From: Acidovorax delafieldii
Lineage (GTDB): Bacteria; Pseudomonadota; Gammaproteobacteria; Burkholderiales; Burkholderiaceae_C
Assembly (NCBI RefSeq): GCF_007993815.1
Contig: NZ_VJWE01000011.1
Span: 434,001 to 498,000, forward strand
Length of the DNA: 64,000 nt
Reading direction: 5' to 3'
Shown here: positions 1 through 64,000 of the stretch, one piece after another
How the letters are laid out: every line of letters begins with the position of its first letter
Position numbering within the stretch: position 1 is the stretch's first letter
The notes under the pieces: model-generated
Told to the model about the DNA's origin: nothing
What the model saw: only the letters and a program-made list of their open reading frames with translations
The model's database searches: none
Made by a program: the position numbers and the translations under genes

Positions 1-162
1 CACCCGGGCGCCGCTGATGCACAGCGACAGCCAGGCCCGGGCGATGCGGTACAGGGGCACACCCCGCACGCCCAGCAGCGTGCCCAGCATGATGGCCAGC
101 GCGTAAGGCACCACGGTGATGCCCATCCAGAGAAGGTGAATGACAGAACGGATAAGAGCCAT
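1..162 (-). CDS. plsC: 1-acyl-sn-glycerol-3-phosphate acyltransferase, N-terminal part (partial)
   Basis: Only the first 54 codons lie in the window; the rest is beyond the left edge. The visible part starts with a hydrophobic stretch (residues about 5-35, MALIRSVIHLLW...) typical of the membrane-anchoring N-terminus of PlsC-type acyltransferases, which acylate lysophosphatidic acid in phospholipid synthesis. The catalytic HX4D box would lie off-window, so the domain is not seen. The call rests on the N-terminus and on the position just downstream of gmhB and glyS on the same strand, an order common in this family of bacteria. Another small membrane protein cannot be excluded. Confidence 0.55.
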   Translation of the reverse strand, partial: MALIRSVIHLLWMGITVVPYALAIMLGTLLGVRGVPLYRIARAWLSLCISGARV

Positions 163-180
163 TGGGATGTCTTTTTGGCC

Positions 181-226
181 GCAAGCGCTAGTGAAATATG
201 CGCCAACAGCTATTAATTAAATAGCA
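181..226 (-). repeat. Short dispersed repeat, copy 1 (gmhB-plsC intergenic)
   Basis: About 46 nt, beginning with GCAAGCGCTAGTG and ending with AATAGCA on the + strand. The same ordered blocks (GCGCTAG, a variable GA/T-rich part, TGCGCC, CAGCTA, AATAGCA) recur at eight other places in the window. This copy fills most of the space between gmhB and plsC. Confidence 0.75.
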
Positions 227-247
227 TCAAGATGCTGCTGCGCCCTG

Positions 248-844
248 TCACGACAGCGGCAAGGGCGCTGCGGCCACGGCGGCTGCGGCGCTTGGCACCA
301 CCGGCAGCAACTGGTCCACAAAATCTCCGAGGCTGGCGTGCAACTGCGTACCCGCCGGCAACCCCGCAGGCAACGCCCCGCCCGGCCGCAACGCGGCAGA
401 CCGGCCGGTGCACACCAGGTGCAACTGGGCCCCCAGGGCGGCACCCGCCTGCAGGTGGGCCTCGCAGCTGCCGACCACGCGGACCTCGTTACGCTCCATG
501 CCGTAGCGGTCGCAAATCTGCTCCAGCAGGCCCGGGGCGGGCTTGCGGCAGCTGCAGTCCTCGTCGGCCGCATGGGGGCAATAGAACACCGCGTCGATGC
601 GCCCGCCCACCGCCGCCACCTGCCGGTGCATCTTGGCGTGGATGGCGTTGAGCGCCACCACGTCAAACAGGCCCCGGCCCAATCCCGGCTGGTTGGTGGC
701 GACCACCACATGCCAGCCGGCATGGTTGAGGCGGGCAATGGCTTCGAGCGCGCCCGGCACCGCCGCCCACTCGTCGGCCGAAGTGATGTATTCATCCCCC
801 ATCGGGTTGAGGGTGCCGTCGCGGTCGAGGATGGCGAGTTTCAT
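248..844 (-). CDS. gmhB: D-glycero-beta-D-manno-heptose 1,7-bisphosphate 7-phosphatase
   Basis: HAD-family phosphatase of 198 residues that removes the C7 phosphate of heptose bisphosphate in the ADP-heptose route to LPS core. Visible: HAD motif I DRDGTLN at residues 7-13 with both Asp, the TNQ of motif II, and the GmhB-type zinc loop CPH...CSC followed by the motif III Lys in CRKP. The start is set at MKLAILDRDG; an upstream ATG adding 9 residues has no family match. Odd point: where the family has GDSxxD in motif IV, this protein reads GSCEAH, so the usual acidic residues are missing. Downstream of glyS on the same strand and ahead of plsC. Confidence 0.85.
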   Translation of the reverse strand: MKLAILDRDGTLNPMGDEYITSADEWAAVPGALEAIARLNHAGWHVVVATNQPGLGRGLFDVVALNAIHAKMHRQVAAVGGRIDAVFYCPHAADEDCSCRKPAPGLLEQICDRYGMERNEVRVVGSCEAHLQAGAALGAQLHLVCTGRSAALRPGGALPAGLPAGTQLHASLGDFVDQLLPVVPSAAAAVAAAPLPLS

Positions 845-891
845 AGGAGGGGTTTGCCTTGTGAGAACCACCAGCCTACCAGCACCAGGGG

Positions 892-3039
892 TCAGGCCGC
901 CAGACGGGACAAATCGGCCACGCGGTTCATGGCTTCGTGCAACGTCTTGAGCAGGCCCTGGCGGTTCAGGCGCAGGTCCAGCTGCTCGGCGTTCACCATC
1001 ACGTCGTCAAAGAACGCATCCACGGGCGCGCGCAGCACGGCCAGGGTCTGCAGGCTGGCGGTGTAGTCGCCCGCGTCGAACTGGGCATTGGCCTCGGGCA
1101 CAAAGCGCTGCAGCGCGGCGTACAGGTCCTGCTCGGCCTTTTCCTGCAGGAGCTCTGGGTTCACATGGGCATCCACGGGGCCCTCTGCTTCCGCCTTTTT
1201 GAGAATATTGCCGACGCGTTTGTTGGCTGCTGCTAGGGCGGGGCTTTCCGGCAAGGCCGCGAAGGCACGCACGGCTGCGAGGCGCTGCGGAATGCTGGCC
1301 CACTGTCCCAACTGGCGCGCGTAAATGGCAGCATCCACCTCCGCTGGGGAGAAGCCGCCATCCCGAAGATAGCCCTTGAGGCGCTCAACCAAGAATTCGT
1401 CCAACTCAACAGCCTTGTCTTGAACCAAGCCCGATGGGAAGGCAGCAAAAGCCAGCCGCGTTAGCTCGTAAAAATGCAAAGGCAGGCGCTGTTCAATCAG
1501 CATGCGGATCACCCCCAGTGCATGGCGGCGCAGCGCGAACGGATCGCGGTCGCCCGTGGGTAGGTTTCCGATGCCGAACATGCCGACCAGGGTTTCCAGT
1601 TTGTCGGCCAGGGCCACCACCACACCAGCGGTATTGCGCGGCAGTGCATCGCCTGCAAAGCGGGGCTTGTAGTGGTCTTCGATCGCGTTCGCCACGGTCT
1701 CGCCCAGGCCGTCGTTCAGGGCGTAGTAGCCGCCCATGATGCCCTGCAGCTCAGGGAATTCGCCCACCATATCGGTCACGAGGTCGGTCTTGGCCAGTTG
1801 CGCGGCCAGATCGGCATCCTGCACCAGTTGCGCGTCGCCCAGCTGGGATGCCATCGCCTTGGCAATGGCGCGCACGCGCTCCACGCGCTCACCCTGCGTG
1901 CCCAACTTGTTGTGATAGACCACCTTGCCCAGGCCCTCGACACGCGAGGCCAGGGTCTTCTTGCGGTCCTGGTCAAAGAAGAACTTGGCATCGGCCAGGC
2001 GGGGGCGCACCACGCGCTCGTTGCCGCCGGTCACAAAGCTCGTGTCTTCGGGGCTGATGTTGCTGACCACCAGGAACTTGTTGGTGAGCTTGCCCGCGGC
2101 GTCCAGCAGCGGGAAGTACTTCTGATTGGCCTTCATCGTGAGGATGAGGCACTCTTGTGGCACGCCCAGGAACTGCTCTTCAAACTGGCAGATGACCACG
2201 TTGGGGCGCTCCACCAGCGCGGTCACTTCGTCCAGCAGGGCTTCGTCTTCGATGGGGCGGGCGCCGTTGCCCACCTTCGCAGCAGCCGCAGCCAGCTGGC
2301 GCGCGATCTCGGCCTTGCGCTCGGCAAAGCTGGCGATCACGGCGCCGCCCTTCTTCAGCGTGGCGGCGTAGCTGTCGGCATCGGCCAGCACCACGGGCGA
2401 CACGGCGGCTTCAAAGCGGTGGCCGGTGGTGCTGTTGCCAGCGGTCAGGCCCAGCGCCTTCACGGGCACCACGGTGCTGCCATGCAGCGCCACCAGGCCG
2501 TGTGCGGGGCGCACAAAGTTCACGCTGGTCCAGCCGGGCAGCTCGCAGTCGGTTTCGAGCTGGTAGCTCATCACCTTGGGGATAGGGAGCTTGGCAATGG
2601 CTTCGTCCAGCGCCTTTTGCAAGCCCGCTTGCAACGTAGCACCGGGCACCACGCTGTCGTAGAACAGGGCTTCGGCCTTGCCGTCCTGCGCGCGCTTCAA
2701 AGCAGCCACAGCGGCTGCGGGGTTGGACACATCGGCGCCCAGCGCCTGCAGCTTTTTCAGCAGCGCAGGCGTGGCGTTGCCGTCCGCTTGAAGGCCCACG
2801 GTCACGGGCATCAGCTTTTGCTGCACGGCCTTGTCGGCGGCCTTGTCGGCCACGGCGGTCACATGCGCAGCCAGGCGGCGGGGCGAGGCAAAGGGCGTGA
2901 CCACCGCGGCAGCCGTCGCCAGGCCCAGGGCCTTGAGCTGGTCGCCCAGCACGGTGGCGAAAGCATCGCCCAGCTTCTGCAGCGCCTTGGGCGGCAGCTC
3001 TTCGACAAACAGTTCAACGAGGAGGTTTTGGGTTGTCAT
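892..3039 (-). CDS. glyS: Glycine--tRNA ligase beta subunit
   Basis: Beta chain (715 residues) of the bacterial alpha2beta2 glycyl-tRNA synthetase; it carries the tRNA-binding and editing-like parts of the enzyme in the cytoplasm. The N-terminus LLVELFVEELPPKAL and the internal ANQKYFPL and SNISPED motifs are hallmarks of the family, and the length is normal. The start is placed at MTTQNLLVELF; 18 further in-frame upstream residues overlap the glyQ end and are unlike the family. It follows glyQ after a 20-nt gap, so the two subunits are co-transcribed. Nothing unusual seen. Confidence 0.97.
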   Translation of the reverse strand: MTTQNLLVELFVEELPPKALQKLGDAFATVLGDQLKALGLATAAAVVTPFASPRRLAAHVTAVADKAADKAVQQKLMPVTVGLQADGNATPALLKKLQALGADVSNPAAAVAALKRAQDGKAEALFYDSVVPGATLQAGLQKALDEAIAKLPIPKVMSYQLETDCELPGWTSVNFVRPAHGLVALHGSTVVPVKALGLTAGNSTTGHRFEAAVSPVVLADADSYAATLKKGGAVIASFAERKAEIARQLAAAAAKVGNGARPIEDEALLDEVTALVERPNVVICQFEEQFLGVPQECLILTMKANQKYFPLLDAAGKLTNKFLVVSNISPEDTSFVTGGNERVVRPRLADAKFFFDQDRKKTLASRVEGLGKVVYHNKLGTQGERVERVRAIAKAMASQLGDAQLVQDADLAAQLAKTDLVTDMVGEFPELQGIMGGYYALNDGLGETVANAIEDHYKPRFAGDALPRNTAGVVVALADKLETLVGMFGIGNLPTGDRDPFALRRHALGVIRMLIEQRLPLHFYELTRLAFAAFPSGLVQDKAVELDEFLVERLKGYLRDGGFSPAEVDAAIYARQLGQWASIPQRLAAVRAFAALPESPALAAANKRVGNILKKAEAEGPVDAHVNPELLQEKAEQDLYAALQRFVPEANAQFDAGDYTASLQTLAVLRAPVDAFFDDVMVNAEQLDLRLNRQGLLKTLHEAMNRVADLSRLAA

Positions 3040-3059
3040 GTTCTTGTTCTTTCGCTCGT

Positions 3060-3965
<906 letters not shown>

Positions 3966-4307
3966 GGCGTCTGTGGCTTAGGCACTGGCAAGCCAGGGCC
4001 TGGCAAGTAAGGGGAAAAGAAGAAAACGCGGTGCGCGAGCCAAACCCAGCGCCCGCCGCCCCATGGGCAACAAGGACGGGCATCGCGCGCGCAAACCGGT
4101 GATTTTACGGCGCGCAGCCGCGCGTGCTGCGGCAGCGCCAGCAACACCGGCCCGCGCCCATGAAAAAAGGCCGGAGCCCTTTTGGAGCCCCAGCCTTCCC
4201 AACCAGTCACGCGAGCTATAAGCCGGTGCGTACCGGTAGCCACACGGGTGTGGCCGTCAACGCATGCATCGCGTCAAAGCATGGCGTTCAAACCTCGAAA
4301 ACAGGGA
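3966..4307. other. Gene-free stretch between glyQ and the asparaginase gene
   Basis: 342 nt without a supportable gene. It must hold the glyQ promoter and the asparaginase terminator (both genes are on the minus strand). I see a possible small hairpin, AAAAGG paired with CCTTTT around 4159-4180, and a short CCGGT/ACCGG palindrome around 4223-4237. No convincing T-run follows either, so no terminator is called. Confidence 0.4.
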
Positions 4308-5435
<1,128 letters not shown>

Positions 5436-5592
5436 TCAAAACCGCCGGTGAAGCGGTGCCGCATCCTATGAGAAACCAGAACACAGTCATGCGGAATAAT
5501 TGACCCACCCTTATGAATTCAGCTCACACCCCTGAGCTGCCGTTCGAAGGCCATGAAGAGCCCCTCGGCCACCGCCACAAGACAACTCCGCC

Positions 5593-6522
5593 ATGAATTT
5601 GAGACAACTGGAAGTTTTTCAGGCCGTGCTGCAAACCGGCAACATGAGCGCTGCGGCGCGGTTGCTGTGCATCACCCCCTCAGCAATCAGCAAGGCCGTG
5701 GCGCACACCGAGCTGCAGCTGGGCTACCGGCTGTTCAACCGCTCGCCCGCAGGCCTGACCCCGACGCCCGAGGCCCAGGTGCTGGCCACCGAGTCCACCG
5801 GCATCTACCGGCAGCTGGATGCGCTCAAGCGCACCGCGCGCAACCTGGCCACCAGTGATTCGGGCGATGTGCGGCTGGGCGCCATACCGTCCATCACGCA
5901 CGAATTTCTGCCGCGCCTGCTGCAGCACCATGCCGAGCAGCATCCGCAGGTGGGTGTGGAGGTGCGCACCATCCACCAGGACCAGATGACGCAGGCCCTG
6001 CTCACGCGCAGCGTGGACTTTTGCCTGGGTTTCTACAAGCACCCCCACCCACAAATCGCGAGCGACCTGCTGGTCAGTGGTCGCTTGTACCTGGCGGTCG
6101 CGACCAGCGTGTGGGCGCGTGCTCCCCGTGCCGCCAGCCCCGGTGCGCGGCTGGCGCAGGTGCCCGTGATCCGCCTGGTGGGCGACGACCCCATGCGCCA
6201 GGCGATTGACGAAATCGCACACCGCCTCGGTTCCCCCGCCGGGCCCGGCATCCAGGTGCAGACATCACGCCTCGCTTTGGAGCTGGTGCGCCGGGGCATG
6301 GGCTGGACGGTGGTGGACTTTCTCACCGCCAAGGGGCTGGACCCTGCACAGATGGTGGCGCAGGAGCTGCACGAGCTGGCCCCCATGTCGCTGTACAGCT
6401 ATCACGCGCGCGCCTTTCCGCCCGGTCTGCAGGCCACCCGCATGCTGGGCATGTTGCCAGCCTTGCTGCACGAGGCCCTGCAGCCCAACCCCAAGGCCCG
6501 TCAGGCGCTGACGGGCCGATAG
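5593..6522 (+). CDS. LysR-family transcriptional regulator
   Basis: 309 residues. The N-terminal winged helix-turn-helix spans about residues 1-60 (MNLRQLEVFQAV, GNMSAAARLLCITPSAISKAV), followed by a periplasmic-binding-protein-like effector domain from about residue 90. LysR proteins usually control a divergent target gene, and here the divergent neighbour is the secreted asparaginase; the 208-nt space would hold the shared operator. The effector is unknown. The start ATG is the first residue of the canonical LysR N-terminus. Confidence 0.9.
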   Translation: MNLRQLEVFQAVLQTGNMSAAARLLCITPSAISKAVAHTELQLGYRLFNRSPAGLTPTPEAQVLATESTGIYRQLDALKRTARNLATSDSGDVRLGAIPSITHEFLPRLLQHHAEQHPQVGVEVRTIHQDQMTQALLTRSVDFCLGFYKHPHPQIASDLLVSGRLYLAVATSVWARAPRAASPGARLAQVPVIRLVGDDPMRQAIDEIAHRLGSPAGPGIQVQTSRLALELVRRGMGWTVVDFLTAKGLDPAQMVAQELHELAPMSLYSYHARAFPPGLQATRMLGMLPALLHEALQPNPKARQALTGR

Positions 6523-6530
6523 AGCCCATG

Positions 6531-6567
6531 AAAAACGGCCTGCATGTCCAGAGACAGGCAGGCCGTT
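6531..6567 (-). terminator. Rho-independent terminator of fabA-fabB
   Basis: A 10-bp perfect stem, AACGGCCTGC at 6534-6543 with GCAGGCCGTT at 6558-6567, extended inside by TGTC/GACA around a CAGA loop. Reading the minus strand, the stem is followed by TTTTT, about 20 nt after the fabB stop. The stem lies just past the end of the LysR gene, so it may also stop that transcript, though without a T-run on the plus strand. Confidence 0.85.
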
Positions 6568-6585
6568 GCGGTGGGGAGTCCGCGG

Positions 6586-7809
6586 TCAGTGGTTCCAGCG
6601 GCGCAGCACCAGGCTGGCGTTGGTGCCACCAAAGCCGAAGCTGTTGGACAACACCGTGTTCAGCTGCGCATCACGCGTTTGCGTGACCAGAGGCATGTCG
6701 CCCAGGGCCGGGTCAGGTGTCTCGACATTGGCAGAGCCAGCGATGAAGCCCTTGTTCAGCATGATCATGCAGTAGATGGCCTCCTGCACGCCCGTGGCGC
6801 CCAGCGAGTGGCCGGTGAGCGACTTGGTGGACGAGAACGGTGGCACCTTGTCGCCAAACAGGGCACGCATGGCGCGCACTTCCTGCATGTCGCCCACGGG
6901 GGTGGAGGTGCCGTGGGTGTTGATGTAGTCGATGGGGGCGTCCAGACCTTCCATGGCTTGCTGCATGCAGGCAATGGCACCGTCGCCCGACGGGGCCACC
7001 ATGTCTTCACCGTCGCTGGTGGCGCCAAAGCCCACCACTTCGGCCAGGATGGTCGCGCCACGGGCCTGGGCGTGCTCCAGGCTCTCCAGCACCACGGCAC
7101 CGCCGCCGCCAGCGATCACGAAGCCGTCGCGGTTCGCGTCGTAGGCGCGTGAGGCCTTCTCGGGCGTTTCGTTGTACTTGCTGGACATGGCGCCCATGCC
7201 ATCAAACAGCAGCGACATGCCCCAGCTCAGCTCTTCGCCACCGCCCGCAAACATCACATCCTGCACACCCCAGGCGATCTGCTGCGCGGCCGCGCCGATG
7301 CAGTGGGCGGACGTGGAACAGGCCGATGTGATGGAGTAGTTGATGCCCTTGACCTTGAAGTTGGTGGCCAGGCACGCAGAAACCGTGGAGCTCATGCAGC
7401 GCGTGACCTGATAGGGCCCCACGCGGCGGATGCCTTTTTCGCGCAGCGTGTCGGCCGCTTCGATCTGGTTGGCGGGCGAGCCACCGCCCGAACCCATGAT
7501 GAGGCCGGTGCGCGGGTGGCTGACCTGCTCGGGCGTGAGGCCTGCTTGCTGGATAGCGTCTTCCAGCGCGATCTGCGCATAGGCCGCCGCATCGCCCATG
7601 AAGCGCAGCTGCTTGCGGTCAATGCGCGCTTCGATATCGATCTCCGGGGCGCCGCCCACCTGGCTGCGCAGACCCAGTTCCTTGAACTTCTCCACGGCCT
7701 TGATGCCGCTGGTGCCCGCACGCAGCGAAGCTTCCACGGAGGCCAGGTCGTTGCCAATGCACGAGACGATGCCCGCGCCGGTGATGACTACGCGCTTCTT
7801 GGTGGTCAT
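6586..7809 (-). CDS. fabB: 3-oxoacyl-[acyl-carrier-protein] synthase I
   Basis: Condensing enzyme of type II fatty acid synthesis that elongates the cis-3-decenoyl intermediate made by FabA. The thiolase-fold protein has 407 residues with the complete Cys-His-His triad: Cys164 in SACSTSAHC, His299 in [11 protein letters not shown] and His334 in [11 protein letters not shown]. The pairing with fabA (ATGA start/stop overlap) identifies it as FabB rather than FabF. Last gene of the operon, followed by a strong terminator. Confidence 0.95.
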
Positions 7810-8327
7810 GCTGCGTCCTTACCGTCTTCCTCGCGCTTGAACAGACCCACGCGAAGGTCGTTGGCCACATAGATTTCCTTACCGTCGGCCAGCAGACGGG
7901 CATCGCCAATGGCCATGACCAGCTTGCGCTTGATGACGCGCTTGATATCGATTTCGTAGGTGACCAGTTTCACATCAGGGCCGACCTCGCCGGTGAACTT
8001 GACCTCGCCCGCACCCAGCGCACGACCCCTGCCCGGCAGTTGCAGCCAGGTCAAGTAAAAACCGATGAGCTGCCACATGGCGTCGAGCCCCAGGCAGCCC
8101 GGCATGACCGGGTCGCCCTGGAAGTGGCAGGCAAAGAACCACAGGTCGGGCTTGACATCGAGCTCGGCGCGGATCTTTCCCAGCCCGTGCGCGCCACCAT
8201 CGCTGTCGATGTGCGTGATGCGGTCAAACATCAGCATGGGTGGCAGCGGCAGACGCCCGCTGTCAGCGCCGAACAGCCGGCCCTCGCCCGAGGCGATCAG
8301 TTGTTCGTAGGAAAAGGAATCTGCCAT
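7806..8327 (-). CDS. fabA: 3-hydroxydecanoyl-[ACP] dehydratase/isomerase
   Basis: Introduces the double bond of bacterial unsaturated fatty acids by dehydration and isomerisation at the C10 stage. The hot-dog-fold protein has 173 residues; the catalytic pair is His68 ([14 protein letters not shown]) and Asp82 (LGLDAMWQL), with the 14-residue spacing usual in the family. The start is taken at [10 protein letters not shown]; 13 further upstream in-frame residues are unlike FabA. Its stop overlaps the fabB start. The short space to its right (8328-8488) carries its promoter. Confidence 0.95.
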
Positions 8328-8488
8328 TTTCAGTCGTGCTCCAGAACGGCGGATGGCCCGCCTCAAATCATCGTTTTACGCAACACCAGCCCCCGGTTGC
8401 GGGCCTCTATTATCAAGGCATAGGGAGCCGCCTCTAAACACGGGGGTGCGCAGGCCCCTGCGCCGCCGGGCGCAATGCCTGACCTGGA

Positions 8489-10120
8489 TCAATTGCCACG
8501 CGGCCTGCGGCTCCCCCTGGCGACCATGGCCCCCACCAGCGCCAGAGCCCCCAGCGCCCACAGCGGCCACAGCCCCCAGCGGGACACCCACCACGCGTAA
8601 GGCGTGATGGCCCAGCCACTTTGTGCGTCCAGCCCCCGGCCCTGCACCTCGCCCTTGAGCACGCCGCGCGTGTAGCGGGCCAGCTGGTGCGTAACCACGC
8701 CCCGGTGGTCGATGATGACGGTGGCTCCCGTGTTGGTGGCGCGCACCATCGGGCGCTCGAATTCGAGCGCACGCATGCGGCTGATGTGCAGATGCTGGTC
8801 GATGGCCAGGGTGTCGCCAAACCAGCCGATGTTGCTGAAGTTGACAAACACCGTGGGGGCCTGGGCGGGGTCGATGAATCGCGCCCCCAGCTCCTCGCCG
8901 AACAAGTCTTCGTAGCAGATGTTCGGCGCGATGCGCTGCCCCGCCACGGCAAACGACGCCTGGCCCACGGTCCCCCGGTTGAAATCGCCCAGAGGGATGT
9001 TCATCATGGCCGTGAACCACTTGAAAAACGGCGGAATGAACTCTCCAAACGGCACGAGGTGGTGCTTGTCGTAGCGGTAGGGCTCGGCTTGTGTGGCAGC
9101 ACTCATGCCCAGTACGGAGTTGGTGTAGCCCTGCGCTTCATCGCCCAGCGGAATGCCCACCATGGCGGCCTGGGTGCCTTGCGCATAGCGTTGCTGGATG
9201 CCCTCCAGATACCCTGGGATGAGCTGCTGGGGCAGCAGCGGAATGGCGGTCTCGGGCGCCACCACCAGGTCAGCCTGGGAGTTGCGCAGGACCTCGGCAT
9301 ACCACTGCAGGGCCACGGGCACGCCGCTGCCGGATTGGAACTTTTCGTCCTGCGGGATATTGCCCTGCAGCAGCTCCAGGCTCAGGGCGGGCGCTGCGCG
9401 CCGTGCCGGGGTGTGGCACAGATTGACCGCGCACAGTCGGTCCACCGTGGCCCAGGCCAGCAGGCCGCCCGCCGCCAGCACCAGCGCCCACCAGCGCACC
9501 TTGCGCAGATCGGTGGCACGCACCTGCACCACGCCCATCGCCAACGCCGCAGCCACCGCGCTGATGCCATACACCCCCATGTGGCGGGCCAGCACGGCGA
9601 GCGGCCCATCCACATGCGCGTAGCCGCCAGCACCCCACGGGAACCCCGTCCACCAGACGCCCCGTGCCAGTTCGGCCAGCAGCCACAGCGCTCCGAAAAG
9701 AAGAGCACTCCCGGCACGATTCATCGGCGCATACCGGCAAAACAAGGCCAAAGCCGCCGAATAGTAGCTGGCAAGAAAGGCAGCGAGCCCCAGCACCGCT
9801 GCCACGGCCAAAGGCGCGGGCAGGCCACCATAAGAATGCATGGAAATGAACAGCCACCAGAAAGTGCCTGCCAGCCAGGCGGTGGCAAACAAACCACCCA
9901 CGAGCGCACCGCGCCGCCAGGGCGCAGCGACGCGCGGGTGCTCCACAGCGAAAGGCCGCACCATCCAGGCGAGCGCAGCCATCGAAGCCAGCTGCAGCCA
10001 CCACAAGGGTTGGCCGCTGCCCGGCCAGGCCAGCGAGGCCGCCTGGGCCAGGCCCGCCGCCAGTGCCAGCAGCAGTTGCGGCAGCAGCGGCCCGCCCGCC
10101 ATCCGAGAGCGCCGCGACAT
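8489..10120 (-). CDS. lnt: Apolipoprotein N-acyltransferase
   Basis: Inner-membrane enzyme that adds the third acyl chain to the N-terminal Cys of lipoproteins. The 543-residue product has several N-terminal membrane helices (about residues 10-230) and a nitrilase-type periplasmic domain with the full triad Glu290 (APETAIP), Lys352 (DKHHLVPFGE) and Cys402 (NICYEDLF), ending in a C-terminal helix. Its start overlaps the stop of the upstream corC-like gene by one base, an operon arrangement widespread in proteobacteria. Confidence 0.95.
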   Translation of the reverse strand: MSRRSRMAGGPLLPQLLLALAAGLAQAASLAWPGSGQPLWWLQLASMAALAWMVRPFAVEHPRVAAPWRRGALVGGLFATAWLAGTFWWLFISMHSYGGLPAPLAVAAVLGLAAFLASYYSAALALFCRYAPMNRAGSALLFGALWLLAELARGVWWTGFPWGAGGYAHVDGPLAVLARHMGVYGISAVAAALAMGVVQVRATDLRKVRWWALVLAAGGLLAWATVDRLCAVNLCHTPARRAAPALSLELLQGNIPQDEKFQSGSGVPVALQWYAEVLRNSQADLVVAPETAIPLLPQQLIPGYLEGIQQRYAQGTQAAMVGIPLGDEAQGYTNSVLGMSAATQAEPYRYDKHHLVPFGEFIPPFFKWFTAMMNIPLGDFNRGTVGQASFAVAGQRIAPNICYEDLFGEELGARFIDPAQAPTVFVNFSNIGWFGDTLAIDQHLHISRMRALEFERPMVRATNTGATVIIDHRGVVTHQLARYTRGVLKGEVQGRGLDAQSGWAITPYAWWVSRWGLWPLWALGALALVGAMVARGSRRPRGN

Positions 10121-11004
10121 CAGCCGTCGGAGGGCGTGTCTTCGACCCTGGACACCTTGAACCAGCGCACCGCCCCGCCCTTGGTGTGCAGCACCACAAA
10201 ATGCAGGCCGCTGAGCTGCAGATGCTCACCGCGCTTGGGCACATGGCCCATTTCGTGGGCAATCAGGCCGCCGATGGTGTCGAAATGCTCGTTGGGGTCG
10301 CTACCCACGATGGCCACCTCAAAGGCCTCGGCCACACGCTCGATGGGGGTGTCACCACTCACACGGTAGGTCCGGTCGGCCAAGCCAAAGATGTCGCCAT
10401 CGTCTTCGGGGATGTCGAACTCATCCTCAATCTCACCGACGATCTGCTCCAGCACGTCTTCGATGGTGATGAGCCCGGCCACGCGGCCAAACTCGTCGAT
10501 CACGATGGCCAGGTGGTTGCGGTTGCCACGGAACTCGCGCAGCAGGTCGTTCAGGCCTTTGCTTTCGGGCACAAACGCTGCCGGGCGCAGCAACGCACGG
10601 ATGTTCAGCTCGGGCGCCCGCTGCAGCTTGAGCAGGTCCTTGGCCATCAGGATGCCGATGATGTTCTCGCGCTCGCCCTGGTAGACCGGAAACCGTGAAT
10701 GCGCGGTGCTGATCACCAGGTGCAGCAGCTCATCGAAAGGCGCGTCAATGTTGACGAGGTCCATGCGCGGTGCTGCCACCATCACATCGCCCGCCGTCAT
10801 GTCGGCCATGCGGATCACGCGCTCCAGCATCACGCGCGATTCGGCGCCGATGACCTCGTTGTCCTCGGCCTCGGCCAGGGTTTCGATGAGTTCTTCCGTG
10901 GAGTCCGGCCCAGGATGGATGAACTCGGCCACTTTCTGCAGGAAGGTGCGCTTGTCTTCCCTCTCGGGCGGTCGCCCGGGGTGCGCGGGGTGCGGGTCAG
11001 ACAC
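10120..11004 (-). CDS. corC: CorC/HlyC-type CBS-domain transporter-associated protein
   Basis: Soluble protein of 294 residues with two CBS domains (about residues 75-195; MAAPRMDLVNID and VIDEFGRVAGLITIEDVLEQIVG are typical) and a C-terminal CorC_HlyC domain (about 210-285). Family members are linked to Mg2+/Co2+ efflux, and genetically to Lnt and membrane integrity. It has no DUF21 membrane part, so this is the short CorC form. Translationally coupled to lnt. Confidence 0.88.
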   Translation of the reverse strand: MSDPHPAHPGRPPEREDKRTFLQKVAEFIHPGPDSTEELIETLAEAEDNEVIGAESRVMLERVIRMADMTAGDVMVAAPRMDLVNIDAPFDELLHLVISTAHSRFPVYQGERENIIGILMAKDLLKLQRAPELNIRALLRPAAFVPESKGLNDLLREFRGNRNHLAIVIDEFGRVAGLITIEDVLEQIVGEIEDEFDIPEDDGDIFGLADRTYRVSGDTPIERVAEAFEVAIVGSDPNEHFDTIGGLIAHEMGHVPKRGEHLQLSGLHFVVLHTKGGAVRWFKVSRVEDTPSDG

Positions 11005-11111
11005 TGTCTGGAGTGCAGGACGTGCGGTAGTGAATCAGGCCCCTAGGATAGCGGATTGCCGTGACAACCGGCCACCACCGGCGTCACTGCCGCGGGTGCG
11101 ACCGCAACGGA

Positions 11112-11852
11112 TCACTCGGCCGACTGGTGGCGCGCGTGTTGCACGCCGCTGCGCACTTCCTGCACATTGGCCAGAAAGTCCCAGAACTGCTTGGCCTGCT
11201 TTTTGAGCTGGTAGTCCACCTCGGCGAACTGCTGCTCGACCATCTCGGTCATGCGCGTGTCGAGGCTGGCGGGTGGTATCTGCAGATAAGCCTCGGACTC
11301 GGACCCGTCGCGGCGCACGGTGGCACCGGCGTTGCGCGCGATCTTGAGCATGGCGGTGTTTTCAGACAACGCATGGATGAACACCATGTTCACGCCCTCA
11401 TTGCGCGCATGCATCACGGCACGCTCGAACAGGCGCGCGCCAAAGCCTCGACCCCGTGCTTGCTTGAGCACGGACACACCGAATTCAGCACACGGCTTGT
11501 GTTCGGGGTTTTCCGAAAACGCCAGGTGGGCCATGGCGATGAGCTCAAGGCGGCGGTTGTAGATGCCAAAGATTTCATCGCGCTCGAAGTTGAGCTGCTC
11601 GGCGTAGCGGCGGATCTGTTCGTCGTTGGCGGCATAGCCAAAGCGCAGGTAGCGGTCTGCAGGCTCCAGCTGCAGCAGGTGCTGGGTGATCCGCTCCCGG
11701 TAGGAGGGGCCCAGGGAGCGGATAGGAACCATCACGGGCGTCTCCTGCTGGTGGATGTGAATGTCAGAGGCAGAAGAGCCGCTGGTTACCGGGCGCAGCA
11801 GGTCCCGGCCTGCGTACCAGGATGCCTTGAGCCAGTCTTTGGTTGCGAACAT
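11112..11852 (-). CDS. GNAT-family N-acetyltransferase
   Basis: 246 residues with a GNAT core in the middle: strand LIAMAHLAF at about 105-115 and the acetyl-CoA loop KQARGRGFGARLFERAV at about 130-146, followed by the C-terminal NAGA motif. A non-conserved tail of about 60 residues rich in Gln, Lys and Glu follows. The substrate is unknown. It stands alone, downstream of nothing on its strand; a TATATT box lies 10-15 nt ahead of the start. The start is the first ATG of the frame. Confidence 0.8.
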   Translation of the reverse strand: MFATKDWLKASWYAGRDLLRPVTSGSSASDIHIHQQETPVMVPIRSLGPSYRERITQHLLQLEPADRYLRFGYAANDEQIRRYAEQLNFERDEIFGIYNRRLELIAMAHLAFSENPEHKPCAEFGVSVLKQARGRGFGARLFERAVMHARNEGVNMVFIHALSENTAMLKIARNAGATVRRDGSESEAYLQIPPASLDTRMTEMVEQQFAEVDYQLKKQAKQFWDFLANVQEVRSGVQHARHQSAE

Positions 11853-11949
11853 GTCGCCAAATATAAGGGTTTTCCCTCATCTTTTCCAGTCCAAATTGCT
11901 GCGCCGCAACAAAATAGTGATCCTACTCAAAATGCGGAAAAATCGGCTC

Positions 11950-11996
11950 CAAGCGCTGGAAGATCATGCCTCAATAGCTATCAATTTGAGAGTATT
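11950..11996 (-). repeat. Short dispersed repeat, copy 2
   Basis: Begins CAAGCGCTGGAAGATCATGC and continues to CAATAGCTATCAATTTGAG. It shares the AAGCGCT, ATCATGC and TAGCTA blocks with the other copies, in the same orientation as copy 1. Intergenic. Confidence 0.6.
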
Positions 11997-12024
11997 CATG
12001 CCCCGGATCTCCTCAGCATGGGTC

Positions 12025-12062
12025 GCAGACGCGACGGCTGGGGTGGCTGCACCCCCGTCTGC
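12025..12062. other. Nested hairpin downstream of the Lrp-type gene
   Basis: Outer stem GCAGAC (12025-12030) with GTCTGC (12057-12062), inner stem GGGGTG (12040-12045) with CACCCC (12050-12055). It lies about 140 nt past the stop of the Lrp-type gene and has no T-run, so a terminator role is only possible. Confidence 0.4.
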
Positions 12063-12198
12063 GCCAAGCCTTCTCCGCACGGGCCAGAGCGTAAAGCGCG
12101 GACCGCCTAACAGCAACCTCCGCCGCACCGCCAGACGCCACAGGGAGTCACGCCTGTGACGTGCCCCATCCCAGCCAAGGGCGAAGGCCCGCGCTGGA

Positions 12199-12681
12199 CT
12201 ACACCGGCACAGCCGTCGTCGCCTTCACGCGGTCGAGCACAAAACTGGTCTTGCAGTCCTGCACGCTGGGATGCTTGAGCAGCGTGTCCATGATGAAGCG
12301 GCTGTAGTGCGCCATGTCGGCCACCACCACGCGCAGCAGGTAGTCCATTTCGCCGGTGAGCGATGCGCACTCCACCACCTCGGGCCAGGTCTGCACGCTG
12401 GCGCGGAACAGGTCCATGGGGTTGCGCTTGTGGCTTTCCGTGTGTTTTTCCAGCCGCACGTTCAGGTACGCCGTGAGCCCCAGCCCCACCGCTTCGGGCT
12501 GCACCAGGGCCACGTAGCGGTGGATCACGCCGCTGTCTTCCAGCCGCTTGACGCGGCGCAGCACCGCGCTGGGCGACAGGCCCACCTGTTCTCCGATGAC
12601 GTCGTACGTCTCGCGGCCGTTGTCCTGCAGGCGGCGCAGGATGGCGCGGTCCAGCTTGTCGAGTGCGTCAAAGGCTTTCAT
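12199..12681 (-). CDS. Lrp/AsnC-family transcriptional regulator
   Basis: 160 residues: an N-terminal helix-turn-helix (LDKLDRAILRRLQDNGRETY, then VGLSPSAVLRRVKRLE) and a C-terminal RAM effector-binding domain (GEMDYLLRVVVADM). The start is set at MKAFDALDKLD; the upstream 18 in-frame residues are not family-like. Proteins of this type sense amino acids; the phhA and hppD genes for phenylalanine/tyrosine breakdown lie 2-5 kb to the right on the other strand and are possible targets, but this is inference from proximity only. Confidence 0.9.
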   Translation of the reverse strand: MKAFDALDKLDRAILRRLQDNGRETYDVIGEQVGLSPSAVLRRVKRLEDSGVIHRYVALVQPEAVGLGLTAYLNVRLEKHTESHKRNPMDLFRASVQTWPEVVECASLTGEMDYLLRVVVADMAHYSRFIMDTLLKHPSVQDCKTSFVLDRVKATTAVPV

Positions 12682-12781
12682 GGCGCAGGATTTTACGAAC
12701 AACTGCGTGATTTCTGCATGGTGCGGCGCACACACGGGTATGTCCCGATAGTGACTCTATGGCCCGAATACAAAAATTGAT

Positions 12782-12815
12782 CTCGCAAAAAAGAACGGTC
12801 GTTCGTTTTTGCGAG
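12782..12815. promoter_or_regulatory. 34-nt palindrome upstream of the lipase gene (candidate operator)
   Basis: CTCGCAAAAA (12782-12791) mirrors TTTTTGCGAG (12806-12815), and inside it GAACG (12793-12797) mirrors CGTTC (12800-12804) around a GT centre. Perfect two-tier symmetry with a GAACG-type core looks like a TetR-family operator. It sits 31 nt ahead of the lipase start and 100 nt from the start of the Lrp-type gene. It could also form a stable hairpin in the lipase leader. Confidence 0.65.
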
Positions 12816-12846
12816 CATAAGAAACCATACCAACGGAGACAAACAC

Positions 12847-13788
12847 ATGACCGGATTTTTCAGCTGCTTTTTGCGGCGACTGGTGCTGGCAGCAACGGCG
12901 GGGTTGCTGCTGCTGGGCGTGGGCGCGCAGGCGCAGACGGGCTACACCCAGACGCGCTACCCCATCGTGCTGGTGCATGGCCTGTTCGGCTTTGACTCGG
13001 CCCTTGGGATCGACTACTTCTACGGCATCCCCGACGCACTGCGCCAGGGCGGCGCCAAGGTCTACGTCGCCCAGGTCTCGGCCGCCAACAGCACCGAGGT
13101 GCGCGGCGAGCAATTGCTGGCACAGGTCAAGACCATCCTGGCGCTGACCGGTGCCCCCAAGGTGAACCTGGTAGGCCATTCGCACGGCGGCCCCACCACC
13201 CGCTATGTGGCGGGCGTGGCGCCGCAGCTGGTGGCATCGGTCACCTCGATCGGCGGCGTGAACCGGGGTTCGCGCGTAGCCGACATCCTGCGCGGCGTAG
13301 CGCCCGCGGGCTCGGTGTCCGAAGCCGTGGCCAGCGCCGCCGCCAAGGCGCTGGTGGGCCTGATCAACCTGACCTCCGGCGGCACCGGCCTGCCCCAGAT
13401 GCCTACGGCGGCGCTGGACTCGCTGACCACCGCGGGCTCGGCCAAGTTCAACGGCCGCTTCCCCCCAGGCGTTCCCACCTCCGGCTGCGGCAGCGGGGCC
13501 GAGCTGGTGAACGGCGTTCGCTACTACTCCTGGACCGGCACCCTGCCCCTGACCAACGTGCTCGACGCCAGCGACGCGCTGCTGGCCACGCTGAGCCTGA
13601 CCTTTGGCGAAGCCAACGACGGCCTGGTGTCAGCCTGCTCGTCGCGCCTGGGCAAACACCTGGGCGACTACCGCCAGAACCACCTCGACGAGGTGAACCA
13701 GCTGCTGGGCCTGCGCGACTGGTTCTCCACCGACCCGGTGACGCTCTACCGCCAGCACGCCAACCGCCTGAAGCAACAAGGCCTGTAA
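12847..13788 (+). CDS. lipA: Secreted triacylglycerol lipase (family I.1/I.2)
   Basis: 313 residues with a Sec signal peptide (residues 1-30, AQA/Q cleavage). The mature enzyme is an alpha/beta hydrolase with the oxyanion-loop motif VLVHGLFG, nucleophile Ser112 in GHSHGG, Asp258 in EANDGLVS and His279 in NHLDEVNQ. Cys214 and Cys264 match the single disulfide of Pseudomonas/Burkholderia lipases. Such lipases need a dedicated membrane foldase and leave by type II secretion; the foldase gene follows 3 nt downstream. GGAG precedes the start. The palindrome upstream suggests repressor control. Confidence 0.93.
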   Translation: MTGFFSCFLRRLVLAATAGLLLLGVGAQAQTGYTQTRYPIVLVHGLFGFDSALGIDYFYGIPDALRQGGAKVYVAQVSAANSTEVRGEQLLAQVKTILALTGAPKVNLVGHSHGGPTTRYVAGVAPQLVASVTSIGGVNRGSRVADILRGVAPAGSVSEAVASAAAKALVGLINLTSGGTGLPQMPTAALDSLTTAGSAKFNGRFPPGVPTSGCGSGAELVNGVRYYSWTGTLPLTNVLDASDALLATLSLTFGEANDGLVSACSSRLGKHLGDYRQNHLDEVNQLLGLRDWFSTDPVTLYRQHANRLKQQGL

Positions 13789-13791
13789 ACC

Positions 13792-14781
13792 ATGGCCCAA
13801 CTCTCGCGCACCTTGGCGGTTGCCGCCACAGTCCTGGCTCTCACCACGGCCGCCGTGGTCTGGTGGCAGGGAGGCCCTGCCGGGTTGGGCGCGGGGGATA
13901 CGCATCAACCACCCGTGGGGGCGGTCGCCGCCTCCGCCGGTGCCCAGGTACAACCGTCGCCAGCACAGGGCGTGGACCACAGTTTTTTTGCACGCCGCCG
14001 CGCCACTACCGCCGACGGCCCGGCCGACCCGCTGCTGGTGCACGGCCTGCGCGACACGCTGGAAGCGCTGCTGATGGAAGCGGGCGACGCCAGCGACCCG
14101 GCCACGCTCAAGCAGCGCCTGGCCGCCTTGGTGAATCAACATTTCCCCGCCTCCCTGGCCACGCGGGCGCTGGCCCTGGCCGAGCGCTATGTGGACTATC
14201 GCGTGGCCCTGGGCAGCCTGCGCGCGCCACAGGATTTGACCGACCCACGCGCCCTGCGCGATGCCCTGGAAGCGCGCCACAAGGTACGCCTGCAGTTTTT
14301 TGACGACGCCGAATACGACGCCCTGTTTGCGCGCGAGGCAGACCTGGACCGCTACACCCTGGCGCGCCTGGAGATTGAGCGCAACACCCAGCTCAGCCCC
14401 GAGCAGCGCGCCCAGGCGCGGCAGGCGGCCGACAACGAACTCTCCGCCGAGCGCCGCGCCGAACGCAGCGCCGCCACCGAACACATGACCGCCGCCGCGC
14501 AGACGGCCGCCTTTAACGCCAGCAACACCGACGAGCGCAGCCGCTACGCCACCCGCAGCGCGCAGTACGGCCCGGCAGCCGCCCAGGCCATGGCGCAGCT
14601 GGACAGGGACGAACAGCACTGGAACCAGCGCCTCGACCAGTACAGCCAAGCCCGCACCCAGCAGGGCGAGGGCCCCGGCCTGCAGCAACTGCGCCAGCAG
14701 CTGTTCTCGCCCGAAGAGCAACAACGCATTGACGCCGCCCTGGCGCTGCGCCAGCTCAACGCGGGCACCTCGGGCTCATAG
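13792..14781 (+). CDS. lipB: Lipase secretion chaperone (lipase-specific foldase)
   Basis: 329 residues: an N-terminal membrane anchor (about residues 7-25), a Pro/Ala/Gly linker, then a long helical domain rich in Arg, Gln and Glu from about residue 70 (AERYVDYRVAL, RRAERSAATEH). This is the layout of Lif foldases, which wrap around and fold the partner lipase in the periplasm. Position directly after lipA supports the call. The usual RxxFDYxLSAxGE signature is not intact: the corresponding stretch reads LRDTLEALLMEAGD, with LEA in place of FDY. Length is near the family norm. Confidence 0.85.
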   Translation: MAQLSRTLAVAATVLALTTAAVVWWQGGPAGLGAGDTHQPPVGAVAASAGAQVQPSPAQGVDHSFFARRRATTADGPADPLLVHGLRDTLEALLMEAGDASDPATLKQRLAALVNQHFPASLATRALALAERYVDYRVALGSLRAPQDLTDPRALRDALEARHKVRLQFFDDAEYDALFAREADLDRYTLARLEIERNTQLSPEQRAQARQAADNELSAERRAERSAATEHMTAAAQTAAFNASNTDERSRYATRSAQYGPAAAQAMAQLDRDEQHWNQRLDQYSQARTQQGEGPGLQQLRQQLFSPEEQQRIDAALALRQLNAGTSGS

Positions 14782-14970
14782 GGACCTTCTGCCGACCGCG
14801 CAGCGCTGCGGCGGCCAACCTCGCCCAACGCGCCGTCAGACTGCGCAAAATTTTGACCATTCACAAGATTCCTGCAAATCAAAGGCCAAAGCCTCTTGAT
14901 TTCGCCAGAAACATGAGGCAGGCCGCGCCTACAGTCCATGACATTCATCAACGAATGCCGGAGACACCCC

Positions 14971-16083
14971 ATGAATGCCGCCTTGCCGCAAGAAACCACC
15001 GCCCAGCTCGCTGCCTGGGACAACCCCATGGGCCTGATGGGCTTCGAGTTCGTCGAATTCACCTCGCCCCAGCCCGGCGTGCTGGAGGCGGTGTTTGAAA
15101 AGCTCGGTTTCACCCTGGTCGCCAAGCACCGGTCCAAGGATGTGGTGCTGTACCGCCAGAACGGCATCAACTTCATCCTGAACCGCGAGCCCCACAGCCA
15201 GGCCGCCTACTTTGGTGCCGAGCATGGCCCCTCCGCCTGTGGCCTGGCCTTCCGTGTGAAGGATGCGCACAAGGCTTACAACCGCGCGCTGGAGTTGGGC
15301 GCCCAGCCCATCGAGATCCCCACCGGCCCCATGGAGCTGCGCCTGCCCGCCATCAAGGGCATTGGCGGCGCACCGCTGTATTTGATTGATCGCTTTGAAG
15401 ACGGCAAGTCCATCTACGACATCGACTTCGAATTCATCGAAGGCGTGGACCGCCGCCCCGTGGGCCACGGCCTGAACCTCATCGACCACCTCACGCACAA
15501 CGTGTACCGCGGCCGCATGGGCTTCTGGGCCAACTTCTACGAGAAGCTGTTCAACTTCCGCGAGATCCGCTACTTCGACATCCAGGGCGAATACACGGGC
15601 CTCACGTCCAAGGCCATGACCGCGCCCGACGGCAAGATCCGCATCCCGCTGAACGAAGAGTCCAAGCAGGGCGGCGGCCAGATCGAAGAATTCCTGATGC
15701 AGTTCAACGGCGAGGGCATTCAGCACATCGCGCTGATCTGCGACAACCTGCTGGACGTGGTGGACAAGCTGGGCATGGCCGGCGTGCAGCTGGCCACCGC
15801 GCCCAACGAGGTCTATTACGAAATGCTGGACACCCGCCTGCCCGGCCACGGCCAGCCGGTGCCCGAGCTGCAGTCGCGCGGCATCTTGCTGGACGGCACC
15901 ACGGCCGACGGCACGCCCCGCCTGCTGCTGCAGATCTTCTCCACGCCCATGCTGGGCCCGGTGTTCTTCGAATTCATCCAGCGCGAGGGCGACTACCGCG
16001 ACGGGTTTGGCGAAGGCAACTTCAAGGCGCTGTTCGAGTCGCTGGAACGCGACCAGATCCGCCGTGGTGTGCTGAACACGTAA
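14971..16083 (+). CDS. hppD: 4-hydroxyphenylpyruvate dioxygenase
   Basis: Non-haem iron dioxygenase converting 4-hydroxyphenylpyruvate to homogentisate in tyrosine breakdown. 370 residues, two vicinal-oxygen-chelate domains; the iron ligands His173 (LIDHLTHNV), His252 (IQHIALI) and Glu334 (VFFEFIQRE) are all present. The start ATG at 14971 is preceded by GGAGA; an ATG 33 nt upstream lacks a ribosome site and adds residues foreign to the family. With phhA nearby it forms the upper phenylalanine route. Confidence 0.96.
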
Positions 16084-16156
16084 GACATCGGACATCCAGG
16101 GTTAACCCTGCACAGGTGCCTATACTGCGCGCTCCCCGGAACTCAAAAGGATCCCG

Positions 16157-17125
16157 ATGTCGCTCCGTAGCACCCTGTTCAGCACCCTTCTGGCCGGCGC
16201 GGCCACTGCCGCGCTGGCGCAGAACCCGTCTGCCCCGCTCACCATCGTGGTGCCCTACCCCGCTGGTGGTCCGCTGGACACCTCGGCCCGCATCGTGGCC
16301 GATGGTGCTGCAGCCCAGTTGGGCTCCATTACCGTGGAGAACAAACCGGGGGCAGGTGGCAATACCGGCGCCGACCAGGTCGCCAAGGCCGGGAAGACCA
16401 GCAACCAGGTGCTGATGGGCGCCGTGGCCACGCACGCGGTGAACCCCTGGCTGTACAAGAACTTCCCCTACAACGCACTCAAGGACTTCAAACCCCTCGT
16501 CCTCGTGGCGCGCACGCCCAATGTGCTGGTGGTGAACGCGGAGCAGGCGGCCAAGCTGGGCATCAAGACCACGCCCGACCTGGTGCAGTACCTCAAGAAG
16601 AACCCGGACCAGGCCAAGTACGGCTCGGGCGGCAACGGCAGCATCGGCCACATCTCGGCCGAGATGTTCAAGTCGCTCACCAACACCCGGATGGGCCACA
16701 CGCCGTTCCAGGGCTCCAAGCCCGCGCTCGCCGCGCTGGAATCCGGCCAGGTGCTGATGGTGTTTGACAACCTGGCCTCGGCGCTGCCGCAGATCCAGTC
16801 GGGCAAGCTGCTGGCGCTGGGTGTGACCACCCTCAGCCGCAACGAGGCGCTACCGAAAGTGCCCAGCATCAACGACAGCGTGCAGGGCTTCAACGTGTCC
16901 ACCTGGTTCGGCCTGTTCGCGCCGGCCTCGCTGCCCGATGCGGATGCACGCCGCTATGCCAACGCGTTCAGCGCCGCGATGCACTCGCCTGCGGGCAAGG
17001 AGAAGTTCAAGAAGATGGGTATCACGCCCGAAGAGCTGACGCTCGACGGATTTGCGCAGCTTGTGCGCTCGGAAAACAGCAAGTACGAGTTCTTGATCCG
17101 GGCCGCAAAGATCAAGATCGATTAG
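16157..17125 (+). CDS. Bug/TctC-family tripartite tricarboxylate receptor
   Basis: Periplasmic solute-binding protein of 322 residues with a signal peptide (residues 1-21, ALAQ). The family signature is clear: TIVVPYPAGGPLDTSARIV, ENKPGAGGNTGAD, YGSGGNGSIGH and GLFAPASLP. Betaproteobacteria carry many such orphan receptors without the TctAB membrane partners, as here. The ligand is unknown; its place between hppD and phhA hints at an aromatic or amino acid, which is weak evidence. Confidence 0.9.
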   Translation: MSLRSTLFSTLLAGAATAALAQNPSAPLTIVVPYPAGGPLDTSARIVADGAAAQLGSITVENKPGAGGNTGADQVAKAGKTSNQVLMGAVATHAVNPWLYKNFPYNALKDFKPLVLVARTPNVLVVNAEQAAKLGIKTTPDLVQYLKKNPDQAKYGSGGNGSIGHISAEMFKSLTNTRMGHTPFQGSKPALAALESGQVLMVFDNLASALPQIQSGKLLALGVTTLSRNEALPKVPSINDSVQGFNVSTWFGLFAPASLPDADARRYANAFSAAMHSPAGKEKFKKMGITPEELTLDGFAQLVRSENSKYEFLIRAAKIKID

Positions 17126-17190
17126 CAGCCGCGTGGGCTGGTGCGCACCCCCGTCGCGGTGCGCCGACCATGGCGGCAAAGGAGAAAAAA

Positions 17191-18030
17191 ATGGGACAAG
17201 CCCCTGTCGTCTATGGCCAATCCACCCGCCCACCGCGTGGCGACTACTCGCGTGCCAACGCGGACTACACCTGCCCGCAGGACTACGCGGCCTACACCGC
17301 CGCCGACCACGACACCTACCGCCGTCTGTACGAGCGCCAGCGCGCCCTGCTGCCGGGCCTGGCCAGCCAGGCGTTCATCGACGCCCTGCCCTCTCTGGGC
17401 GCGAGCGACCGCATCCCGCGCTTTGAAGAGGTGAACGAGCGCCTCTACAAAGCGACCGGCTGGGAGCTGGTGGGCGTGCCCGGGCTGATCCCGGAGGTGC
17501 CCTTCTTCACCCTGCTGGCCAACCGCAAATTCCCGGTGACGGACTGGATCCGCAAGCCCGAAGAGTTCGAATACATCGTCGAGCCCGACATCTTTCATGA
17601 CCTGTTCGGGCATGTGCCGCTGCTGTTCAACCCGGTGTTTGCCGACTATGTGCAGCGCTACGGCCAGGGCGGGCTGAAGGCGCAGGGGCTGGGGTCGTGC
17701 GAGATGCTGAGCCGCTTGTACTGGTACACGATCGAGTTCGGGCTGATCCGTGAGGCGGGGCAGTTGCGGGCCTACGGCGCTGGCATTCTGAGTTCGTCGG
17801 GCGAACTGGCGTACTCGGTGCAGAGCCCAGAGCCGCAGCGCATTCCGCTGCAACTGGAGCGCACCATGCGCACGCGCTACAAGATCGATACGTACCAGCA
17901 GACGTATTTTGTGATCGACAGTTTTGAGCAGCTGTTTGAGATGACGGCGGCGGACTTTGCGCCGATTTATGAGCGGCTGCGGGGGTTGCCAGAGTTTGCA
18001 GCGGATGAGCGGGAGGCTGTGGCGGCTTGA
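17191..18030 (+). CDS. phhA: Phenylalanine 4-monooxygenase
   Basis: Pterin-dependent non-haem iron enzyme turning phenylalanine into tyrosine. 279 residues of the bacterial short form; iron ligands His136 and His141 in HDLFGHVP and Glu182 in YTIEFGL are present. The ATG at 17191 follows AAAGGAGA at the right spacing; an upstream ATG at 17170 would bury that ribosome site. The pterin-recycling partner phhB (pterin-4a-carbinolamine dehydratase) is not next to it nor elsewhere in the window. Acts just before tyrosine transamination and hppD. Confidence 0.95.
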   Translation: MGQAPVVYGQSTRPPRGDYSRANADYTCPQDYAAYTAADHDTYRRLYERQRALLPGLASQAFIDALPSLGASDRIPRFEEVNERLYKATGWELVGVPGLIPEVPFFTLLANRKFPVTDWIRKPEEFEYIVEPDIFHDLFGHVPLLFNPVFADYVQRYGQGGLKAQGLGSCEMLSRLYWYTIEFGLIREAGQLRAYGAGILSSSGELAYSVQSPEPQRIPLQLERTMRTRYKIDTYQQTYFVIDSFEQLFEMTAADFAPIYERLRGLPEFAADEREAVAA

Positions 18031-18048
18031 TTTCTGGTGGTATTGGCT

Positions 18049-18093
18049 GCTAGCGCTAGTGAATCATTCCTTGACAGCTACATATTTAATAGC
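18049..18093 (-). repeat. Short dispersed repeat, copy 3 (left flank of the structured element)
   Basis: Starts GCTAGCGCTAGTGAATCAT and ends CATATTTAATAGCA, the same blocks and orientation as copy 1. It lies 19 nt after the phhA stop. Confidence 0.75.
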
Positions 18094-18165
18094 AATTCTT
18101 CTGCATTCAGCAATACCTGACTGAGGTTATTGGAGCTTGTGGATGAATCGGTCTCTGTGCCTGGT

Positions 18166-18820
18166 TTGAGGGCGGAGGCCGGGAGTCGCCCGGCATGCGA
18201 GTCCCTTTCTTTCGCGTCGCCGAAAGAAAGGAACCAAAAAAAGGGCGACCCCACTGTCTGCGTCCCCTGCGCTTCGCTACGGGGCAACCTGCGGTGCTCG
18301 GGTTTGGCGGGGTCTCGCTCAACTCGCGCCGCTGCGCGTCGCTCAGACACACGCGAGCCCTGATCCGCCAAACCCTGCGCTCCTCGGCGCATCCAGAGGG
18401 GCTCGGGGAGCAGAACATCCACACGGGCCATCGCTGCGCTCGGCCCCGAATCGCGGGCGCAAGCGCCACGCGCCACGCGCTGCGCAGCCTGGGCCGAGCG
18501 AAGCAATGGCCCGTGGGGCCGTTGGGATGTTCGGCTGTCCCACCCCTGCTGGCTGCGCCTGCGGCGGGGCGGTTGTGGGGTGAGCATGGGCGTCGAAGCG
18601 CACATGCCTCGTGCTCTGACTCGCCGTGGATGTCTGAACGAAGCTGCACCGCAGCGCAGTGAGTTCCACGGCGCACCCCACAACCGCCCCGCCGCAGGTT
18701 TGCCCCTTCGCACAGCGAAGGGGTCGCAGACTGGGGGTCGCCTTTTCTTTGGTGACTTTCTTTTGGCGAAGCAAAAGAAAGTTACTCGCACGCCGGGCGA
18801 CTCCCGGCTCCCGCCCTCAA
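18166..18820. repeat. 655-nt non-coding element of nested long inverted repeats
   Basis: The outer arms, 18166-18262 and 18725-18820, are imperfect inverted copies of about 97 nt (both contain GGGAGTCGCCCGGC and a CTTTCTTT...GAAAGAAAG hairpin of their own). Inside are three more hairpins: GGGTTTGGCGG (18300-18310) with CCGCCAAACCC (18365-18375); 18413-18446 with 18491-18532 (GAACATCC and the CACGGGCCAT...CTCGGCCC block); and a perfect 25-bp pair, 18558-18582 with 18674-18698. Open frames cross it only because it is GC-rich and stop-poor; none has coding character. No transposase. It lies between the convergent ends of phhA and the hydrolase gene. Confidence 0.8.
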
Positions 18821-18859
18821 CAAAGGCACGCCACCCAATCAGCGCACAAGAACCAACAC

Positions 18860-18899
18860 TGCAAAATCAATAGCTACCCACCCATATCCCACTAGCGCA
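18860..18899 (+). repeat. Short dispersed repeat, copy 4 (right flank of the structured element)
   Basis: Reads TCAATAGCTACCCACCCATA followed by TCCCACTAGCGCA. It is in the opposite orientation to copy 3, so the 655-nt element is bracketed by inverted copies of the short repeat. Confidence 0.6.
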
Positions 18900-18920
18900 T
18901 CCAGCCCAAAAACCAAAACA

Positions 18921-19817
18921 TTACCCCCGCCCAACCTCCTCCAGACAAGCCTTCATCACCCCGGGGTCAAACGCCATCTGCACATGCGCAACCCCTTCCA
19001 CCAACCTGTGTTCTGCCCCCGCCAACGCCGCTGTGGTCGCCGGAAACACGATGTTGTCGCAGTTCGAATACCAGCAGGTAAACAACGCTGCCCGCCCCGC
19101 AGGCTCCGCCCGCTGCAAGGCCACCACCCAGTCCCCCGCCAAGCTCATCTGCCGCCCATTCACCGCCCGGCTGAAACGCCCCAGCCATGTGCCCCCATGC
19201 GGCGTGCCCAGCGTCAACACCCGGTGCACCCGCCCATCCGCCTGGTGCGCCCGCAGCCACGCCCGCACCGCCAAGCCACCCATGCTATGGCACAACAGCA
19301 CCGGCGCCTGGCCCGTGGCCGCCGTCACTTGGCGCACAGCGTCTTCAATGATGTCCGCGTACTCGTCAATCGAGCCCATCACCGGCTCCAGATTCACCGC
19401 CACATAGGCATGCCCCCGCGCCTGCAAAGGCGCAAACCACGGCAGCCAGAGCCCCCGGTTGCACATGAATCCATGCACCAGCACCACGCCCCGCTTTCCG
19501 GTCGGCTGCACAGGCAGCCAATCGGGCAATGACTGGTGGCGAAACGGCTGGCGCCAGCAAAACACCATCAGCGCCACCCACCCCTCGGCCCACCAGGCAC
19601 CCACCACCTGCGACAGGCGGGCACGTGGCGCAGCGTCGGTGCGGTTGGTGATGTGCATCAGCACAAACTCCAGCGCCATCACCACCAGGTACAGACACAG
19701 CGGTACCAAGGCCCCCAGCACGGCACGCCAGGGTGAATGGGGCCACTGCCACACCAGCCAGGCGGCCATGGTCAGCAGGATGAACAGAAGCAGGGTTCGT
19801 TGCCAGCGCGCGATCAT
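18921..19817 (-). CDS. Membrane-anchored alpha/beta hydrolase (lipase/esterase-like)
   Basis: 298 residues. Two N-terminal membrane helices (about residues 6-25 and 33-52) are followed by an alpha/beta hydrolase domain: VVLVHGFMCNRGLW (oxyanion loop), nucleophile Ser in LLCHSMGGLAVRAW, and a late His in GVAHVQMAFD. The TLGTPHGGTW block is typical of lipase/PGAP1-like hydrolases. The start is put at MIARWQRTLLL, directly before the first helix; 23 upstream in-frame residues look non-coding. Substrate unknown; probably acts on esters at the periplasmic face. Single gene. Confidence 0.8.
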   Translation of the reverse strand: MIARWQRTLLLFILLTMAAWLVWQWPHSPWRAVLGALVPLCLYLVVMALEFVLMHITNRTDAAPRARLSQVVGAWWAEGWVALMVFCWRQPFRHQSLPDWLPVQPTGKRGVVLVHGFMCNRGLWLPWFAPLQARGHAYVAVNLEPVMGSIDEYADIIEDAVRQVTAATGQAPVLLCHSMGGLAVRAWLRAHQADGRVHRVLTLGTPHGGTWLGRFSRAVNGRQMSLAGDWVVALQRAEPAGRAALFTCWYSNCDNIVFPATTAALAGAEHRLVEGVAHVQMAFDPGVMKACLEEVGRG

Positions 19818-19915
19818 GGTGGTGATGGGCAGATGTTGTAATTGACCAGCCGCATTGTGCGGTCTGACCACCGCCCGACACCGCACCCCGCAGAACGCAG
19901 AAAGGACCCCGCCCC

Positions 19916-20659
19916 ATGGATGCCGCCCAGACCATCCGCGACTGCATCGCCGACGTGACCGCCCTGCGCCTGCACCGCACGGGCGACCCGGCGCTGGGGG
20001 CGGCGGTGGGCAGCGTCAAAAGCCTGCAGGCCCGGCGCTTTCGCGGCACCTATGCGGACCTGATGGGCTCGCCCGCGTTCGGGCCCGCAGCACAGTTCTT
20101 TTTGGAAGAGCTGTACAGCGACACCGACTACACCGACCGCGATCTGCAGTTTGGCCGCATCGCCGGCACGCTGCAGACCATGTTCCCCCAACCGGTCGTG
20201 AACACCGCCGTGGCCCTGGCGGTGCTGCACGCACAGACCGAGGGACTGGACCAGGACATGGGCCGCGCGTGGTTGCTGCACGAAGCCGATGCGGCCAACG
20301 TTGCCGCCCGCTACACCGCCGCCTGGCGCACTGTGGGCCAGCGCCATGCGCGCCAGCAGCAGCTGCAGCGCGTGCTGGCCATGGGGAATGACCTGGCGCG
20401 CCTCACGCGCACCCCCGGCCTGCGGATGATGCTGCGCATGATGCGCGGCCCGGCCAACGCCGCGGGCATGGGCGCGTTGCAGAAGTTTCTGGAGGCGGGG
20501 TTTGACACCTTCGGCCAGCTTGCGCGCCAGCGCGGCGGGGTGGAGCAGTTTCTGGCCACCATCGAGCAACGGGAGCGGGCGCTGATGGAGCAACTGTTCG
20601 ATGCCGATCCTGTCACCTGCGGGACCCAGCTCGCCAGCACACTAGGACAAGCCCGATAG
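19916..20659 (+). CDS. FFLEELY-motif conserved hypothetical protein
   Basis: 247 residues, no signal peptide or membrane segment; predominantly helical by composition. It carries the FFLEELYSDTDYTDRD stretch at about residues 60-75, which marks a conserved but uncharacterised betaproteobacterial family, along with RRFRGTYADLM just before it. It is 74 nt ahead of fadD on the same strand, so the two may be co-transcribed, and divergent from the hydrolase gene. No function can be assigned. Confidence 0.8.
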   Translation: MDAAQTIRDCIADVTALRLHRTGDPALGAAVGSVKSLQARRFRGTYADLMGSPAFGPAAQFFLEELYSDTDYTDRDLQFGRIAGTLQTMFPQPVVNTAVALAVLHAQTEGLDQDMGRAWLLHEADAANVAARYTAAWRTVGQRHARQQQLQRVLAMGNDLARLTRTPGLRMMLRMMRGPANAAGMGALQKFLEAGFDTFGQLARQRGGVEQFLATIEQRERALMEQLFDADPVTCGTQLASTLGQAR

Positions 20660-20733
20660 CCCGCAACGCGCCCGCCTTCCACAATCTGTGCCCACCTATC
20701 AATGGCATTTGGCGAGCACAAGGAAACAAGCGC

Positions 20734-22416
20734 ATGGAAAAGATCTGGCTCAAGAGCTACCCCCCGGGCGTCCCACACGACGTGAAGCCCGAGCAATACC
20801 GCTCTGTGGCCCACCTGCTGGAAGAGTCGTTCCGCAAACACGCATCGAGCCCGTTTTCGGTCTGCATGGACCAGTGGATGACCTACGGCGAGCTGGATCG
20901 CCGCTCGGCCGCTTTGGGTGCCTATCTGCAAAGCCTGGGCCTGGAGCCCGGTGCGCGCGTGGCCATCATGCTGCCCAACATCCCCCAGTTTGGCGTGACC
21001 ATGGCCGCCGTGCTGCGCGCAGGCTATACCTGCGTGAACGTGAACCCGCTGTACACCGCCCGTGAGCTGGAGCACCAGCTCAAGGACTCTGGCGCCACGG
21101 CCATCGTGATCCTGGAGAACTTTGCCCACACGCTGGCTGAGGTCATTGACCACACGGCCGTCAAGCATGTGGTGATGGCCTCCATGGGCGACCTGCTGGG
21201 CTTCTGGTTTGGCAAATGGATCACCTTCGCCGTGCGCCACCTGGCCAAGATGGTGCCTGCGTATGACCTGCCGCTGTCGAATGGCCGCAAGGTCGTCACG
21301 TTCAAGAAGGCACTGTCGCTGGGCGAGCACAAGTCGCTCGCGCCCAGCCAGGCCACGCTGGATTCGATTGCCTTTCTGCAGTACACCGGCGGCACCACAG
21401 GCCTGTCGAAAGGCGCGGTGCTGACCCACCGCAACATCGTGGCCGCCACGCTGCAGGCCGAGGCCTGGTTCACGCCCGCGCTGTCCAAAGTGGGCGACCT
21501 GAGCAAAGCCAACAGCATTGCCGCACTGCCGCTGTACCACATCTTCGCGCTCACGCTGTGCCTGCTGGCCATCCGCCAGGGCTCCAGCCTCACGCTGATC
21601 CCCAACCCGCGCGACATTCCGAAGTTCGTGGCCGAACTCAAGAAGCGCCCCTTCCACATGCTGCCTGCGGTGAACACGCTGTTCAACGCGCTGCTGCAAA
21701 ACCCGCAGTTCAAGACGCTGGACTTCTCCCACCTGTGCGTGTCGCAGGCCGGGGGCATGGCGGCCAGCGAGGGCACCGCCAAGCAATGGCAGAAGGTGAC
21801 TGGCAGCACGATGATCGAAGGCTGGGGCATGAGCGAGACCTGCGCCATCGGCACCAACAACCCGGTGATCAGCACCACCTTCAGCGGCAACATCGGCCTG
21901 CCCTTGCCGGGCATCGACATCGCCATCAAGGACGACGAAGGCAACAGCCTGCCCCAGGGCGAGTCGGGCGAGATCTGCATCCGCGGCCCCAACGTGATGG
22001 TGGGCTACTACAACCAGCCCGAAGAAAACGCCAAGGCCTTCACGCCCGACGGCTTCATGCGCACGGGCGACATCGGCATCATGGACCCGCAGGGCTACAC
22101 CCGCATCATCGACCGCAAGAAGGACATGATCCTGGTGAGCGGCTTCAACGTGTTCCCCAACGAGCTGGAGCAGGTCATCAGCCTGTGCCCCGGCGTGGTC
22201 GAATGCGCAGCCATTGGCGTTCCCGATGAGAAGCAGGGCGAGGCCATCAAGGTGTTCATCATCAAGAACGACCCGGCCCTGACCGAGGACGAGGTGGCCA
22301 ACTACTGCCACCAGAACCTCACCGGCTACAAGCGCCCCAAGTACATCGAGTTCCGCGACGAGCTGCCCAAGAGCAACGTGGGCAAGATCCTGCGCCGAGA
22401 GCTGCGCAAGGCCTGA
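20734..22416 (+). CDS. fadD: Long-chain fatty-acid--CoA ligase
   Basis: Activates fatty acids to acyl-CoA for beta-oxidation or phospholipid synthesis. 560 residues of the adenylate-forming superfamily: P-loop YTGGTTGLSKGAVLTH at about 212-227, EGWGMSETC, the YKRPKYIEF and the C-terminal catalytic Lys in LPKSNVGKILRREL. FadD-type length and N-terminus (MEKIWLKSYPPGVPH). A start ATG with AAGGAAA ahead of it. Followed by a strong terminator. Confidence 0.95.
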   Translation: MEKIWLKSYPPGVPHDVKPEQYRSVAHLLEESFRKHASSPFSVCMDQWMTYGELDRRSAALGAYLQSLGLEPGARVAIMLPNIPQFGVTMAAVLRAGYTCVNVNPLYTARELEHQLKDSGATAIVILENFAHTLAEVIDHTAVKHVVMASMGDLLGFWFGKWITFAVRHLAKMVPAYDLPLSNGRKVVTFKKALSLGEHKSLAPSQATLDSIAFLQYTGGTTGLSKGAVLTHRNIVAATLQAEAWFTPALSKVGDLSKANSIAALPLYHIFALTLCLLAIRQGSSLTLIPNPRDIPKFVAELKKRPFHMLPAVNTLFNALLQNPQFKTLDFSHLCVSQAGGMAASEGTAKQWQKVTGSTMIEGWGMSETCAIGTNNPVISTTFSGNIGLPLPGIDIAIKDDEGNSLPQGESGEICIRGPNVMVGYYNQPEENAKAFTPDGFMRTGDIGIMDPQGYTRIIDRKKDMILVSGFNVFPNELEQVISLCPGVVECAAIGVPDEKQGEAIKVFIIKNDPALTEDEVANYCHQNLTGYKRPKYIEFRDELPKSNVGKILRRELRKA

Positions 22417-22469
22417 GGCCGTTGTTCCGAAGGGCAGAGCGACAAACGCTGCCCTCCATCACCTCCCCC

Positions 22470-22492
22470 AGGGCGCTTCGGCGCCCTTTTTC
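22470..22492 (+). terminator. Rho-independent terminator of fadD
   Basis: Stem GGGCGC (22471-22476), TTCG tetraloop, GCGCCC (22481-22486), then TTTTTCTT. It starts 54 nt past the fadD stop. Confidence 0.93.
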
Positions 22493-22566
22493 TTGGGCGT
22501 AAACCCTGCAGATCGCCCCACTGCGCCGGTAGTCCAATGTCTGCATCTTCGGGTTTTTACTGATTA

Positions 22567-22590
22567 GCAAACGTTTGCGCAAACGTTTGC
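22567..22590 (+). promoter_or_regulatory. Double LacI-family (RbsR) operator
   Basis: Two abutting copies of the perfect 12-nt palindrome GCAAACGTTTGC (22567-22578 and 22579-22590). The central CG within GCAAACGTTTGC is the classic LacI/PurR/RbsR half-site pattern, and rbsR is encoded in the downstream operon. Confidence 0.88.
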
Positions 22591-22602
22591 TTTCGTTATC
22601 AT
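22575..22602 (+). promoter_or_regulatory. Candidate promoter of the ribose operon
   Basis: A TATCAT box at 22597-22602 with TTGCGC 16 nt upstream (22575-22580). The -35 part lies inside the double operator, so repressor binding would block RNA polymerase. The match to the -35 consensus is weak. Confidence 0.45.
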
Positions 22603-22691
22603 CCCGATCGCGACAAGGCACCGGGCATCCGTAGCCGCTCCTTTTTGGGGGCGCTGCCGGGGATTTCCCTCCACGCTGTCGGTCGCCTTAG

Positions 22692-22853
22692 GGCGACGCT
22701 GAATAAGCCTCCGCGATGCGGCGAGCCCTGGATCGGGATGGACTGCAAGGCGCAAACCAGAGTGATAGCCGTAGTTATCGCGAGGATTTGCAACGCTGCA
22801 GACCGTCCTGAGCCAGGGATGCGCCGGGCGCGAGAGGCTTGTTCAGCGTTGCC
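22692..22853. repeat. MITE-like inverted-repeat element in the rbsB leader
   Basis: Arms 22692-22747 and 22794-22853 are imperfect inverted copies of about 56 nt; shared blocks are ACGCTGAATAAGCCTC against ACGCTGAACAAGCCTC, then GCCCTGGATC against TCCCTGGCTC, and ACTGCA against TCTGCA. The centre (GCAAA...TTTGC) is itself symmetrical. It looks like a small non-autonomous transposable element or a long RNA hairpin. No transposase is present. Confidence 0.7.
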
Positions 22854-22885
22854 TCAGTCCACATTCCAACCTGGAGACAACACCC

Positions 22886-23839
<954 letters not shown>

Positions 23840-23845
23840 GCCTCG

Positions 23846-23884
23846 GAGCGGAGAACAAAGCTCTTCTGGCGTTGTTCACCGCTC
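23846..23884 (+). other. Hairpin between rbsB and rbsA
   Basis: GAGCGG-A-GAACAA (23846-23858) pairs with TTGTTC-A-CCGCTC (23872-23884): 12 paired bases with one A/A mismatch and a 13-nt loop. There is no T-run, so it is more likely a transcript-stabilising or attenuating hairpin that favours rbsB over the downstream genes. Confidence 0.6.
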
Positions 23885-23926
23885 AAAACATAAAGCCCGC
23901 TCTGCAGTCGCCCCCATCACACCACC

Positions 23927-25588
23927 ATGCTCAGCCCTTCCGCCGCCCGACAAGCCACGCCCCTGCTCGCCATCCAGGCCGTGGGCAAGGACTACACCGC
24001 CACCGTGCTCGATGGCGTGAACGTGGAGCTGTTTGCGGGCGAGGTGCTGGCGCTGACCGGGGAAAACGGCGCGGGCAAGAGCACGCTGTCCAAGATCCTC
24101 TGCGGGCTGGAACAGCCCACGCGCGGCGGCATGCAGCTGGCGGGGCAGGCCTACGCCCCCACGTCGCGCCGCGATGCCGAGCGCCAGGGCGTGCGCATGG
24201 TGATGCAGGAGCTGGGCCTGGTGCCCACGCTCACCGTGGCCGAGAATTTGTTGATGGGCCGCCTGCCGCACCGGCTGGGCTGGCTGCAGCGCGATGTGCT
24301 GCACGCCGCCGCCCGTGCGCAGCTGGCCAAGATCGGGCTCGACAACATCGACCCCGCCACCCCGGTCTCGCAGCTGGGCATCGGCCAGCAGCAGATGGTG
24401 GAGATTGCGCGCAACCTGCAGGACGATACACGCATCCTGGTGCTCGACGAGCCCACGGCCATGCTCACGCCGCGCGAGACCAATTACCTGTTTGAGCAGA
24501 TCGCGCACCTCACCGCGCGCGGCGTGGCCATCATCTATGTGTCGCACCGGCTCGAAGAACTGCGCCGCATTGCCGACCGCGTGGCCGTGCTGCGCGATGG
24601 CCGCCTGGTAGACGTGCGCCCCATGGCGGGCATGAGCGAAGACGACCTGGTGCAGCGCATGGTGGGCCGCGTGGTGAGCGACCTGGACCACCGCCCGCGC
24701 CGCCCCGTCGGCCCCGTGGTGATGAGCGCTGAAAACCTGGGCCGGGGCACCGCCGTGCAGGACGTGAGCCTGGAGCTGCGCGCGGGCGAGATCTTCGGCA
24801 TTGCCGGTCTGGTTGGATCGGGCCGCACCGAACTGGTCCGCCTGCTGTTTGGCGCCGACCGGGCAGACCGTGGCAGCGTGACACTGCACCCGAATTCAGA
24901 GCAAAAACAGCCGCAAGCGCTAGTAGATCATGCGCCAGCAGCTACACAAAACATAGCAAAACCATCCACTACAGCACCCACCGCCCCCCGCACCTGGCAG
25001 CGGGGTTTCGCATCGCCGCTGCAGGCCATCGCCGCCGGCGTGGGCCTGGTCACCGAAGACCGCAAATCCCAGGGCCTGCTGCTGTCGCAGCCTATCCGCA
25101 TCAACGCCACACTGTCCGACCTGTCGGCCGTGTCGCGCGGCGGCTGGCTGCAGCGCGGGCTCGAAAGCCGCCTGGTGCAGGGATTCATCCGCACCCTGCG
25201 CGTGCGCTGCCACGGCCCGGAACAGCCCGTGGGGCAACTCTCGGGCGGCAACCAGCAAAAGGTGGTGTTTGCCCGCTGGCTGCACCGCGAAGGCCGCGTG
25301 CTGCTGCTCGACGAACCCACGCGCGGCGTGGACGTGGGCGCACGCGCCGAGCTGTATGGCGAGCTGGACCGCATGGCCGCCGAGGGCCGCGCGCTGCTCA
25401 TGGTGTCGTCCGACCTGCGCGAGCTGATGGCCATGGCCGACCGCATCGGCGTGATGAGCGCAGGCCGCCTGGTGGCCGTGTTCGAGCGCGGCGAGTGGTC
25501 CGAGCAATCCCTGCTGGCGGCCGCGTTTTCCGAGCCCGGCGGACGCCCCAGCACCACCCCTTCAACCCCTTCTCCTGTCACAGCATGA
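23927..25588 (+). CDS. rbsA: Ribose ABC transporter ATP-binding protein
   Basis: 553 residues, two fused ABC domains. The first has Walker A GENGAGKSTLSKIL and LVLDEPTAMLTPRE; the second has the degenerate GLVGSGRTELVRLL typical of RbsA-like proteins, plus signature LSGGNQQKV and LLLDEPTRGVDVGA. It powers sugar import with RbsC. The protein is about 50 residues longer than usual, largely because of a Gln/Ala/Thr-rich insertion near residues 325-360 in the second domain, part of which is encoded by a copy of the short dispersed repeat. Stop overlaps the rbsC start codon region (ATGA). Confidence 0.93.
   Translation: MLSPSAARQATPLLAIQAVGKDYTATVLDGVNVELFAGEVLALTGENGAGKSTLSKILCGLEQPTRGGMQLAGQAYAPTSRRDAERQGVRMVMQELGLVPTLTVAENLLMGRLPHRLGWLQRDVLHAAARAQLAKIGLDNIDPATPVSQLGIGQQQMVEIARNLQDDTRILVLDEPTAMLTPRETNYLFEQIAHLTARGVAIIYVSHRLEELRRIADRVAVLRDGRLVDVRPMAGMSEDDLVQRMVGRVVSDLDHRPRRPVGPVVMSAENLGRGTAVQDVSLELRAGEIFGIAGLVGSGRTELVRLLFGADRADRGSVTLHPNSEQKQPQALVDHAPAATQNIAKPSTTAPTAPRTWQRGFASPLQAIAAGVGLVTEDRKSQGLLLSQPIRINATLSDLSAVSRGGWLQRGLESRLVQGFIRTLRVRCHGPEQPVGQLSGGNQQKVVFARWLHREGRVLLLDEPTRGVDVGARAELYGELDRMAAEGRALLMVSSDLRELMAMADRIGVMSAGRLVAVFERGEWSEQSLLAAAFSEPGGRPSTTPSTPSPVTA
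24913..24958 (-). repeat. Short dispersed repeat, copy 5 (inside rbsA)
   Basis: GCAAGCGCTAGTAGATCATG, then GCGCCAGCAGCTACACAAAA and CATAGCA. Read in frame through residues about 329-344 of RbsA without a stop. It sits in a surface loop between Walker A and the SPxxAI block of the second ABC domain. Confidence 0.8.
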
Positions 25589-26576
25589 ACGCCCCACCAC
25601 ATCTGCCGCGCCCGCTGCGGCGCCTTCCTCCGCTTCGGTCTGGCGCAGCCAGCTGGGCACCTACCTGGGCCTGCTGGCCGTTTTGGCGGGCATGGTGGCG
25701 TTGTTCTCGTCGTTGTCCGAATATTTCTGGAGCGCCGAGACCTTTATCACCATCGCCAACGAAATCTCGGCCCTGGCCGTGATGGCGGTGGGCATGACCT
25801 TTGTGCTCATCATTGCGGGCATCGATCTGTCGGTGGGCTCGGTGATGGCGCTGGCCGCTGCGACCTCGGCCGCCGCCATCCTGCAATGGGGCTGGACGGT
25901 GCCCGCCGCCGCCGTGCTGGCACTGGCCACGGGCCTTGTGTGCGGCACCATCACCGGCATGATTTCCGTCGCATGGCGGCTGCCCTCGTTCATCGTGTCG
26001 CTGGGCATGCTCGAAGCCGTGCGTGGCAGCGCGTATGTGGTGACCGACTCGCGCACGCAGTACGTGGGCGATGCGATCTCGTGGCTGTCGGCACCCTTCT
26101 TTGGCGGCATCTCGTTCGCGTTCTTGCTGGCCGTGGTGCTGGTGGTGGTGGCACAACTGGTGCTGTCGCGCACCGTGTTTGGCCGCTGCGTGGTGGGCAT
26201 TGGCACCAATGAAGAAGCCATGCGCCTGGCCGGTGTGGACCCGCGCCCCATCCGCGTCATCGTGTTTGCCATGACCGGCCTGCTGGCGGGCCTGGCGGGC
26301 CTGATGCAGTCGGCCCGGCTGGAAGCGGCCGACCCCAACGCCGGAACCGGCATGGAGCTGCAGGTGATTGCGGCCGTGGTGATTGGCGGCACCAGCCTCA
26401 TGGGCGGGCGCGGCTCGGTGATCAACACCGCGTTTGGCGTGCTCATCATCGCGGTGCTGGAGGCGGGCCTGGCCCAGGTGGGCGCCAGCGAGCCCAGCAA
26501 GCGCATCATTACGGGTTTTGTGATCGTGGCGGCCGTCATTGTGGACACGCTGCGCCAGCGCCGCGCCGCCCGCTGA
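25585..26576 (+). CDS. rbsC: Ribose ABC transporter permease, with an apparent 5' frameshift
   Basis: Membrane permease of the RbsC/BPD_transp_2 family; helices run from about 25650 to the end, with the conserved GIDLSVGSVMAL, GTITGMI and AVVIGGTSLMGGRG blocks. The natural start is the ATG at 25585 overlapping the rbsA stop, but it is in a different frame from the rest. The permease frame read upstream gives TTSAAPAAAPSS and then VWRSQLGTYLGLL, so one base seems to be missing in the CCCC run at 25592-25595. Without that base the first in-frame ATG is 25683 (297 residues), which would cut the N-terminus and part of helix 1. Either a sequencing error or a real mutation. Confidence 0.82.
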
Positions 26577-26611
26577 ACCTGTTTCAACACACCGATTTTT
26601 CTTCTTCCTGC

Positions 26612-27634
26612 ATGGCTACTATCAAGGACGTTGCGCGCCACGCCGAGGTGTCGGTCACCACGGTGTCGCACGTGGTCAACGGCACACGCCGCGTGAGCCC
26701 CGAGGGGCGCGAGCGGGTCGAGGCCGCCATCCGCGCCCTGGGCTATGTGCCCAGCGCCATTGCGCGCAGCCTCAAGAGCAACAACACGCGCACGCTGGGC
26801 ATGCTGATCCCCAACAGCTCCAACCCCTACTTTGCCGAGATCGTGCACAGCGTGGAAGACCGCTGCTTTGGCGCGGGCTACAACGTCATCCTGTGCAACA
26901 CCAACGACGAGGCACACCGCCAGGGCACTTACCTGCAGGTGCTGGCCGAGCGGCTCATCGACGGGCTCATCGTGGTCTCTACCGGGCATGACGCCACGCT
27001 GGCCACGCAGCTCGCGGGCCTGTCCATCCCCACCGTGCTGGTGGACCGCGAAATCGACATCGCCGAGCAGCAGCCCTGTGACCTGGTGGAAACCGCCCAC
27101 ATGCAGGGCGGCCTGCTGGCCACGCGCCACCTGCTGTCGCTGGGCCACTGCCGCATTGCCTGCATAGGCGGCCCCGAAGGCATTACCCCCAGCGAGCAGC
27201 GCATTGCCGGCTGGCGCACAGCGCTGGCCGATGCGGGCTGCGGCACGGGTGACGGCCTGCTGTGGCACGGCAACTTCACCAGCCAGGGCGGCTACGAAGC
27301 CATGCACGCGGTGCTGCGCGCGCCCGAGCCGCCCACTGCCGTCTTCGTGTGTAACGACCTCATGGCCATGGGCGCGCTGTGCGCCGCGCACGAGCGCGAC
27401 CTGCGCGTGCCCGAGGCACTGTCCATCGTCGGCTTTGACGACATCGAACTCACGGCCTTCACCAGCCCACCGCTCACCACCGTGGCGCAGCCCAAGCAGC
27501 GCATCGGCGCGCTGGCGGTGGACATGCTGCTGGAGCGCATCGACGGCAAGCGCCAGGACGCGCGCAAGGTGATGCTGCAGCCCGAGCTGCGCGTGCGCGC
27601 CTCCACGGCCCATGCGCCCGGAGGTGCGGCATGA
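26612..27634 (+). CDS. rbsR: LacI-family repressor of the ribose operon
   Basis: 340 residues: an N-terminal LacI helix-turn-helix (MATIKDVARHAEVSVTTVSHVVNG) with hinge helix (PSAIARSLKSNNTRTLG), then a sugar-binding-protein-like effector domain (IPNSSNPYFAEI, VDREID, GFDDIELTAF). Its expected target is the tandem GCAAACGTTTGC operator ahead of rbsB, making the operon self-regulated. Located between rbsC and rbsK; its stop overlaps the rbsK start. Confidence 0.92.
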   Translation: MATIKDVARHAEVSVTTVSHVVNGTRRVSPEGRERVEAAIRALGYVPSAIARSLKSNNTRTLGMLIPNSSNPYFAEIVHSVEDRCFGAGYNVILCNTNDEAHRQGTYLQVLAERLIDGLIVVSTGHDATLATQLAGLSIPTVLVDREIDIAEQQPCDLVETAHMQGGLLATRHLLSLGHCRIACIGGPEGITPSEQRIAGWRTALADAGCGTGDGLLWHGNFTSQGGYEAMHAVLRAPEPPTAVFVCNDLMAMGALCAAHERDLRVPEALSIVGFDDIELTAFTSPPLTTVAQPKQRIGALAVDMLLERIDGKRQDARKVMLQPELRVRASTAHAPGGAA

Positions 27635-28575
27635 GCCCGACCCACACGCCCCGCATCGCCGTCGTCGGCAGCCTGAACATGGACCTGGTGCTGCAGGTGC
27701 AACACGCACCGGGCCCTGGCGAGACCGTGTTGGCCGACGCCCTGCATCTGGTGCCCGGCGGCAAGGGCGGCAACCAGGCCGTGGCCTGCGCGCGCCAGGG
27801 CGCCCAGGTGGCTTTGTTTGGCCGCGTGGGCGACGATGGCTACGGCCACACGCTGCGCGCCGGGCTCGACGCCGACGCCATCGACCACAGCGGCGTACAG
27901 ACCGACACCGAAACCACCACCGGCGTGGCCGCCATCACGGTGGAAGCGACAGGGCAGAACCGCATCGTGGTCGTGCCCGGCGCCAATGGCCGCTTCGTGC
28001 TGGATGCCGCCGCGCTGGGCGCTGCGCTGCAAGGCGCAGGCAGCCTGGTGCTGCAGTTCGAAACCCCCCTGCCCCAGGTACTGGCCGCCGCCGAGATGGC
28101 CCATGCGGCGGGCTGTCCGGTGGTGCTGAACCCCTCACCTATCCAGCCCCTGCCCGATGCGATGTGGCCGCTGGTGCACACGCTGGTGGTGAACGAGGTG
28201 GAAGCCGCCGCGCTGGCGGGCCAGAGCGTGGCCACGCCCACTGATGCCGCGCAGGCCGCACAGGCGCTGCGCGCCAAGGGCCCCGCCCAGGTGGTGGTGA
28301 CCCTGGGCGCTGCAGGCGCCGTGGCCGCCGATGCGGCAGGCAACCGCTACCACCCCGGCCTGGTCGTGAAAGCCGTGGACACCACGGCCGCTGGTGACAC
28401 TTTCCTGGGGGCACTGGCCGTGGCGCTGGCACGCGGCGAGCCGCTGGACGCCGCCGTGCGCGAAGGCATCCGCGCATCGGCGCTGTGCGTCACCCAGCCG
28501 GGCGCCCAGCCCTCCATCCCCACCCGCGCCGCCGTGGCGCACAGCCCCCAACCGCCCGCCTGGAGCCCCCTGTGA
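27631..28575 (+). CDS. rbsK: Ribokinase
   Basis: Phosphorylates imported ribose to ribose 5-phosphate. 314 residues of the PfkB family: N-terminal IAVVGSLNMDLVLQV, the GGKGGNQAVA substrate motif at about 43-52, and the C-terminal anion-hole motif DTTAAGDTFLGALAVAL with the catalytic Asp. The ATG overlaps the rbsR stop (ATGA), and its own stop overlaps the GTG start of rbsD. Confidence 0.94.
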   Translation: MSPTHTPRIAVVGSLNMDLVLQVQHAPGPGETVLADALHLVPGGKGGNQAVACARQGAQVALFGRVGDDGYGHTLRAGLDADAIDHSGVQTDTETTTGVAAITVEATGQNRIVVVPGANGRFVLDAAALGAALQGAGSLVLQFETPLPQVLAAAEMAHAAGCPVVLNPSPIQPLPDAMWPLVHTLVVNEVEAAALAGQSVATPTDAAQAAQALRAKGPAQVVVTLGAAGAVAADAAGNRYHPGLVVKAVDTTAAGDTFLGALAVALARGEPLDAAVREGIRASALCVTQPGAQPSIPTRAAVAHSPQPPAWSPL

Positions 28576-28961
28576 AACGCACCGCCCTGCTGCACGCCGA
28601 ACTCTCCCACGCCATCGCCACCCTGGGCCACGGCGACATGCTGGTGATCGGCGACGTAGGCTTGCCCATCCCCAACGGCCCGCGCCGCATCGACCTGGCC
28701 CTCACGCCCGGCATCCCAGCCGTGGCCGATGTGCTGCGGGTGGTGCTGGAAGAAATGCAGGTCGAGAAAGCGGTGATCGCCACCGAAGCCATGGAGCGCA
28801 ACAGTGGCCAGTTGCCCACGTGGTGCCAGCTTCCGGTGGTCCCTGGCACCGTATCGCACGAGGAGTTCAAGCGCCTGACCCAGCAGGCCCGCGTGATGGT
28901 GCGCACAGGCGAGTGCACGCCGTACGCCAACGTGATCCTGGTGGCGGGCGTGACTTTCTGA
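28572..28961 (+). CDS. rbsD: D-ribose pyranase
   Basis: Interconverts beta-pyranose and beta-furanose forms of ribose, feeding RbsK. 129 residues, normal length. Family motifs: KRTALLHAELSHAIATLGH with the catalytic His near residue 20, DVGLPIPNGPRRIDLAL, and the C-terminal RTGECTPYANVILVAGVTF. The start is a GTG at 28572 overlapping the rbsK stop as GTGA; a longer frame upstream runs inside rbsK and is not real. Last gene of the operon. Confidence 0.93.
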   Translation: MKRTALLHAELSHAIATLGHGDMLVIGDVGLPIPNGPRRIDLALTPGIPAVADVLRVVLEEMQVEKAVIATEAMERNSGQLPTWCQLPVVPGTVSHEEFKRLTQQARVMVRTGECTPYANVILVAGVTF

Positions 28962-29182
28962 TGCCCTCTATCGACCCCAGGCTGTGACAAGCGATCAACC
29001 CAGCAGATCCGCGCAGCACTTTGTCGCTGCCCACAACCTTCTTAGAACCACAAAGCGCCAGATCCGACTTGCAACGGATTGAAACGCCGGCCGTGTGTCT
29101 TTGGGTGCTTACGCATAATCATTTCTCATATGAAGCACCATATTGGTGCAAATTGCTTACACCACATAGGGAGATTCCGTCC

Positions 29183-31348
29183 ATGACACCCTTGCTGCAG
29201 CAGCGCCCGCCGAGTCGTGCGTGGCTGACCTTTCTTTTGGGCGCATCTGTTCTGGCCACATCGTGCGGCAGCGGAAGCGATCCTGAGACGGCGGCGCCTC
29301 CACCCGCAGCCCAGGCTTCGCTCAGCCTGCTCGCTGGGACCACCAGCGGTTCTGGCTATTTAGATGGCCTCGCTGCGGATGCCCTGTTCGCCGGTCCTCC
29401 TGCGCTGGCGCTCTCCCCTGCGGGCGACTTGCTGATGGCAGACACAGGCAACCACGCCATCCGCAAGTTGACAGCCTCCGGCATAGTCAGCACGGTGGCG
29501 GGCGACAAGAGCCCCGAACCATCCCCTTCCATACAAGGACAATACGCAGATGGACCGGGTACTGCAGCCCGCTTTTACTATCCATCGGCGATCGTCTCGG
29601 ACGCAGCAGGCAACACCTACATAGCAGATACCGCCAACCACTTGGTGCGCAAGATCGACAACACAGGCGCAGTCTCCACCTTCGCGGGCAAGCCGGGAGT
29701 GTGCGGCAATACAGACGGTACGCCACAGAACTCGACAGTCTGCGCCCCTCAGGTTCTGAAGCTAGACATCGCCGGAAATCTCTATGTCGGCCAGGGTTCC
29801 TACACCTATCCGAAAATTCGCAGAATAACGCCCGCAGGCCTGATGAGTACGCTGGGTGCGGCATTGCCCATACCGGAGCGTTCCAGCTTCGCCGTGGATA
29901 CCTCAGGCACCATCTACGTCACGGATGGCAGTTCCATCAAGAAATACGCACCGACTGGTGAACTGACACACGTCTCCGGCGACACAGACATCCAAGGAAC
30001 AACCGATGGCGATGCAACAACGGCCCGGTTCGGCATCCTCAAGGACCTGGCAATCGATGCTGCCAACGAGCTCTACGCGCTGGATGGGCTCGGCTCCGCC
30101 ACCATTCGCCACATTGCCAAGAACGGGACAGCGTCCACCGTAGCCACCACGGCTCCTGGGGCGCTGGGCGGCACGAGCCTGGTGATTGATCGCAACGGCG
30201 ACTTCATCGCCAGCCTCTCCAACGGTCTATCCACGTGGATCCAGAAGTATCAGCGCGACGGCGCCCGCACCATCCTTGCCGGTAAGCCAACACCACCAGA
30301 TATCGAAGGCCCCCCGCCCGATGGACCAGGCGTGGATGCACGGTTCAGGGCGCCTCTGGCCCTGGCATTGGCGAAGTCCGGCTCCTTGTATGTGAGCGGC
30401 GGCTACGACGTATCGAGAATACGCATCGTCAATCCTGATGGCGTCACAAAGACCCGCGCGCTTCAATGGCCCGCACACCCAGAAGACCCCTCCTGGCGAG
30501 CCATGGCGGTGGACGGACAAGACAACATCTACGTTGCGTCGACGACCAGCAAACGAGAGTCACCCCATCTCATTTATCGGTTCAATCCCGCAGGCCAGGG
30601 CGCTGTATTGGCAGATGTGTCCACATGGATCGCCCCCTTTGTATCGGGCGGTCGGACCTATAGTTACTTTGCAGGCATCAATGGGATTGCTGCCGACGAT
30701 GCTGGCAACGTGTACGCAACTGGCGTTAATGGCGTCGTCCTCAAGATCACTGCGGCGGGCTCGGTCAGTGTGCTGGCCGGCAGCCCCGGCACTTTGGGCC
30801 ATGTAGATGGTCCGGGCGGCAACGCACGCTTTGCCATCCTGGGGAACATGGCCCTGGATCGGGGAGGAAACCTGTACGTGGTAGATGGACTCAACGACGC
30901 GTTCACTGGCATTGGCCCCACTATCCGGAAGATCACACCCGCAGGCATGGTGAGCACCGTCGCTGGTCGGGCAGACCTGCCTGCGGGCCTGGAGGATGGC
31001 CCCGCCACCAACGCACGATTTGCTGTCGCCAGTTACGGCAGCTACACGGCGGGCGGGGTCTACCTGGGCCAGGACTTCGGCTCCAGCCATGGTGAGAATG
31101 GCGCAACGGCCAGTCTTACCGTGGATGCCAGGGGCCACCTATACCTTACCGACCCCGTCAACAGTGTGATCCGCAAGATCTCTGCAGAGGGCCAGGTGAC
31201 GACCTTGGTGGGTCAAGCAGGACAAAGAGGGTTCGTGGGCGGAGATCTCCCAGGGGTGGTCCACACACCTGTGGGCATCGCGGTGCGCGACTCAAAGCTG
31301 TACTTCACCACACGGAATGCCGTGGCACAGGTGAGCCTGCCGCAGTAG
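29183..31348 (+). CDS. NHL-repeat beta-propeller protein, probably exported
   Basis: 721 residues. The N-terminus has a hydrophobic segment (WLTFLLGASVLATSC) that could be a signal peptide with a poor lipobox (ATSC). The rest is a series of NHL-type blades, each ending in a pattern like NHAIRKLTASGIVSTVAG; clear copies near residues 90-110, 150-175, 510-535, 570-600 and 655-680. Such propellers bind ligands or proteins at the cell surface; no enzyme residues are recognised. GC content is visibly below that of the neighbours, with more AT-ending codons, which suggests later acquisition. Start chosen at the ATG with GGGAGA ahead and the signal-like segment behind. Confidence 0.8.
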   Translation: MTPLLQQRPPSRAWLTFLLGASVLATSCGSGSDPETAAPPPAAQASLSLLAGTTSGSGYLDGLAADALFAGPPALALSPAGDLLMADTGNHAIRKLTASGIVSTVAGDKSPEPSPSIQGQYADGPGTAARFYYPSAIVSDAAGNTYIADTANHLVRKIDNTGAVSTFAGKPGVCGNTDGTPQNSTVCAPQVLKLDIAGNLYVGQGSYTYPKIRRITPAGLMSTLGAALPIPERSSFAVDTSGTIYVTDGSSIKKYAPTGELTHVSGDTDIQGTTDGDATTARFGILKDLAIDAANELYALDGLGSATIRHIAKNGTASTVATTAPGALGGTSLVIDRNGDFIASLSNGLSTWIQKYQRDGARTILAGKPTPPDIEGPPPDGPGVDARFRAPLALALAKSGSLYVSGGYDVSRIRIVNPDGVTKTRALQWPAHPEDPSWRAMAVDGQDNIYVASTTSKRESPHLIYRFNPAGQGAVLADVSTWIAPFVSGGRTYSYFAGINGIAADDAGNVYATGVNGVVLKITAAGSVSVLAGSPGTLGHVDGPGGNARFAILGNMALDRGGNLYVVDGLNDAFTGIGPTIRKITPAGMVSTVAGRADLPAGLEDGPATNARFAVASYGSYTAGGVYLGQDFGSSHGENGATASLTVDARGHLYLTDPVNSVIRKISAEGQVTTLVGQAGQRGFVGGDLPGVVHTPVGIAVRDSKLYFTTRNAVAQVSLPQ

Positions 31349-31507
31349 CTGCGTGCAGCCGGCTGCGACCGCCCGGTCTCAGCCACCGTCGCTGGCGCAG
31401 GCTGCGGGTTTTGGAGGACTTCGGGCAGGTGCGACCTGCGGTACGCTGGGCAGCAGCCCACGGCGCGGCGTTGAAGCCCGCCACCGAAGCCCCGAATTCC
31501 TGCACCC

Positions 31508-32440
31508 ATGCCCACCACAGCGCCCCACGATCTCCTGCCCCCTGAAATCACCGTTCTCGAACGCGGCTGGCTGTCGGCCAACAACATCCTCTTCATCGGC
31601 CAGCACGACACAGCCATCGTGGACACCGGCTATTGCAGCCATGCCGAGCAAACCGTGGAGCTGGTGCGCGATGCTCTCGCGGGCCGCAGGCTGGATCGCC
31701 TGCTCAACACCCACCTGCACAGCGACCACTGCGGCGGCAATGCCGCGCTGCAAAGGGCCTGGCCCGGCGTGCTCACGGCCATTCCACCCGGCCAGGCCGA
31801 CCATGTGCGCCAGTGGGATGCCTATGCGCTCAGCTACACCCCCACCGGGCAGGAGTGCCCACCCTTTCGGGCCGACACGCTGCTGGTGCCGGACTCGTGC
31901 GTGCTGCTGGGCGACAAGCCGTGGCAGGTGCATGCCGCGCCGGGGCACGACCCGCACTCGGTGGTGTTGTTCGAACCCCAGGGCCGAGTGCTGATCTCGG
32001 CCGATGCGCTGTGGGAGAACGGCTTTGGCGTGGTGTTCCCGGAGCTGGAGGGCGACGATGCCTTCGCCCAGGTGGGGGCCACGCTGGACCTGATTGAAAC
32101 GCTGTCGCCCCAGGTCGTGATCCCGGGCCACGGGCCGGTGTTTGCCGATGCGCCCCGCGCCATCGACGGCGCCCGTCGCCGCCTGGACGGTTTTGTGCGC
32201 AACCCGGGCAAGCACGCGCTTTATGCGGCCAAGGTGCTGCTCAAGTACAAGCTGCTCGAATGGCAGCAGATCGGGATTGCCGACCTCACGGCCTGGGCGC
32301 AGACCACGCCGTATTTCGGCATGCTGCGTGCACGGCACTTTGCCACGCAGACCGAGGCCGAATGGCTGCAGAGCCTGGCAGATGAACTGGTGCGGTCAGG
32401 CGCCGCTGCGCGCCAGGGCGAGGTGCTGCACAACGTGTGA
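31508..32440 (+). CDS. Metallo-beta-lactamase-fold hydrolase
   Basis: 310 residues. The binuclear-metal motif THLHSDHCGGN (HxHxDH) is at about residues 69-79, with later His ligands in APGHDPHSV and IPGHGP. The C-terminal third is a helical extension (LDGFVRNPGKHALYAAKVLLKYKL) seen in glyoxalase II-like hydrolases of this class. The substrate cannot be deduced. It stands alone between the NHL-repeat gene and a convergent DUF4124 gene. Confidence 0.85.
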   Translation: MPTTAPHDLLPPEITVLERGWLSANNILFIGQHDTAIVDTGYCSHAEQTVELVRDALAGRRLDRLLNTHLHSDHCGGNAALQRAWPGVLTAIPPGQADHVRQWDAYALSYTPTGQECPPFRADTLLVPDSCVLLGDKPWQVHAAPGHDPHSVVLFEPQGRVLISADALWENGFGVVFPELEGDDAFAQVGATLDLIETLSPQVVIPGHGPVFADAPRAIDGARRRLDGFVRNPGKHALYAAKVLLKYKLLEWQQIGIADLTAWAQTTPYFGMLRARHFATQTEAEWLQSLADELVRSGAAARQGEVLHNV

Positions 32441-32536
32441 GGCCTGGCGCCTCGGCATGGCTGGGTGCCAGTGCGTGCCCTGACGGAGGGACCCCACCAC
32501 TGGCGCAAAGCGCCTGGGCGGATCAGCACAACGCCC

Positions 32537-33124
32537 TCAGTGTTTGTATTGCTTGTCGCAGCCCGTCACGTGGTTCTTGCTGCTGGACATGCACTGGTAA
32601 AACGACTTCTTGTTGCCCGAGGCGCCCTGACAGTCCGACACGCTGTACTTGCCCTTGGCCTCGCGGATTTTGGGGGCGGCGGAATCAAACGCTGCCTGCG
32701 TCATGTAGCCATCGCGCACGTTCTTCTGGCCCACCTCCAGCATCAGGTCAGCTTGGTAGTGGATGTTGTCAACGGCCACGGCGCAGTTCAGGGGCACCTG
32801 CTGGCTGTCCACGGTGCCCAGCGATTTCTTGAGCCCTTCGCCAAACTCCTCCACGTCCTTGGAGACCTTTTTGGTGCCATCGGGGTTGTACTGCTGGCCC
32901 GCCTTGGCGCTGGCGCCCTTGTTGCCGGATGAGGTGCTGCCGCCACTGGTGCCGTTGTTGCTTTGCAGCTTCAGCGGCTCGGCGTCCTGTTTGGCGGGCG
33001 GGGGCTGCGAGCCATAGTGGGTCTTGCCATCGGCATCCACCCACTTGTACACGGGTTGCGCCTGAGCACCCGCGCCCCACGCCCACACTGCGACCACACA
33101 GGCCATCCATGCCAGTTTGCCCAT
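32537..33124 (-). CDS. DUF4124-domain exported protein
   Basis: 195 residues with a signal peptide (AWMACVVAVWAWGAGAQAQ) and directly after it a DUF4124 module (PVYKWVDADGKTHYGSQPP), a small domain found at the start of many periplasmic proteins of Proteobacteria. A low-complexity Ser/Gly/Asn linker follows, then a C-terminal part with three Cys (NCAVAVDN, SDCQGASG, FYQCMSSS) that may be disulfide-bonded. Function unknown. The ATG at 33124 is preferred over a GTG one codon upstream. Confidence 0.78.
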   Translation of the reverse strand: MGKLAWMACVVAVWAWGAGAQAQPVYKWVDADGKTHYGSQPPPAKQDAEPLKLQSNNGTSGGSTSSGNKGASAKAGQQYNPDGTKKVSKDVEEFGEGLKKSLGTVDSQQVPLNCAVAVDNIHYQADLMLEVGQKNVRDGYMTQAAFDSAAPKIREAKGKYSVSDCQGASGNKKSFYQCMSSSKNHVTGCDKQYKH

Positions 33125-33154
33125 CACACCCTCTCTCTTTTAATTAAAACCCAC

Positions 33155-33200
33155 TGAAGCGCCAGTTGAATATGCGCCTTCAGCTCCTCTATTGATAGCA
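33155..33200 (-). repeat. Short dispersed repeat, copy 6
   Basis: TGAAGCGCCAGTTGAATATG, GCGCC, then CAGCTCCTCTATTGATAGCA; same orientation as copy 1. It lies between the DUF4124 gene and slt. Confidence 0.65.
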
Positions 33201-33241
33201 ATCCAGATACCTCTCGCCCCCGCCTGGCGAGCAACAGGGCC

Positions 33242-35227
33242 TCAGGGCAAGTCCTTGTTCACCTCGGGCAGGTTCGCGTCGCGGGGGCCAATGGTGCCCA
33301 GGCGGCTCTTGAGCGACTGGGGCAGGCCGGTGAGGATGGCTGCGTAATTGGTGGTGTTGGAGAGCACCTTCTTCACGTAGTCGCGCGTCTCGGCAAAGGG
33401 CACGTTCTCGGCCCAGATGGCGGCGTCCAGCACCGGGCCGTTGCGCCAGCTGCGCGGGCGGCCGGGGCCCGCGTTGTAGGCGGCCGCAGCCATGGGCATG
33501 GAGCCCGCAAAGTCGTCCAGTGCCAGCTTGAGGTAGGCCGTGCCGATGGTGATGTTGGTGTCGCGGTCGGTGATCTGGTCGGGCGTGAAGTTGGTGAGGC
33601 CAATCTTCTTGGCCGTCCAGCGGGCCGTGGCGGGCATCACCTGCATGAGGCCCGAGGCACCGACATGCGAGCGGGCATCCATCACAAAACGGCTTTCCTG
33701 GCGGATCAGGCCGTACACATAGGCCGGGTCGATGCCGATGCCTTGGGCACGCTCCACCACGGTGCTGCGAAACGGCATGGGAAAGCGCTGCGTGACGTCC
33801 ACCACGCCCTTGGTGCGTTCGCTGGTGTTGATGCAGCGGTCCCACACCTCGCGCTGGCAGGCGAAGTCGGCGGCGGCCAGCAGTTCGCGGTCGGGCATGC
33901 CGCCGCTCTGGTGCAGGTTGGTGGTGTAGTTCCACTCGCGCACGCCTTCGCTGCGCAGGCCCAGCAGGATGGCGTACAGGGCGCGGTTGAGCCCCGGGTT
34001 GGCGCGGGCGGCAGCCTTTTCTTCGGCGGTGAGGGGCGCGGGAGCGGGGGGTGTGGTGATGCGCTGGCCCAGCTCTTCGAGCGCCAGCTGCTCATAGAAG
34101 CCGCGCGTTCCGGCAATGCCTTCGAGCAGTTGCCGGGCTTCGGCGCGTTCGGCATCGCTCACGCGGCCCGCCAGCAGCGAGCGCGCCTTCCAGTACACCC
34201 AGGTGCTGTCCTGGCGGCCTTCAGGGCCCATGGCATCCACCGCCTTGCCCACGGCCTTCCACTGGCCGGCGCGCAAGGCGGCACGCACCTTCCAGCCCAG
34301 CAGGTCGTCGTTGAGGTCGCTGTCCTTGGTCACATTGGCGAAGTAGCCGTGGGCGTTGCTGGCCAGCTTCTGCGCAGCGGTCTTGCCGATCACGCCCCAG
34401 GCCCAGTTGCGCTCTTCGGCCGAGAGGTGCACGCCCCATTTGTTCTCCAGCTGATAGGCCGCGCCGTCCGGGTCGCTGGTGGCCAGCTTCAACAGGGCGA
34501 GCAGCACCAACTCTTGCCGGGCCTTGCCGGCCGCCGTGGCGCGCGAGAGCAGGTATTTGCTGGGCGCATCGAGCACATCCTTGAGCTGCGGTAGCGATTC
34601 GGGCGAAACGATCTCGACCGCCGAGCGCACCACGCGGGGGCGGTTGGCCTCCACGCCCAGGCGGGCCTTGCGCCACACGTCCAGGGCCGAGAGCTTCTTG
34701 TAACCATACAGCTCGCGCGCGGCGTGGGTGCAGCCATCGTCGGCGTCGCGGATCGCATACCAGTTGCTGCGCACGTCCTCGGCCACGGTGGCCAGTGCCG
34801 TGCCCTTGATCTGGTCGATCAGCAGCGCGTAGCAGCGCACCTCGCGGTCGTCCGACATACGGTAGCTGGGGTGCTGCTCGGCAAACTGGCCCCAGTCGCG
34901 CCGCTGGCCCAGCAGCAGCAGCCAGTCGTTGCGCAGGCGGTCTTCCTGGTAGGTGCCGGCGTAGCGCTGCATGAACGACTGAATCTCCTGTGGCGAGGCC
35001 TCGCCCAGACGCACGCGCAACTCCCAGTAGGCGGCCCAAGGCTCCAGCGCATGGCCGCGTGCCGCAGGCAGCAGCTGCGCGAGCTTGTTGCGGTCGCCCT
35101 TGCGGAACGCCTGCTGCATCTCCAGCAGGGTATCGTCACCACGGTTTTGCGCCATGACAAGGGGCGCGGTGGCGGCCAGCAGGGTGGCGGCCACAAGGGG
35201 TGTCAGAATCGCTCTGAGAAATTGCAT
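33242..35227 (-). CDS. slt: Soluble lytic murein transglycosylase
   Basis: Periplasmic enzyme cleaving peptidoglycan glycan strands to 1,6-anhydro products. 661 residues: signal peptide (residues 1-27, VMAQ), a long superhelical all-alpha U/L-domain region, and a C-terminal SLT catalytic domain with the catalytic Glu in GLIRQESRF, then GASGLMQVMPATA and AAYNAGPGR. Start at MQFLRAILTP, directly before the signal peptide. Divergent from the folate gene with only 14 nt between start codons, so the two promoters must overlap the genes. Confidence 0.93.
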   Translation of the reverse strand: MQFLRAILTPLVAATLLAATAPLVMAQNRGDDTLLEMQQAFRKGDRNKLAQLLPAARGHALEPWAAYWELRVRLGEASPQEIQSFMQRYAGTYQEDRLRNDWLLLLGQRRDWGQFAEQHPSYRMSDDREVRCYALLIDQIKGTALATVAEDVRSNWYAIRDADDGCTHAARELYGYKKLSALDVWRKARLGVEANRPRVVRSAVEIVSPESLPQLKDVLDAPSKYLLSRATAAGKARQELVLLALLKLATSDPDGAAYQLENKWGVHLSAEERNWAWGVIGKTAAQKLASNAHGYFANVTKDSDLNDDLLGWKVRAALRAGQWKAVGKAVDAMGPEGRQDSTWVYWKARSLLAGRVSDAERAEARQLLEGIAGTRGFYEQLALEELGQRITTPPAPAPLTAEEKAAARANPGLNRALYAILLGLRSEGVREWNYTTNLHQSGGMPDRELLAAADFACQREVWDRCINTSERTKGVVDVTQRFPMPFRSTVVERAQGIGIDPAYVYGLIRQESRFVMDARSHVGASGLMQVMPATARWTAKKIGLTNFTPDQITDRDTNITIGTAYLKLALDDFAGSMPMAAAAYNAGPGRPRSWRNGPVLDAAIWAENVPFAETRDYVKKVLSNTTNYAAILTGLPQSLKSRLGTIGPRDANLPEVNKDLP

Positions 35228-35241
35228 GGGGGAATTATCTG

Positions 35242-35814
35242 ATGGACAAAGCAGCCCTTCGGCGCACATTGATAGAAGAACGCCTCAACCTGCCCGACCG
35301 CCTACAGCGGGCCGACCTGTTACAGCAGGTGATGCGCATCTGGCTGGTGAACCGGCCGGACACGGTGATCGGCGCCTACTGGCCCATCAAGGGCGAGTTC
35401 GACCCCCTGCCCGCCCTGCACCGCTGGAAGGAAGACGGCGAGCTGCTGGACGAACCCCTGCGCCGCCGCATCGGCCTGCCGGTGGTCAACAAGCAGCACA
35501 AGACCCTCACCTTCCACGCGTGGTACCCCGGCTGCCCCATGGAAGAAGACGCCTACGGCATCCCCAAGCCCAAGGACACCGAGGTCATCGTACCCACGCT
35601 GCTGTTTGTGCCCTGTGTGGGCTACGCCGCCGGAGGCTACCGGCTGGGCTACGGCGGCGGCTTTTACGACCGCACGCTGGCAACGCTGCAGCCCAAGCCC
35701 TTCACGGTGGGCCTGGGCTTTACCAACGGCTACCTGGACGAGTTCGAGCCCGAAGAGTTCGACCTGCCACTCGATGCCATCCTGAACGACAACGGCGTGG
35801 TCTGGCCGGTCTGA
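35242..35814 (+). CDS. ygfA: 5-formyltetrahydrofolate cyclo-ligase
   Basis: ATP-dependent conversion of 5-formyl-THF to 5,10-methenyl-THF. 190 residues with MDKAALRRTLIEER at the start, the IGAYWPIKGEFDP block and the family signature GYRLGYGGGFYDRTLA near residue 135. Cytoplasmic. Divergent from slt. A GGGCGACC/GGTCGCCC hairpin (35830-35853) lies 16 nt after the stop but lacks a T-run. Confidence 0.92.
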   Translation: MDKAALRRTLIEERLNLPDRLQRADLLQQVMRIWLVNRPDTVIGAYWPIKGEFDPLPALHRWKEDGELLDEPLRRRIGLPVVNKQHKTLTFHAWYPGCPMEEDAYGIPKPKDTEVIVPTLLFVPCVGYAAGGYRLGYGGGFYDRTLATLQPKPFTVGLGFTNGYLDEFEPEEFDLPLDAILNDNGVVWPV

Positions 35815-35984
35815 CCCTTCGGAGCCTGTGGGCGACCGCGCAGCAGGTCGCCCCCGGGCACTTGCCGGTCGGCACGAAGGCCTGTGATGCCTGCCGCGCA
35901 TCATTCGGACCGGTTTTTCGCATCGCTCGTACGCGCTGCAGCGGCTAGCATGGCGGGCTGACCTCTTCACTTCAGGTGCCCACC

Positions 35985-36677
35985 ATGCTCAAGCTCTATA
36001 TCGGCAACAAGAACTACTCGTCCTGGTCCATGCGCCCCTGGGTGCTGCTCAAGCAGGCGGGCATCGTCTTTGAAGAAGTGCGCGTGCGCTTTGACAGCTT
36101 TGACGCGCAATCGGAGTTCAAGCGCACCATCGGCGCCGTGAGCCCGACTGCCAAGGTGCCCGTGCTGGTCGACGGCGACCTGGTGGTGTGGGACACGCTG
36201 GCGATTGCCGAATACGTGGCCGAAACCTATCCCGACAAAAAGCTCTGGCCCACAGACACCAAGGCCCGCGCACGCGCCCGCAGCGTCTGCGCCGAGATGC
36301 ACAGCGGTTTCACCGCCCTGCGCAGCCACTGCCCCATGAACATCGAAGCGAACCTTGCCGACACCGGCGCCCTGATCTGGCGCGACCAGGCCGGCGTGCG
36401 CGCCGACGTGCAGCGCCTGGTGGAGATGTGGGGTGCGCTGCTGCAAGAGCATGGCGGCCCCCTGCTGTTTGGTGAATTCACCGTGGCCGACGCCTACTTT
36501 TCCCCCGTCTGCATGCGCCTGCATACCTACGCCCTGCCCGTGCCTGCGACCATCCAGGCCTATGTGGATCGCGTGCGCACCCTGCCCGGCGTGCAGGCCT
36601 GGATCGACGAGGCACTGGCCGAGAAGGACTTCCTGGACTTCGAAGAGCCCTACCGCCTGCGCCATACCGAAAGCTGA
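35985..36677 (+). CDS. Glutathione S-transferase family protein
   Basis: 230 residues: an N-terminal thioredoxin-fold GST domain (KLYIGNKNYSSWSMRPWVLL, with the likely catalytic Ser in the YSSWS stretch, and the cis-Pro block AKVPVLVDGDLVVWDTLAI) and a C-terminal helical domain (FTVADAYFSPVCMRL). Close to the GstA-like / maleylacetoacetate isomerase-like bacterial group. Substrate unknown. A GTG 9 nt upstream is an alternative start. The NIPSNAP gene follows 8 nt later, so the two form an operon. Confidence 0.88.
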   Translation: MLKLYIGNKNYSSWSMRPWVLLKQAGIVFEEVRVRFDSFDAQSEFKRTIGAVSPTAKVPVLVDGDLVVWDTLAIAEYVAETYPDKKLWPTDTKARARARSVCAEMHSGFTALRSHCPMNIEANLADTGALIWRDQAGVRADVQRLVEMWGALLQEHGGPLLFGEFTVADAYFSPVCMRLHTYALPVPATIQAYVDRVRTLPGVQAWIDEALAEKDFLDFEEPYRLRHTES

Positions 36678-36685
36678 GCACTACC

Positions 36686-36994
36686 ATGGCCGTCACCATC
36701 TACCTGCGCTATGTGCTCAACACCAGCAAGCTGAAAGAGTTTGAGCACTACGGAAAACTGTGGATTCCGCTGGTCGAGAAGTTCGGCGGCCAGCACCACG
36801 GCTACTTTATGCCCAGCGAGGGCGCCAACAACATTGCGCTGGCGCTGTTCACGTTCGAGAGCCTCGCAGCCTACGAGCGCTACCGCGAGGCGTCGATGCA
36901 GGATGCGGACTGCCAAGCGGCTTTCCGCTATGCCGAAGAGACGGGGTGCATCGTGAGTTATGAGCGGAGTTTTTTCCGCCCCGTGTTCAAGTGA
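36686..36994 (+). CDS. NIPSNAP-family protein
   Basis: 102 residues, dimeric alpha+beta-barrel fold expected. Typical features are the N-terminal IYLRYVLNTSKLKEFEHYGKLW, GGQHHGYFMPSEGANNIALALF and FESLAAYERYR. The role of bacterial NIPSNAP proteins is unknown. It is 8 nt behind the glutathione transferase gene, which points to a shared detoxification-type role, but this is inference. Confidence 0.83.
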   Translation: MAVTIYLRYVLNTSKLKEFEHYGKLWIPLVEKFGGQHHGYFMPSEGANNIALALFTFESLAAYERYREASMQDADCQAAFRYAEETGCIVSYERSFFRPVFK

Positions 36995-37036
36995 GAGTTC
37001 AGGGCCAATCGATCGGGAGCCCAGCGCGCGCCCCGG

Positions 37037-37498
37037 CTATTCGCGCTGGATCAGCTTCCCCTCTTTGTCGTACTCGTTAGCCCAGCCAATGTGTATCGCT
37101 ATCTGGCCCAACCCCACCAGCGCAACAATGGCCGCCATCACCAACACAAATGCCCGGCCGCTGTAAATGTCATCGTAGGGGTGAATGACTCTTTCCTTGT
37201 CAGCGATTTGGAGAACGCGCGCGCCATCGTGCCACACGGTGAGCTGCGCTTGACGCGCCTCCATTCGAACCAAGTGTTCTATAGGGCATCCCCCCGATTT
37301 GTGTCCACGCGAGCAGGACACCTGCGCGCCCGACGCTGTCCGAAAGACGGCCTCGCGCGCCACCGGCCCCGGGTGCTTTACTTCGACAGTGGCACTCTCC
37401 ACCGTCAGTGTTTCAAGCGGGGTAGCGTACGGCCATAGAGCCATTCCCGTCAGCAAAGCCGCCAAGGCAAAAGTAGACACCGTCACACGTTTTTTCAT
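37037..37498 (-). CDS. Hypothetical membrane protein
   Basis: 153 residues, not recognised. A hydrophobic segment at about residues 7-25 and another at about 118-138 (FVLVMAAIVALVGLGQIAIHI) suggest two membrane helices with a roughly 90-residue soluble domain between them, probably periplasmic. That domain has two Cys in VSCSRGHKSGGCPIEHL that could bind metal or pair. The last 15 residues are charged. AT content is a little higher than in neighbours. It is 8 nt from the next minus-strand gene upstream, so probably co-transcribed with it. Confidence 0.6.
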   Translation of the reverse strand: MKKRVTVSTFALAALLTGMALWPYATPLETLTVESATVEVKHPGPVAREAVFRTASGAQVSCSRGHKSGGCPIEHLVRMEARQAQLTVWHDGARVLQIADKERVIHPYDDIYSGRAFVLVMAAIVALVGLGQIAIHIGWANEYDKEGKLIQRE

Positions 37499-37506
37499 CG
37501 CCCGCT

Positions 37507-37962
37507 CTACCTAAACTGCTTGCGTAAGAACGCCTTGTGCCGCGCGATGTGGGCCAACTGGGCGGGGGCGATGGTGCCGCCCAGGTCTTCGTCCTCGGTG
37601 TTGAGCACCTGGTTCGCGTAGGCCATGGCGCGGGCCACCACCTCTTCCTCGCTCACGCCCTGGGTGGATGCAAGGTCCATCGCCACGCGGCGCATGGCGC
37701 GCTGCGACAGCATCCACATCGCGCCGAACGAATCCCATGCGGCCGCCACCTCCTTGAACTTGTCGTGTTCAGCCAGGATGTCGTTGAGCGGCTTGGCCAG
37801 GATCTCCTGCAGGGCCTCCACCTGGGCCTTCAGGGCCTCGAACTGCGCCTCGCGCTGCAGTGCCTCGGCGGCCGCATTGGCAGCGGCGTCTGGCGCCTGG
37901 GGCACGGGCACGCTGCCGTCGGGGTTGAGCTTGGCAATGGTGAGGTCGGACGATAGGGACAT
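37507..37962 (-). CDS. Conserved hypothetical cytoplasmic protein
   Basis: 151 residues. Starts at MSLSSDLTIAKLNPDG; an in-frame extension to 38154 reads antisense to cca and is rejected. An Ala/Pro-rich stretch leads into a probable coiled coil (residues about 35-65, AAEALQREAQFEALKAQVEALQ), followed by a helical domain with AAAWDSFGAMWMLSQRAMRR and a basic C-terminus. No signal peptide, no known motif. Divergent from cca, 39 nt away. Function unknown. Confidence 0.65.
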   Translation of the reverse strand: MSLSSDLTIAKLNPDGSVPVPQAPDAAANAAAEALQREAQFEALKAQVEALQEILAKPLNDILAEHDKFKEVAAAWDSFGAMWMLSQRAMRRVAMDLASTQGVSEEEVVARAMAYANQVLNTEDEDLGGTIAPAQLAHIARHKAFLRKQFR

Positions 37963-38001
37963 GGTGGCGGGACTATACGACCCTCGTCCTAAACTACGCC
38001 G

Positions 38002-39261
38002 ATGCAAATCTATATGGTGGGCGGCGCCGTCCGCGACAAGCTGCTGGGTCGACCGGTGAATGACCACGACTGGGTGGTGGTGGGCGCGACGCCTGAGCAG
38101 ATGCTGGCGCAAGGCTACCTGCCCGTGGGGCGCGACTTCCCCGTCTTTTTGCACCCCGAAACTCGCGAGGAATACGCGCTGGCCCGCACCGAGCGCAAGA
38201 GCGGGCGCGGCTACCGGGGCTTTGTGGTGCAGAGCTCGCCCGATGTGACGCTGGAGGAAGACCTCTCGCGCCGCGACCTCACTATCAATTCAATAGCATC
38301 CAGCACAGATGAATCAGGCGCCACCCGCCTTTTTGACCCCTACCGCGGCGAAAAAGACCTCCGTGCGCGCGTGCTGCGCCATGTGACCGATGCCTTCCGC
38401 GAAGACCCGGTACGCATCCTGCGCGTGGCGCGGTTTGCTGCGCGCTTCACCGACTTCACGGTGGCGCCCGAAACGATGCAGCTGATGCGCGAGATGGTCG
38501 CGCATGGCGAGGTGGACCACCTGGTGGCAGAGCGCGTGTGGCAAGAGCTGGCGCGCGGGCTGATGGAAGCGCAACCCTCGCGCATGTTCGAGGTGCTGCG
38601 CGAGTGTGGCGCGCTGGCCGTACTGCTGCCCGAGGTGGCGCGCCTGTGGGGCGTGCCCCAGCGGGCCGAGTACCACCCCGAGGTGGACACCGGCGTGCAC
38701 CTGATGATGGTGCTGGACATGGCCGCGCGGCTGCAGGCGCCACTCACCGTGCGCTTTGCCTGCCTGGCGCACGACCTGGGCAAGGGCACCACGGCCGCCG
38801 ATGTGCTACCGCGCCACATCGGGCATGAGGAGCGCAGTGCCGAGCTGCTGAAAAACGTGGCCGAGCGCCTGCGCGTGCCCGTGGACTGCCGCGAGACTGC
38901 CGAAGTGGTAGCGCGCGAACACGGGCACATCCACCGCAGCGCCGACCTGTCTGCCGCTGCCCTGGTGCGCCTGCTGGAGCGCTGCGACGCCATCCGCAAG
39001 CCCGAGCGGTTTGCCGAGGTGCTGTTGGCCTGCGAGTGCGATGCGCGCGGGCGGCTGGGGTTTGAAGAGTCCGCGTATCCGCAGCGCCCTCGCCTGCTGG
39101 CCGTGCTGGCCGCCGTCCAATCGGTCGTCACACGCGAGATTGCGGCACAGGCCGCCGCCAAGGGACAAAGCGGCCCGCAGGTGGGTGCGCTGATCCACCA
39201 GGCACGGGTCGAAGCCGTGGCGCAGTGGCTGCACACCCAGGCGCACGGTACCACCACCTGA
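38002..39261 (+). CDS. cca: Multifunctional CCA-adding enzyme (tRNA nucleotidyltransferase)
   Basis: Adds and repairs the 3' CCA of tRNAs. 419 residues, class II: N-terminal nucleotidyltransferase head GGAVRDKLLG with metal-binding Asp pair in NDHDWVVVG, the RRDLTINSIA motif and EDPVRILRVARFAARF; then a C-terminal HD domain (CLAHDLGKG) for phosphatase/phosphodiesterase activity, as in the E. coli-type enzyme. A terminator follows 57 nt after the stop. Confidence 0.95.
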   Translation: MQIYMVGGAVRDKLLGRPVNDHDWVVVGATPEQMLAQGYLPVGRDFPVFLHPETREEYALARTERKSGRGYRGFVVQSSPDVTLEEDLSRRDLTINSIASSTDESGATRLFDPYRGEKDLRARVLRHVTDAFREDPVRILRVARFAARFTDFTVAPETMQLMREMVAHGEVDHLVAERVWQELARGLMEAQPSRMFEVLRECGALAVLLPEVARLWGVPQRAEYHPEVDTGVHLMMVLDMAARLQAPLTVRFACLAHDLGKGTTAADVLPRHIGHEERSAELLKNVAERLRVPVDCRETAEVVAREHGHIHRSADLSAAALVRLLERCDAIRKPERFAEVLLACECDARGRLGFEESAYPQRPRLLAVLAAVQSVVTREIAAQAAAKGQSGPQVGALIHQARVEAVAQWLHTQAHGTTT

Positions 39262-39317
39262 CCGCGTGCGCTACGTCGCCAAGATCGGTCCAACCCTCCC
39301 TACAATCCGCGTCCGCT

Positions 39318-39343
39318 CGCACCCTGAAAAGGGTGCGTCTTTT
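39318..39343 (+). terminator. Rho-independent terminator of cca
   Basis: CGCACCC (39318-39324), loop TGAAAA, GGGTGCG (39331-39337), followed by TCTTTT and, a few bases on, TTTTTT. Confidence 0.85.
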
Positions 39344-39369
39344 GGCTTTTTTGCGATCACGACGCATCC

Positions 39370-39828
39370 ATGACCTCTGTGCACATCCGCCCCGCCACCC
39401 CGGCAGACGCCGACACCATCGCGCCGCTGTTGGATGCCTACCGGCAGTTCTACGAACAGGCACCAGACCTGTCCGGAGCGCGGGCCTTCATTGCAGAGCG
39501 GTTGGAGCGCGAGGAGTCCGTGATCTTGCTTGCGATGGATGGGGCACAGGCAGCGGTGGGCTTTTGCCAGCTCTACCCCACGTTCTGCTCGGTGGAGGCA
39601 GCGCCCATCTACACGCTCTACGACCTGTTCGTGGCGCCCGCAGCGCGCAAGACAGGGGCCGGGCGCAGCTTGCTGCTGGCGGCAGAAGCGACGGCCCGCG
39701 CCCATGGCAAGGTGCGCATGGACCTGACCACGGCACACACCAACACCACGGCGCAAAAGCTCTACGAATCGCTGGGCTGGACGCTGGACACAGTGTTCCG
39801 CGCGTACAACAAGCGTGTCAGCGCCTGA
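39370..39828 (+). CDS. GNAT-family N-acetyltransferase
   Basis: 152 residues, whole-length GNAT domain: VHIRPATPADADTIAPLLDAY at the start, LYDLFVAPAARKTGAGRSLLLAAE with the acetyl-CoA loop at about 88-102, and NTTAQKLYESLGWTLD. Substrate unknown. It begins 26 nt after the cca terminator stem. Its 3' end faces the nrsF gene, 21 nt away. Confidence 0.87.
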   Translation: MTSVHIRPATPADADTIAPLLDAYRQFYEQAPDLSGARAFIAERLEREESVILLAMDGAQAAVGFCQLYPTFCSVEAAPIYTLYDLFVAPAARKTGAGRSLLLAAEATARAHGKVRMDLTTAHTNTTAQKLYESLGWTLDTVFRAYNKRVSA

Positions 39829-39849
39829 CGCTCCATTCCCCCACCAGCG

Positions 39850-40491
39850 CTACCAGCGCAGCAGACGCGGCCCCAGCACAGCCCCCAAAGCAGTCGGTAT
39901 GGCCATGCCCGCCAGATACCACACCGCCAAAAACGGGGTGGCCATCTCGGGGCAATGCAGGGCATACACCAGCGCCCCCAGCGCGCCCGCCAGCAAGCCA
40001 GCGCCCGCTCCTGCCCACGCCAGCCGCGTGGGCGCAGCGCCCTTGAGCGCCCAGAAGCCTCCAACGAACGCCGGGACCGACAGCAAGGCGATATTGAAGG
40101 GACAAGTCCGCCAGGTGCTGCCCAGAATCAGCGGCACACGCTCCGCCGCAGGCACCTGCCACAGAGCCCCCAGGGCCATGGCCCACAGCACCAGCGGCGG
40201 CACCGCCAGCCACAGGGCTGCGAGGCCCAGCGGCATGCCCGGGCGGGCCATGCGGCGCAGCAGCGCCAGGCCAGCGGCTGCCAGGGCGGCCGCAAACACC
40301 AGCTTGCCCCAGAACATGGGCAACGCCATGGTCGCCAGCAGGTCAGGGCGCAGACCGAACAGGGCCAGCATCAGCACCCCGGCACCGGCAATGCCCACGG
40401 CGCTGGCGACAGCAAACCGTCGCTCAATAGCGGCGGGCTGCACCGGCCGGTCATCGGTGGCCAGCAGGTGGATCAATTCATCGGTTTTCAT
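39850..40491 (-). CDS. nrsF: NrsF-type anti-sigma factor (DUF1109)
   Basis: 213 residues with six predicted membrane helices and a short cytoplasmic N-terminus ([19 protein letters not shown]) that would hold the sigma factor. DUF1109 proteins pair with SigF-type ECF sigma factors and release them on metal or redox stress. Three Cys are present, one in a [11 protein letters not shown] loop, in keeping with metal or thiol sensing known for this family. Its start overlaps the end of the sigma gene (ATGA), giving translational coupling. Confidence 0.9.
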
Positions 40492-41033
40492 GCCATTCCC
40501 CTGATCTTGGCGGCCAGGGCCTTGAGCCCCCGGTGCACGCCGACTTTGACGGCCGACTCCGACAACCCCGTGAGGCGCGCCGTCTCGACCACCGACAACC
40601 CTTCCAGCTTCACATACTCAATGGGCAGCCGCTGCTTGTCTGGCAGCGTGCGCAAAAGCTGCCCCAGGTCCCGCCGAGCTTCGGCGGCCTCGCTGTCGCT
40701 GGTGGCAAACAACTCGTCGGCATCGTCCAGCGGGTCGTTGCGGCCCTCCTTCACGGCATGCGAGCGCAGCCAGTCGATGAGCTTGTAGCGCGCAATCGCG
40801 TGCGCCCAGGCCGTCACCGGCATCTCGGGCCGGTAGGTGTGGCGCTGGTTGTGCACGGCCAGCAGCGTCTCCTGCACCAGGTCTTCCACCTCATCGGGCC
40901 GCTGCGCAAGGCGGCGGCGAAGGAAGGCGCGCAGGTGGGCGCTCAGCTCCTTCAAAAAACGCTGGTAAGCGGCTGCATCGGCATCCAGCCCCTGCATCAG
41001 CAAGCCGCGCAAGCGCTCTTCCACTATCTCCAT
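40488..41033 (-). CDS. sigF: ECF sigma factor, SigF type
   Basis: 181 residues: sigma2 region [21 protein letters not shown] and [19 protein letters not shown], sigma4 region [21 protein letters not shown] followed by [17 protein letters not shown]. Start at [10 protein letters not shown]; the 18 further upstream in-frame residues overlap the promoter. The gene is divergent from the bufferin operon and carries a promoter with the same unusual sequence as that operon, so it very likely recognises both. Controlled by the coupled NrsF. Confidence 0.92.
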
Positions 41034-41050
41034 GGTGTCTCCCTGCAAGG

Positions 41051-41078
41051 AATTCGTATGCCGGGGCCAATGGGTTAC
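41051..41078 (-). promoter_or_regulatory. SigF-type promoter of sigF-nrsF
   Basis: On the minus strand: GTAACC (41078-41073), 16-nt spacer, CGAATT (41056-41051), 17 nt before the sigF start codon. The same hexamers with the same spacing occur in the divergent promoter. As I recall, GTAACC-N16-CGAA is the Caulobacter SigF promoter pattern. Confidence 0.85.
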
Positions 41079-41131
41079 AGGCAACACAAAAAATATTTGC
41101 GCAACGCCGCCACGATTTTTTGAGCAGTGCT

Positions 41132-41159
41132 GTAACCCGCCTGCTGCACAGCCCGAATT
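41132..41159 (+). promoter_or_regulatory. SigF-type promoter of the bufferin operon
   Basis: GTAACC (41132-41137), 16-nt spacer, CGAATT (41154-41159). It lies about 86 nt ahead of bufA1, giving a leader of roughly 80 nt. It shares both hexamers and the spacing with the sigF promoter on the other strand. Confidence 0.87.
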
Positions 41160-41245
41160 ACAACGCAGATCGGGCTACTCAATGCGACCTCTGTGCCGCC
41201 ACCCGGTCGGATTCAACCTTTATCCAACCCTCGGAGAACCGTACC

Positions 41246-41539
41246 ATGACCACTCGCACCCTCAGCCTCGGCGCCCTCGCACTTGTTGCCCTGACCTCTG
41301 GCGCCGCCATGGCCCAAACCAACGCCGCCCCCATGGACGGCGCCAAGCCTGCCATGGAGAAGTGCTACGGCGTCTCGATGGCTGGCAAGAACGACTGCGC
41401 TGCAGGTCCCGGCACCACCTGCGCGGGCACGTCCAAGATGGACTACCAGGGCAACGCCTGGAAGTTTGTGCCCGCAGGCACCTGCACCACCATCAAGACG
41501 CCCAAGGGCATGGGCATGCTGACGCCCATGAAGAGCTGA
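41246..41539 (+). CDS. bufA1: Bufferin-1 precursor peptide (DUF2282)
   Basis: 97 residues with a signal peptide (residues 1-23, GAAMA/Q). The mature part has the DUF2282 pattern [15 protein letters not shown] with four Cys at 40, 51, 59 and 80. In bufferins the BufB-BufC enzyme turns some core Cys into 5-thiooxazoles, and the exported peptide binds copper; this chemistry is known for the family and not visible here. The short ATG start at 41246 follows TCGGAGAA and opens directly into the signal peptide; longer upstream frames cross the promoter. bufB begins 2 nt after its stop. A Met-rich tail ([12 protein letters not shown]) is notable. Confidence 0.92.
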
Positions 41540-41541
41540 CC

Positions 41542-42390
41542 ATGGCATCCCCTCTCACCGCCGGCCTGGGTCTCAAGCCCCAGCACTACGACGAGGCGCT
41601 GCGGTGCACTGCCCCCGGCCTGTGGTGGGAGGTGCACCCCGAGAACTACCTGGCCGACGGCGGCCCGCGCCTGGCCTGGCTCGAAGCCATCCGCTCGCGC
41701 CATCCGGTGGCACTGCATGGAGTGTCACTGTCGCTTGCGGCCGATGCACCGCCCGATGCCACCCACCTGGCACGGCTGACCACCCTCGCAAGGCGCGTGG
41801 AGCCCGCCATCATTTCGGAGCACCTGGCCTGGTCCACCTGGCGCGGGCAATACCTGCCCGACCTGTTGCCGTTTCCGCGCACGCACGCGGCACTGAACCG
41901 CATCGCCGGCAACATCGCCCGCACGCAGGACGTGCTGCAGCGCCCCATCGCCATCGAGAACCCCACGCATTACCTGCACATCGACGGCCACGACTGGGCG
42001 GAAACCGATTTTCTGGCCGAGCTGGTGCGGCGCACTGGTTGCACCCTGCTGCTGGACGTGAACAACGTGTACATCAGCGCCAACAACCTGGGATTTAGCG
42101 CGCAAGCCTACCTCGAAGCTTTCCCCCTGCACGCTGTGGCAGAGATCCACCTGGCAGGCCACCATGCCGACCCGGTGCATGGCAATGCTCTGCTGATCGA
42201 TAGCCACGATGCGCCCATCGCGCCAGCGGTGTGGGCGCTGTACGAGCAGGTGATGGCGCGCACCGGCCCCGTGCCCACCCTGATCGAACGCGACGACCAG
42301 TTGCCTACCTTCAATGAACTGCTGGCCGAGCGGGAGCAGGCCCACCGCGCGCTCGCCCATGCACAGCCCCGGGAGGTTGCATGCAGCTGA
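41542..42390 (+). CDS. bufB: Bufferin-modifying enzyme, MNIO family (DUF692)
   Basis: 282 residues, TIM-barrel multinuclear non-haem iron oxidase. The metal-ligand motifs are in order: WEVHPENY (Glu30, His32), LHGVSLS (His59), SEHLAW, AIENPTHY, LLDVNNVY, EIHLAGHH and IERDD. It would oxidise Cys of the BufA1 core to thiooxazole with its partner BufC. The start ATG at 41542 is 2 nt past the bufA1 stop; the long in-frame extension upstream is an artefact. Ten nt overlap with bufC shows tight coupling. Confidence 0.93.
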   Translation: MASPLTAGLGLKPQHYDEALRCTAPGLWWEVHPENYLADGGPRLAWLEAIRSRHPVALHGVSLSLAADAPPDATHLARLTTLARRVEPAIISEHLAWSTWRGQYLPDLLPFPRTHAALNRIAGNIARTQDVLQRPIAIENPTHYLHIDGHDWAETDFLAELVRRTGCTLLLDVNNVYISANNLGFSAQAYLEAFPLHAVAEIHLAGHHADPVHGNALLIDSHDAPIAPAVWALYEQVMARTGPVPTLIERDDQLPTFNELLAEREQAHRALAHAQPREVACS

Positions 42391-43142
42391 GCACCTTTCA
42401 GGATGGCTTCTCTGCCGCGCTGCTCGGCGATGCTACAGATGCACCGTGGCTGTCCGCATTGGAAGCTCAGCCCGGTTTTGCCGTGTACCGCAACACCGTG
42501 CTCAAGGGCTGTATCGATGCGCTGCAGGCCAATTACCCCACGGTGTGCCGGCTGGTGGGCGAAGACTGGTTCCGCGCCGCTGCGGCTGTGTTTGCCCGCG
42601 CGCAGCCGCCGCGTGACGGCCTGCTGGTGGACTATGGCGCGGGGTTTGACAACTTTCTGGCCGGTTTTGCACCGGCCACCGAGCTGCCCTACCTGAGCGC
42701 CGTGGCGCACCTGGACCGCTGCTGGACCGCATGCCATCTGGCGGCAGACGCCACCGCCGTGGACCGCCACTGGCTGGCACAGCAGGCCCCTGACACTTTG
42801 CCCCTGGTGCATCTGCGGCCTCACCCCGCCGCACGCTGGGCTTGGTGTGACGAGCATCCGGCTTATGCCCTGTGGCAGAGCCACCGTGAAGGTCTGCATC
42901 CCAATGAGGCGCTGGAGTGGACGGGCGATGGCGCCTTGCTGACCCGGCCCCATGCCGAAGTGGTGTGGCACCCCTTGTCGCGGGCAGGCACGGCTTTTTT
43001 GGACGCCTGCGCTGATGGCCGCACGCTGGAAGCCGCCGCCACATCGGCCCTGAATGCCGAACCCACCGCCGACTTCGCCGCCCTAATCAGCACATTGCTG
43101 GACGCAGGCGCATTGATACTCACCGAATCACGCACAGGCTGA
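42381..43142 (+). CDS. bufC: Bufferin biosynthesis partner protein (DUF2063)
   Basis: 253 residues with the DUF2063 N-terminal pattern: [38 protein letters not shown] and [13 protein letters not shown]. In MNIO systems this protein binds the precursor peptide and delivers it to BufB. The C-terminal half ([11 protein letters not shown]...[13 protein letters not shown]) is the winged-helix-like peptide-recognition region. Overlaps bufB by 10 nt and precedes the DoxX gene by 10 nt. Confidence 0.9.
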
Positions 43143-43152
43143 GGAGCCCTTC

Positions 43153-43626
43153 ATGACCACCAGCACACACTTCCCTTCGGCCCCTGCCAAAGGCCCACGC
43201 TTGCTCTTGGCGCGCCTGGCCGACACCGCCACCTGGCTCACCCCGCACAGCTTGCTGGCACTGGTCAACCGGGTGGCCATTGCGGGCATCTTCTGGATGT
43301 CGGCACGCACCAAGGTCGAGGGCTGGTTCACCATCTCCGACAGCGCGTATGCGCTGTTCCGCGACGAGTACAAGCTGCCCGTGCTGCCGCCCGAGCTGGC
43401 AGCGCAGATGGCCACCGCGGCAGAGCACCTGTTTCCGGTGCTGCTGGTGCTGGGCCTGTTCACACGTCTGTCGGCCCTGGCGCTGCTGGGCATGACGCTG
43501 ACAATTCAGCTGTTTGTCTACCCGGACGCCTGGCCCACCCACCTGTCATGGGCGGGGCTGATGCTGTACCTGGTGGGGCGCGGTGCAGGCAACGTGTCGC
43601 TGGACCGCGCGTTCGGAGTCCGTTGA
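43153..43626 (+). CDS. DoxX-family membrane protein of the bufferin operon
   Basis: 157 residues, four predicted membrane helices from about residue 38 ([62 protein letters not shown]). DoxX proteins are common members of buf clusters; their job there is not established, with redox or quinone-linked roles proposed. Last gene of the operon. It converges on the thioredoxin gene, with a GTTGAAG/CTTCAAC hairpin (43630-43652) in the junction. Confidence 0.88.
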
Positions 43627-43647
43627 TCCGTTGAAGCGATAGTCTCT

Positions 43648-44085
43648 TCAACCACCGGCCGTACGCACCCACCGCACGATGTCTGCCGCCCCCAGCGCGC
43701 CCGAAATGCGCGCCACCTCACGCCCTTGCTGGAACAGGATCATGGTCGGAATGCTGCGGATGGCGTAGCGCGCCGCAATGGCCTGCTGGTCTTCGGTGTT
43801 GAGCTTGGCCAGGCGCACGCGGGGTTCCAGCTCACGGGCAGCCTGCGCAAAAGCAGGCGCCATCTGGCGGCAGGGACCGCACCACGGGGCCCAAAAATCC
43901 ACCAGCACCGGGATGTGGCTGCGCACCACATGCTTGTCAAAGCTGGTGGCATCCAGCTCCAGCGGCGCCCCAGCAAACAGGGGCTGATGGCATTGGCCAC
44001 AGTCGGGCGCGCTGCCCAAGTCGGCGCTCTGCACGCGGTTGGTGGTGTGGCAATGGGGGCAGACGATGTGCAGGGCTTCGGTCAT
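43648..44085 (-). CDS. trxC: Thioredoxin 2 (zinc-containing thioredoxin)
   Basis: 145 residues. An N-terminal zinc ribbon with Cys9, Cys12, Cys29 and Cys32 (CPHC and CGQC pairs) leads into a thioredoxin fold with the WAPWCGPCR active site (Cys69, Cys72) and the cis-Pro loop RSIPTMILF. Reduces protein disulfides, often under oxidative stress. Start at MTEALHIVCPHC; 14 further upstream in-frame residues do not fit. It faces the bufferin operon tail to tail, so is not part of it. Confidence 0.93.
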   Translation of the reverse strand: MTEALHIVCPHCHTTNRVQSADLGSAPDCGQCHQPLFAGAPLELDATSFDKHVVRSHIPVLVDFWAPWCGPCRQMAPAFAQAARELEPRVRLAKLNTEDQQAIAARYAIRSIPTMILFQQGREVARISGALGAADIVRWVRTAGG

Positions 44086-44229
44086 GGCGTGGCGGGGGCA
44101 TCGGGGTCTCTGAACACATTGCGGCACTGGCTCTCCGTTTCAAGAGGTCGCAAACCTTGCGCGCGTTTACCAGCCCAGAATCCCCCTGGTCGCCATATCT
44201 GCATTGCAGCGTCTGCTATGGTTTCGTGC

Positions 44230-44967
44230 ATGCAGCTGCTCCCCACACTGACAACTGCCCATGCGCTTTTTCTCGACTTCGATGGCACGCTCACCGAGCT
44301 GGCACCGCGCCCCGAGGCGGTGCGCATCGCGTCGGGGCTGATTCCCACGCTGTCATCGCTGCATACCCAGCTGGGCGGCGCGCTGGCCATCGTGACTGGC
44401 AGGCCCGAGGCCGACATCGACGGATTTCTGGCGCCACTGCGCCTGCCACTGGCGAGCGAACATGGGGCCCAATACCGTCTGGGCGAGACTTCCGTTCCCG
44501 CCACTGAGCCACCCGCCCTCGAGCCCGTGTTACAGGCCGCCCAAGACCTTGCAGCACGGCACCCCGGCCTGCTGGTGGAGACCAAGCGTGTGAGCGTGGC
44601 CCTGCACTACCGCCTGGCCCCCCACCTCGAATCCCTGTGCCACGACACGCTGGTGCGGGCCATGCGCGAGGTGGAAGGTGTGGAACTGCTGCGTGGCAAA
44701 TGCGTCTTTGAAGTGAAACCCCGTGGCGTTCACAAAGGCCAGGCCATCGTCGACTTCATGACACAGCCACCCTTTGTGGGCCGCACGCCGGTCTTTGTGG
44801 GCGATGACGTCACCGACGAGGCCGGCTTTGCCGCTGTGCAGACGCTCGGCGGCTGGGGCATCAAGGTGGGCGAAGGGCCCACCATGGCACAACACCGCTG
44901 CATGACATCGGCCGCACTGCGGGGCTGGTTGTCGTCTGCACGCACAACGCTGGAGCGCGAACGATGA
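44230..44967 (+). CDS. otsB: Trehalose-6-phosphate phosphatase
   Basis: 245 residues, HAD superfamily. Motif I FLDFDGTLTEL with Asp16 and Asp18, cap region, and late motif FVGDDVTDEAGF with two metal-binding Asp. Dephosphorylates trehalose 6-phosphate made by OtsA. An ATG 12 nt upstream is possible; the much longer open frame to 43726 is antisense to trxC and rejected. The stop overlaps the next gene's start (ATGA). Confidence 0.92.
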   Translation: MQLLPTLTTAHALFLDFDGTLTELAPRPEAVRIASGLIPTLSSLHTQLGGALAIVTGRPEADIDGFLAPLRLPLASEHGAQYRLGETSVPATEPPALEPVLQAAQDLAARHPGLLVETKRVSVALHYRLAPHLESLCHDTLVRAMREVEGVELLRGKCVFEVKPRGVHKGQAIVDFMTQPPFVGRTPVFVGDDVTDEAGFAAVQTLGGWGIKVGEGPTMAQHRCMTSAALRGWLSSARTTLERER

Positions 44968-46769
44968 ACACAGCCGCCACACACCCCCAGACGGGCTCGC
45001 TCAACCTCGGGATGATCGGCAACTGCGCCATCAGCGCGCTCATAGACGACCACGCCCGTATGGTGTGGTGCTGCCTGCCGCGCTTTGATGGCGACCCGGT
45101 GTTCAACGCCCTGCTGCAGCCCGGGGATGAGGGCAGCCACTTTGCGATCGAGCTGGAAGACCTGGCATCGGCCCACCAGTGGTACGAACCGAACACCGCC
45201 ATCCTGCGCACGCAGTTGTTCGACAAGGCGGGCCACGGCATCGAGATCACCGACTTTGCGCCGCGCTTTTACAGCCGCTCGCGCTACTTCCGGCCCATGA
45301 CGCTGGTGCGCCGGGTGCGGCCCATCCAGGGGTCGCCGCGCATCCGGGTGGCGCTCAAGGTGCGCTATGACTGGGGCCAGACCACCCCCGAGATCACGCG
45401 CGGCAGCAACCACATCCGCTACGTGGGCGAGAGCATGACGCTGCGCCTGTCCACCGATGCGCCGGTGTCGCATGTGCTCTCGGGCCAGGCGTTTGTGCTC
45501 ACGCGCGAACACAACTTTTTGCTGGGAGCCGACGAGACGCTAGTGGACGGCATTGCCGACACCGCCCGCCACTTCGAGCAGGAGACCACGGCCTACTGGC
45601 GCAGCTGGAGCCGCGCGCTGGCCATTCCGCTGGAGTGGCAGGACGCAGTGATCCGCGCAGCCATCACGCTCAAGCTGTCGCTGTACGAAGAAACCGGCGC
45701 CATCGTGGCCGCCATGACCACCAGCATCCCCGAATCCGCCCACAGCGGCCGCAACTGGGACTACCGCTACTGCTGGCTGCGTGACGCGTTTTTTGTGGTG
45801 CGCGCACTCAACAGCATCTCCGAGGTGGGCACCATGGAGGACTACCTGCGCTGGCTGAGCAACGTGGTGGTCGAAGGCGGCGACGGCCATATCCAGCCGC
45901 TGTATGGCATTGGGCTGGAGAAAGACCTGCCCGAAAGTTTCGTACCCCAGCTGTCGGGCTACCGGGGCATGGGCCCGGTGCGCGTGGGCAACCAGGCGGC
46001 GGAGCATTTTCAGCACGACGTGTACGGCAACATCGTGCTGGGCGCGGCCCAGGCCTTTCACGACCACCGCCTGCTGCACCGCGCGGGCCTGGCCGAATTC
46101 AAGCGGCTGGAACAGGTGGGCGACAACGCCGTACGCGTGTACGGCCAGCCCGACGCGGGCATGTGGGAGCTGCGCACGCGCGCCCGGGTGCACACCTCGT
46201 CGGCCCTGATGAGCTGGGCCGCCTGCGACCGGCTGGCCAAGATCGCCGCCACCCTGCAGCTGGCCGACCGTGCCAGCCACTGGCAACAGCATGCCGACCG
46301 CATGCGCACAGAGATCCTCGACAAGTCATGGTGCGAAGAACGCCAGGCGTTTGCCGAGAGTTTTGGCGGGCATGAGCTGGACGCCAGCGTGCTGCTGATG
46401 GCCGAGGTGGGACTCATCGACCCGAAAGACCCGCGTTTTGTGAGCACCGTGGAGGCCATGGAAAAGAGCCTTTGCGATGGCCCCTACATGCGCCGCTACG
46501 AGGCGGCCGACGACTTTGGCAAGCCCGAAACGGCCTTCAACATCTGCACCTTCTGGCGCATCGACGCGCTGGCGCGCATTGGCCGCAAGGCCGAGGCGCG
46601 GGCCATCTTCGAGACCATGCTGGCCGCCCGCAACCCGCTGGGCCTGCTGTCGGAAGACACGCATCCCGACACCCGCGAGATGTGGGGCAACTTCCCGCAG
46701 ACCTATTCGATGGTGGGCGTGATCAACGCCGCTGTGCGCCTGTCCGCGCCCTGGGACAGCGTGATTTGA
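44964..46769 (+). CDS. Glycoside hydrolase family 15 protein (glucoamylase/trehalase-like)
   Basis: 601 residues with an N-terminal beta-domain (LNLGMIGNCAISALIDDHARMVWCCLPRFD) and an (alpha/alpha)6 catalytic domain containing NWDYRYCWLRDAFF and a late acid/base region KPETAFNICTFWRIDAL. Family 15 includes glucoamylases and trehalases. Lying between otsB and otsA, and coupled to otsB, it probably acts on trehalose or a related alpha-glucan; this is inferred from context. No signal peptide, so cytoplasmic. Confidence 0.9.
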   Translation: MNTAATHPQTGSLNLGMIGNCAISALIDDHARMVWCCLPRFDGDPVFNALLQPGDEGSHFAIELEDLASAHQWYEPNTAILRTQLFDKAGHGIEITDFAPRFYSRSRYFRPMTLVRRVRPIQGSPRIRVALKVRYDWGQTTPEITRGSNHIRYVGESMTLRLSTDAPVSHVLSGQAFVLTREHNFLLGADETLVDGIADTARHFEQETTAYWRSWSRALAIPLEWQDAVIRAAITLKLSLYEETGAIVAAMTTSIPESAHSGRNWDYRYCWLRDAFFVVRALNSISEVGTMEDYLRWLSNVVVEGGDGHIQPLYGIGLEKDLPESFVPQLSGYRGMGPVRVGNQAAEHFQHDVYGNIVLGAAQAFHDHRLLHRAGLAEFKRLEQVGDNAVRVYGQPDAGMWELRTRARVHTSSALMSWAACDRLAKIAATLQLADRASHWQQHADRMRTEILDKSWCEERQAFAESFGGHELDASVLLMAEVGLIDPKDPRFVSTVEAMEKSLCDGPYMRRYEAADDFGKPETAFNICTFWRIDALARIGRKAEARAIFETMLAARNPLGLLSEDTHPDTREMWGNFPQTYSMVGVINAAVRLSAPWDSVI

Positions 46770-46817
46770 GGCGCTGTCCGACAGATCACCACCCCCTGTT
46801 ACAAGGAAGATCGACGG

Positions 46818-48194
46818 ATGAGCAGACTTGTTGTTGTTTCCAACCGCCTTGCTGATCCTCGCAAGCCCGCCGCCGGGGGCCTAGCTGTGGCCCTGGGCGA
46901 AGCACTGAACCGGACCGGGGGACTCTGGTTTGGCTGGAGCGGCACCGTGGTCGAAGGTGGCACACCCGGCGAGGGCGAAATGCACACCCGCCAGGCAGGC
47001 GCCGTCACCCTGGCCACCGTGGACCTGTGCCGCGAAGACCACGACAGCTACTACCACGGCTACAGCAACAGCGTGCTGTGGCCGGTGTTTCATTACCGGC
47101 TGGACCTGGCCGACTTCAACGCCAGCTACATCGCAGGCTACCGGCGCGTGAACCAGATGTTTGCGCGCAAGCTGCTGCCGCTGCTGCGCGACGACGATGT
47201 GATCTGGGTGCACGACTACCACCTGATCCCGCTGGCCGCCGAGCTGCGCGCCATGGGCTGCAAGCAGCGCATCGGGTTCTTTCTGCACATCCCCATGCCG
47301 CCGCCGCTCATCATGGCGGCCATCCCGCAGCACGAGTGGCTGATGCGTTCACTGTTTGCCTACGACCTGGTGGGCCTGCAGAGCGAGGCCGATGTGGCGC
47401 ATTTCACGCGCTATGTGCGCAACGAAGGCAGCGCCGAAGCGGTGGACGAAAGGCGCGTGCGCGCCTTCGGCGCGACGGTGGTGGTGCAGTCGTTTCCCAT
47501 CGGTATCGATGTGGACGAGTTCACGCGCCTCACGCACGCCCCCGACGCGGTGGAGACCTACGAGAACATGCGCGACGAGTATTCGCGCAGACGCCTGCTG
47601 CTGGGCATTGACCGGCTCGACTACTCCAAGGGCATCCCGCACCGCGTACGGGCCTTCCGCGAGCTACTGGACCGCTACCCGGAAAACCGGGGCAGCGCGA
47701 CCATGATCATGATTGCCTCGCCCAGCCGTGACGACGTGCATGCCTATGCAGACTTGCGCCAAGAGTTGGAGGGCCTGTGCGGCTCGGTCAACGGCGACTA
47801 TGGCGAGCTGGACTGGATGCCCGTGCGCTATATCCACCGCATGGTGGCGCGCAAACGTGTGCCCGGCCTGTGCCGCGCCGCCGCCGTAGGGCTGGTCACA
47901 CCGCTGCGCGACGGCATGAACCTGGTGGCCAAGGAATACGTGGTGGCGCAAGACCCGGAAAACCCCGGCGTGCTGGTGCTGTCACGCTTTGCCGGTGCGG
48001 CAGAGCAGCTGAAAGAGGCGCTGCTGGTGAACCCCTACGACCCCCAGGGCATGGCCGACAGCATCCAGCAGGCGCTGCAGATGCCACTGGCCGAACGGCA
48101 GACGCGCCACCAGAGGCTCATGGCGCGCATCAAGGAACACGACGTGCACTGGTGGCGCAAGGCGTTTCTGGATGCGCTGCAGACGGCGGGCTAA
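46818..48194 (+). CDS. otsA: Alpha,alpha-trehalose-phosphate synthase
   Basis: Makes trehalose 6-phosphate from UDP-glucose and glucose 6-phosphate. 458 residues, GT20 family: N-terminal [32 protein letters not shown], and the donor-site block [15 protein letters not shown], then [14 protein letters not shown]. Full length. It lies 48 nt behind the GH15 gene with a GGAAG ribosome site. Third gene of the trehalose cassette, which serves osmotic and desiccation protection. Confidence 0.95.
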
Positions 48195-48229
48195 TTTGAG
48201 ATAGCAGGGCCGCAGCGGCGGCCGCTGCA

Positions 48230-48424
48230 CTACAACAGCTTGGTGATCAGACTGACCACAAAGCTCAGCAGCAGCGTGGATGCCAGCGGCACATCCCAGT
48301 CCCGCCCCAGCCACCGAAACCGGAAGTCCCCGGGCAACCGCCCAAAGCCCATGCGGCGCAGCAGCGGCGACAGCCAGCTGATGAACATCAGGGCCAGGAG
48401 AATGACGAGGAGCCAGCGGAACAT
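48230..48424 (-). CDS. DUF2905-family small membrane protein
   Basis: 64 residues, two membrane helices (MFRWLLVILLALMFISWLSP and ASTLLLSFVVSLITKLL) around a short GRLPGDFRFRWLGRDWDVPL stretch that defines DUF2905. Function unknown. The start is at MFRWLLV; the frame continues upstream into the next gene without a plausible start. A GCAGCGG/CCGCTGC hairpin (48212-48228) at its 3' side separates it from the convergent otsA. Confidence 0.85.
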   Translation of the reverse strand: MFRWLLVILLALMFISWLSPLLRRMGFGRLPGDFRFRWLGRDWDVPLASTLLLSFVVSLITKLL

Positions 48425-48456
48425 GGTGCGCCCAGTGTAGGCGCCACCGCATTCGA

Positions 48457-49254
48457 CTAGGCGATGGCGGTTTCGGCCAGTTGGGCCAGCGCCTGGGCAT
48501 GCAAATGTGGCGTGGCAGCGGCTACCACCCGCCCATCTGATGCCGCCGTGAGCGCGCGGCCCTGCCAGTCGGTAATGCGCCCGCCCGCGCCCTCGACCAG
48601 GCAGACCAGCGAGAGGTAATCGTACGGCTGCAGCCCTGCCTCCACCACCAGGTCCACGTGCCCCCCCGCCAGCTGGGCATAGGCATAGCAGTCGCCGCCA
48701 AACCGGCGCAGCGCGCACTGGCGGCTCAGCGCGTCAAAACGCTGCCAGTCGGCCGCACCAAAGGCGTCCGGAGAGGTGGTGTAGATGCGGGCCTGCGCCA
48801 GTTGCTCGCACCGGCTGGCCCGCACGGGCTGGCCATTGCACTGCGTCAGCTGGCCTGCCAGCCCCGTCCAGCGCTCACCCAGCACCGGCAAATCCATGAG
48901 CCCCAGCACGGGCCGCCCCTGGTGCAGCAGTGCAACGAGCGTGCCCCACAGCGGCGATCCGGTGATGAAGCTCTTGGTGCCGTCGATGGGATCGATCACC
49001 CACACGTACTCGGCGTCCAGCCGCTCGCGGCCATGCTCCTCGCCCAGGATGCCGTGCGTGGGTGCCTGCGCCCTCAGAACCGCGCGCATCGCAGCCTCGG
49101 CCTCGCGGTCGGCAATGGTGACCGGGCTCTCGTCCGCTTTGGTCAGCACATCCAGCGGGGTGCGGAAGTACCGCAGCGAGTGGACGCGGGCCGCATCGGC
49201 CAGGGCGTGCGCCAGGTCCAGGAAGGGGGAAACGGGGGTTGGCAAAGTGTTCAT
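48457..49254 (-). CDS. hisN: Inositol monophosphatase-family phosphatase (histidinol-phosphatase-like)
   Basis: 265 residues. Li+-sensitive phosphatase fold with motif GILGEEHG, the metal site WVIDPIDGTKSFITG (Asp and Gly-Thr), and GGDCYAYAQLAGGHVDLVVEAGLQPYD near the C-terminus. The sequence pattern fits the HisN-type histidinol-phosphatase subgroup better than suhB, though inositol or other sugar phosphates are possible. Start at MNTLPTPVSPF, with no better upstream option. Precedes the DUF2905 gene by 32 nt on the same strand. Confidence 0.85.
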   Translation of the reverse strand: MNTLPTPVSPFLDLAHALADAARVHSLRYFRTPLDVLTKADESPVTIADREAEAAMRAVLRAQAPTHGILGEEHGRERLDAEYVWVIDPIDGTKSFITGSPLWGTLVALLHQGRPVLGLMDLPVLGERWTGLAGQLTQCNGQPVRASRCEQLAQARIYTTSPDAFGAADWQRFDALSRQCALRRFGGDCYAYAQLAGGHVDLVVEAGLQPYDYLSLVCLVEGAGGRITDWQGRALTAASDGRVVAAATPHLHAQALAQLAETAIA

Positions 49255-49355
49255 GGGAATGTGCAAGGAAAGAGGTGCGGGCAGTGGTTGGGCAATGGGG
49301 AAGGGCCTACCGCTCGGCATGAACGGGTTGGCATATTTAGTGCTTGTGTATTTTC

Positions 49356-49377
49356 GTGCAAAAACAATAATTTGCAC
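49356..49377. promoter_or_regulatory. Candidate operator upstream of the AEP-type importer operon
   Basis: GTGCAAA (49356-49362) mirrors TTTGCAC (49371-49377) around an 8-nt AT-rich centre; a further half-site GTGCAA follows at 49380-49385. The block lies in an AT-rich promoter-like stretch about 95 nt before the first gene. The DeoR-type protein encoded at the operon's third gene boundary is the obvious candidate binder. Confidence 0.5.
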
Positions 49378-49471
49378 AAGTGCAATAAAACGCACACATT
49401 TGGTGAACAAATTCCCTGGCCTGCGGCGACCCCGCACTGTTTTTTGGCAACACACCGTTCTGGAGAAATTC

Positions 49472-50497
49472 ATGCGCACTCGCTCCTCCCTCTTTGCCGC
49501 CCTGCGCCTGCTGCCCGTGTTGGGCGCCTTGGCCTGCGGGCTGACCGCCGCCCGGGCGGGCACCGTCACGGCCTACACCGCGCTCGAAGAAGACGAGATC
49601 AAGGAATACCTGGCCGCCGCCAAAAAGGACTTGCCCGATGTGGATGTCAAAGTGCTGCGCCTGTCCACCGGCGACCTGGGCGCGCGCATCCTGGCCGAAG
49701 CTGCCAACCCGCAGCACGACGTGATCTGGGGCTGGGCGCTGACCAACACGCTGGACCCGCGCATCACCGCCCTGCTGGAGCCCTATAGCCCCAAGGGTAG
49801 CGACAAGCTGGCTGCCAAGGACAAGGCCGCCGATGGCAAATGGTTCACCACCACCGGCTACATGGCCGCGTTCTGTGTGAACACCGAGGTGCTCAAGGCA
49901 AAGAAGCTGCCCATGCCCACGTCGTGGAAGGACCTCACCAACCCCGTCTACAAGGGCGAGGTCGTCATGCCCAACCCGGTGTCCTCGGGCACAGGCTACC
50001 TGCAGATTGCCGCGCTGATCCAGTCGCGCGGCAATGACGAGGGCTGGAAGCTCATCAAGGCCATGGACGGCAACGTGGCGCAATACATCAAGTCGGGCTC
50101 GCGCCCCTGCAAGGCGGCGCGGGCGGGTGAGTTTGCGATTGGCACCTCGCTGGCGTTTGCGGCCATGCAGTCGGTGGACGAGGGCTACCCGGTCAAGATG
50201 GTGATCCCCACCGACGGCGCGGGCTATGAGCTGGAAGCCTCGGGCCTGATGGCCAGCTCCAAGAACAAGGCCGACGCCAAGCGTTTTCTGGACTGGACGC
50301 TGTCTCCCGGCGCAGCGCAGCTCTACACCAAGTACAAGGAAATCGTGACCGTGCCCGGCGTGCCGCAATCCAAGGCCGCTGCGGCGGCAGGCCTGCCCGC
50401 CGACCTCTCCAAGGTGCTCTACCCCATGGACTTTGCCAAGTCCGCCAAGGAACGCGACGCGATCCTGGGCGCCTGGCAAAAGACCATCGGCCGCTGA
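49472..50497 (+). CDS. ABC transporter substrate-binding protein, 2-aminoethylphosphonate type
   Basis: 341 residues with a signal peptide (residues 1-29, TAARA). It belongs to the iron(III)/AEP-type extracellular binding proteins (family 1): TVTAYTALEEDEIKEYL at the mature start, GDLGARILAEAANPQHDVIWG, PNPVSSGTGYLQIAAL, and SGLMASSKNKADAKRFLDW. This subgroup is annotated as AEP-binding, but the adjacent eutBC suggests it may carry ethanolamine or a related amine. First of three transport genes; start preceded by TGGAGAA. Confidence 0.85.
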   Translation: MRTRSSLFAALRLLPVLGALACGLTAARAGTVTAYTALEEDEIKEYLAAAKKDLPDVDVKVLRLSTGDLGARILAEAANPQHDVIWGWALTNTLDPRITALLEPYSPKGSDKLAAKDKAADGKWFTTTGYMAAFCVNTEVLKAKKLPMPTSWKDLTNPVYKGEVVMPNPVSSGTGYLQIAALIQSRGNDEGWKLIKAMDGNVAQYIKSGSRPCKAARAGEFAIGTSLAFAAMQSVDEGYPVKMVIPTDGAGYELEASGLMASSKNKADAKRFLDWTLSPGAAQLYTKYKEIVTVPGVPQSKAAAAAGLPADLSKVLYPMDFAKSAKERDAILGAWQKTIGR

Positions 50498-50549
50498 ACC
50501 GCTGTACCGAATCGCTGCACTGAACCGCACTCCCCGAGGACCACACACC

Positions 50550-51557
50550 ATGTCCCTGCAGATCACCGACCTGCACAAGAGCTTTGACGGCCAGGTCGCG
50601 CTCGAACGCATCCACCTCGCCGTGGGCGCCTCGGAGTTTGTATGCCTGCTCGGCCCCAGCGGATGCGGCAAGACCGCGCTGCTGCGCATCATCGCGGGGC
50701 TGCTGCCTTCCGATGGCGGCCGCATCACGCTGGGCGGCCGTGACCTGGCCACGCTGCCGGCGCGCGACCGGGGCTTTGGCATCGTGTTCCAGTCGTACTC
50801 GCTGTTCCCGCACATGACGGTGGCGCAGAACGTGGGCTACGGCCTGGCCATCCACCGCACACCGCCCGACGTGGTGCAGGCGCGCACGGCCGAGCTGCTG
50901 GACATGGTGAAGCTGGCCGACTATGGCGGGCGCTACCCGGCGCAGCTGTCGGGCGGCCAGCAACAGCGCGTGGCCATCGCGCGGGCACTGGCGGTGAACC
51001 CTTCGCTGCTGCTGCTCGACGAGCCCCTGTCGGCGCTGGATGCACGCGTGCGCGCTGACCTGCGCCATGAGCTGCGCGAGGTGCAGCGCCGCCTGGGCAT
51101 TCCCACCATCATGGTCACGCACGACCAGGAAGAGGCCCTGGCCATGGCCGACCGCATCGTCTGCATGCAGGGCGGGCGCATTGCACAGGCGGGCTCGCCG
51201 CGCGAGCTGTACCTGGCGCCGCGCACCCGCTTTGTGGCCAACTTCATGGGGCACAGCAACCTGCTGCCGCCCGCCCAGGCACGGCTGCTGCAGCCCGCGC
51301 TGGGCGGGGCCCCCGAAGGCATGGCGCCCGAATCGGCCCTGCTGTGCATCCGCCCCGAACGCCTGCAGCTGCAAGCCAGCGCGCAGGGCGCGGGCCGCGT
51401 CACCGGCACCACCTTCCTGGGCAGCATCCAGCGGGTGCAGCTGCGCTGGAACGACATGGACCTGCTGGCCGAATCCAGCAGCGCCAGCACCTGGGAGGCT
51501 GGCCAGAACGTGGACATCTCGGTGAGCGCGAAGGACTGCGCCTGGGTGCACGCATGA
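50550..51557 (+). CDS. ABC transporter ATP-binding protein, AEP/iron type
   Basis: 335 residues: ABC domain with Walker A GPSGCGKTALLRII, Q-loop FQSYSLFPH, signature LSGGQQQRVAIARAL and Walker B LLLLDEPLSALDARV, then a C-terminal TOBE domain (about 265-335). Energises the importer. The start at MSLQITDLHK is chosen; an earlier in-frame ATG lies inside the binding-protein gene. Its stop overlaps the permease start. Confidence 0.9.
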   Translation: MSLQITDLHKSFDGQVALERIHLAVGASEFVCLLGPSGCGKTALLRIIAGLLPSDGGRITLGGRDLATLPARDRGFGIVFQSYSLFPHMTVAQNVGYGLAIHRTPPDVVQARTAELLDMVKLADYGGRYPAQLSGGQQQRVAIARALAVNPSLLLLDEPLSALDARVRADLRHELREVQRRLGIPTIMVTHDQEEALAMADRIVCMQGGRIAQAGSPRELYLAPRTRFVANFMGHSNLLPPAQARLLQPALGGAPEGMAPESALLCIRPERLQLQASAQGAGRVTGTTFLGSIQRVQLRWNDMDLLAESSSASTWEAGQNVDISVSAKDCAWVHA

Positions 51558-53221
51558 ACACCACCGCAGCCCTCCACCTGCCGCCCATGCATGCCAGCGA
51601 GCGCTGGCTGCTGCGTGCCTGCCTGCTGCTGCCGCTGGCCGCGCTGGTGCTGTTCTTTGGCGTGCCCATGCTGGCCATTGCCTGGCGCAGCCTGGTGCAG
51701 GACACGGGCGGCATCGGCTGGGGCAACTACGCCGCGCTGCTCGACACCCCCGGCGTGTGGCGGGCCCTGGCCAACAGCCTGCTGCTGGGCGCGGTGACCA
51801 CGGCCGTCACGCTGGTGCTGGCCTTCGTGGTGGCGTTTGGACTGGAGCGCACCGGCATGCCGGGTCGCCGTTTTGTGACCGGGGCGCTGGCGCTGCCCAT
51901 GCTGGCACCCTCGCTGGTGCTGGGGCTGGGCTTGATCTTCCTGCTGGGGCGCAACGGCATCGTAGGCAAGATGCTGGGCGTACGACCCGAAATCTATGGT
52001 TTTTGGGGCCTGTTGATTGCGGACGTGCTCTATGCGCTGCCGCAGGCCGTGCTCATCATGCGCACCGCGCTGCGCCAGGGCGATGCCCGGCAGTACGACG
52101 CCGCCGAGGTGCTCGGCGCCACGCCCTGGCGGCAGTTTTGCGACATCACGCTGCCGCAGGCCCGCTACGGCCTGCTGAGCGCAGGGTTTGTAGTGTTCAC
52201 CATCACCATCACCGACTTTGGCAATGCCGTGGTCATTGGCGGCAACTTTGCCGTGCTGGCCACCGAGATCTACAACCAGGTCAGCGGGCAGATGAAGTTT
52301 GGCATGGGCGCGGTGGTGGGCATGCTGCTGCTGGCGCCCGCCGCGTTGTCGGTGTTCATCGAACGCATGGCCGCACAGCGCGCCGGGGCGGGGGCCGAAT
52401 CAGCCCTGCCGCCCACGCCCACGCACCGCCCGGGGCGCGATACCGCATTCTTCATCGCCTGCATGGGCATTGCGGGCAGCATCGTGGCCCTGGTGCTCAC
52501 GGTGGTGGTGGCCAGCTTCATTCGGCTGTGGCCCTACCGGCTGGACCTCACACTCAAGCACTACGACATCACCATTGCGGGGGGCTATGCGCCGCTGTGG
52601 ACCTCGGTGTGGGTGTCGGCGCTGGCCGCCAGCGTGGGCACGGTGATGCTGTTTGTGCTGTGTTTTGGCATCCGCCGCCTGCCGGGGCGGCTGGCGCAGG
52701 TGGCCACGGCGCTGTCGGCCTTGCCGGTGGGCGTGCCCGGGCTGGTGCTGGGGCTGGCCTATGTGTTCACCTTCAACACCGCCACCTGGCCCTGGGGCAT
52801 GCTGTATGGCACGGCCATCTTGCTGGCGCTGTGCAACTACTACCACTACCACACGCAGGGCTTCATGACCATGATGACCGGCATGCGCAACGTGCCCACC
52901 ACGCTGGAAGACGCCACCACCGTGCTGGGCGGTAGCACCGCCCGCGTGCTGCGCGATGTGTACCTGCCCGCGCTGCTGCCTACGCTGCTGGCGGTGCTGG
53001 TGTTCTTGTTCATGCGCTCCATGGTCACGCTGTCGGCGGTGATCTTCCTCATCACGCCCTCGCTGCCCATGGGGGCGGTGACGGTGATGCGGCTGGACGA
53101 AGCAGGGCTGACCTCGCAGGCGGCAGCGTTCTCTACCTGCATCATGGCGGTGGTGGGGTCGCTGGCGCTGCTGCTGCACTTTGGAGCGCAGCGCCGAAAA
53201 CCAGGTTCCAAGGCCGCCTAA
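51554..53221 (+). CDS. ABC transporter permease, fused two-domain type
   Basis: 555 residues, about twelve membrane helices in two BPD_transp_1 halves, each with the EAA loop: DAAEVLGATPWRQFCDITLPQ in the first and EDATTVLGGSTARVLRDVYLP in the second. The fused layout is typical of FbpB/AEP-type permeases. It forms the channel for the binding protein two genes upstream. ATG overlaps the ATPase stop. Confidence 0.9.
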   Translation: MNTTAALHLPPMHASERWLLRACLLLPLAALVLFFGVPMLAIAWRSLVQDTGGIGWGNYAALLDTPGVWRALANSLLLGAVTTAVTLVLAFVVAFGLERTGMPGRRFVTGALALPMLAPSLVLGLGLIFLLGRNGIVGKMLGVRPEIYGFWGLLIADVLYALPQAVLIMRTALRQGDARQYDAAEVLGATPWRQFCDITLPQARYGLLSAGFVVFTITITDFGNAVVIGGNFAVLATEIYNQVSGQMKFGMGAVVGMLLLAPAALSVFIERMAAQRAGAGAESALPPTPTHRPGRDTAFFIACMGIAGSIVALVLTVVVASFIRLWPYRLDLTLKHYDITIAGGYAPLWTSVWVSALAASVGTVMLFVLCFGIRRLPGRLAQVATALSALPVGVPGLVLGLAYVFTFNTATWPWGMLYGTAILLALCNYYHYHTQGFMTMMTGMRNVPTTLEDATTVLGGSTARVLRDVYLPALLPTLLAVLVFLFMRSMVTLSAVIFLITPSLPMGAVTVMRLDEAGLTSQAAAFSTCIMAVVGSLALLLHFGAQRRKPGSKAA

Positions 53222-53231
53222 CATCGCCACC

Positions 53232-54008
53232 ATGCTGCAAGAAGAACGTTTCCTCCGCATCCGCACCCTGCTGTCCACGCTCTCGCGCGTGAGCACGGAG
53301 CGCATTGCGCAAGACCTGGACGTGTCCCGCGAAACCGTGCGTCGCGACATCCTCGCGCTGGAGTCGCAGGGCATTTTGCGGCGCGTGCACGGGGGCGTGG
53401 TGGCCCAGGGGCCAGAGCCAGAACCCCCACTGGCCGTGCGCCAGGCCGTGCGCGCGCGTGAAAAGCGCGCCATCGCCCGCGCCGCCCTACAGCTGCTGCA
53501 GCCGGGGCAAACGCTGTTCATTGATGCGGGCAGCACCACCACCCTGCTGGCCGAAGCACTGTCCAGCCTGTCGGGCCTGACCATCATCACCAACGGGCTG
53601 AACGTGGCGCTCAAGCTCGCTGCGGCCGACGCAGGGCGCAACACGCGCAACGACGTGATCCTGCTCGGTGGCCGCACCGACCCTGCCGTGCAGGCCACGC
53701 ACGGCGACACCACCGTGGCCGAAATCCACCGCTACCGCGCCGATGTGGCCCTGCTCTCGCCCGTGGGCATCAGCGTGCACAGCGGCGCCACCAGCTTTGA
53801 ACACCACGAGGCCGCCGTGGCCCGCGCCATGGCCGCGCAGGCCAAAGAGCTGATCCTGCTGGCCGACCACAGCAAGGTGGGGCAAGCCAGCCGCGTGACC
53901 TATGCCAGCCTGGCCGACGTGGGCTCGCTGGTCACCGACGCAGGCGCCCGCGCCCTGCCCGCCTTCTCGGCACTGCAGGCAGCGGGCTGTCACATCGTAG
54001 TGGCCTGA
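53232..54008 (+). CDS. DeoR-family transcriptional regulator
   Basis: 258 residues. N-terminal helix-turn-helix (MLQEERFLRIRTLLSTLSRV, VSRETVRRDILALESQGILRRVHGG) and a C-terminal sugar-phosphate-isomerase-like sensor domain (DAGSTTTLLAEAL, LLADHSKVG). Effectors of DeoR proteins are usually phosphorylated metabolites. The gene sits between the importer and eutB, 10 and 26 nt from its neighbours, and probably controls the whole operon. Start at MLQEERF, the usual DeoR beginning. Confidence 0.9.
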   Translation: MLQEERFLRIRTLLSTLSRVSTERIAQDLDVSRETVRRDILALESQGILRRVHGGVVAQGPEPEPPLAVRQAVRAREKRAIARAALQLLQPGQTLFIDAGSTTTLLAEALSSLSGLTIITNGLNVALKLAAADAGRNTRNDVILLGGRTDPAVQATHGDTTVAEIHRYRADVALLSPVGISVHSGATSFEHHEAAVARAMAAQAKELILLADHSKVGQASRVTYASLADVGSLVTDAGARALPAFSALQAAGCHIVVA

Positions 54009-54034
54009 GGCATTCACAGGGGGCAGAGCACACC

Positions 54035-55444
54035 ATGGCCTACCAGCACACCATTGGCGGCGAGCGCTGGCAGTTCAGCGACCTGCGCGAGGTGATGGCC
54101 AAGGCCACGCCGCTGCGCTCGGGCGACGCCCTGGCAGGCGTGGCAGCCACATCGGCTGTGGAGCGCATGGCCGCGCGCCTGTGCCTGGCCGACATCCCCC
54201 TGACGCGCTTTCTGAGCGAGGCGCTCATCCCCTACGAAAGCGACGAGGTCACGCGCCTCATCCTCGACACCCACAACGCCGACGCGTTCGCGCCCCTCGC
54301 CCACCTCACCGTGGGGGACTTCCGCAACTGGCTGCTGGCCCACGGCACCGACAGCGCCATGCTCGCCGCCGTGGCACCCGGCATCACGCCCGAGATGGCG
54401 GCGGCCGTGAGCAAGCTCATGCGCAACCAGGACTTGATCGCCGTGGCGCGCAAGTGCCGCGTGGTCACGCGGTTTCGCAACACCATCGGCCTGCCGGGCC
54501 ACCTGGCCGTGCGGCTGCAGCCCAACCACCCTACGGACGACCTGCGCGGCATTGCGGCGTCGATGATCGACGGCCTGCTGTATGGCGCGGGCGACGCGGT
54601 GATTGGCGTGAACCCCGCCACCGACAGCATCGCCGCCCTGACCGGGCTGGTGCACATGCTGGGCGATGTGATCGAGCGGCTGCAGATCCCCACCCAGTCG
54701 TGTGTGCTCACGCATGTGACCAACACCATCCAGATGGTGGAGCAAGGCGCGCCAGTGGACCTGGTCTTCCAGTCGATTGCGGGCACCGAAGCGGCCAACG
54801 CGAGCTTTGGCATTTCGCTGGCGCTGCTCCAAGAAGCGCGCGAGGCGGCACTGTCCCTGCGGCGCGGAAAAAACTTTGGCGATGGAGTGGGCGACAACGT
54901 GATGTACTTTGAAACCGGCCAGGGCAGTGCCCTGTCGGCCAACGCGCACCACGGCGTGGACCAACAGACCTGCGAGGCGCGGGCCTATGGCGTGGCCCGC
55001 GCGTTTGCGCCGCTGCTCACCAACACGGTGGTCGGCTTCATCGGCCCCGAGTACCTGTACGACGGCAAGCAGATCATCCGCGCGGGCCTGGAAGACCACT
55101 TCTGCGGCAAGCTGCTGGGCGTGCCGCTGGGCTGCGACGTGTGCTACACCAACCACGCCGAGGCCGACTCGGACGACATGGACACGCTGATGACGCTGCT
55201 GGGCACGGCGGGCCTGACTTTCATCATGGGCGTGCCGGGGGCGGACGACATCATGCTCAACTACCAGAGTACTTCGTTCCACGACGCGCTGTATCTGCGC
55301 GAGGTGCTGGGCCTGCAGTGCGCACCCGAGTTTGGCGCCTGGCTGCAGCGCATGCACATCACCGATGCAGGCGGACGCCTGCTGCCTGCCCACGACCAAC
55401 ATCCGGCGCTGGCACAAATGCGGCAATGGAGGCTGGGCGCGTGA
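54035..55444 (+). CDS. eutB: Ethanolamine ammonia-lyase large subunit
   Basis: Adenosylcobalamin-dependent enzyme splitting ethanolamine into acetaldehyde and ammonia. 469 residues, TIM-barrel: LREVMAKATPLRSGDALAG at the start, ANHPTDDLRG-like PNHPTDDLRGIAASMIDGLLYG, VNPATDS, ETGQGSALSANAHHGVDQQT and CYTNHAEADSDDMD. Coupled to eutC by overlap. No eutA reactivase, microcompartment shell or aldehyde dehydrogenase gene is seen nearby. Confidence 0.96.
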   Translation: MAYQHTIGGERWQFSDLREVMAKATPLRSGDALAGVAATSAVERMAARLCLADIPLTRFLSEALIPYESDEVTRLILDTHNADAFAPLAHLTVGDFRNWLLAHGTDSAMLAAVAPGITPEMAAAVSKLMRNQDLIAVARKCRVVTRFRNTIGLPGHLAVRLQPNHPTDDLRGIAASMIDGLLYGAGDAVIGVNPATDSIAALTGLVHMLGDVIERLQIPTQSCVLTHVTNTIQMVEQGAPVDLVFQSIAGTEAANASFGISLALLQEAREAALSLRRGKNFGDGVGDNVMYFETGQGSALSANAHHGVDQQTCEARAYGVARAFAPLLTNTVVGFIGPEYLYDGKQIIRAGLEDHFCGKLLGVPLGCDVCYTNHAEADSDDMDTLMTLLGTAGLTFIMGVPGADDIMLNYQSTSFHDALYLREVLGLQCAPEFGAWLQRMHITDAGGRLLPAHDQHPALAQMRQWRLGA

Positions 55445-56259
55445 CACACGAACCAGCGCCACACGGCATCCCTCCCGACCCTTGGGACGACCTGCGCGCC
55501 CACACCCAGGCGCGCCTGGCCCTGGGGCGTGCGGGCGCAGCCCTGCCCACGGCCGAGCTGCTGCGTTTTGGCCTGGCCCACGCGCAGGCGCGCGATGCCG
55601 TGCACATCCCGCTGGCCGCAGAAGCGCTGGCCGCCCAACTGCAGGCCCAGGGCTGTGCGACGCTCCCCGTGCACAGCGCCGCCCCCGACCGCGCCACCTA
55701 CCTGCTGCGCCCCGACCTGGGCCGCCGCCTGTGCGACGCCGATGCGCAGGCGCTGCGCGTCCTGGGCGATCAGCACAGCGGCGGCCGCCCCGTGGACCTG
55801 CTGCTGGTGGTGGCCGACGGCCTCTCGTCCCTGGCCGTGGCGCGGCAGGCGCCACCGCTCATCGACGCGATTTGCCAACAGGCGCCCGCCGGCTGGCAGC
55901 TGGGCCCCGTGGTGATTGCCCAACAGGCCCGCGTGGCACTGGGTGACGAGGTGGGCGCGCTGTTGGGCGTGCGCCTGGTGGCGGTGCTGATCGGCGAGCG
56001 GCCAGGCCTCAGCTCGCCCGACAGCCTGGGCATCTACCTCACCTGTCACCCGCAGGTGGGGCGCAACGATGCGCAGCGCAACTGCATCTCCAACGTGCGG
56101 CCCGAGGGTCTGCCCCCCGCCGCCGCCGCTGCGCGCCTGTGGTGGCTGTGCCAGGAGGCGCGGCAACTGGGGCTGACGGGGGTGGGACTCAAGGACCGCA
56201 GCGATGGGATAACGCTGGTGGCGGGGAGCTCCCACAAGATCTCCGACCGTTCAGGCTGA
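55441..56259 (+). CDS. eutC: Ethanolamine ammonia-lyase small subunit
   Basis: 272 residues; forms the B12-binding part of the lyase with EutB. Typical blocks are WDDLRAHTQARLALGRAG, VVADGLSSLAV, IGERPGLSSPDSLGIYLT and NCISNVRPEGL. The start is a GTG at 55441 overlapping the eutB stop (GTGA); no ATG in this frame fits, the longer frame lying inside eutB. Last gene of the operon; a dispersed repeat follows 37 nt later. Confidence 0.94.
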   Translation: MTHEPAPHGIPPDPWDDLRAHTQARLALGRAGAALPTAELLRFGLAHAQARDAVHIPLAAEALAAQLQAQGCATLPVHSAAPDRATYLLRPDLGRRLCDADAQALRVLGDQHSGGRPVDLLLVVADGLSSLAVARQAPPLIDAICQQAPAGWQLGPVVIAQQARVALGDEVGALLGVRLVAVLIGERPGLSSPDSLGIYLTCHPQVGRNDAQRNCISNVRPEGLPPAAAAARLWWLCQEARQLGLTGVGLKDRSDGITLVAGSSHKISDRSG

Positions 56260-56295
56260 ACCGGTCAAAGCCAAGGAAACTTCAAGCCAAATTCG

Positions 56296-56336
56296 GCTCT
56301 AGCGCTTGCCCACCAAGCGCCTGCAGCTATCTTTCT
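56296..56336 (-). repeat. Short dispersed repeat, copy 7
   Basis: GCTCTAGCGCTTGCCCACCA, AGCGCCTGCAGCTATC and TTTCTCG. It shares the TAGCGCT, GCGCC and CAGCTAT blocks; intergenic, between the convergent ends of eutC and the methyltransferase gene. Confidence 0.6.
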
Positions 56337-56357
56337 CGAAGCACACGAATACCTGGA

Positions 56358-57476
56358 TCACAACCGGTGCGACCGGTCCCCGTGCGCAAACCCCACGGGT
56401 TCCCAGGGCTCGCCTGCCCCCACGGCCAGCACCTTGAACAGCTCGCCCATCTCGTGTTCCATGATCAATTTGGCCGCTGTCGCCCGCTGGACTTGCGGTT
56501 GTTGCTCCATTTTGGGGAGCAACCCACAGTTGATGAGGAAATGCGCCTGCGTGGTGTAGCCCAGCACGTTCAGGCCCGCCTCCTGCGCGGCCAGCGCCAT
56601 GGCGGTGAAGTTGACGTGGGCGGTGATGTCCTTGAGCCCCACCGCCACCAGCGGGTCGCCATCGGCCAGGTGGCCCTGGTGGCACATCACGGTGCCCATG
56701 TGGCGCTGGGGGTGGTAGTACTCGTCTTCGCCAAATCCATAGTCCAGCAAGAAGGCTGCACCGCGCGTGAGCCGGTCGGCCAGCATGCGCATGAAGCCTT
56801 CGCCCTGGGCGTGGATCTCGGTCAGGTAATCCTGCGGGCCTTCGATGTCGATGGGCGGGCGCAGGTCGGTGGGGCGGTCGGCCCAGGCAAAGTGGCCGTC
56901 TTCGGCCACCACCACGCCGCGTTCGTGCCACACACCGCCCTGCTGGCCGCCGTGGCGGGCGAGCAGCTGCACGGGCATGGCATCGAGCACCTCGTTGCCC
57001 ACCACCACGCCGCTGAATTTCTCAGGCAAGGCATCCACCCAGCGCAGCTTGTGGGCGTGCGCCACCAGCTTGGCCTGCTGGCGCGCGCGCAGGCTGCCCG
57101 ACAGGTCGACGATGGTGTAGCGCTGCACCTGATCGCCCAGCGTTTCCAACAGTTGCAGCGCCAGCGCGCCGGAGCCCGCGCCAAACTCCCACACCTCGTC
57201 GGTGGCGGTGTGCGCCAGGGCTTCACCCACCTGCACGGCCAGCGTCTGGCCGAACAGTGGGGTCATCTCGGGCGCGGTCACAAAGTCGCTGCCGGACTCG
57301 GGCATGGCGCCGAACTTGGTGGAATCGTTGGCGTAGTAGCCCAGGCCGGGCGTGTACAAGGCCAAGGCCATGAAGCGGTCAAAACCCAGCCATCCGCCCT
57401 CGGCGGCAATGGCCTGGGTGATGTGCTGGTGCAGGGCGGTCGTTAAACTGTCGGGTCTTTGGGTCACGGCCCGCAT
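56358..57476 (-). CDS. MidA/NDUFAF7-like SAM-dependent methyltransferase
   Basis: 372 residues. The class I SAM-binding loop EFGAGSGALALQLL is near residue 97, preceded by the family block DRFMALALYTPGLGYYA and DFVTAPEMTPLFGQTLA, and followed by GNEVLDAMPV. In mitochondria the relative NDUFAF7 methylates an Arg of complex I; the target in bacteria is not known. Start at MRAVTQRPDSL, 15 nt from the divergent folM start; the longer frame overlaps folM and is rejected. Confidence 0.88.
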   Translation of the reverse strand: MRAVTQRPDSLTTALHQHITQAIAAEGGWLGFDRFMALALYTPGLGYYANDSTKFGAMPESGSDFVTAPEMTPLFGQTLAVQVGEALAHTATDEVWEFGAGSGALALQLLETLGDQVQRYTIVDLSGSLRARQQAKLVAHAHKLRWVDALPEKFSGVVVGNEVLDAMPVQLLARHGGQQGGVWHERGVVVAEDGHFAWADRPTDLRPPIDIEGPQDYLTEIHAQGEGFMRMLADRLTRGAAFLLDYGFGEDEYYHPQRHMGTVMCHQGHLADGDPLVAVGLKDITAHVNFTAMALAAQEAGLNVLGYTTQAHFLINCGLLPKMEQQPQVQRATAAKLIMEHEMGELFKVLAVGAGEPWEPVGFAHGDRSHRL

Positions 57477-57491
57477 TGTCTCCCAGCCCAC

Positions 57492-58277
57492 ATGCTTACT
57501 CCCTCCCACCCACGCACCGTTCTGGTCACAGGCGCCGCCAAGCGCCTGGGCCGCAACATTGCGCTGGCCCTGGCGGCGGGTGGCTGGCAGGTGGCGGTGC
57601 ACTATCGCTCATCGCAGCAGGATGCTATCGATACCGTAGCTGCTTGCGCACGACTGACAAGCGCTAGCGCCCATTTTGATGCTGATTTTGAGGATGAGGC
57701 CGCCGTGCGCGGCTTGTTGCCCCGCGTGGTGGCGCACTTTGGCCGTGTGGATGCGGTGGTCAACAGCGCCTCGTTGTTCGAGCATGACAACGCCGCCACC
57801 TTTGGTTTTGCCGCGCTCGAAAAGCACCTGCGCAGCAACACCGCTGCCCCCGTGCTGCTGGCCCAGGCGCTGCACCAGCATGTGGCCGACCGCGCGGCCC
57901 AGGGCGAGGCCGATGCACAGGGCGCCGTGGTAAACCTGCTCGACCAAAAGCTCTGGAACCAGAACCCCGATTTTGTAAGCTACACGCTCTCCAAGGCTGC
58001 ACTCGAAGCTGCGGGCACCATGCTGTCCATCGCCCTGGCGCCGCGCGTGCGTGTGGTGGGCGTGGCACCGGGCCTCACGCTGACCAGCCACATGCTCAGC
58101 GACGAAAAGTTTGCCCAGTTGCATGCCCTCTCCCCGCTGGGCCGCTCATCCACCGCCGAGGACGTGGCGAGTGCGGTGAAGTTTGCGCTGGAGAACCGGT
58201 CGATGACCGGCACCACACTGCTGGTCGACGGTGGCCAGCATCTGATGAAGTTTGACCGCGATTTCTCTTTGATGTGA
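57492..58277 (+). CDS. folM: Pteridine/dihydromonapterin reductase-like SDR
   Basis: 261 residues, short-chain dehydrogenase. Cofactor motif TGAAKRLGRNIAL (the TGxxxRxG form of FolM/PTR1), NSAS, the active Tyr and Lys in YTLSKAALE, and a C-terminal GTTLLVDGGQHL. FolM reduces dihydromonapterin, a cofactor for phenylalanine hydroxylase in several proteobacteria. Followed immediately by folB, in support of the pterin role. Residues about 44-60 are encoded by a copy of the dispersed repeat. A general SDR is the alternative. Confidence 0.84.
   Translation: MLTPSHPRTVLVTGAAKRLGRNIALALAAGGWQVAVHYRSSQQDAIDTVAACARLTSASAHFDADFEDEAAVRGLLPRVVAHFGRVDAVVNSASLFEHDNAATFGFAALEKHLRSNTAAPVLLAQALHQHVADRAAQGEADAQGAVVNLLDQKLWNQNPDFVSYTLSKAALEAAGTMLSIALAPRVRVVGVAPGLTLTSHMLSDEKFAQLHALSPLGRSSTAEDVASAVKFALENRSMTGTTLLVDGGQHLMKFDRDFSLM
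57623..57669 (+). repeat. Short dispersed repeat, copy 8 (inside folM)
   Basis: TGCTATCGATACCGTAGCTG, then TTGCGCACGACTGACAAGCG and CTAGCG: the reverse orientation of copy 1. Read in frame as part of a surface loop after the first strands of the Rossmann fold. Confidence 0.75.
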
Positions 58278-58303
58278 GCGCCCGCTCACTCCAGGACCTA
58301 TTC

Positions 58304-58675
58304 ATGACCACCGCTGCAGGCACCCAGATCCTCACGCTCACCGGTTTGCGCTTTGACGCCAACCTGGGCATCCTCGACCACGAAAAGACCGACCCCCAGC
58401 CCATCCAGGTCGATGCCGAACTGAGCCTGGGCGTGCAGCCGCTGGCCCCGCGCGACGACGACATCGGCCATGTGCTGGACTACCGGCGTGTGCGCCAGAT
58501 CATCATCGACGAGTGCACGGCCGAGCATGTGAACCTGCTGGAGAGCCTGATCGGCAAGCTGGCCAACCGCCTGATGCAACTGCCCGGCGTGCTGGGCGTG
58601 CGGGTGAAGATTGCCAAACTCGAAATTTTTGACGACTGCGAAGTGGCCATTCGCGTCGAGACAGGACAGTGGTGA
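58304..58675 (+). CDS. folB: Dihydroneopterin aldolase
   Basis: Converts dihydroneopterin to hydroxymethyl-dihydropterin and glycolaldehyde in folate synthesis. 123 residues: [20 protein letters not shown] at the start, [29 protein letters not shown] with the catalytic Glu, and [22 protein letters not shown] at 58274 overlapping the folM stop would add 10 residues and is an alternative start. ttcA follows 4 nt later, so folM-folB-ttcA form one operon. Confidence 0.9.
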
Positions 58676-58679
58676 CCCC

Positions 58680-59660
58680 ATGAGCGCAGTATTGAACGAA
58701 GCCCCCACATCCAACCCCGGCTCCGCCCAATCCACTGGCTGGACGGAGGAAAGCACCGAAGCCGCCAGCGGCGCCGCTCGCATGAAGATCGAGCGTGAAA
58801 CCCACAAGCTGGAAAAGCGCCTGTGCCGCGAAGTCGGCAAGGCCATCGTCGACTTCAACATGATTGAAGAAGGCGACAAGGTGATGGTGTGCATGTCGGG
58901 TGGCAAGGACAGCTATGCGCTGCTGGACATCCTGCTCAAGCTCAAGGCCCGCGCGCCCATCCACTTTGACCTGGTGGCGGTGAACCTGGACCAGAAGCAG
59001 CCGGGCTTCCCCGAGCATGTGCTGCCCGAATACCTGGCCAGCACCGGCGTGCCGTTCCACATCGAGAACGAGGACACCTACAGCATCGTCAAGAAGCTGA
59101 TCCCCGAGGGCAAGACCACCTGCAGCCTCTGCAGCCGCCTGCGCCGGGGCATTCTGTACCGCGTGGCCGACGAACTGGGCTGCACCAAGATCGCGCTGGG
59201 GCACCACCGGGACGACATCCTGCAGACGTTGCTGCTCAACATGTTCTTTGGCGGCAAGATGAAGAGCATGCCCCCCAAGCTGGTCAGCGACGACGGCAGG
59301 CATGTGGTGATCCGCCCGCTGGCCTACGTGGCCGAGAAGGACACCACCCGCTGGGCGGCGCACCGCAACTTCCCCATCATCCCGTGCAACCTGTGCGGCA
59401 GCCAGGAGAACCTTCAGCGCAAGCAGGTGGGCGAGATGCTGCGCGAATGGGAAAAGCGCTTCCCCGGCCGCGTGGAGAACATGTTCAACGCCCTGCAGAA
59501 CGTGGTGCCCTCGCACCTGCTGGACGGCAGCCTGTACGACTTCAAGAACGCCAAGGCCACCGGCATCGCCAGCGAAGACGGCGACAAGGCCTTTGACAAG
59601 GAAGAGTTTGCGGCGCCATCGCCATCGCTGCCCGGCGTGCAGGTGGTGCAACTGTCGTGA
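58680..59660 (+). CDS. ttcA: tRNA 2-thiocytidine(32) synthetase
   Basis: Thiolates C32 of some tRNAs. 326 residues. PP-loop SGGKDS at 73-78 for ATP, and two CxxC pairs that ligate the iron-sulfur cluster: Cys148/Cys151 (TCSLC) and Cys236/Cys239 (CNLC). The [19 protein letters not shown] block is a family hallmark. Start ATG at 58680 chosen because the frame upstream lies in folB. Ends 55 nt before a lipoprotein gene. Confidence 0.95.
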
Positions 59661-59715
59661 ACTGCCGGGGCCAGCGGCACTCTCACGGAGATCCTTGTTT
59701 CAGGACACTCTGACC

Positions 59716-60318
59716 ATGACACAGCGCCGATGGATTCCCGCCCTGCTCCTGGGCCTCACCGTCACCCTGCTCGCAGGCTGCAGCACCACCCGCGTGGTGG
59801 AGGGCCAGGTGCAGAGCTTCTCAACGCTGGCGGCCGTGCCCGCACCTGCCACGTACCGCATTGAGCGCCTGCCTTCGCAGCAGGCCCCTTCGTTCGACAC
59901 CATCACCACACTGGCCGAACAGGCCCTGGCGCGCGCGGGCCTGCAGCGCGACGATGCTGCGCCCCGCCTGCTGGTGCAGCTGGGCGTGCAGGCCGACGCC
60001 GTGCCGCGCTATGACCCGTTCCGCCCTTACGGCCCCGGCCCCTGGGGCATGGGCGGCCGGTATGGACGGGGCTGGGGAGTGCATGGCATGTGGCGTTTTG
60101 GCGAGCCCACGCCCCTGCACCGCCGCGCGGTCAGCATCGTGATGCGCGACGCCAGCACCCAGGCCGTCGTGTACGAAACCTCCGCCGTGCACGAAGATGT
60201 GTGGGTGAGCGATCCGGCCGTCTATGGCGTGCTGTTCGACGCCGCACTCAACGGCTTTCCGAAGCCGCCCGAGGGGCCACGGCAAGTACGCCTGCCATTG
60301 GTTCCGCCCTCACACTGA
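59716..60318 (+). CDS. DUF4136-type lipoprotein
   Basis: 200 residues. Signal peptide with lipobox LLAGC (Cys at about residue 23), so anchored to a membrane. The DUF4136 pattern shows as an N-terminal strand TYRIERLPSQQ, a helix (TLAEQALARAGLQRDD), a strand LLVQLGVQA, a Gly/Pro/Arg-rich linker and a C-terminal strand region (SIVMRDASTQAVVYETSA). Function unknown. Followed 23 nt later by the histidine phosphatase gene. Confidence 0.85.
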   Translation: MTQRRWIPALLLGLTVTLLAGCSTTRVVEGQVQSFSTLAAVPAPATYRIERLPSQQAPSFDTITTLAEQALARAGLQRDDAAPRLLVQLGVQADAVPRYDPFRPYGPGPWGMGGRYGRGWGVHGMWRFGEPTPLHRRAVSIVMRDASTQAVVYETSAVHEDVWVSDPAVYGVLFDAALNGFPKPPEGPRQVRLPLVPPSH

Positions 60319-60341
60319 TTCCCTATACGCCTGTCTATTGC

Positions 60342-60983
60342 ATGCACGCCACCCGCATCGTTGCCATCCGCCACGGCGAAACCGCCTGGAACGTGGACAC
60401 CCGCATCCAGGGCCACCTGGACATCCCGCTCAACGACACCGGCCTGTGGCAGGCCGCCCAGGTCGCGCAGGCCCTCGTGGGCGAGCCGATTGCAGCCATC
60501 TACTCCAGCGACCTGCAACGCGCGCACGCCACCGCCCAGGCCGTGGCCCACACCACAGGCGCCCCGTTGAAGACTGAGCCGGGATTGCGCGAACGCAGCT
60601 TCGGGCACTTTCAGGGCCGCACGTTTGCCGAGATCGAGGCAGAACTGCCCGAGGACGCCTTGCGCTGGCGCAAGCGCGACCCGCACTACACGCCCGAGGG
60701 CGGCGAGTCCCTTGTCACCTTGCGTGACCGCATCGAACGCACCGTGACCGCGCTGGCGCAGCAGCATGTGGGCGAGCAGGTGGTGATGGTGGCGCACGGC
60801 GGCGTGCTCGACGTGCTGTACCGCCTGGCCACGCGCCAGGACATCCAGGCGCCGCGCACCTGGCAACTCTCCAACGCCGCCATCAACCGCCTGCTGTGGA
60901 CGCCTGACGGCCTCACCCTCGTCGGCTGGGCGGACACCCAACACCTTGACCAGATTGTCCTGCGCGATGAAAACCACGCCTGA
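60342..60983 (+). CDS. Histidine phosphatase (phosphoglycerate-mutase-like)
   Basis: 213 residues with the phosphohistidine motif RIVAIRHGETAWNVDTRIQGH (His11), the SDLQRAHATA Arg site, RERSFGHFQGRT, and the second catalytic His in MVAHGGVLDVL. This is the broad-range phosphatase or cofactor-dependent mutase group (GpmB/CobC-like); the substrate is not clear. Its end overlaps the next gene by 17 nt, so the two are co-translated. Confidence 0.88.
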   Translation: MHATRIVAIRHGETAWNVDTRIQGHLDIPLNDTGLWQAAQVAQALVGEPIAAIYSSDLQRAHATAQAVAHTTGAPLKTEPGLRERSFGHFQGRTFAEIEAELPEDALRWRKRDPHYTPEGGESLVTLRDRIERTVTALAQQHVGEQVVMVAHGGVLDVLYRLATRQDIQAPRTWQLSNAAINRLLWTPDGLTLVGWADTQHLDQIVLRDENHA

Positions 60984-62133
60984 ATTGCAATCCACCATCG
61001 GCCAGCGGGTGGACGCTATCGACACCCCCGCCCTGGTGGTGGACCTGGATGCCATGGACCGCAACATCCAGCGCATGGCCGACTTCGCGCGAAAGCACCA
61101 CGTGCGCTGGCGCCCCCATGCCAAGCTGCACAAGAGCGCCGAACTCGCGCTGCTGCAGCAACGCGCTGGCGCCCAGGGCGTGTGCGTGCAGAAGGTCGCT
61201 GAGGCCGAGGCGCTGGCCGCTGGCGGGGTGGATGACATCACCATCACCAACCAGGTCATTGCCATGCCCAAGCTGCACCGCGTGGCGCGGCTGGCGGCGC
61301 TGCTTGCGGCACGCGGCGGTCGCCTGGGCGTGGCCGTGGACCACATCGACGGCATCGAACGCCTGGCCGAAGCCATGGCGCAGTACGGCAGCGACGCGGG
61401 CATTGATGTGCTGGTCGAGATCGACGTGGGCCAGGGCCGCTGCGGCGTGCCGCCGGGCGAGGCCGCCGTGCCTCTCGCACTGGCTGTGTCGCGCAGCCCC
61501 CGCCTGCGGTTTGCGGGGCTGCAGGCCTACCATGGGCGCGCCCAGCACTTGGCCAGCAGCGTGGGTCGGCGCGAGACCATCGCCGCTGTCGTTCGCGCGG
61601 CGGATCACACGCGCCAGCTCATCGAAGCCGCAGGGCTGCCCGTTCCGCTGATCACCGGATCAGGCACAGGTACCCTGGTTCATGAGGCCGCCAGCGGCGT
61701 GTTTGGCGAGTTGCAGGCGGGCTCGTTTCTGTTCATGGACACAGATTACGCGCGCAACGAACGCGATCCTGCGCAGCCCGCGTTTGAACATGCGCTGTAC
61801 GTCAAGACCCAGGTGGTGTCGGTGCGCGACACCCACGCCGTATGCGACGCCGGTCACAAGAGCCACGCCATTGACTCCGGCCTGCCCACGGTGGCCCTGC
61901 TGCCCGCCGACCGCACCCTGCGCTATGCCAACGGGGGCGACGAGCATGGCTTGCTCTACGCGGACGCTCCCGATGCCCGCCTGCCCAGCCTGGGACACAT
62001 GCTCTGGCTCATCCCTGGCCATTGCGACCCCACGGTCAATCTGCATGACTTTTTGATCGGCGTGCGCGGCGGTTTGGCGGCCGGCACGGTGGAGCGCATC
62101 ATCCGGGTGGATGCACGGGGAGCGCTGACATAG
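60967..62133 (+). CDS. D-threonine aldolase-like PLP enzyme (fold III)
   Basis: 388 residues, alanine-racemase N-terminal domain plus DSD1-type C-terminal domain. The PLP Lys is in RPHAKLHKS near residue 50, and the metal site is in IPGHCDPTVNLHD near the C-terminus. The His-x-Asp form of this site (HCD) is that of D-threonine aldolases, while D-serine dehydratases have His-x-Cys. Cleaves D-threonine or other beta-hydroxy D-amino acids to glycine and an aldehyde. Start taken at MKTTPELQ; an upstream codon exists. Confidence 0.86.
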   Translation: MKTTPELQSTIGQRVDAIDTPALVVDLDAMDRNIQRMADFARKHHVRWRPHAKLHKSAELALLQQRAGAQGVCVQKVAEAEALAAGGVDDITITNQVIAMPKLHRVARLAALLAARGGRLGVAVDHIDGIERLAEAMAQYGSDAGIDVLVEIDVGQGRCGVPPGEAAVPLALAVSRSPRLRFAGLQAYHGRAQHLASSVGRRETIAAVVRAADHTRQLIEAAGLPVPLITGSGTGTLVHEAASGVFGELQAGSFLFMDTDYARNERDPAQPAFEHALYVKTQVVSVRDTHAVCDAGHKSHAIDSGLPTVALLPADRTLRYANGGDEHGLLYADAPDARLPSLGHMLWLIPGHCDPTVNLHDFLIGVRGGLAAGTVERIIRVDARGALT

Positions 62134-62212
62134 GCGCAGCCCTCTAAACACCGGCGCTATAGGGGTTCACCTGCCCCGGTGTGAGCTGGCTGCTGGACCA
62201 CAATCCGGCAAC

Positions 62213-64000
62213 ATGAGCCCCAGCCAGATCATCGTCCTTGCCACACCCGTCTTCTTCCTGCTGATCGCCATTGAGCTGGCCATTGGCTTCAAGCGCCAGC
62301 GCAACACCTACCGTCTGGCCGATGCCGTCAGCAGCATCAGCCTGGGCATGCTGAGCCAGACCAGCGCAGTGTTCACGCGGCTGCTGCGCATCGGCATCTA
62401 CACGGCCCTGTTCGAGCACGTGGCGCTGTGGCGCAACGATGCGTTCTGGACCAGCCTGCCCGGCTGGCTGCTGGCGCTGGTGTTCTACGACTTCTGCTAC
62501 TACTGGCTCCACCGCATGGGGCATGAATCGGCGGTGCTGTGGGCCGCGCACGCGGTACACCACCAGAGCCAGGACTACAACCTCAGCACCGCCCTGCGCC
62601 AGACCAGCTCGGGCGCGCTGCTGGGCTGGATCTTTTATGTGCCCATGGCACTGGCGGGCGTTCCGCCGCTGGTGTTCGGCGTGGTGGCGCTGATTGACCT
62701 GCTCTACCAGTTCTGGGTGCACACCGAGCAGGTGGGACGCCTGGGCTGGTTCGACCGCTGGTTTTGCAGCCCCAGCAACCACCGCGTGCACCATGCCGTC
62801 AACGATGCCTATCTGGACAAGAACTACGGCGGCATCCTGATCGTATGGGACCGGATGTTCGGCACCTTCAAGGATGAAGACGCGCAGGAGAAATGTGTTT
62901 ACGGCACGCGCGGCCTGCTCAACAGCTGGGACCCGCTGTGGGCCAACGCCCAGGTGTACGCCGGGCTGGCGCACGACAGCTGGCACGCATGCAGCTGGCT
63001 CGACAAGCTCAAGGTCTGGATCAAGCCGCCGGGCTGGCGGCCTGCGGACGTGGCGGAGCGCTTTCCCAAGCCGGCCTTCAGCATGGCGCAGATGGCGCTC
63101 TACCACCCACCGATGTCGCGCGCCGTGCAATGGTTTGCACTGGTGCAGTTTGTGCTGCTGCTCGGGGGCGTGGCGGCCTTTTTGTGGCAGGCCGATACGG
63201 CGCCGCTGGCGCGCAACGCCGTCTGGTTCGCCGTGCTGCTGACAGTGCAATGGTCGCTGGGCGCTGTGATGCAGGGGCGCCTTCGCATGCTGATGGCGCT
63301 GATGCTGCAAAGCGCGGCACTGGCCACGGCCACCAGTGCGCTGGGGTTCACACAATGGCATTGGCTGTTCAAACCGCTGACCATGGCGATTGCTATTATT
63401 TTGGTAGCTGCCAGTGCATATTCGACTAGCGCAAGAGGTGCACCAGGTGCAAAAACTCCCTGGGCCTTGCTGATCGCGGCCCTGGGCGGGTCATTGGCGG
63501 GGGATGTGTTCCTCATGTTCCAGGGCTTCTTCATCCCCGGCCTGGTGAGCTTTCTGGTAGCGCATCTGTTTTATGTGGCGCTGTTCAAAAGTGGACAGGC
63601 ATGGTTTCCGCACCGGGGTGCGCTGGTGGCCACGCTGGGCATCGGCGTGGCCATGTACGCCTTTCTGTGGGCGGGCGGCCTGCCGCCTGCATTGCGCGCC
63701 CCCGTCGCGGCCTATGTGCTGGTGATTGCGCTGATGGCGGCCCAGGCCATTGGCCGCGCCACCGTGTTGCGCGACGCCGCTTCGCTGTGTGTCGCCATCG
63801 GCGCCGGGTTTTTCATGCTCAGCGACTCGCTGCTGGCCACCAACCGGTTTGTGACGCCCCTGCCCATGGCGCAGGTCTGGGTGCTGGCGACGTATTACGC
63901 TGCGCAGGCGCTGATCGTGGCAGGCATGCTGCGGGGCACAGCCCGCGCAGAGCCCAGCTCTGCCACGCCCCTCACACCCCAAACAGATCTTGCCCGCTCG
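62213..64000 (+). CDS. AGMO-like fatty acid hydroxylase fused to a YhhN/TMEM86-type domain (partial, runs off the right edge)
   Basis: 596 codons in the window, no stop. The first about 370 residues are a membrane di-iron hydroxylase of the sterol-desaturase superfamily with three His boxes: HRMGH (100-104), HAVHH (113-117) and HRVHH (190-194), as in alkylglycerol monooxygenase (AGMO). From about residue 383 a YhhN domain follows (FKPLTM, GDVFLMFQG, FIPGLVSFLVAHLFYVAL), the family of animal TMEM86B lysoplasmalogenase. Both relatives cleave ether lipids, so the protein may break down ether or vinyl-ether lipids. The linker between helices near 398-412 is encoded by the dispersed repeat. Substrate is inferred. 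Confidence 0.85.
   Translation, partial: MSPSQIIVLATPVFFLLIAIELAIGFKRQRNTYRLADAVSSISLGMLSQTSAVFTRLLRIGIYTALFEHVALWRNDAFWTSLPGWLLALVFYDFCYYWLHRMGHESAVLWAAHAVHHQSQDYNLSTALRQTSSGALLGWIFYVPMALAGVPPLVFGVVALIDLLYQFWVHTEQVGRLGWFDRWFCSPSNHRVHHAVNDAYLDKNYGGILIVWDRMFGTFKDEDAQEKCVYGTRGLLNSWDPLWANAQVYAGLAHDSWHACSWLDKLKVWIKPPGWRPADVAERFPKPAFSMAQMALYHPPMSRAVQWFALVQFVLLLGGVAAFLWQADTAPLARNAVWFAVLLTVQWSLGAVMQGRLRMLMALMLQSAALATATSALGFTQWHWLFKPLTMAIAIILVAASAYSTSARGAPGAKTPWALLIAALGGSLAGDVFLMFQGFFIPGLVSFLVAHLFYVALFKSGQAWFPHRGALVATLGIGVAMYAFLWAGGLPPALRAPVAAYVLVIALMAAQAIGRATVLRDAASLCVAIGAGFFMLSDSLLATNRFVTPLPMAQVWVLATYYAAQALIVAGMLRGTARAEPSSATPLTPQTDLARS
63391..63436 (+). repeat. Short dispersed repeat, copy 9 (inside the hydroxylase-YhhN gene)
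   Basis: TGCTATTATTTTGGTAGCTG, CCAGTGCATATTCGACTAGC and GCAAGA: reverse orientation of copy 1 with high identity. In frame, it encodes the end of a helix and a Ser/Ala/Gly loop. Confidence 0.8.

Follow-up and report, generated by a model that had tools for sequence, protein, structure and literature searches.

Bufferin clusters have been reported in their thousands (PMC12452194). Among them, the Buf1 locus of Caulobacter vibrioides/crescentus (CCNA_03362-03366; CC3252-CC3257) joins sigF-nrsF to genes encoding DUF2282, DUF692, DUF2063 and DoxX proteins (PMC3511200, PMC8224329). As described in PMC3511200, the C. crescentus SigF regulon includes the buf cluster and yedY/msrP, SigF responds to chromate and cadmium, its promoters follow the motif GTAACC-N16-CGAA, and NrsF carries conserved cysteines at positions 131 and 181. 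The Caulobacter regulon was further reported to be induced by copper, and a sigF mutant to be copper-sensitive (PMC8224329). In the characterised Buf1 peptide, modification was found on the two central cysteines only, the outer pair forming a disulphide (PMC12452194, Fig. 3). The gig (gold-induced genes) operon of Cupriavidus metallidurans, Rmet_4682-4685, holds DUF2282, DUF692, DUF2063 and DoxX genes in one operon (PMC5413113) and is termed a bufferin cluster in the Discussion of PMC12452194. For the captophorins fontiphorin, oxazolin and gonophorin, an MNIO and its DUF2063 partner install 5-thiooxazoles with a loss of 4 Da per cysteine (PMC13097082), which agrees with the mass loss per thiooxazole given in the initial annotation of the present locus. 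Finally, ECF16 sigma/anti-sigma pairs control msrPQ in Azospira (SigF/NrsF-MrpX-YedYZ) and Brucella (BcrS/AbcS-BcrXQP), and the BcrS sites of Brucella carry the same GTAACC and CGAA elements (PMC8315932, PMC4623255).

The locus analysed here is very probably a bufferin cluster of the Buf1 type that SigF and NrsF control, and the same response is suggested to produce MsrPQ. Its six genes, all with open frames, lie within positions 39850-43626 of the 64-kb window, that is, the whole stretch of Acidovorax delafieldii DNA that was analysed (Table 1). Divergent sigF-nrsF and bufA1-bufB-bufC-doxX, tightly coupled, had been proposed in the initial annotation, and both genes and coordinates hold: nrsF and sigF overlap by 4 nt, bufA1 and bufB are separated by 2 nt, bufB and bufC overlap by 10 nt, and the products passed the Pfam cut-offs for NrsF, Sigma70 r2 and r4, DUF2282, MbnB_TglH_ChrH, DUF2063 and DoxX. 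The whole genome contains a single MNIO, a single DUF2282 and a single NrsF match. Across 75 related loci collected via BufB, in which the presence of bufB is therefore given, bufC and doxX were each found in 75, bufA in 74 (the locus without it, L042, is interrupted by a contig end), sigF in 66 and nrsF in 65, an association that exceeds chance. The nearest relative, from A. kalamii (L002), has a BufB 97 % identical to that of the window.

Table 1. Positions of genes, putative promoters and the BufA1 tail in the window
Feature	Position	Strand	Description
nrsF	39850-40491	-	anti-sigma factor, 213 aa, Cys130 and Cys180; Pfam NrsF
sigF	40488-41033	-	ECF sigma factor, 181 aa counted from the ATG at 41033; Sigma70 r2 and r4, NF009188
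putative SigF-type promoter of sigF-nrsF	41053-41078	-	exact GTAACC-N16-CGAA
putative SigF-type promoter of bufA1-bufB-bufC-doxX	41132-41157	+	exact GTAACC-N16-CGAA
bufA1	41246-41539	+	DUF2282 bufferin precursor, 97 aa, Cys40/51/59/80; Pfam DUF2282
BufA1 tail, residues 86-97	41501-41536	+	family tail, number of Met variable
bufB	41542-42390	+	MNIO maturase, 282 aa, iron ligands of VcMbnB; MNIO_BufB equivalog
bufC	42381-43142	+	DUF2063-containing BufB partner, 253 aa; Pfam DUF2063, model and fold search
doxX	43153-43626	+	DoxX-family membrane protein, 157 aa; Pfam DoxX

SigF scored 303 bits against NCBIfam NF009188 (cut-off 250), and NrsF scored 244 bits against Pfam NrsF, over the cut-off, and 134 bits against NCBIfam AntiSigF_NrsF, below the 300 required. 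Two exact GTAACC-N16-CGAA sites, one for each gene block, were located in the 212-nt intergenic region between sigF and bufA1, and they are the only exact copies in the window. An ECF sigma factor encoded beside a two-Cys NrsF, with this motif on its own operon and on its targets, is the arrangement that defines the ECF16 SigF/NrsF group. When the 250 nt preceding each gene were scanned in the related loci for the best-matching site, the motif was exact ahead of bufA in 70 of 74 (exceptions L046, L054, L073 and L075) and ahead of sigF in 64 of 66 (exceptions L007 and L075), against none of 74 in a 250-nt control inside bufC, where the best match carried 2-5 mismatches in every case. These conserved exact motifs at both blocks argue for the SigF control of the cluster that had been predicted initially. 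The pair of divergent promoters and the probable msrPQ link are additions to that first description.

In the genome as a whole, seven exact sites were found versus six in a backwards control; motif numbers alone are therefore uninformative, the genome-wide count was dropped as evidence for a regulon, and only position and conservation were allowed to count. Five of the sites are located away from the buf locus, and conservation was checked for one of these, that of msrPQ (L077), which lies 59 nt ahead of the msrP start codon. Of the others, L080 precedes the gene of a secreted protein that has no NCBIfam match, L081 precedes that of a branched-chain-type binding protein, and L082 and L083 fall inside coding frames. 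The identity of msrP is firm (NF003767, 490 versus 207 bits); the msrQ piece, cut by the end of the locus, reached 109 versus 130 bits. Here msrPQ lies some 327 kb away, and the gene neighbouring sigF encodes the DUF2282 protein. Among the 42 of 47 genus genomes with msrP, an exact site precedes it in all 34 that bear the cluster versus 5 of the 8 that are cluster-free (one-sided Fisher 0.005, the genomes being related and not independent), and an opposite-strand control gave 0 of 42. In the five cluster-free genomes that keep the site (G003, G021, G023, G024 and G046), searches found neither a SigF at E <= 1e-20 nor an NrsF match, so that SigF need not be the sole reader; the sites in these genomes are either remnants or served by another reader. 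A third exact site is common to G003, G004 and G024; in G003 and G024 the ORFs listed around it were inspected for a hidden sigF and showed no sigma gene. In C. crescentus, too, PMC3511200 describes yedY induction as only partly SigF-dependent. Taken together, position and conservation of the motif suggest that SigF probably also switches on msrPQ. Msr genes have already been published as members of ECF16 regulons (PMC8315932), and the link is thus an extension to a new genus and not a new principle.

The maturation enzymes were then compared with characterised members of their families. BufB scored 364 bits against NCBIfam MNIO_BufB, over the cut-off of 310. Its residues H59, H94, E139, D172, N175, H203, D220, H222, E249 and D251 equal their counterparts in VcMbnB, covering all eight of the iron ligands named in PMC8888699 as well as VcMbnB His211 and Asp240; the structure 7dz9 was assumed to be that of VcMbnB, as it agrees at all ten numbered residues. 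The full set of metal ligands ascribed to BufB at the outset is therefore borne out. A methanobactin cluster was considered and ruled out, BufB reaching 52 bits against the MbnB model (cut-off 325) and the precursor having a signal-like N-terminus. BufC had no NCBIfam match, and a search of its sequence against the PDB returned no relative, only designed alphaRep chains. Its AlphaFold2 model, built from 41 sequences (mean pLDDT 90.5), matched at E <= 0.001 only TglI in TglHI (8hci, 8hi7) and NGO1945 (3dee), both of which count as MNIO partner proteins. Together with the Pfam match, the model supports the DUF2063 partner fold predicted for BufC. DoxX passed the Pfam DoxX cut-off and scored 42 bits against NCBIfam HvfX, below the cut-off of 80.

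BufA1 matched Pfam DUF2282 at 91.6 bits (cut-off 22.4, E 2.9e-26) and the NCBIfam BufA2 model at 20 bits, below the cut-off of 60; public records label some Acidovorax homologues "BufA1 family". A Sec-type signal, assigned by eye, extends to about residue 23. The cysteines at 40, 51, 59 and 80 and the Met-rich tail, with methionines at 89, 91 and 95, are placed as first described. By analogy with the characterised Buf1, its central pair corresponds to Cys51 and Cys59 and its outer pair to Cys40 and Cys80. Confinement of the modification to the central cysteines was absent from the initial annotation, as was the disulphide of the outer pair. Thus the four-Cys DUF2282 precursor with its signal, the bufA-bufB-bufC order, the MNIO iron ligands and the DUF2063 match point to the complete Buf1 cluster proposed there.

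The proposed mechanism follows these homologies. NrsF, as an inner-membrane protein with two conserved cysteines, would sequester SigF and, on metal or oxidant stress in the periplasm, release it through these residues, Cys130 and Cys180. The liberated SigF would then read both divergent promoters, as motif and homology suggest, giving more SigF and the buf operon. As in Caulobacter Buf1 and the captophorins, the iron enzyme BufB may act with BufC to convert Cys51 and Cys59 to 5-thiooxazoles prior to Sec export, after which a Cys40-Cys80 disulphide would form and the peptide would bind copper in the periplasm, by analogy with Caulobacter Buf1. The calculated monoisotopic mass of residues 24-97, the predicted mature peptide, is 7561.47 Da without modification and 7551.39 Da with two thiooxazoles and one disulphide, and an N-terminal pyroglutamate would lower it by a further 17 Da. 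DoxX may have a supporting role, and the SigF-type promoter ahead of msrPQ suggests that periplasmic methionine-sulfoxide repair would be co-produced.

Alternatively, copper may not be the main signal, and the operon may respond primarily to oxidants such as hypochlorite or to gold, silver, chromate or cadmium, with SigF-msrPQ as the core and the peptide serving chiefly as a methionine/thiol sink. In other ECF16 systems the defence against hypochlorite does combine SigF/NrsF with a Met-rich peptide and msrPQ (PMC8315932, PMC4623255), the chromate and cadmium response mentioned above fits, msrP carries a SigF-type site, and the mature peptide (residues 24-97 by the inferred cleavage) contains 7 methionines in 74 residues. 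The gig operon of C. metallidurans is moreover reported to be without effect on copper resistance (PMC8224329), which counts against the copper-binding bufferin that we favour. However, the modifying enzymes and all four cysteines are kept, and a plain methionine sink would need neither; PMC3511200 reports no induction of C. crescentus SigF genes by agents generating reactive oxygen, and the copper induction and copper sensitivity of Caulobacter stand against this reading as well. We therefore regard it as unlikely.

Far less credible is the proposal, made initially, that this cluster adds to its peptide a Met-rich tail (residues 86-97) as a further metal site, selected and peculiar to this BufA1. 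The homologue search gave at least 8000 matches, and the best 120, all near relatives, were analysed, 115 of which fit the core pattern. Three methionines within 12 residues are suggestive; however, among these 115 the tail carries none in 4, one in 50, two in 42 and three in 19, so that the three-Met form recurs as a common variant within a tail that the homologues share, and the A. kalamii BufA1 has a single tail methionine. Of 114 of the best listed homologues, 14 retain Met91 and 49 retain Met95, the others having Ser, Ile, Val, Thr or Ala instead, whereas Met37 (115/120), Met45 (109/120) and Met89 (110/114) are conserved. On the strength of this variation, the tail was rejected as a special metal site.

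The cluster had been described as known in few organisms, which is correct for experiments but not for the genes, as DUF2282 was detected in 37 of 47 genus genomes and in 102 of 398 genomes sampled from the phylum. Within the genus, sigF, nrsF and DUF2282 co-occur without exception in all 47 genomes, 37 having all three and 10 none. Eight of the 10 cluster-free genomes contained trxC: the cca-trxC interval is closed to 42-176 bp in six (L131, L132, L134, L135, L137 and L138), a GNAT gene still lies beside trxC in L133, and about 1 kb separates trxC from a partial cca in L136. In L135, 35 codons of bufC remain (77 % identity), and loss is thereby shown for that genome. A cca tree, for which 47 of 49 offered rows were kept (41 with the cluster, 6 without), required six changes of cluster state, five of them forced by well-supported branches, and the cluster label was no more clustered than when shuffled (mean 5.8). 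The tree itself does not distinguish gain from loss; when the bufC scrap is considered as well, it is simpler to assume repeated losses, which probably removed the cluster from its place between cca and trxC. That it is likewise decaying or unused in the present genome, as the ten cluster-free genomes and the six closed-up sites might suggest, is scarcely believable given six open genes, intact catalytic residues and two exact promoters.

The cluster is itself ordinary, one more bufferin case with common genes. We tentatively envisage, as a possibility with rather low odds, that the SigF response forms one renewable periplasmic device in which the bufferin binds copper and MsrPQ repairs its conserved Met37, Met45 and Met89, the peptide thereby acting as both copper buffer and oxidant sink. 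There are two precedents: in E. coli the copper chaperone CusF is repaired by MsrPQ (PMC9302797), and Azospira has the MrpX/YedY system (PMC4623255). The genus offers a ready test set, with 37 genomes containing and 10 lacking the whole sigF-nrsF-buf block, and the closed-up cca-trxC sites and the SigF-motif msrP promoter make it possible to test directly, in one harmless environmental genus, whether copper buffering and methionine repair are linked.

Compared with the systems introduced above, the locus shares with Caulobacter Buf1 its gene content, its promoter motif and the inclusion of yedY/msrP in the SigF regulon, which is probable here. Caulobacter has, however, a second DUF692 operon (CC2905-2907), in contrast to the single MNIO match in the genome analysed here. 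The gig operon shares the same four gene families and was defined by its induction by gold, silver and copper. The captophorins likewise rely on an MNIO with a DUF2063 partner, but carry EGKCG repeats, while the peptide here belongs to the DUF2282 group. Finally, the Azospira and Brucella systems resemble this one in their ECF16 control of msrPQ; their partner is a Met-rich MXKDX-type peptide, in place of which this locus encodes a DUF2282 bufferin together with its maturation enzymes.

Seven buf operons of Pseudomonas, Burkholderia and Caballeronia, fetched through BufB (L045, L048, L049, L052, L054, L058 and L074), showed neither a sigF nor an nrsF match in the flanking DNA retrieved with them, and an exact SigF-type site (GTAACC-N16-CGAA) before bufA was kept in 6 of the 7. 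In L075, a distant cluster, the sigF-nrsF matches follow doxX and share its strand; the search of the upstream regions of related loci found no exact SigF-type site there. A bufC remnant was also observed in a genus genome without the cluster.

Coordinates of the bufC remnant at the trxC-cca locus L135
Feature	Position	Length	Location
bufC scrap	759-863	35 codons	between trxC and cca

Outside the buf locus, the genome of the window carries an exact site (L081), GTAACCCATAGGTATTCACCACCGAA, which precedes the gene for a branched-chain-type binding protein by approximately 47 nt and was letter-identical in at least six genus genomes among the matches listed (G000, G002, G008, G010, G017 and G027).

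An exact SigF-type site also precedes msrP at loci L087, L090, L091, L092 and L094, in whose genomes searches returned no SigF, NrsF or DUF2282 match. Upstream of msrP (L086-L127), conservation of the putative promoter reaches past the core motif: nearly all rows with a site have GGT-GTAACC-TG at the 5' end, and the 3' end is usually GGAACGAACT. This extended conservation of the ends is a feature of the msrP site, from which the buf and sigF sites differ.
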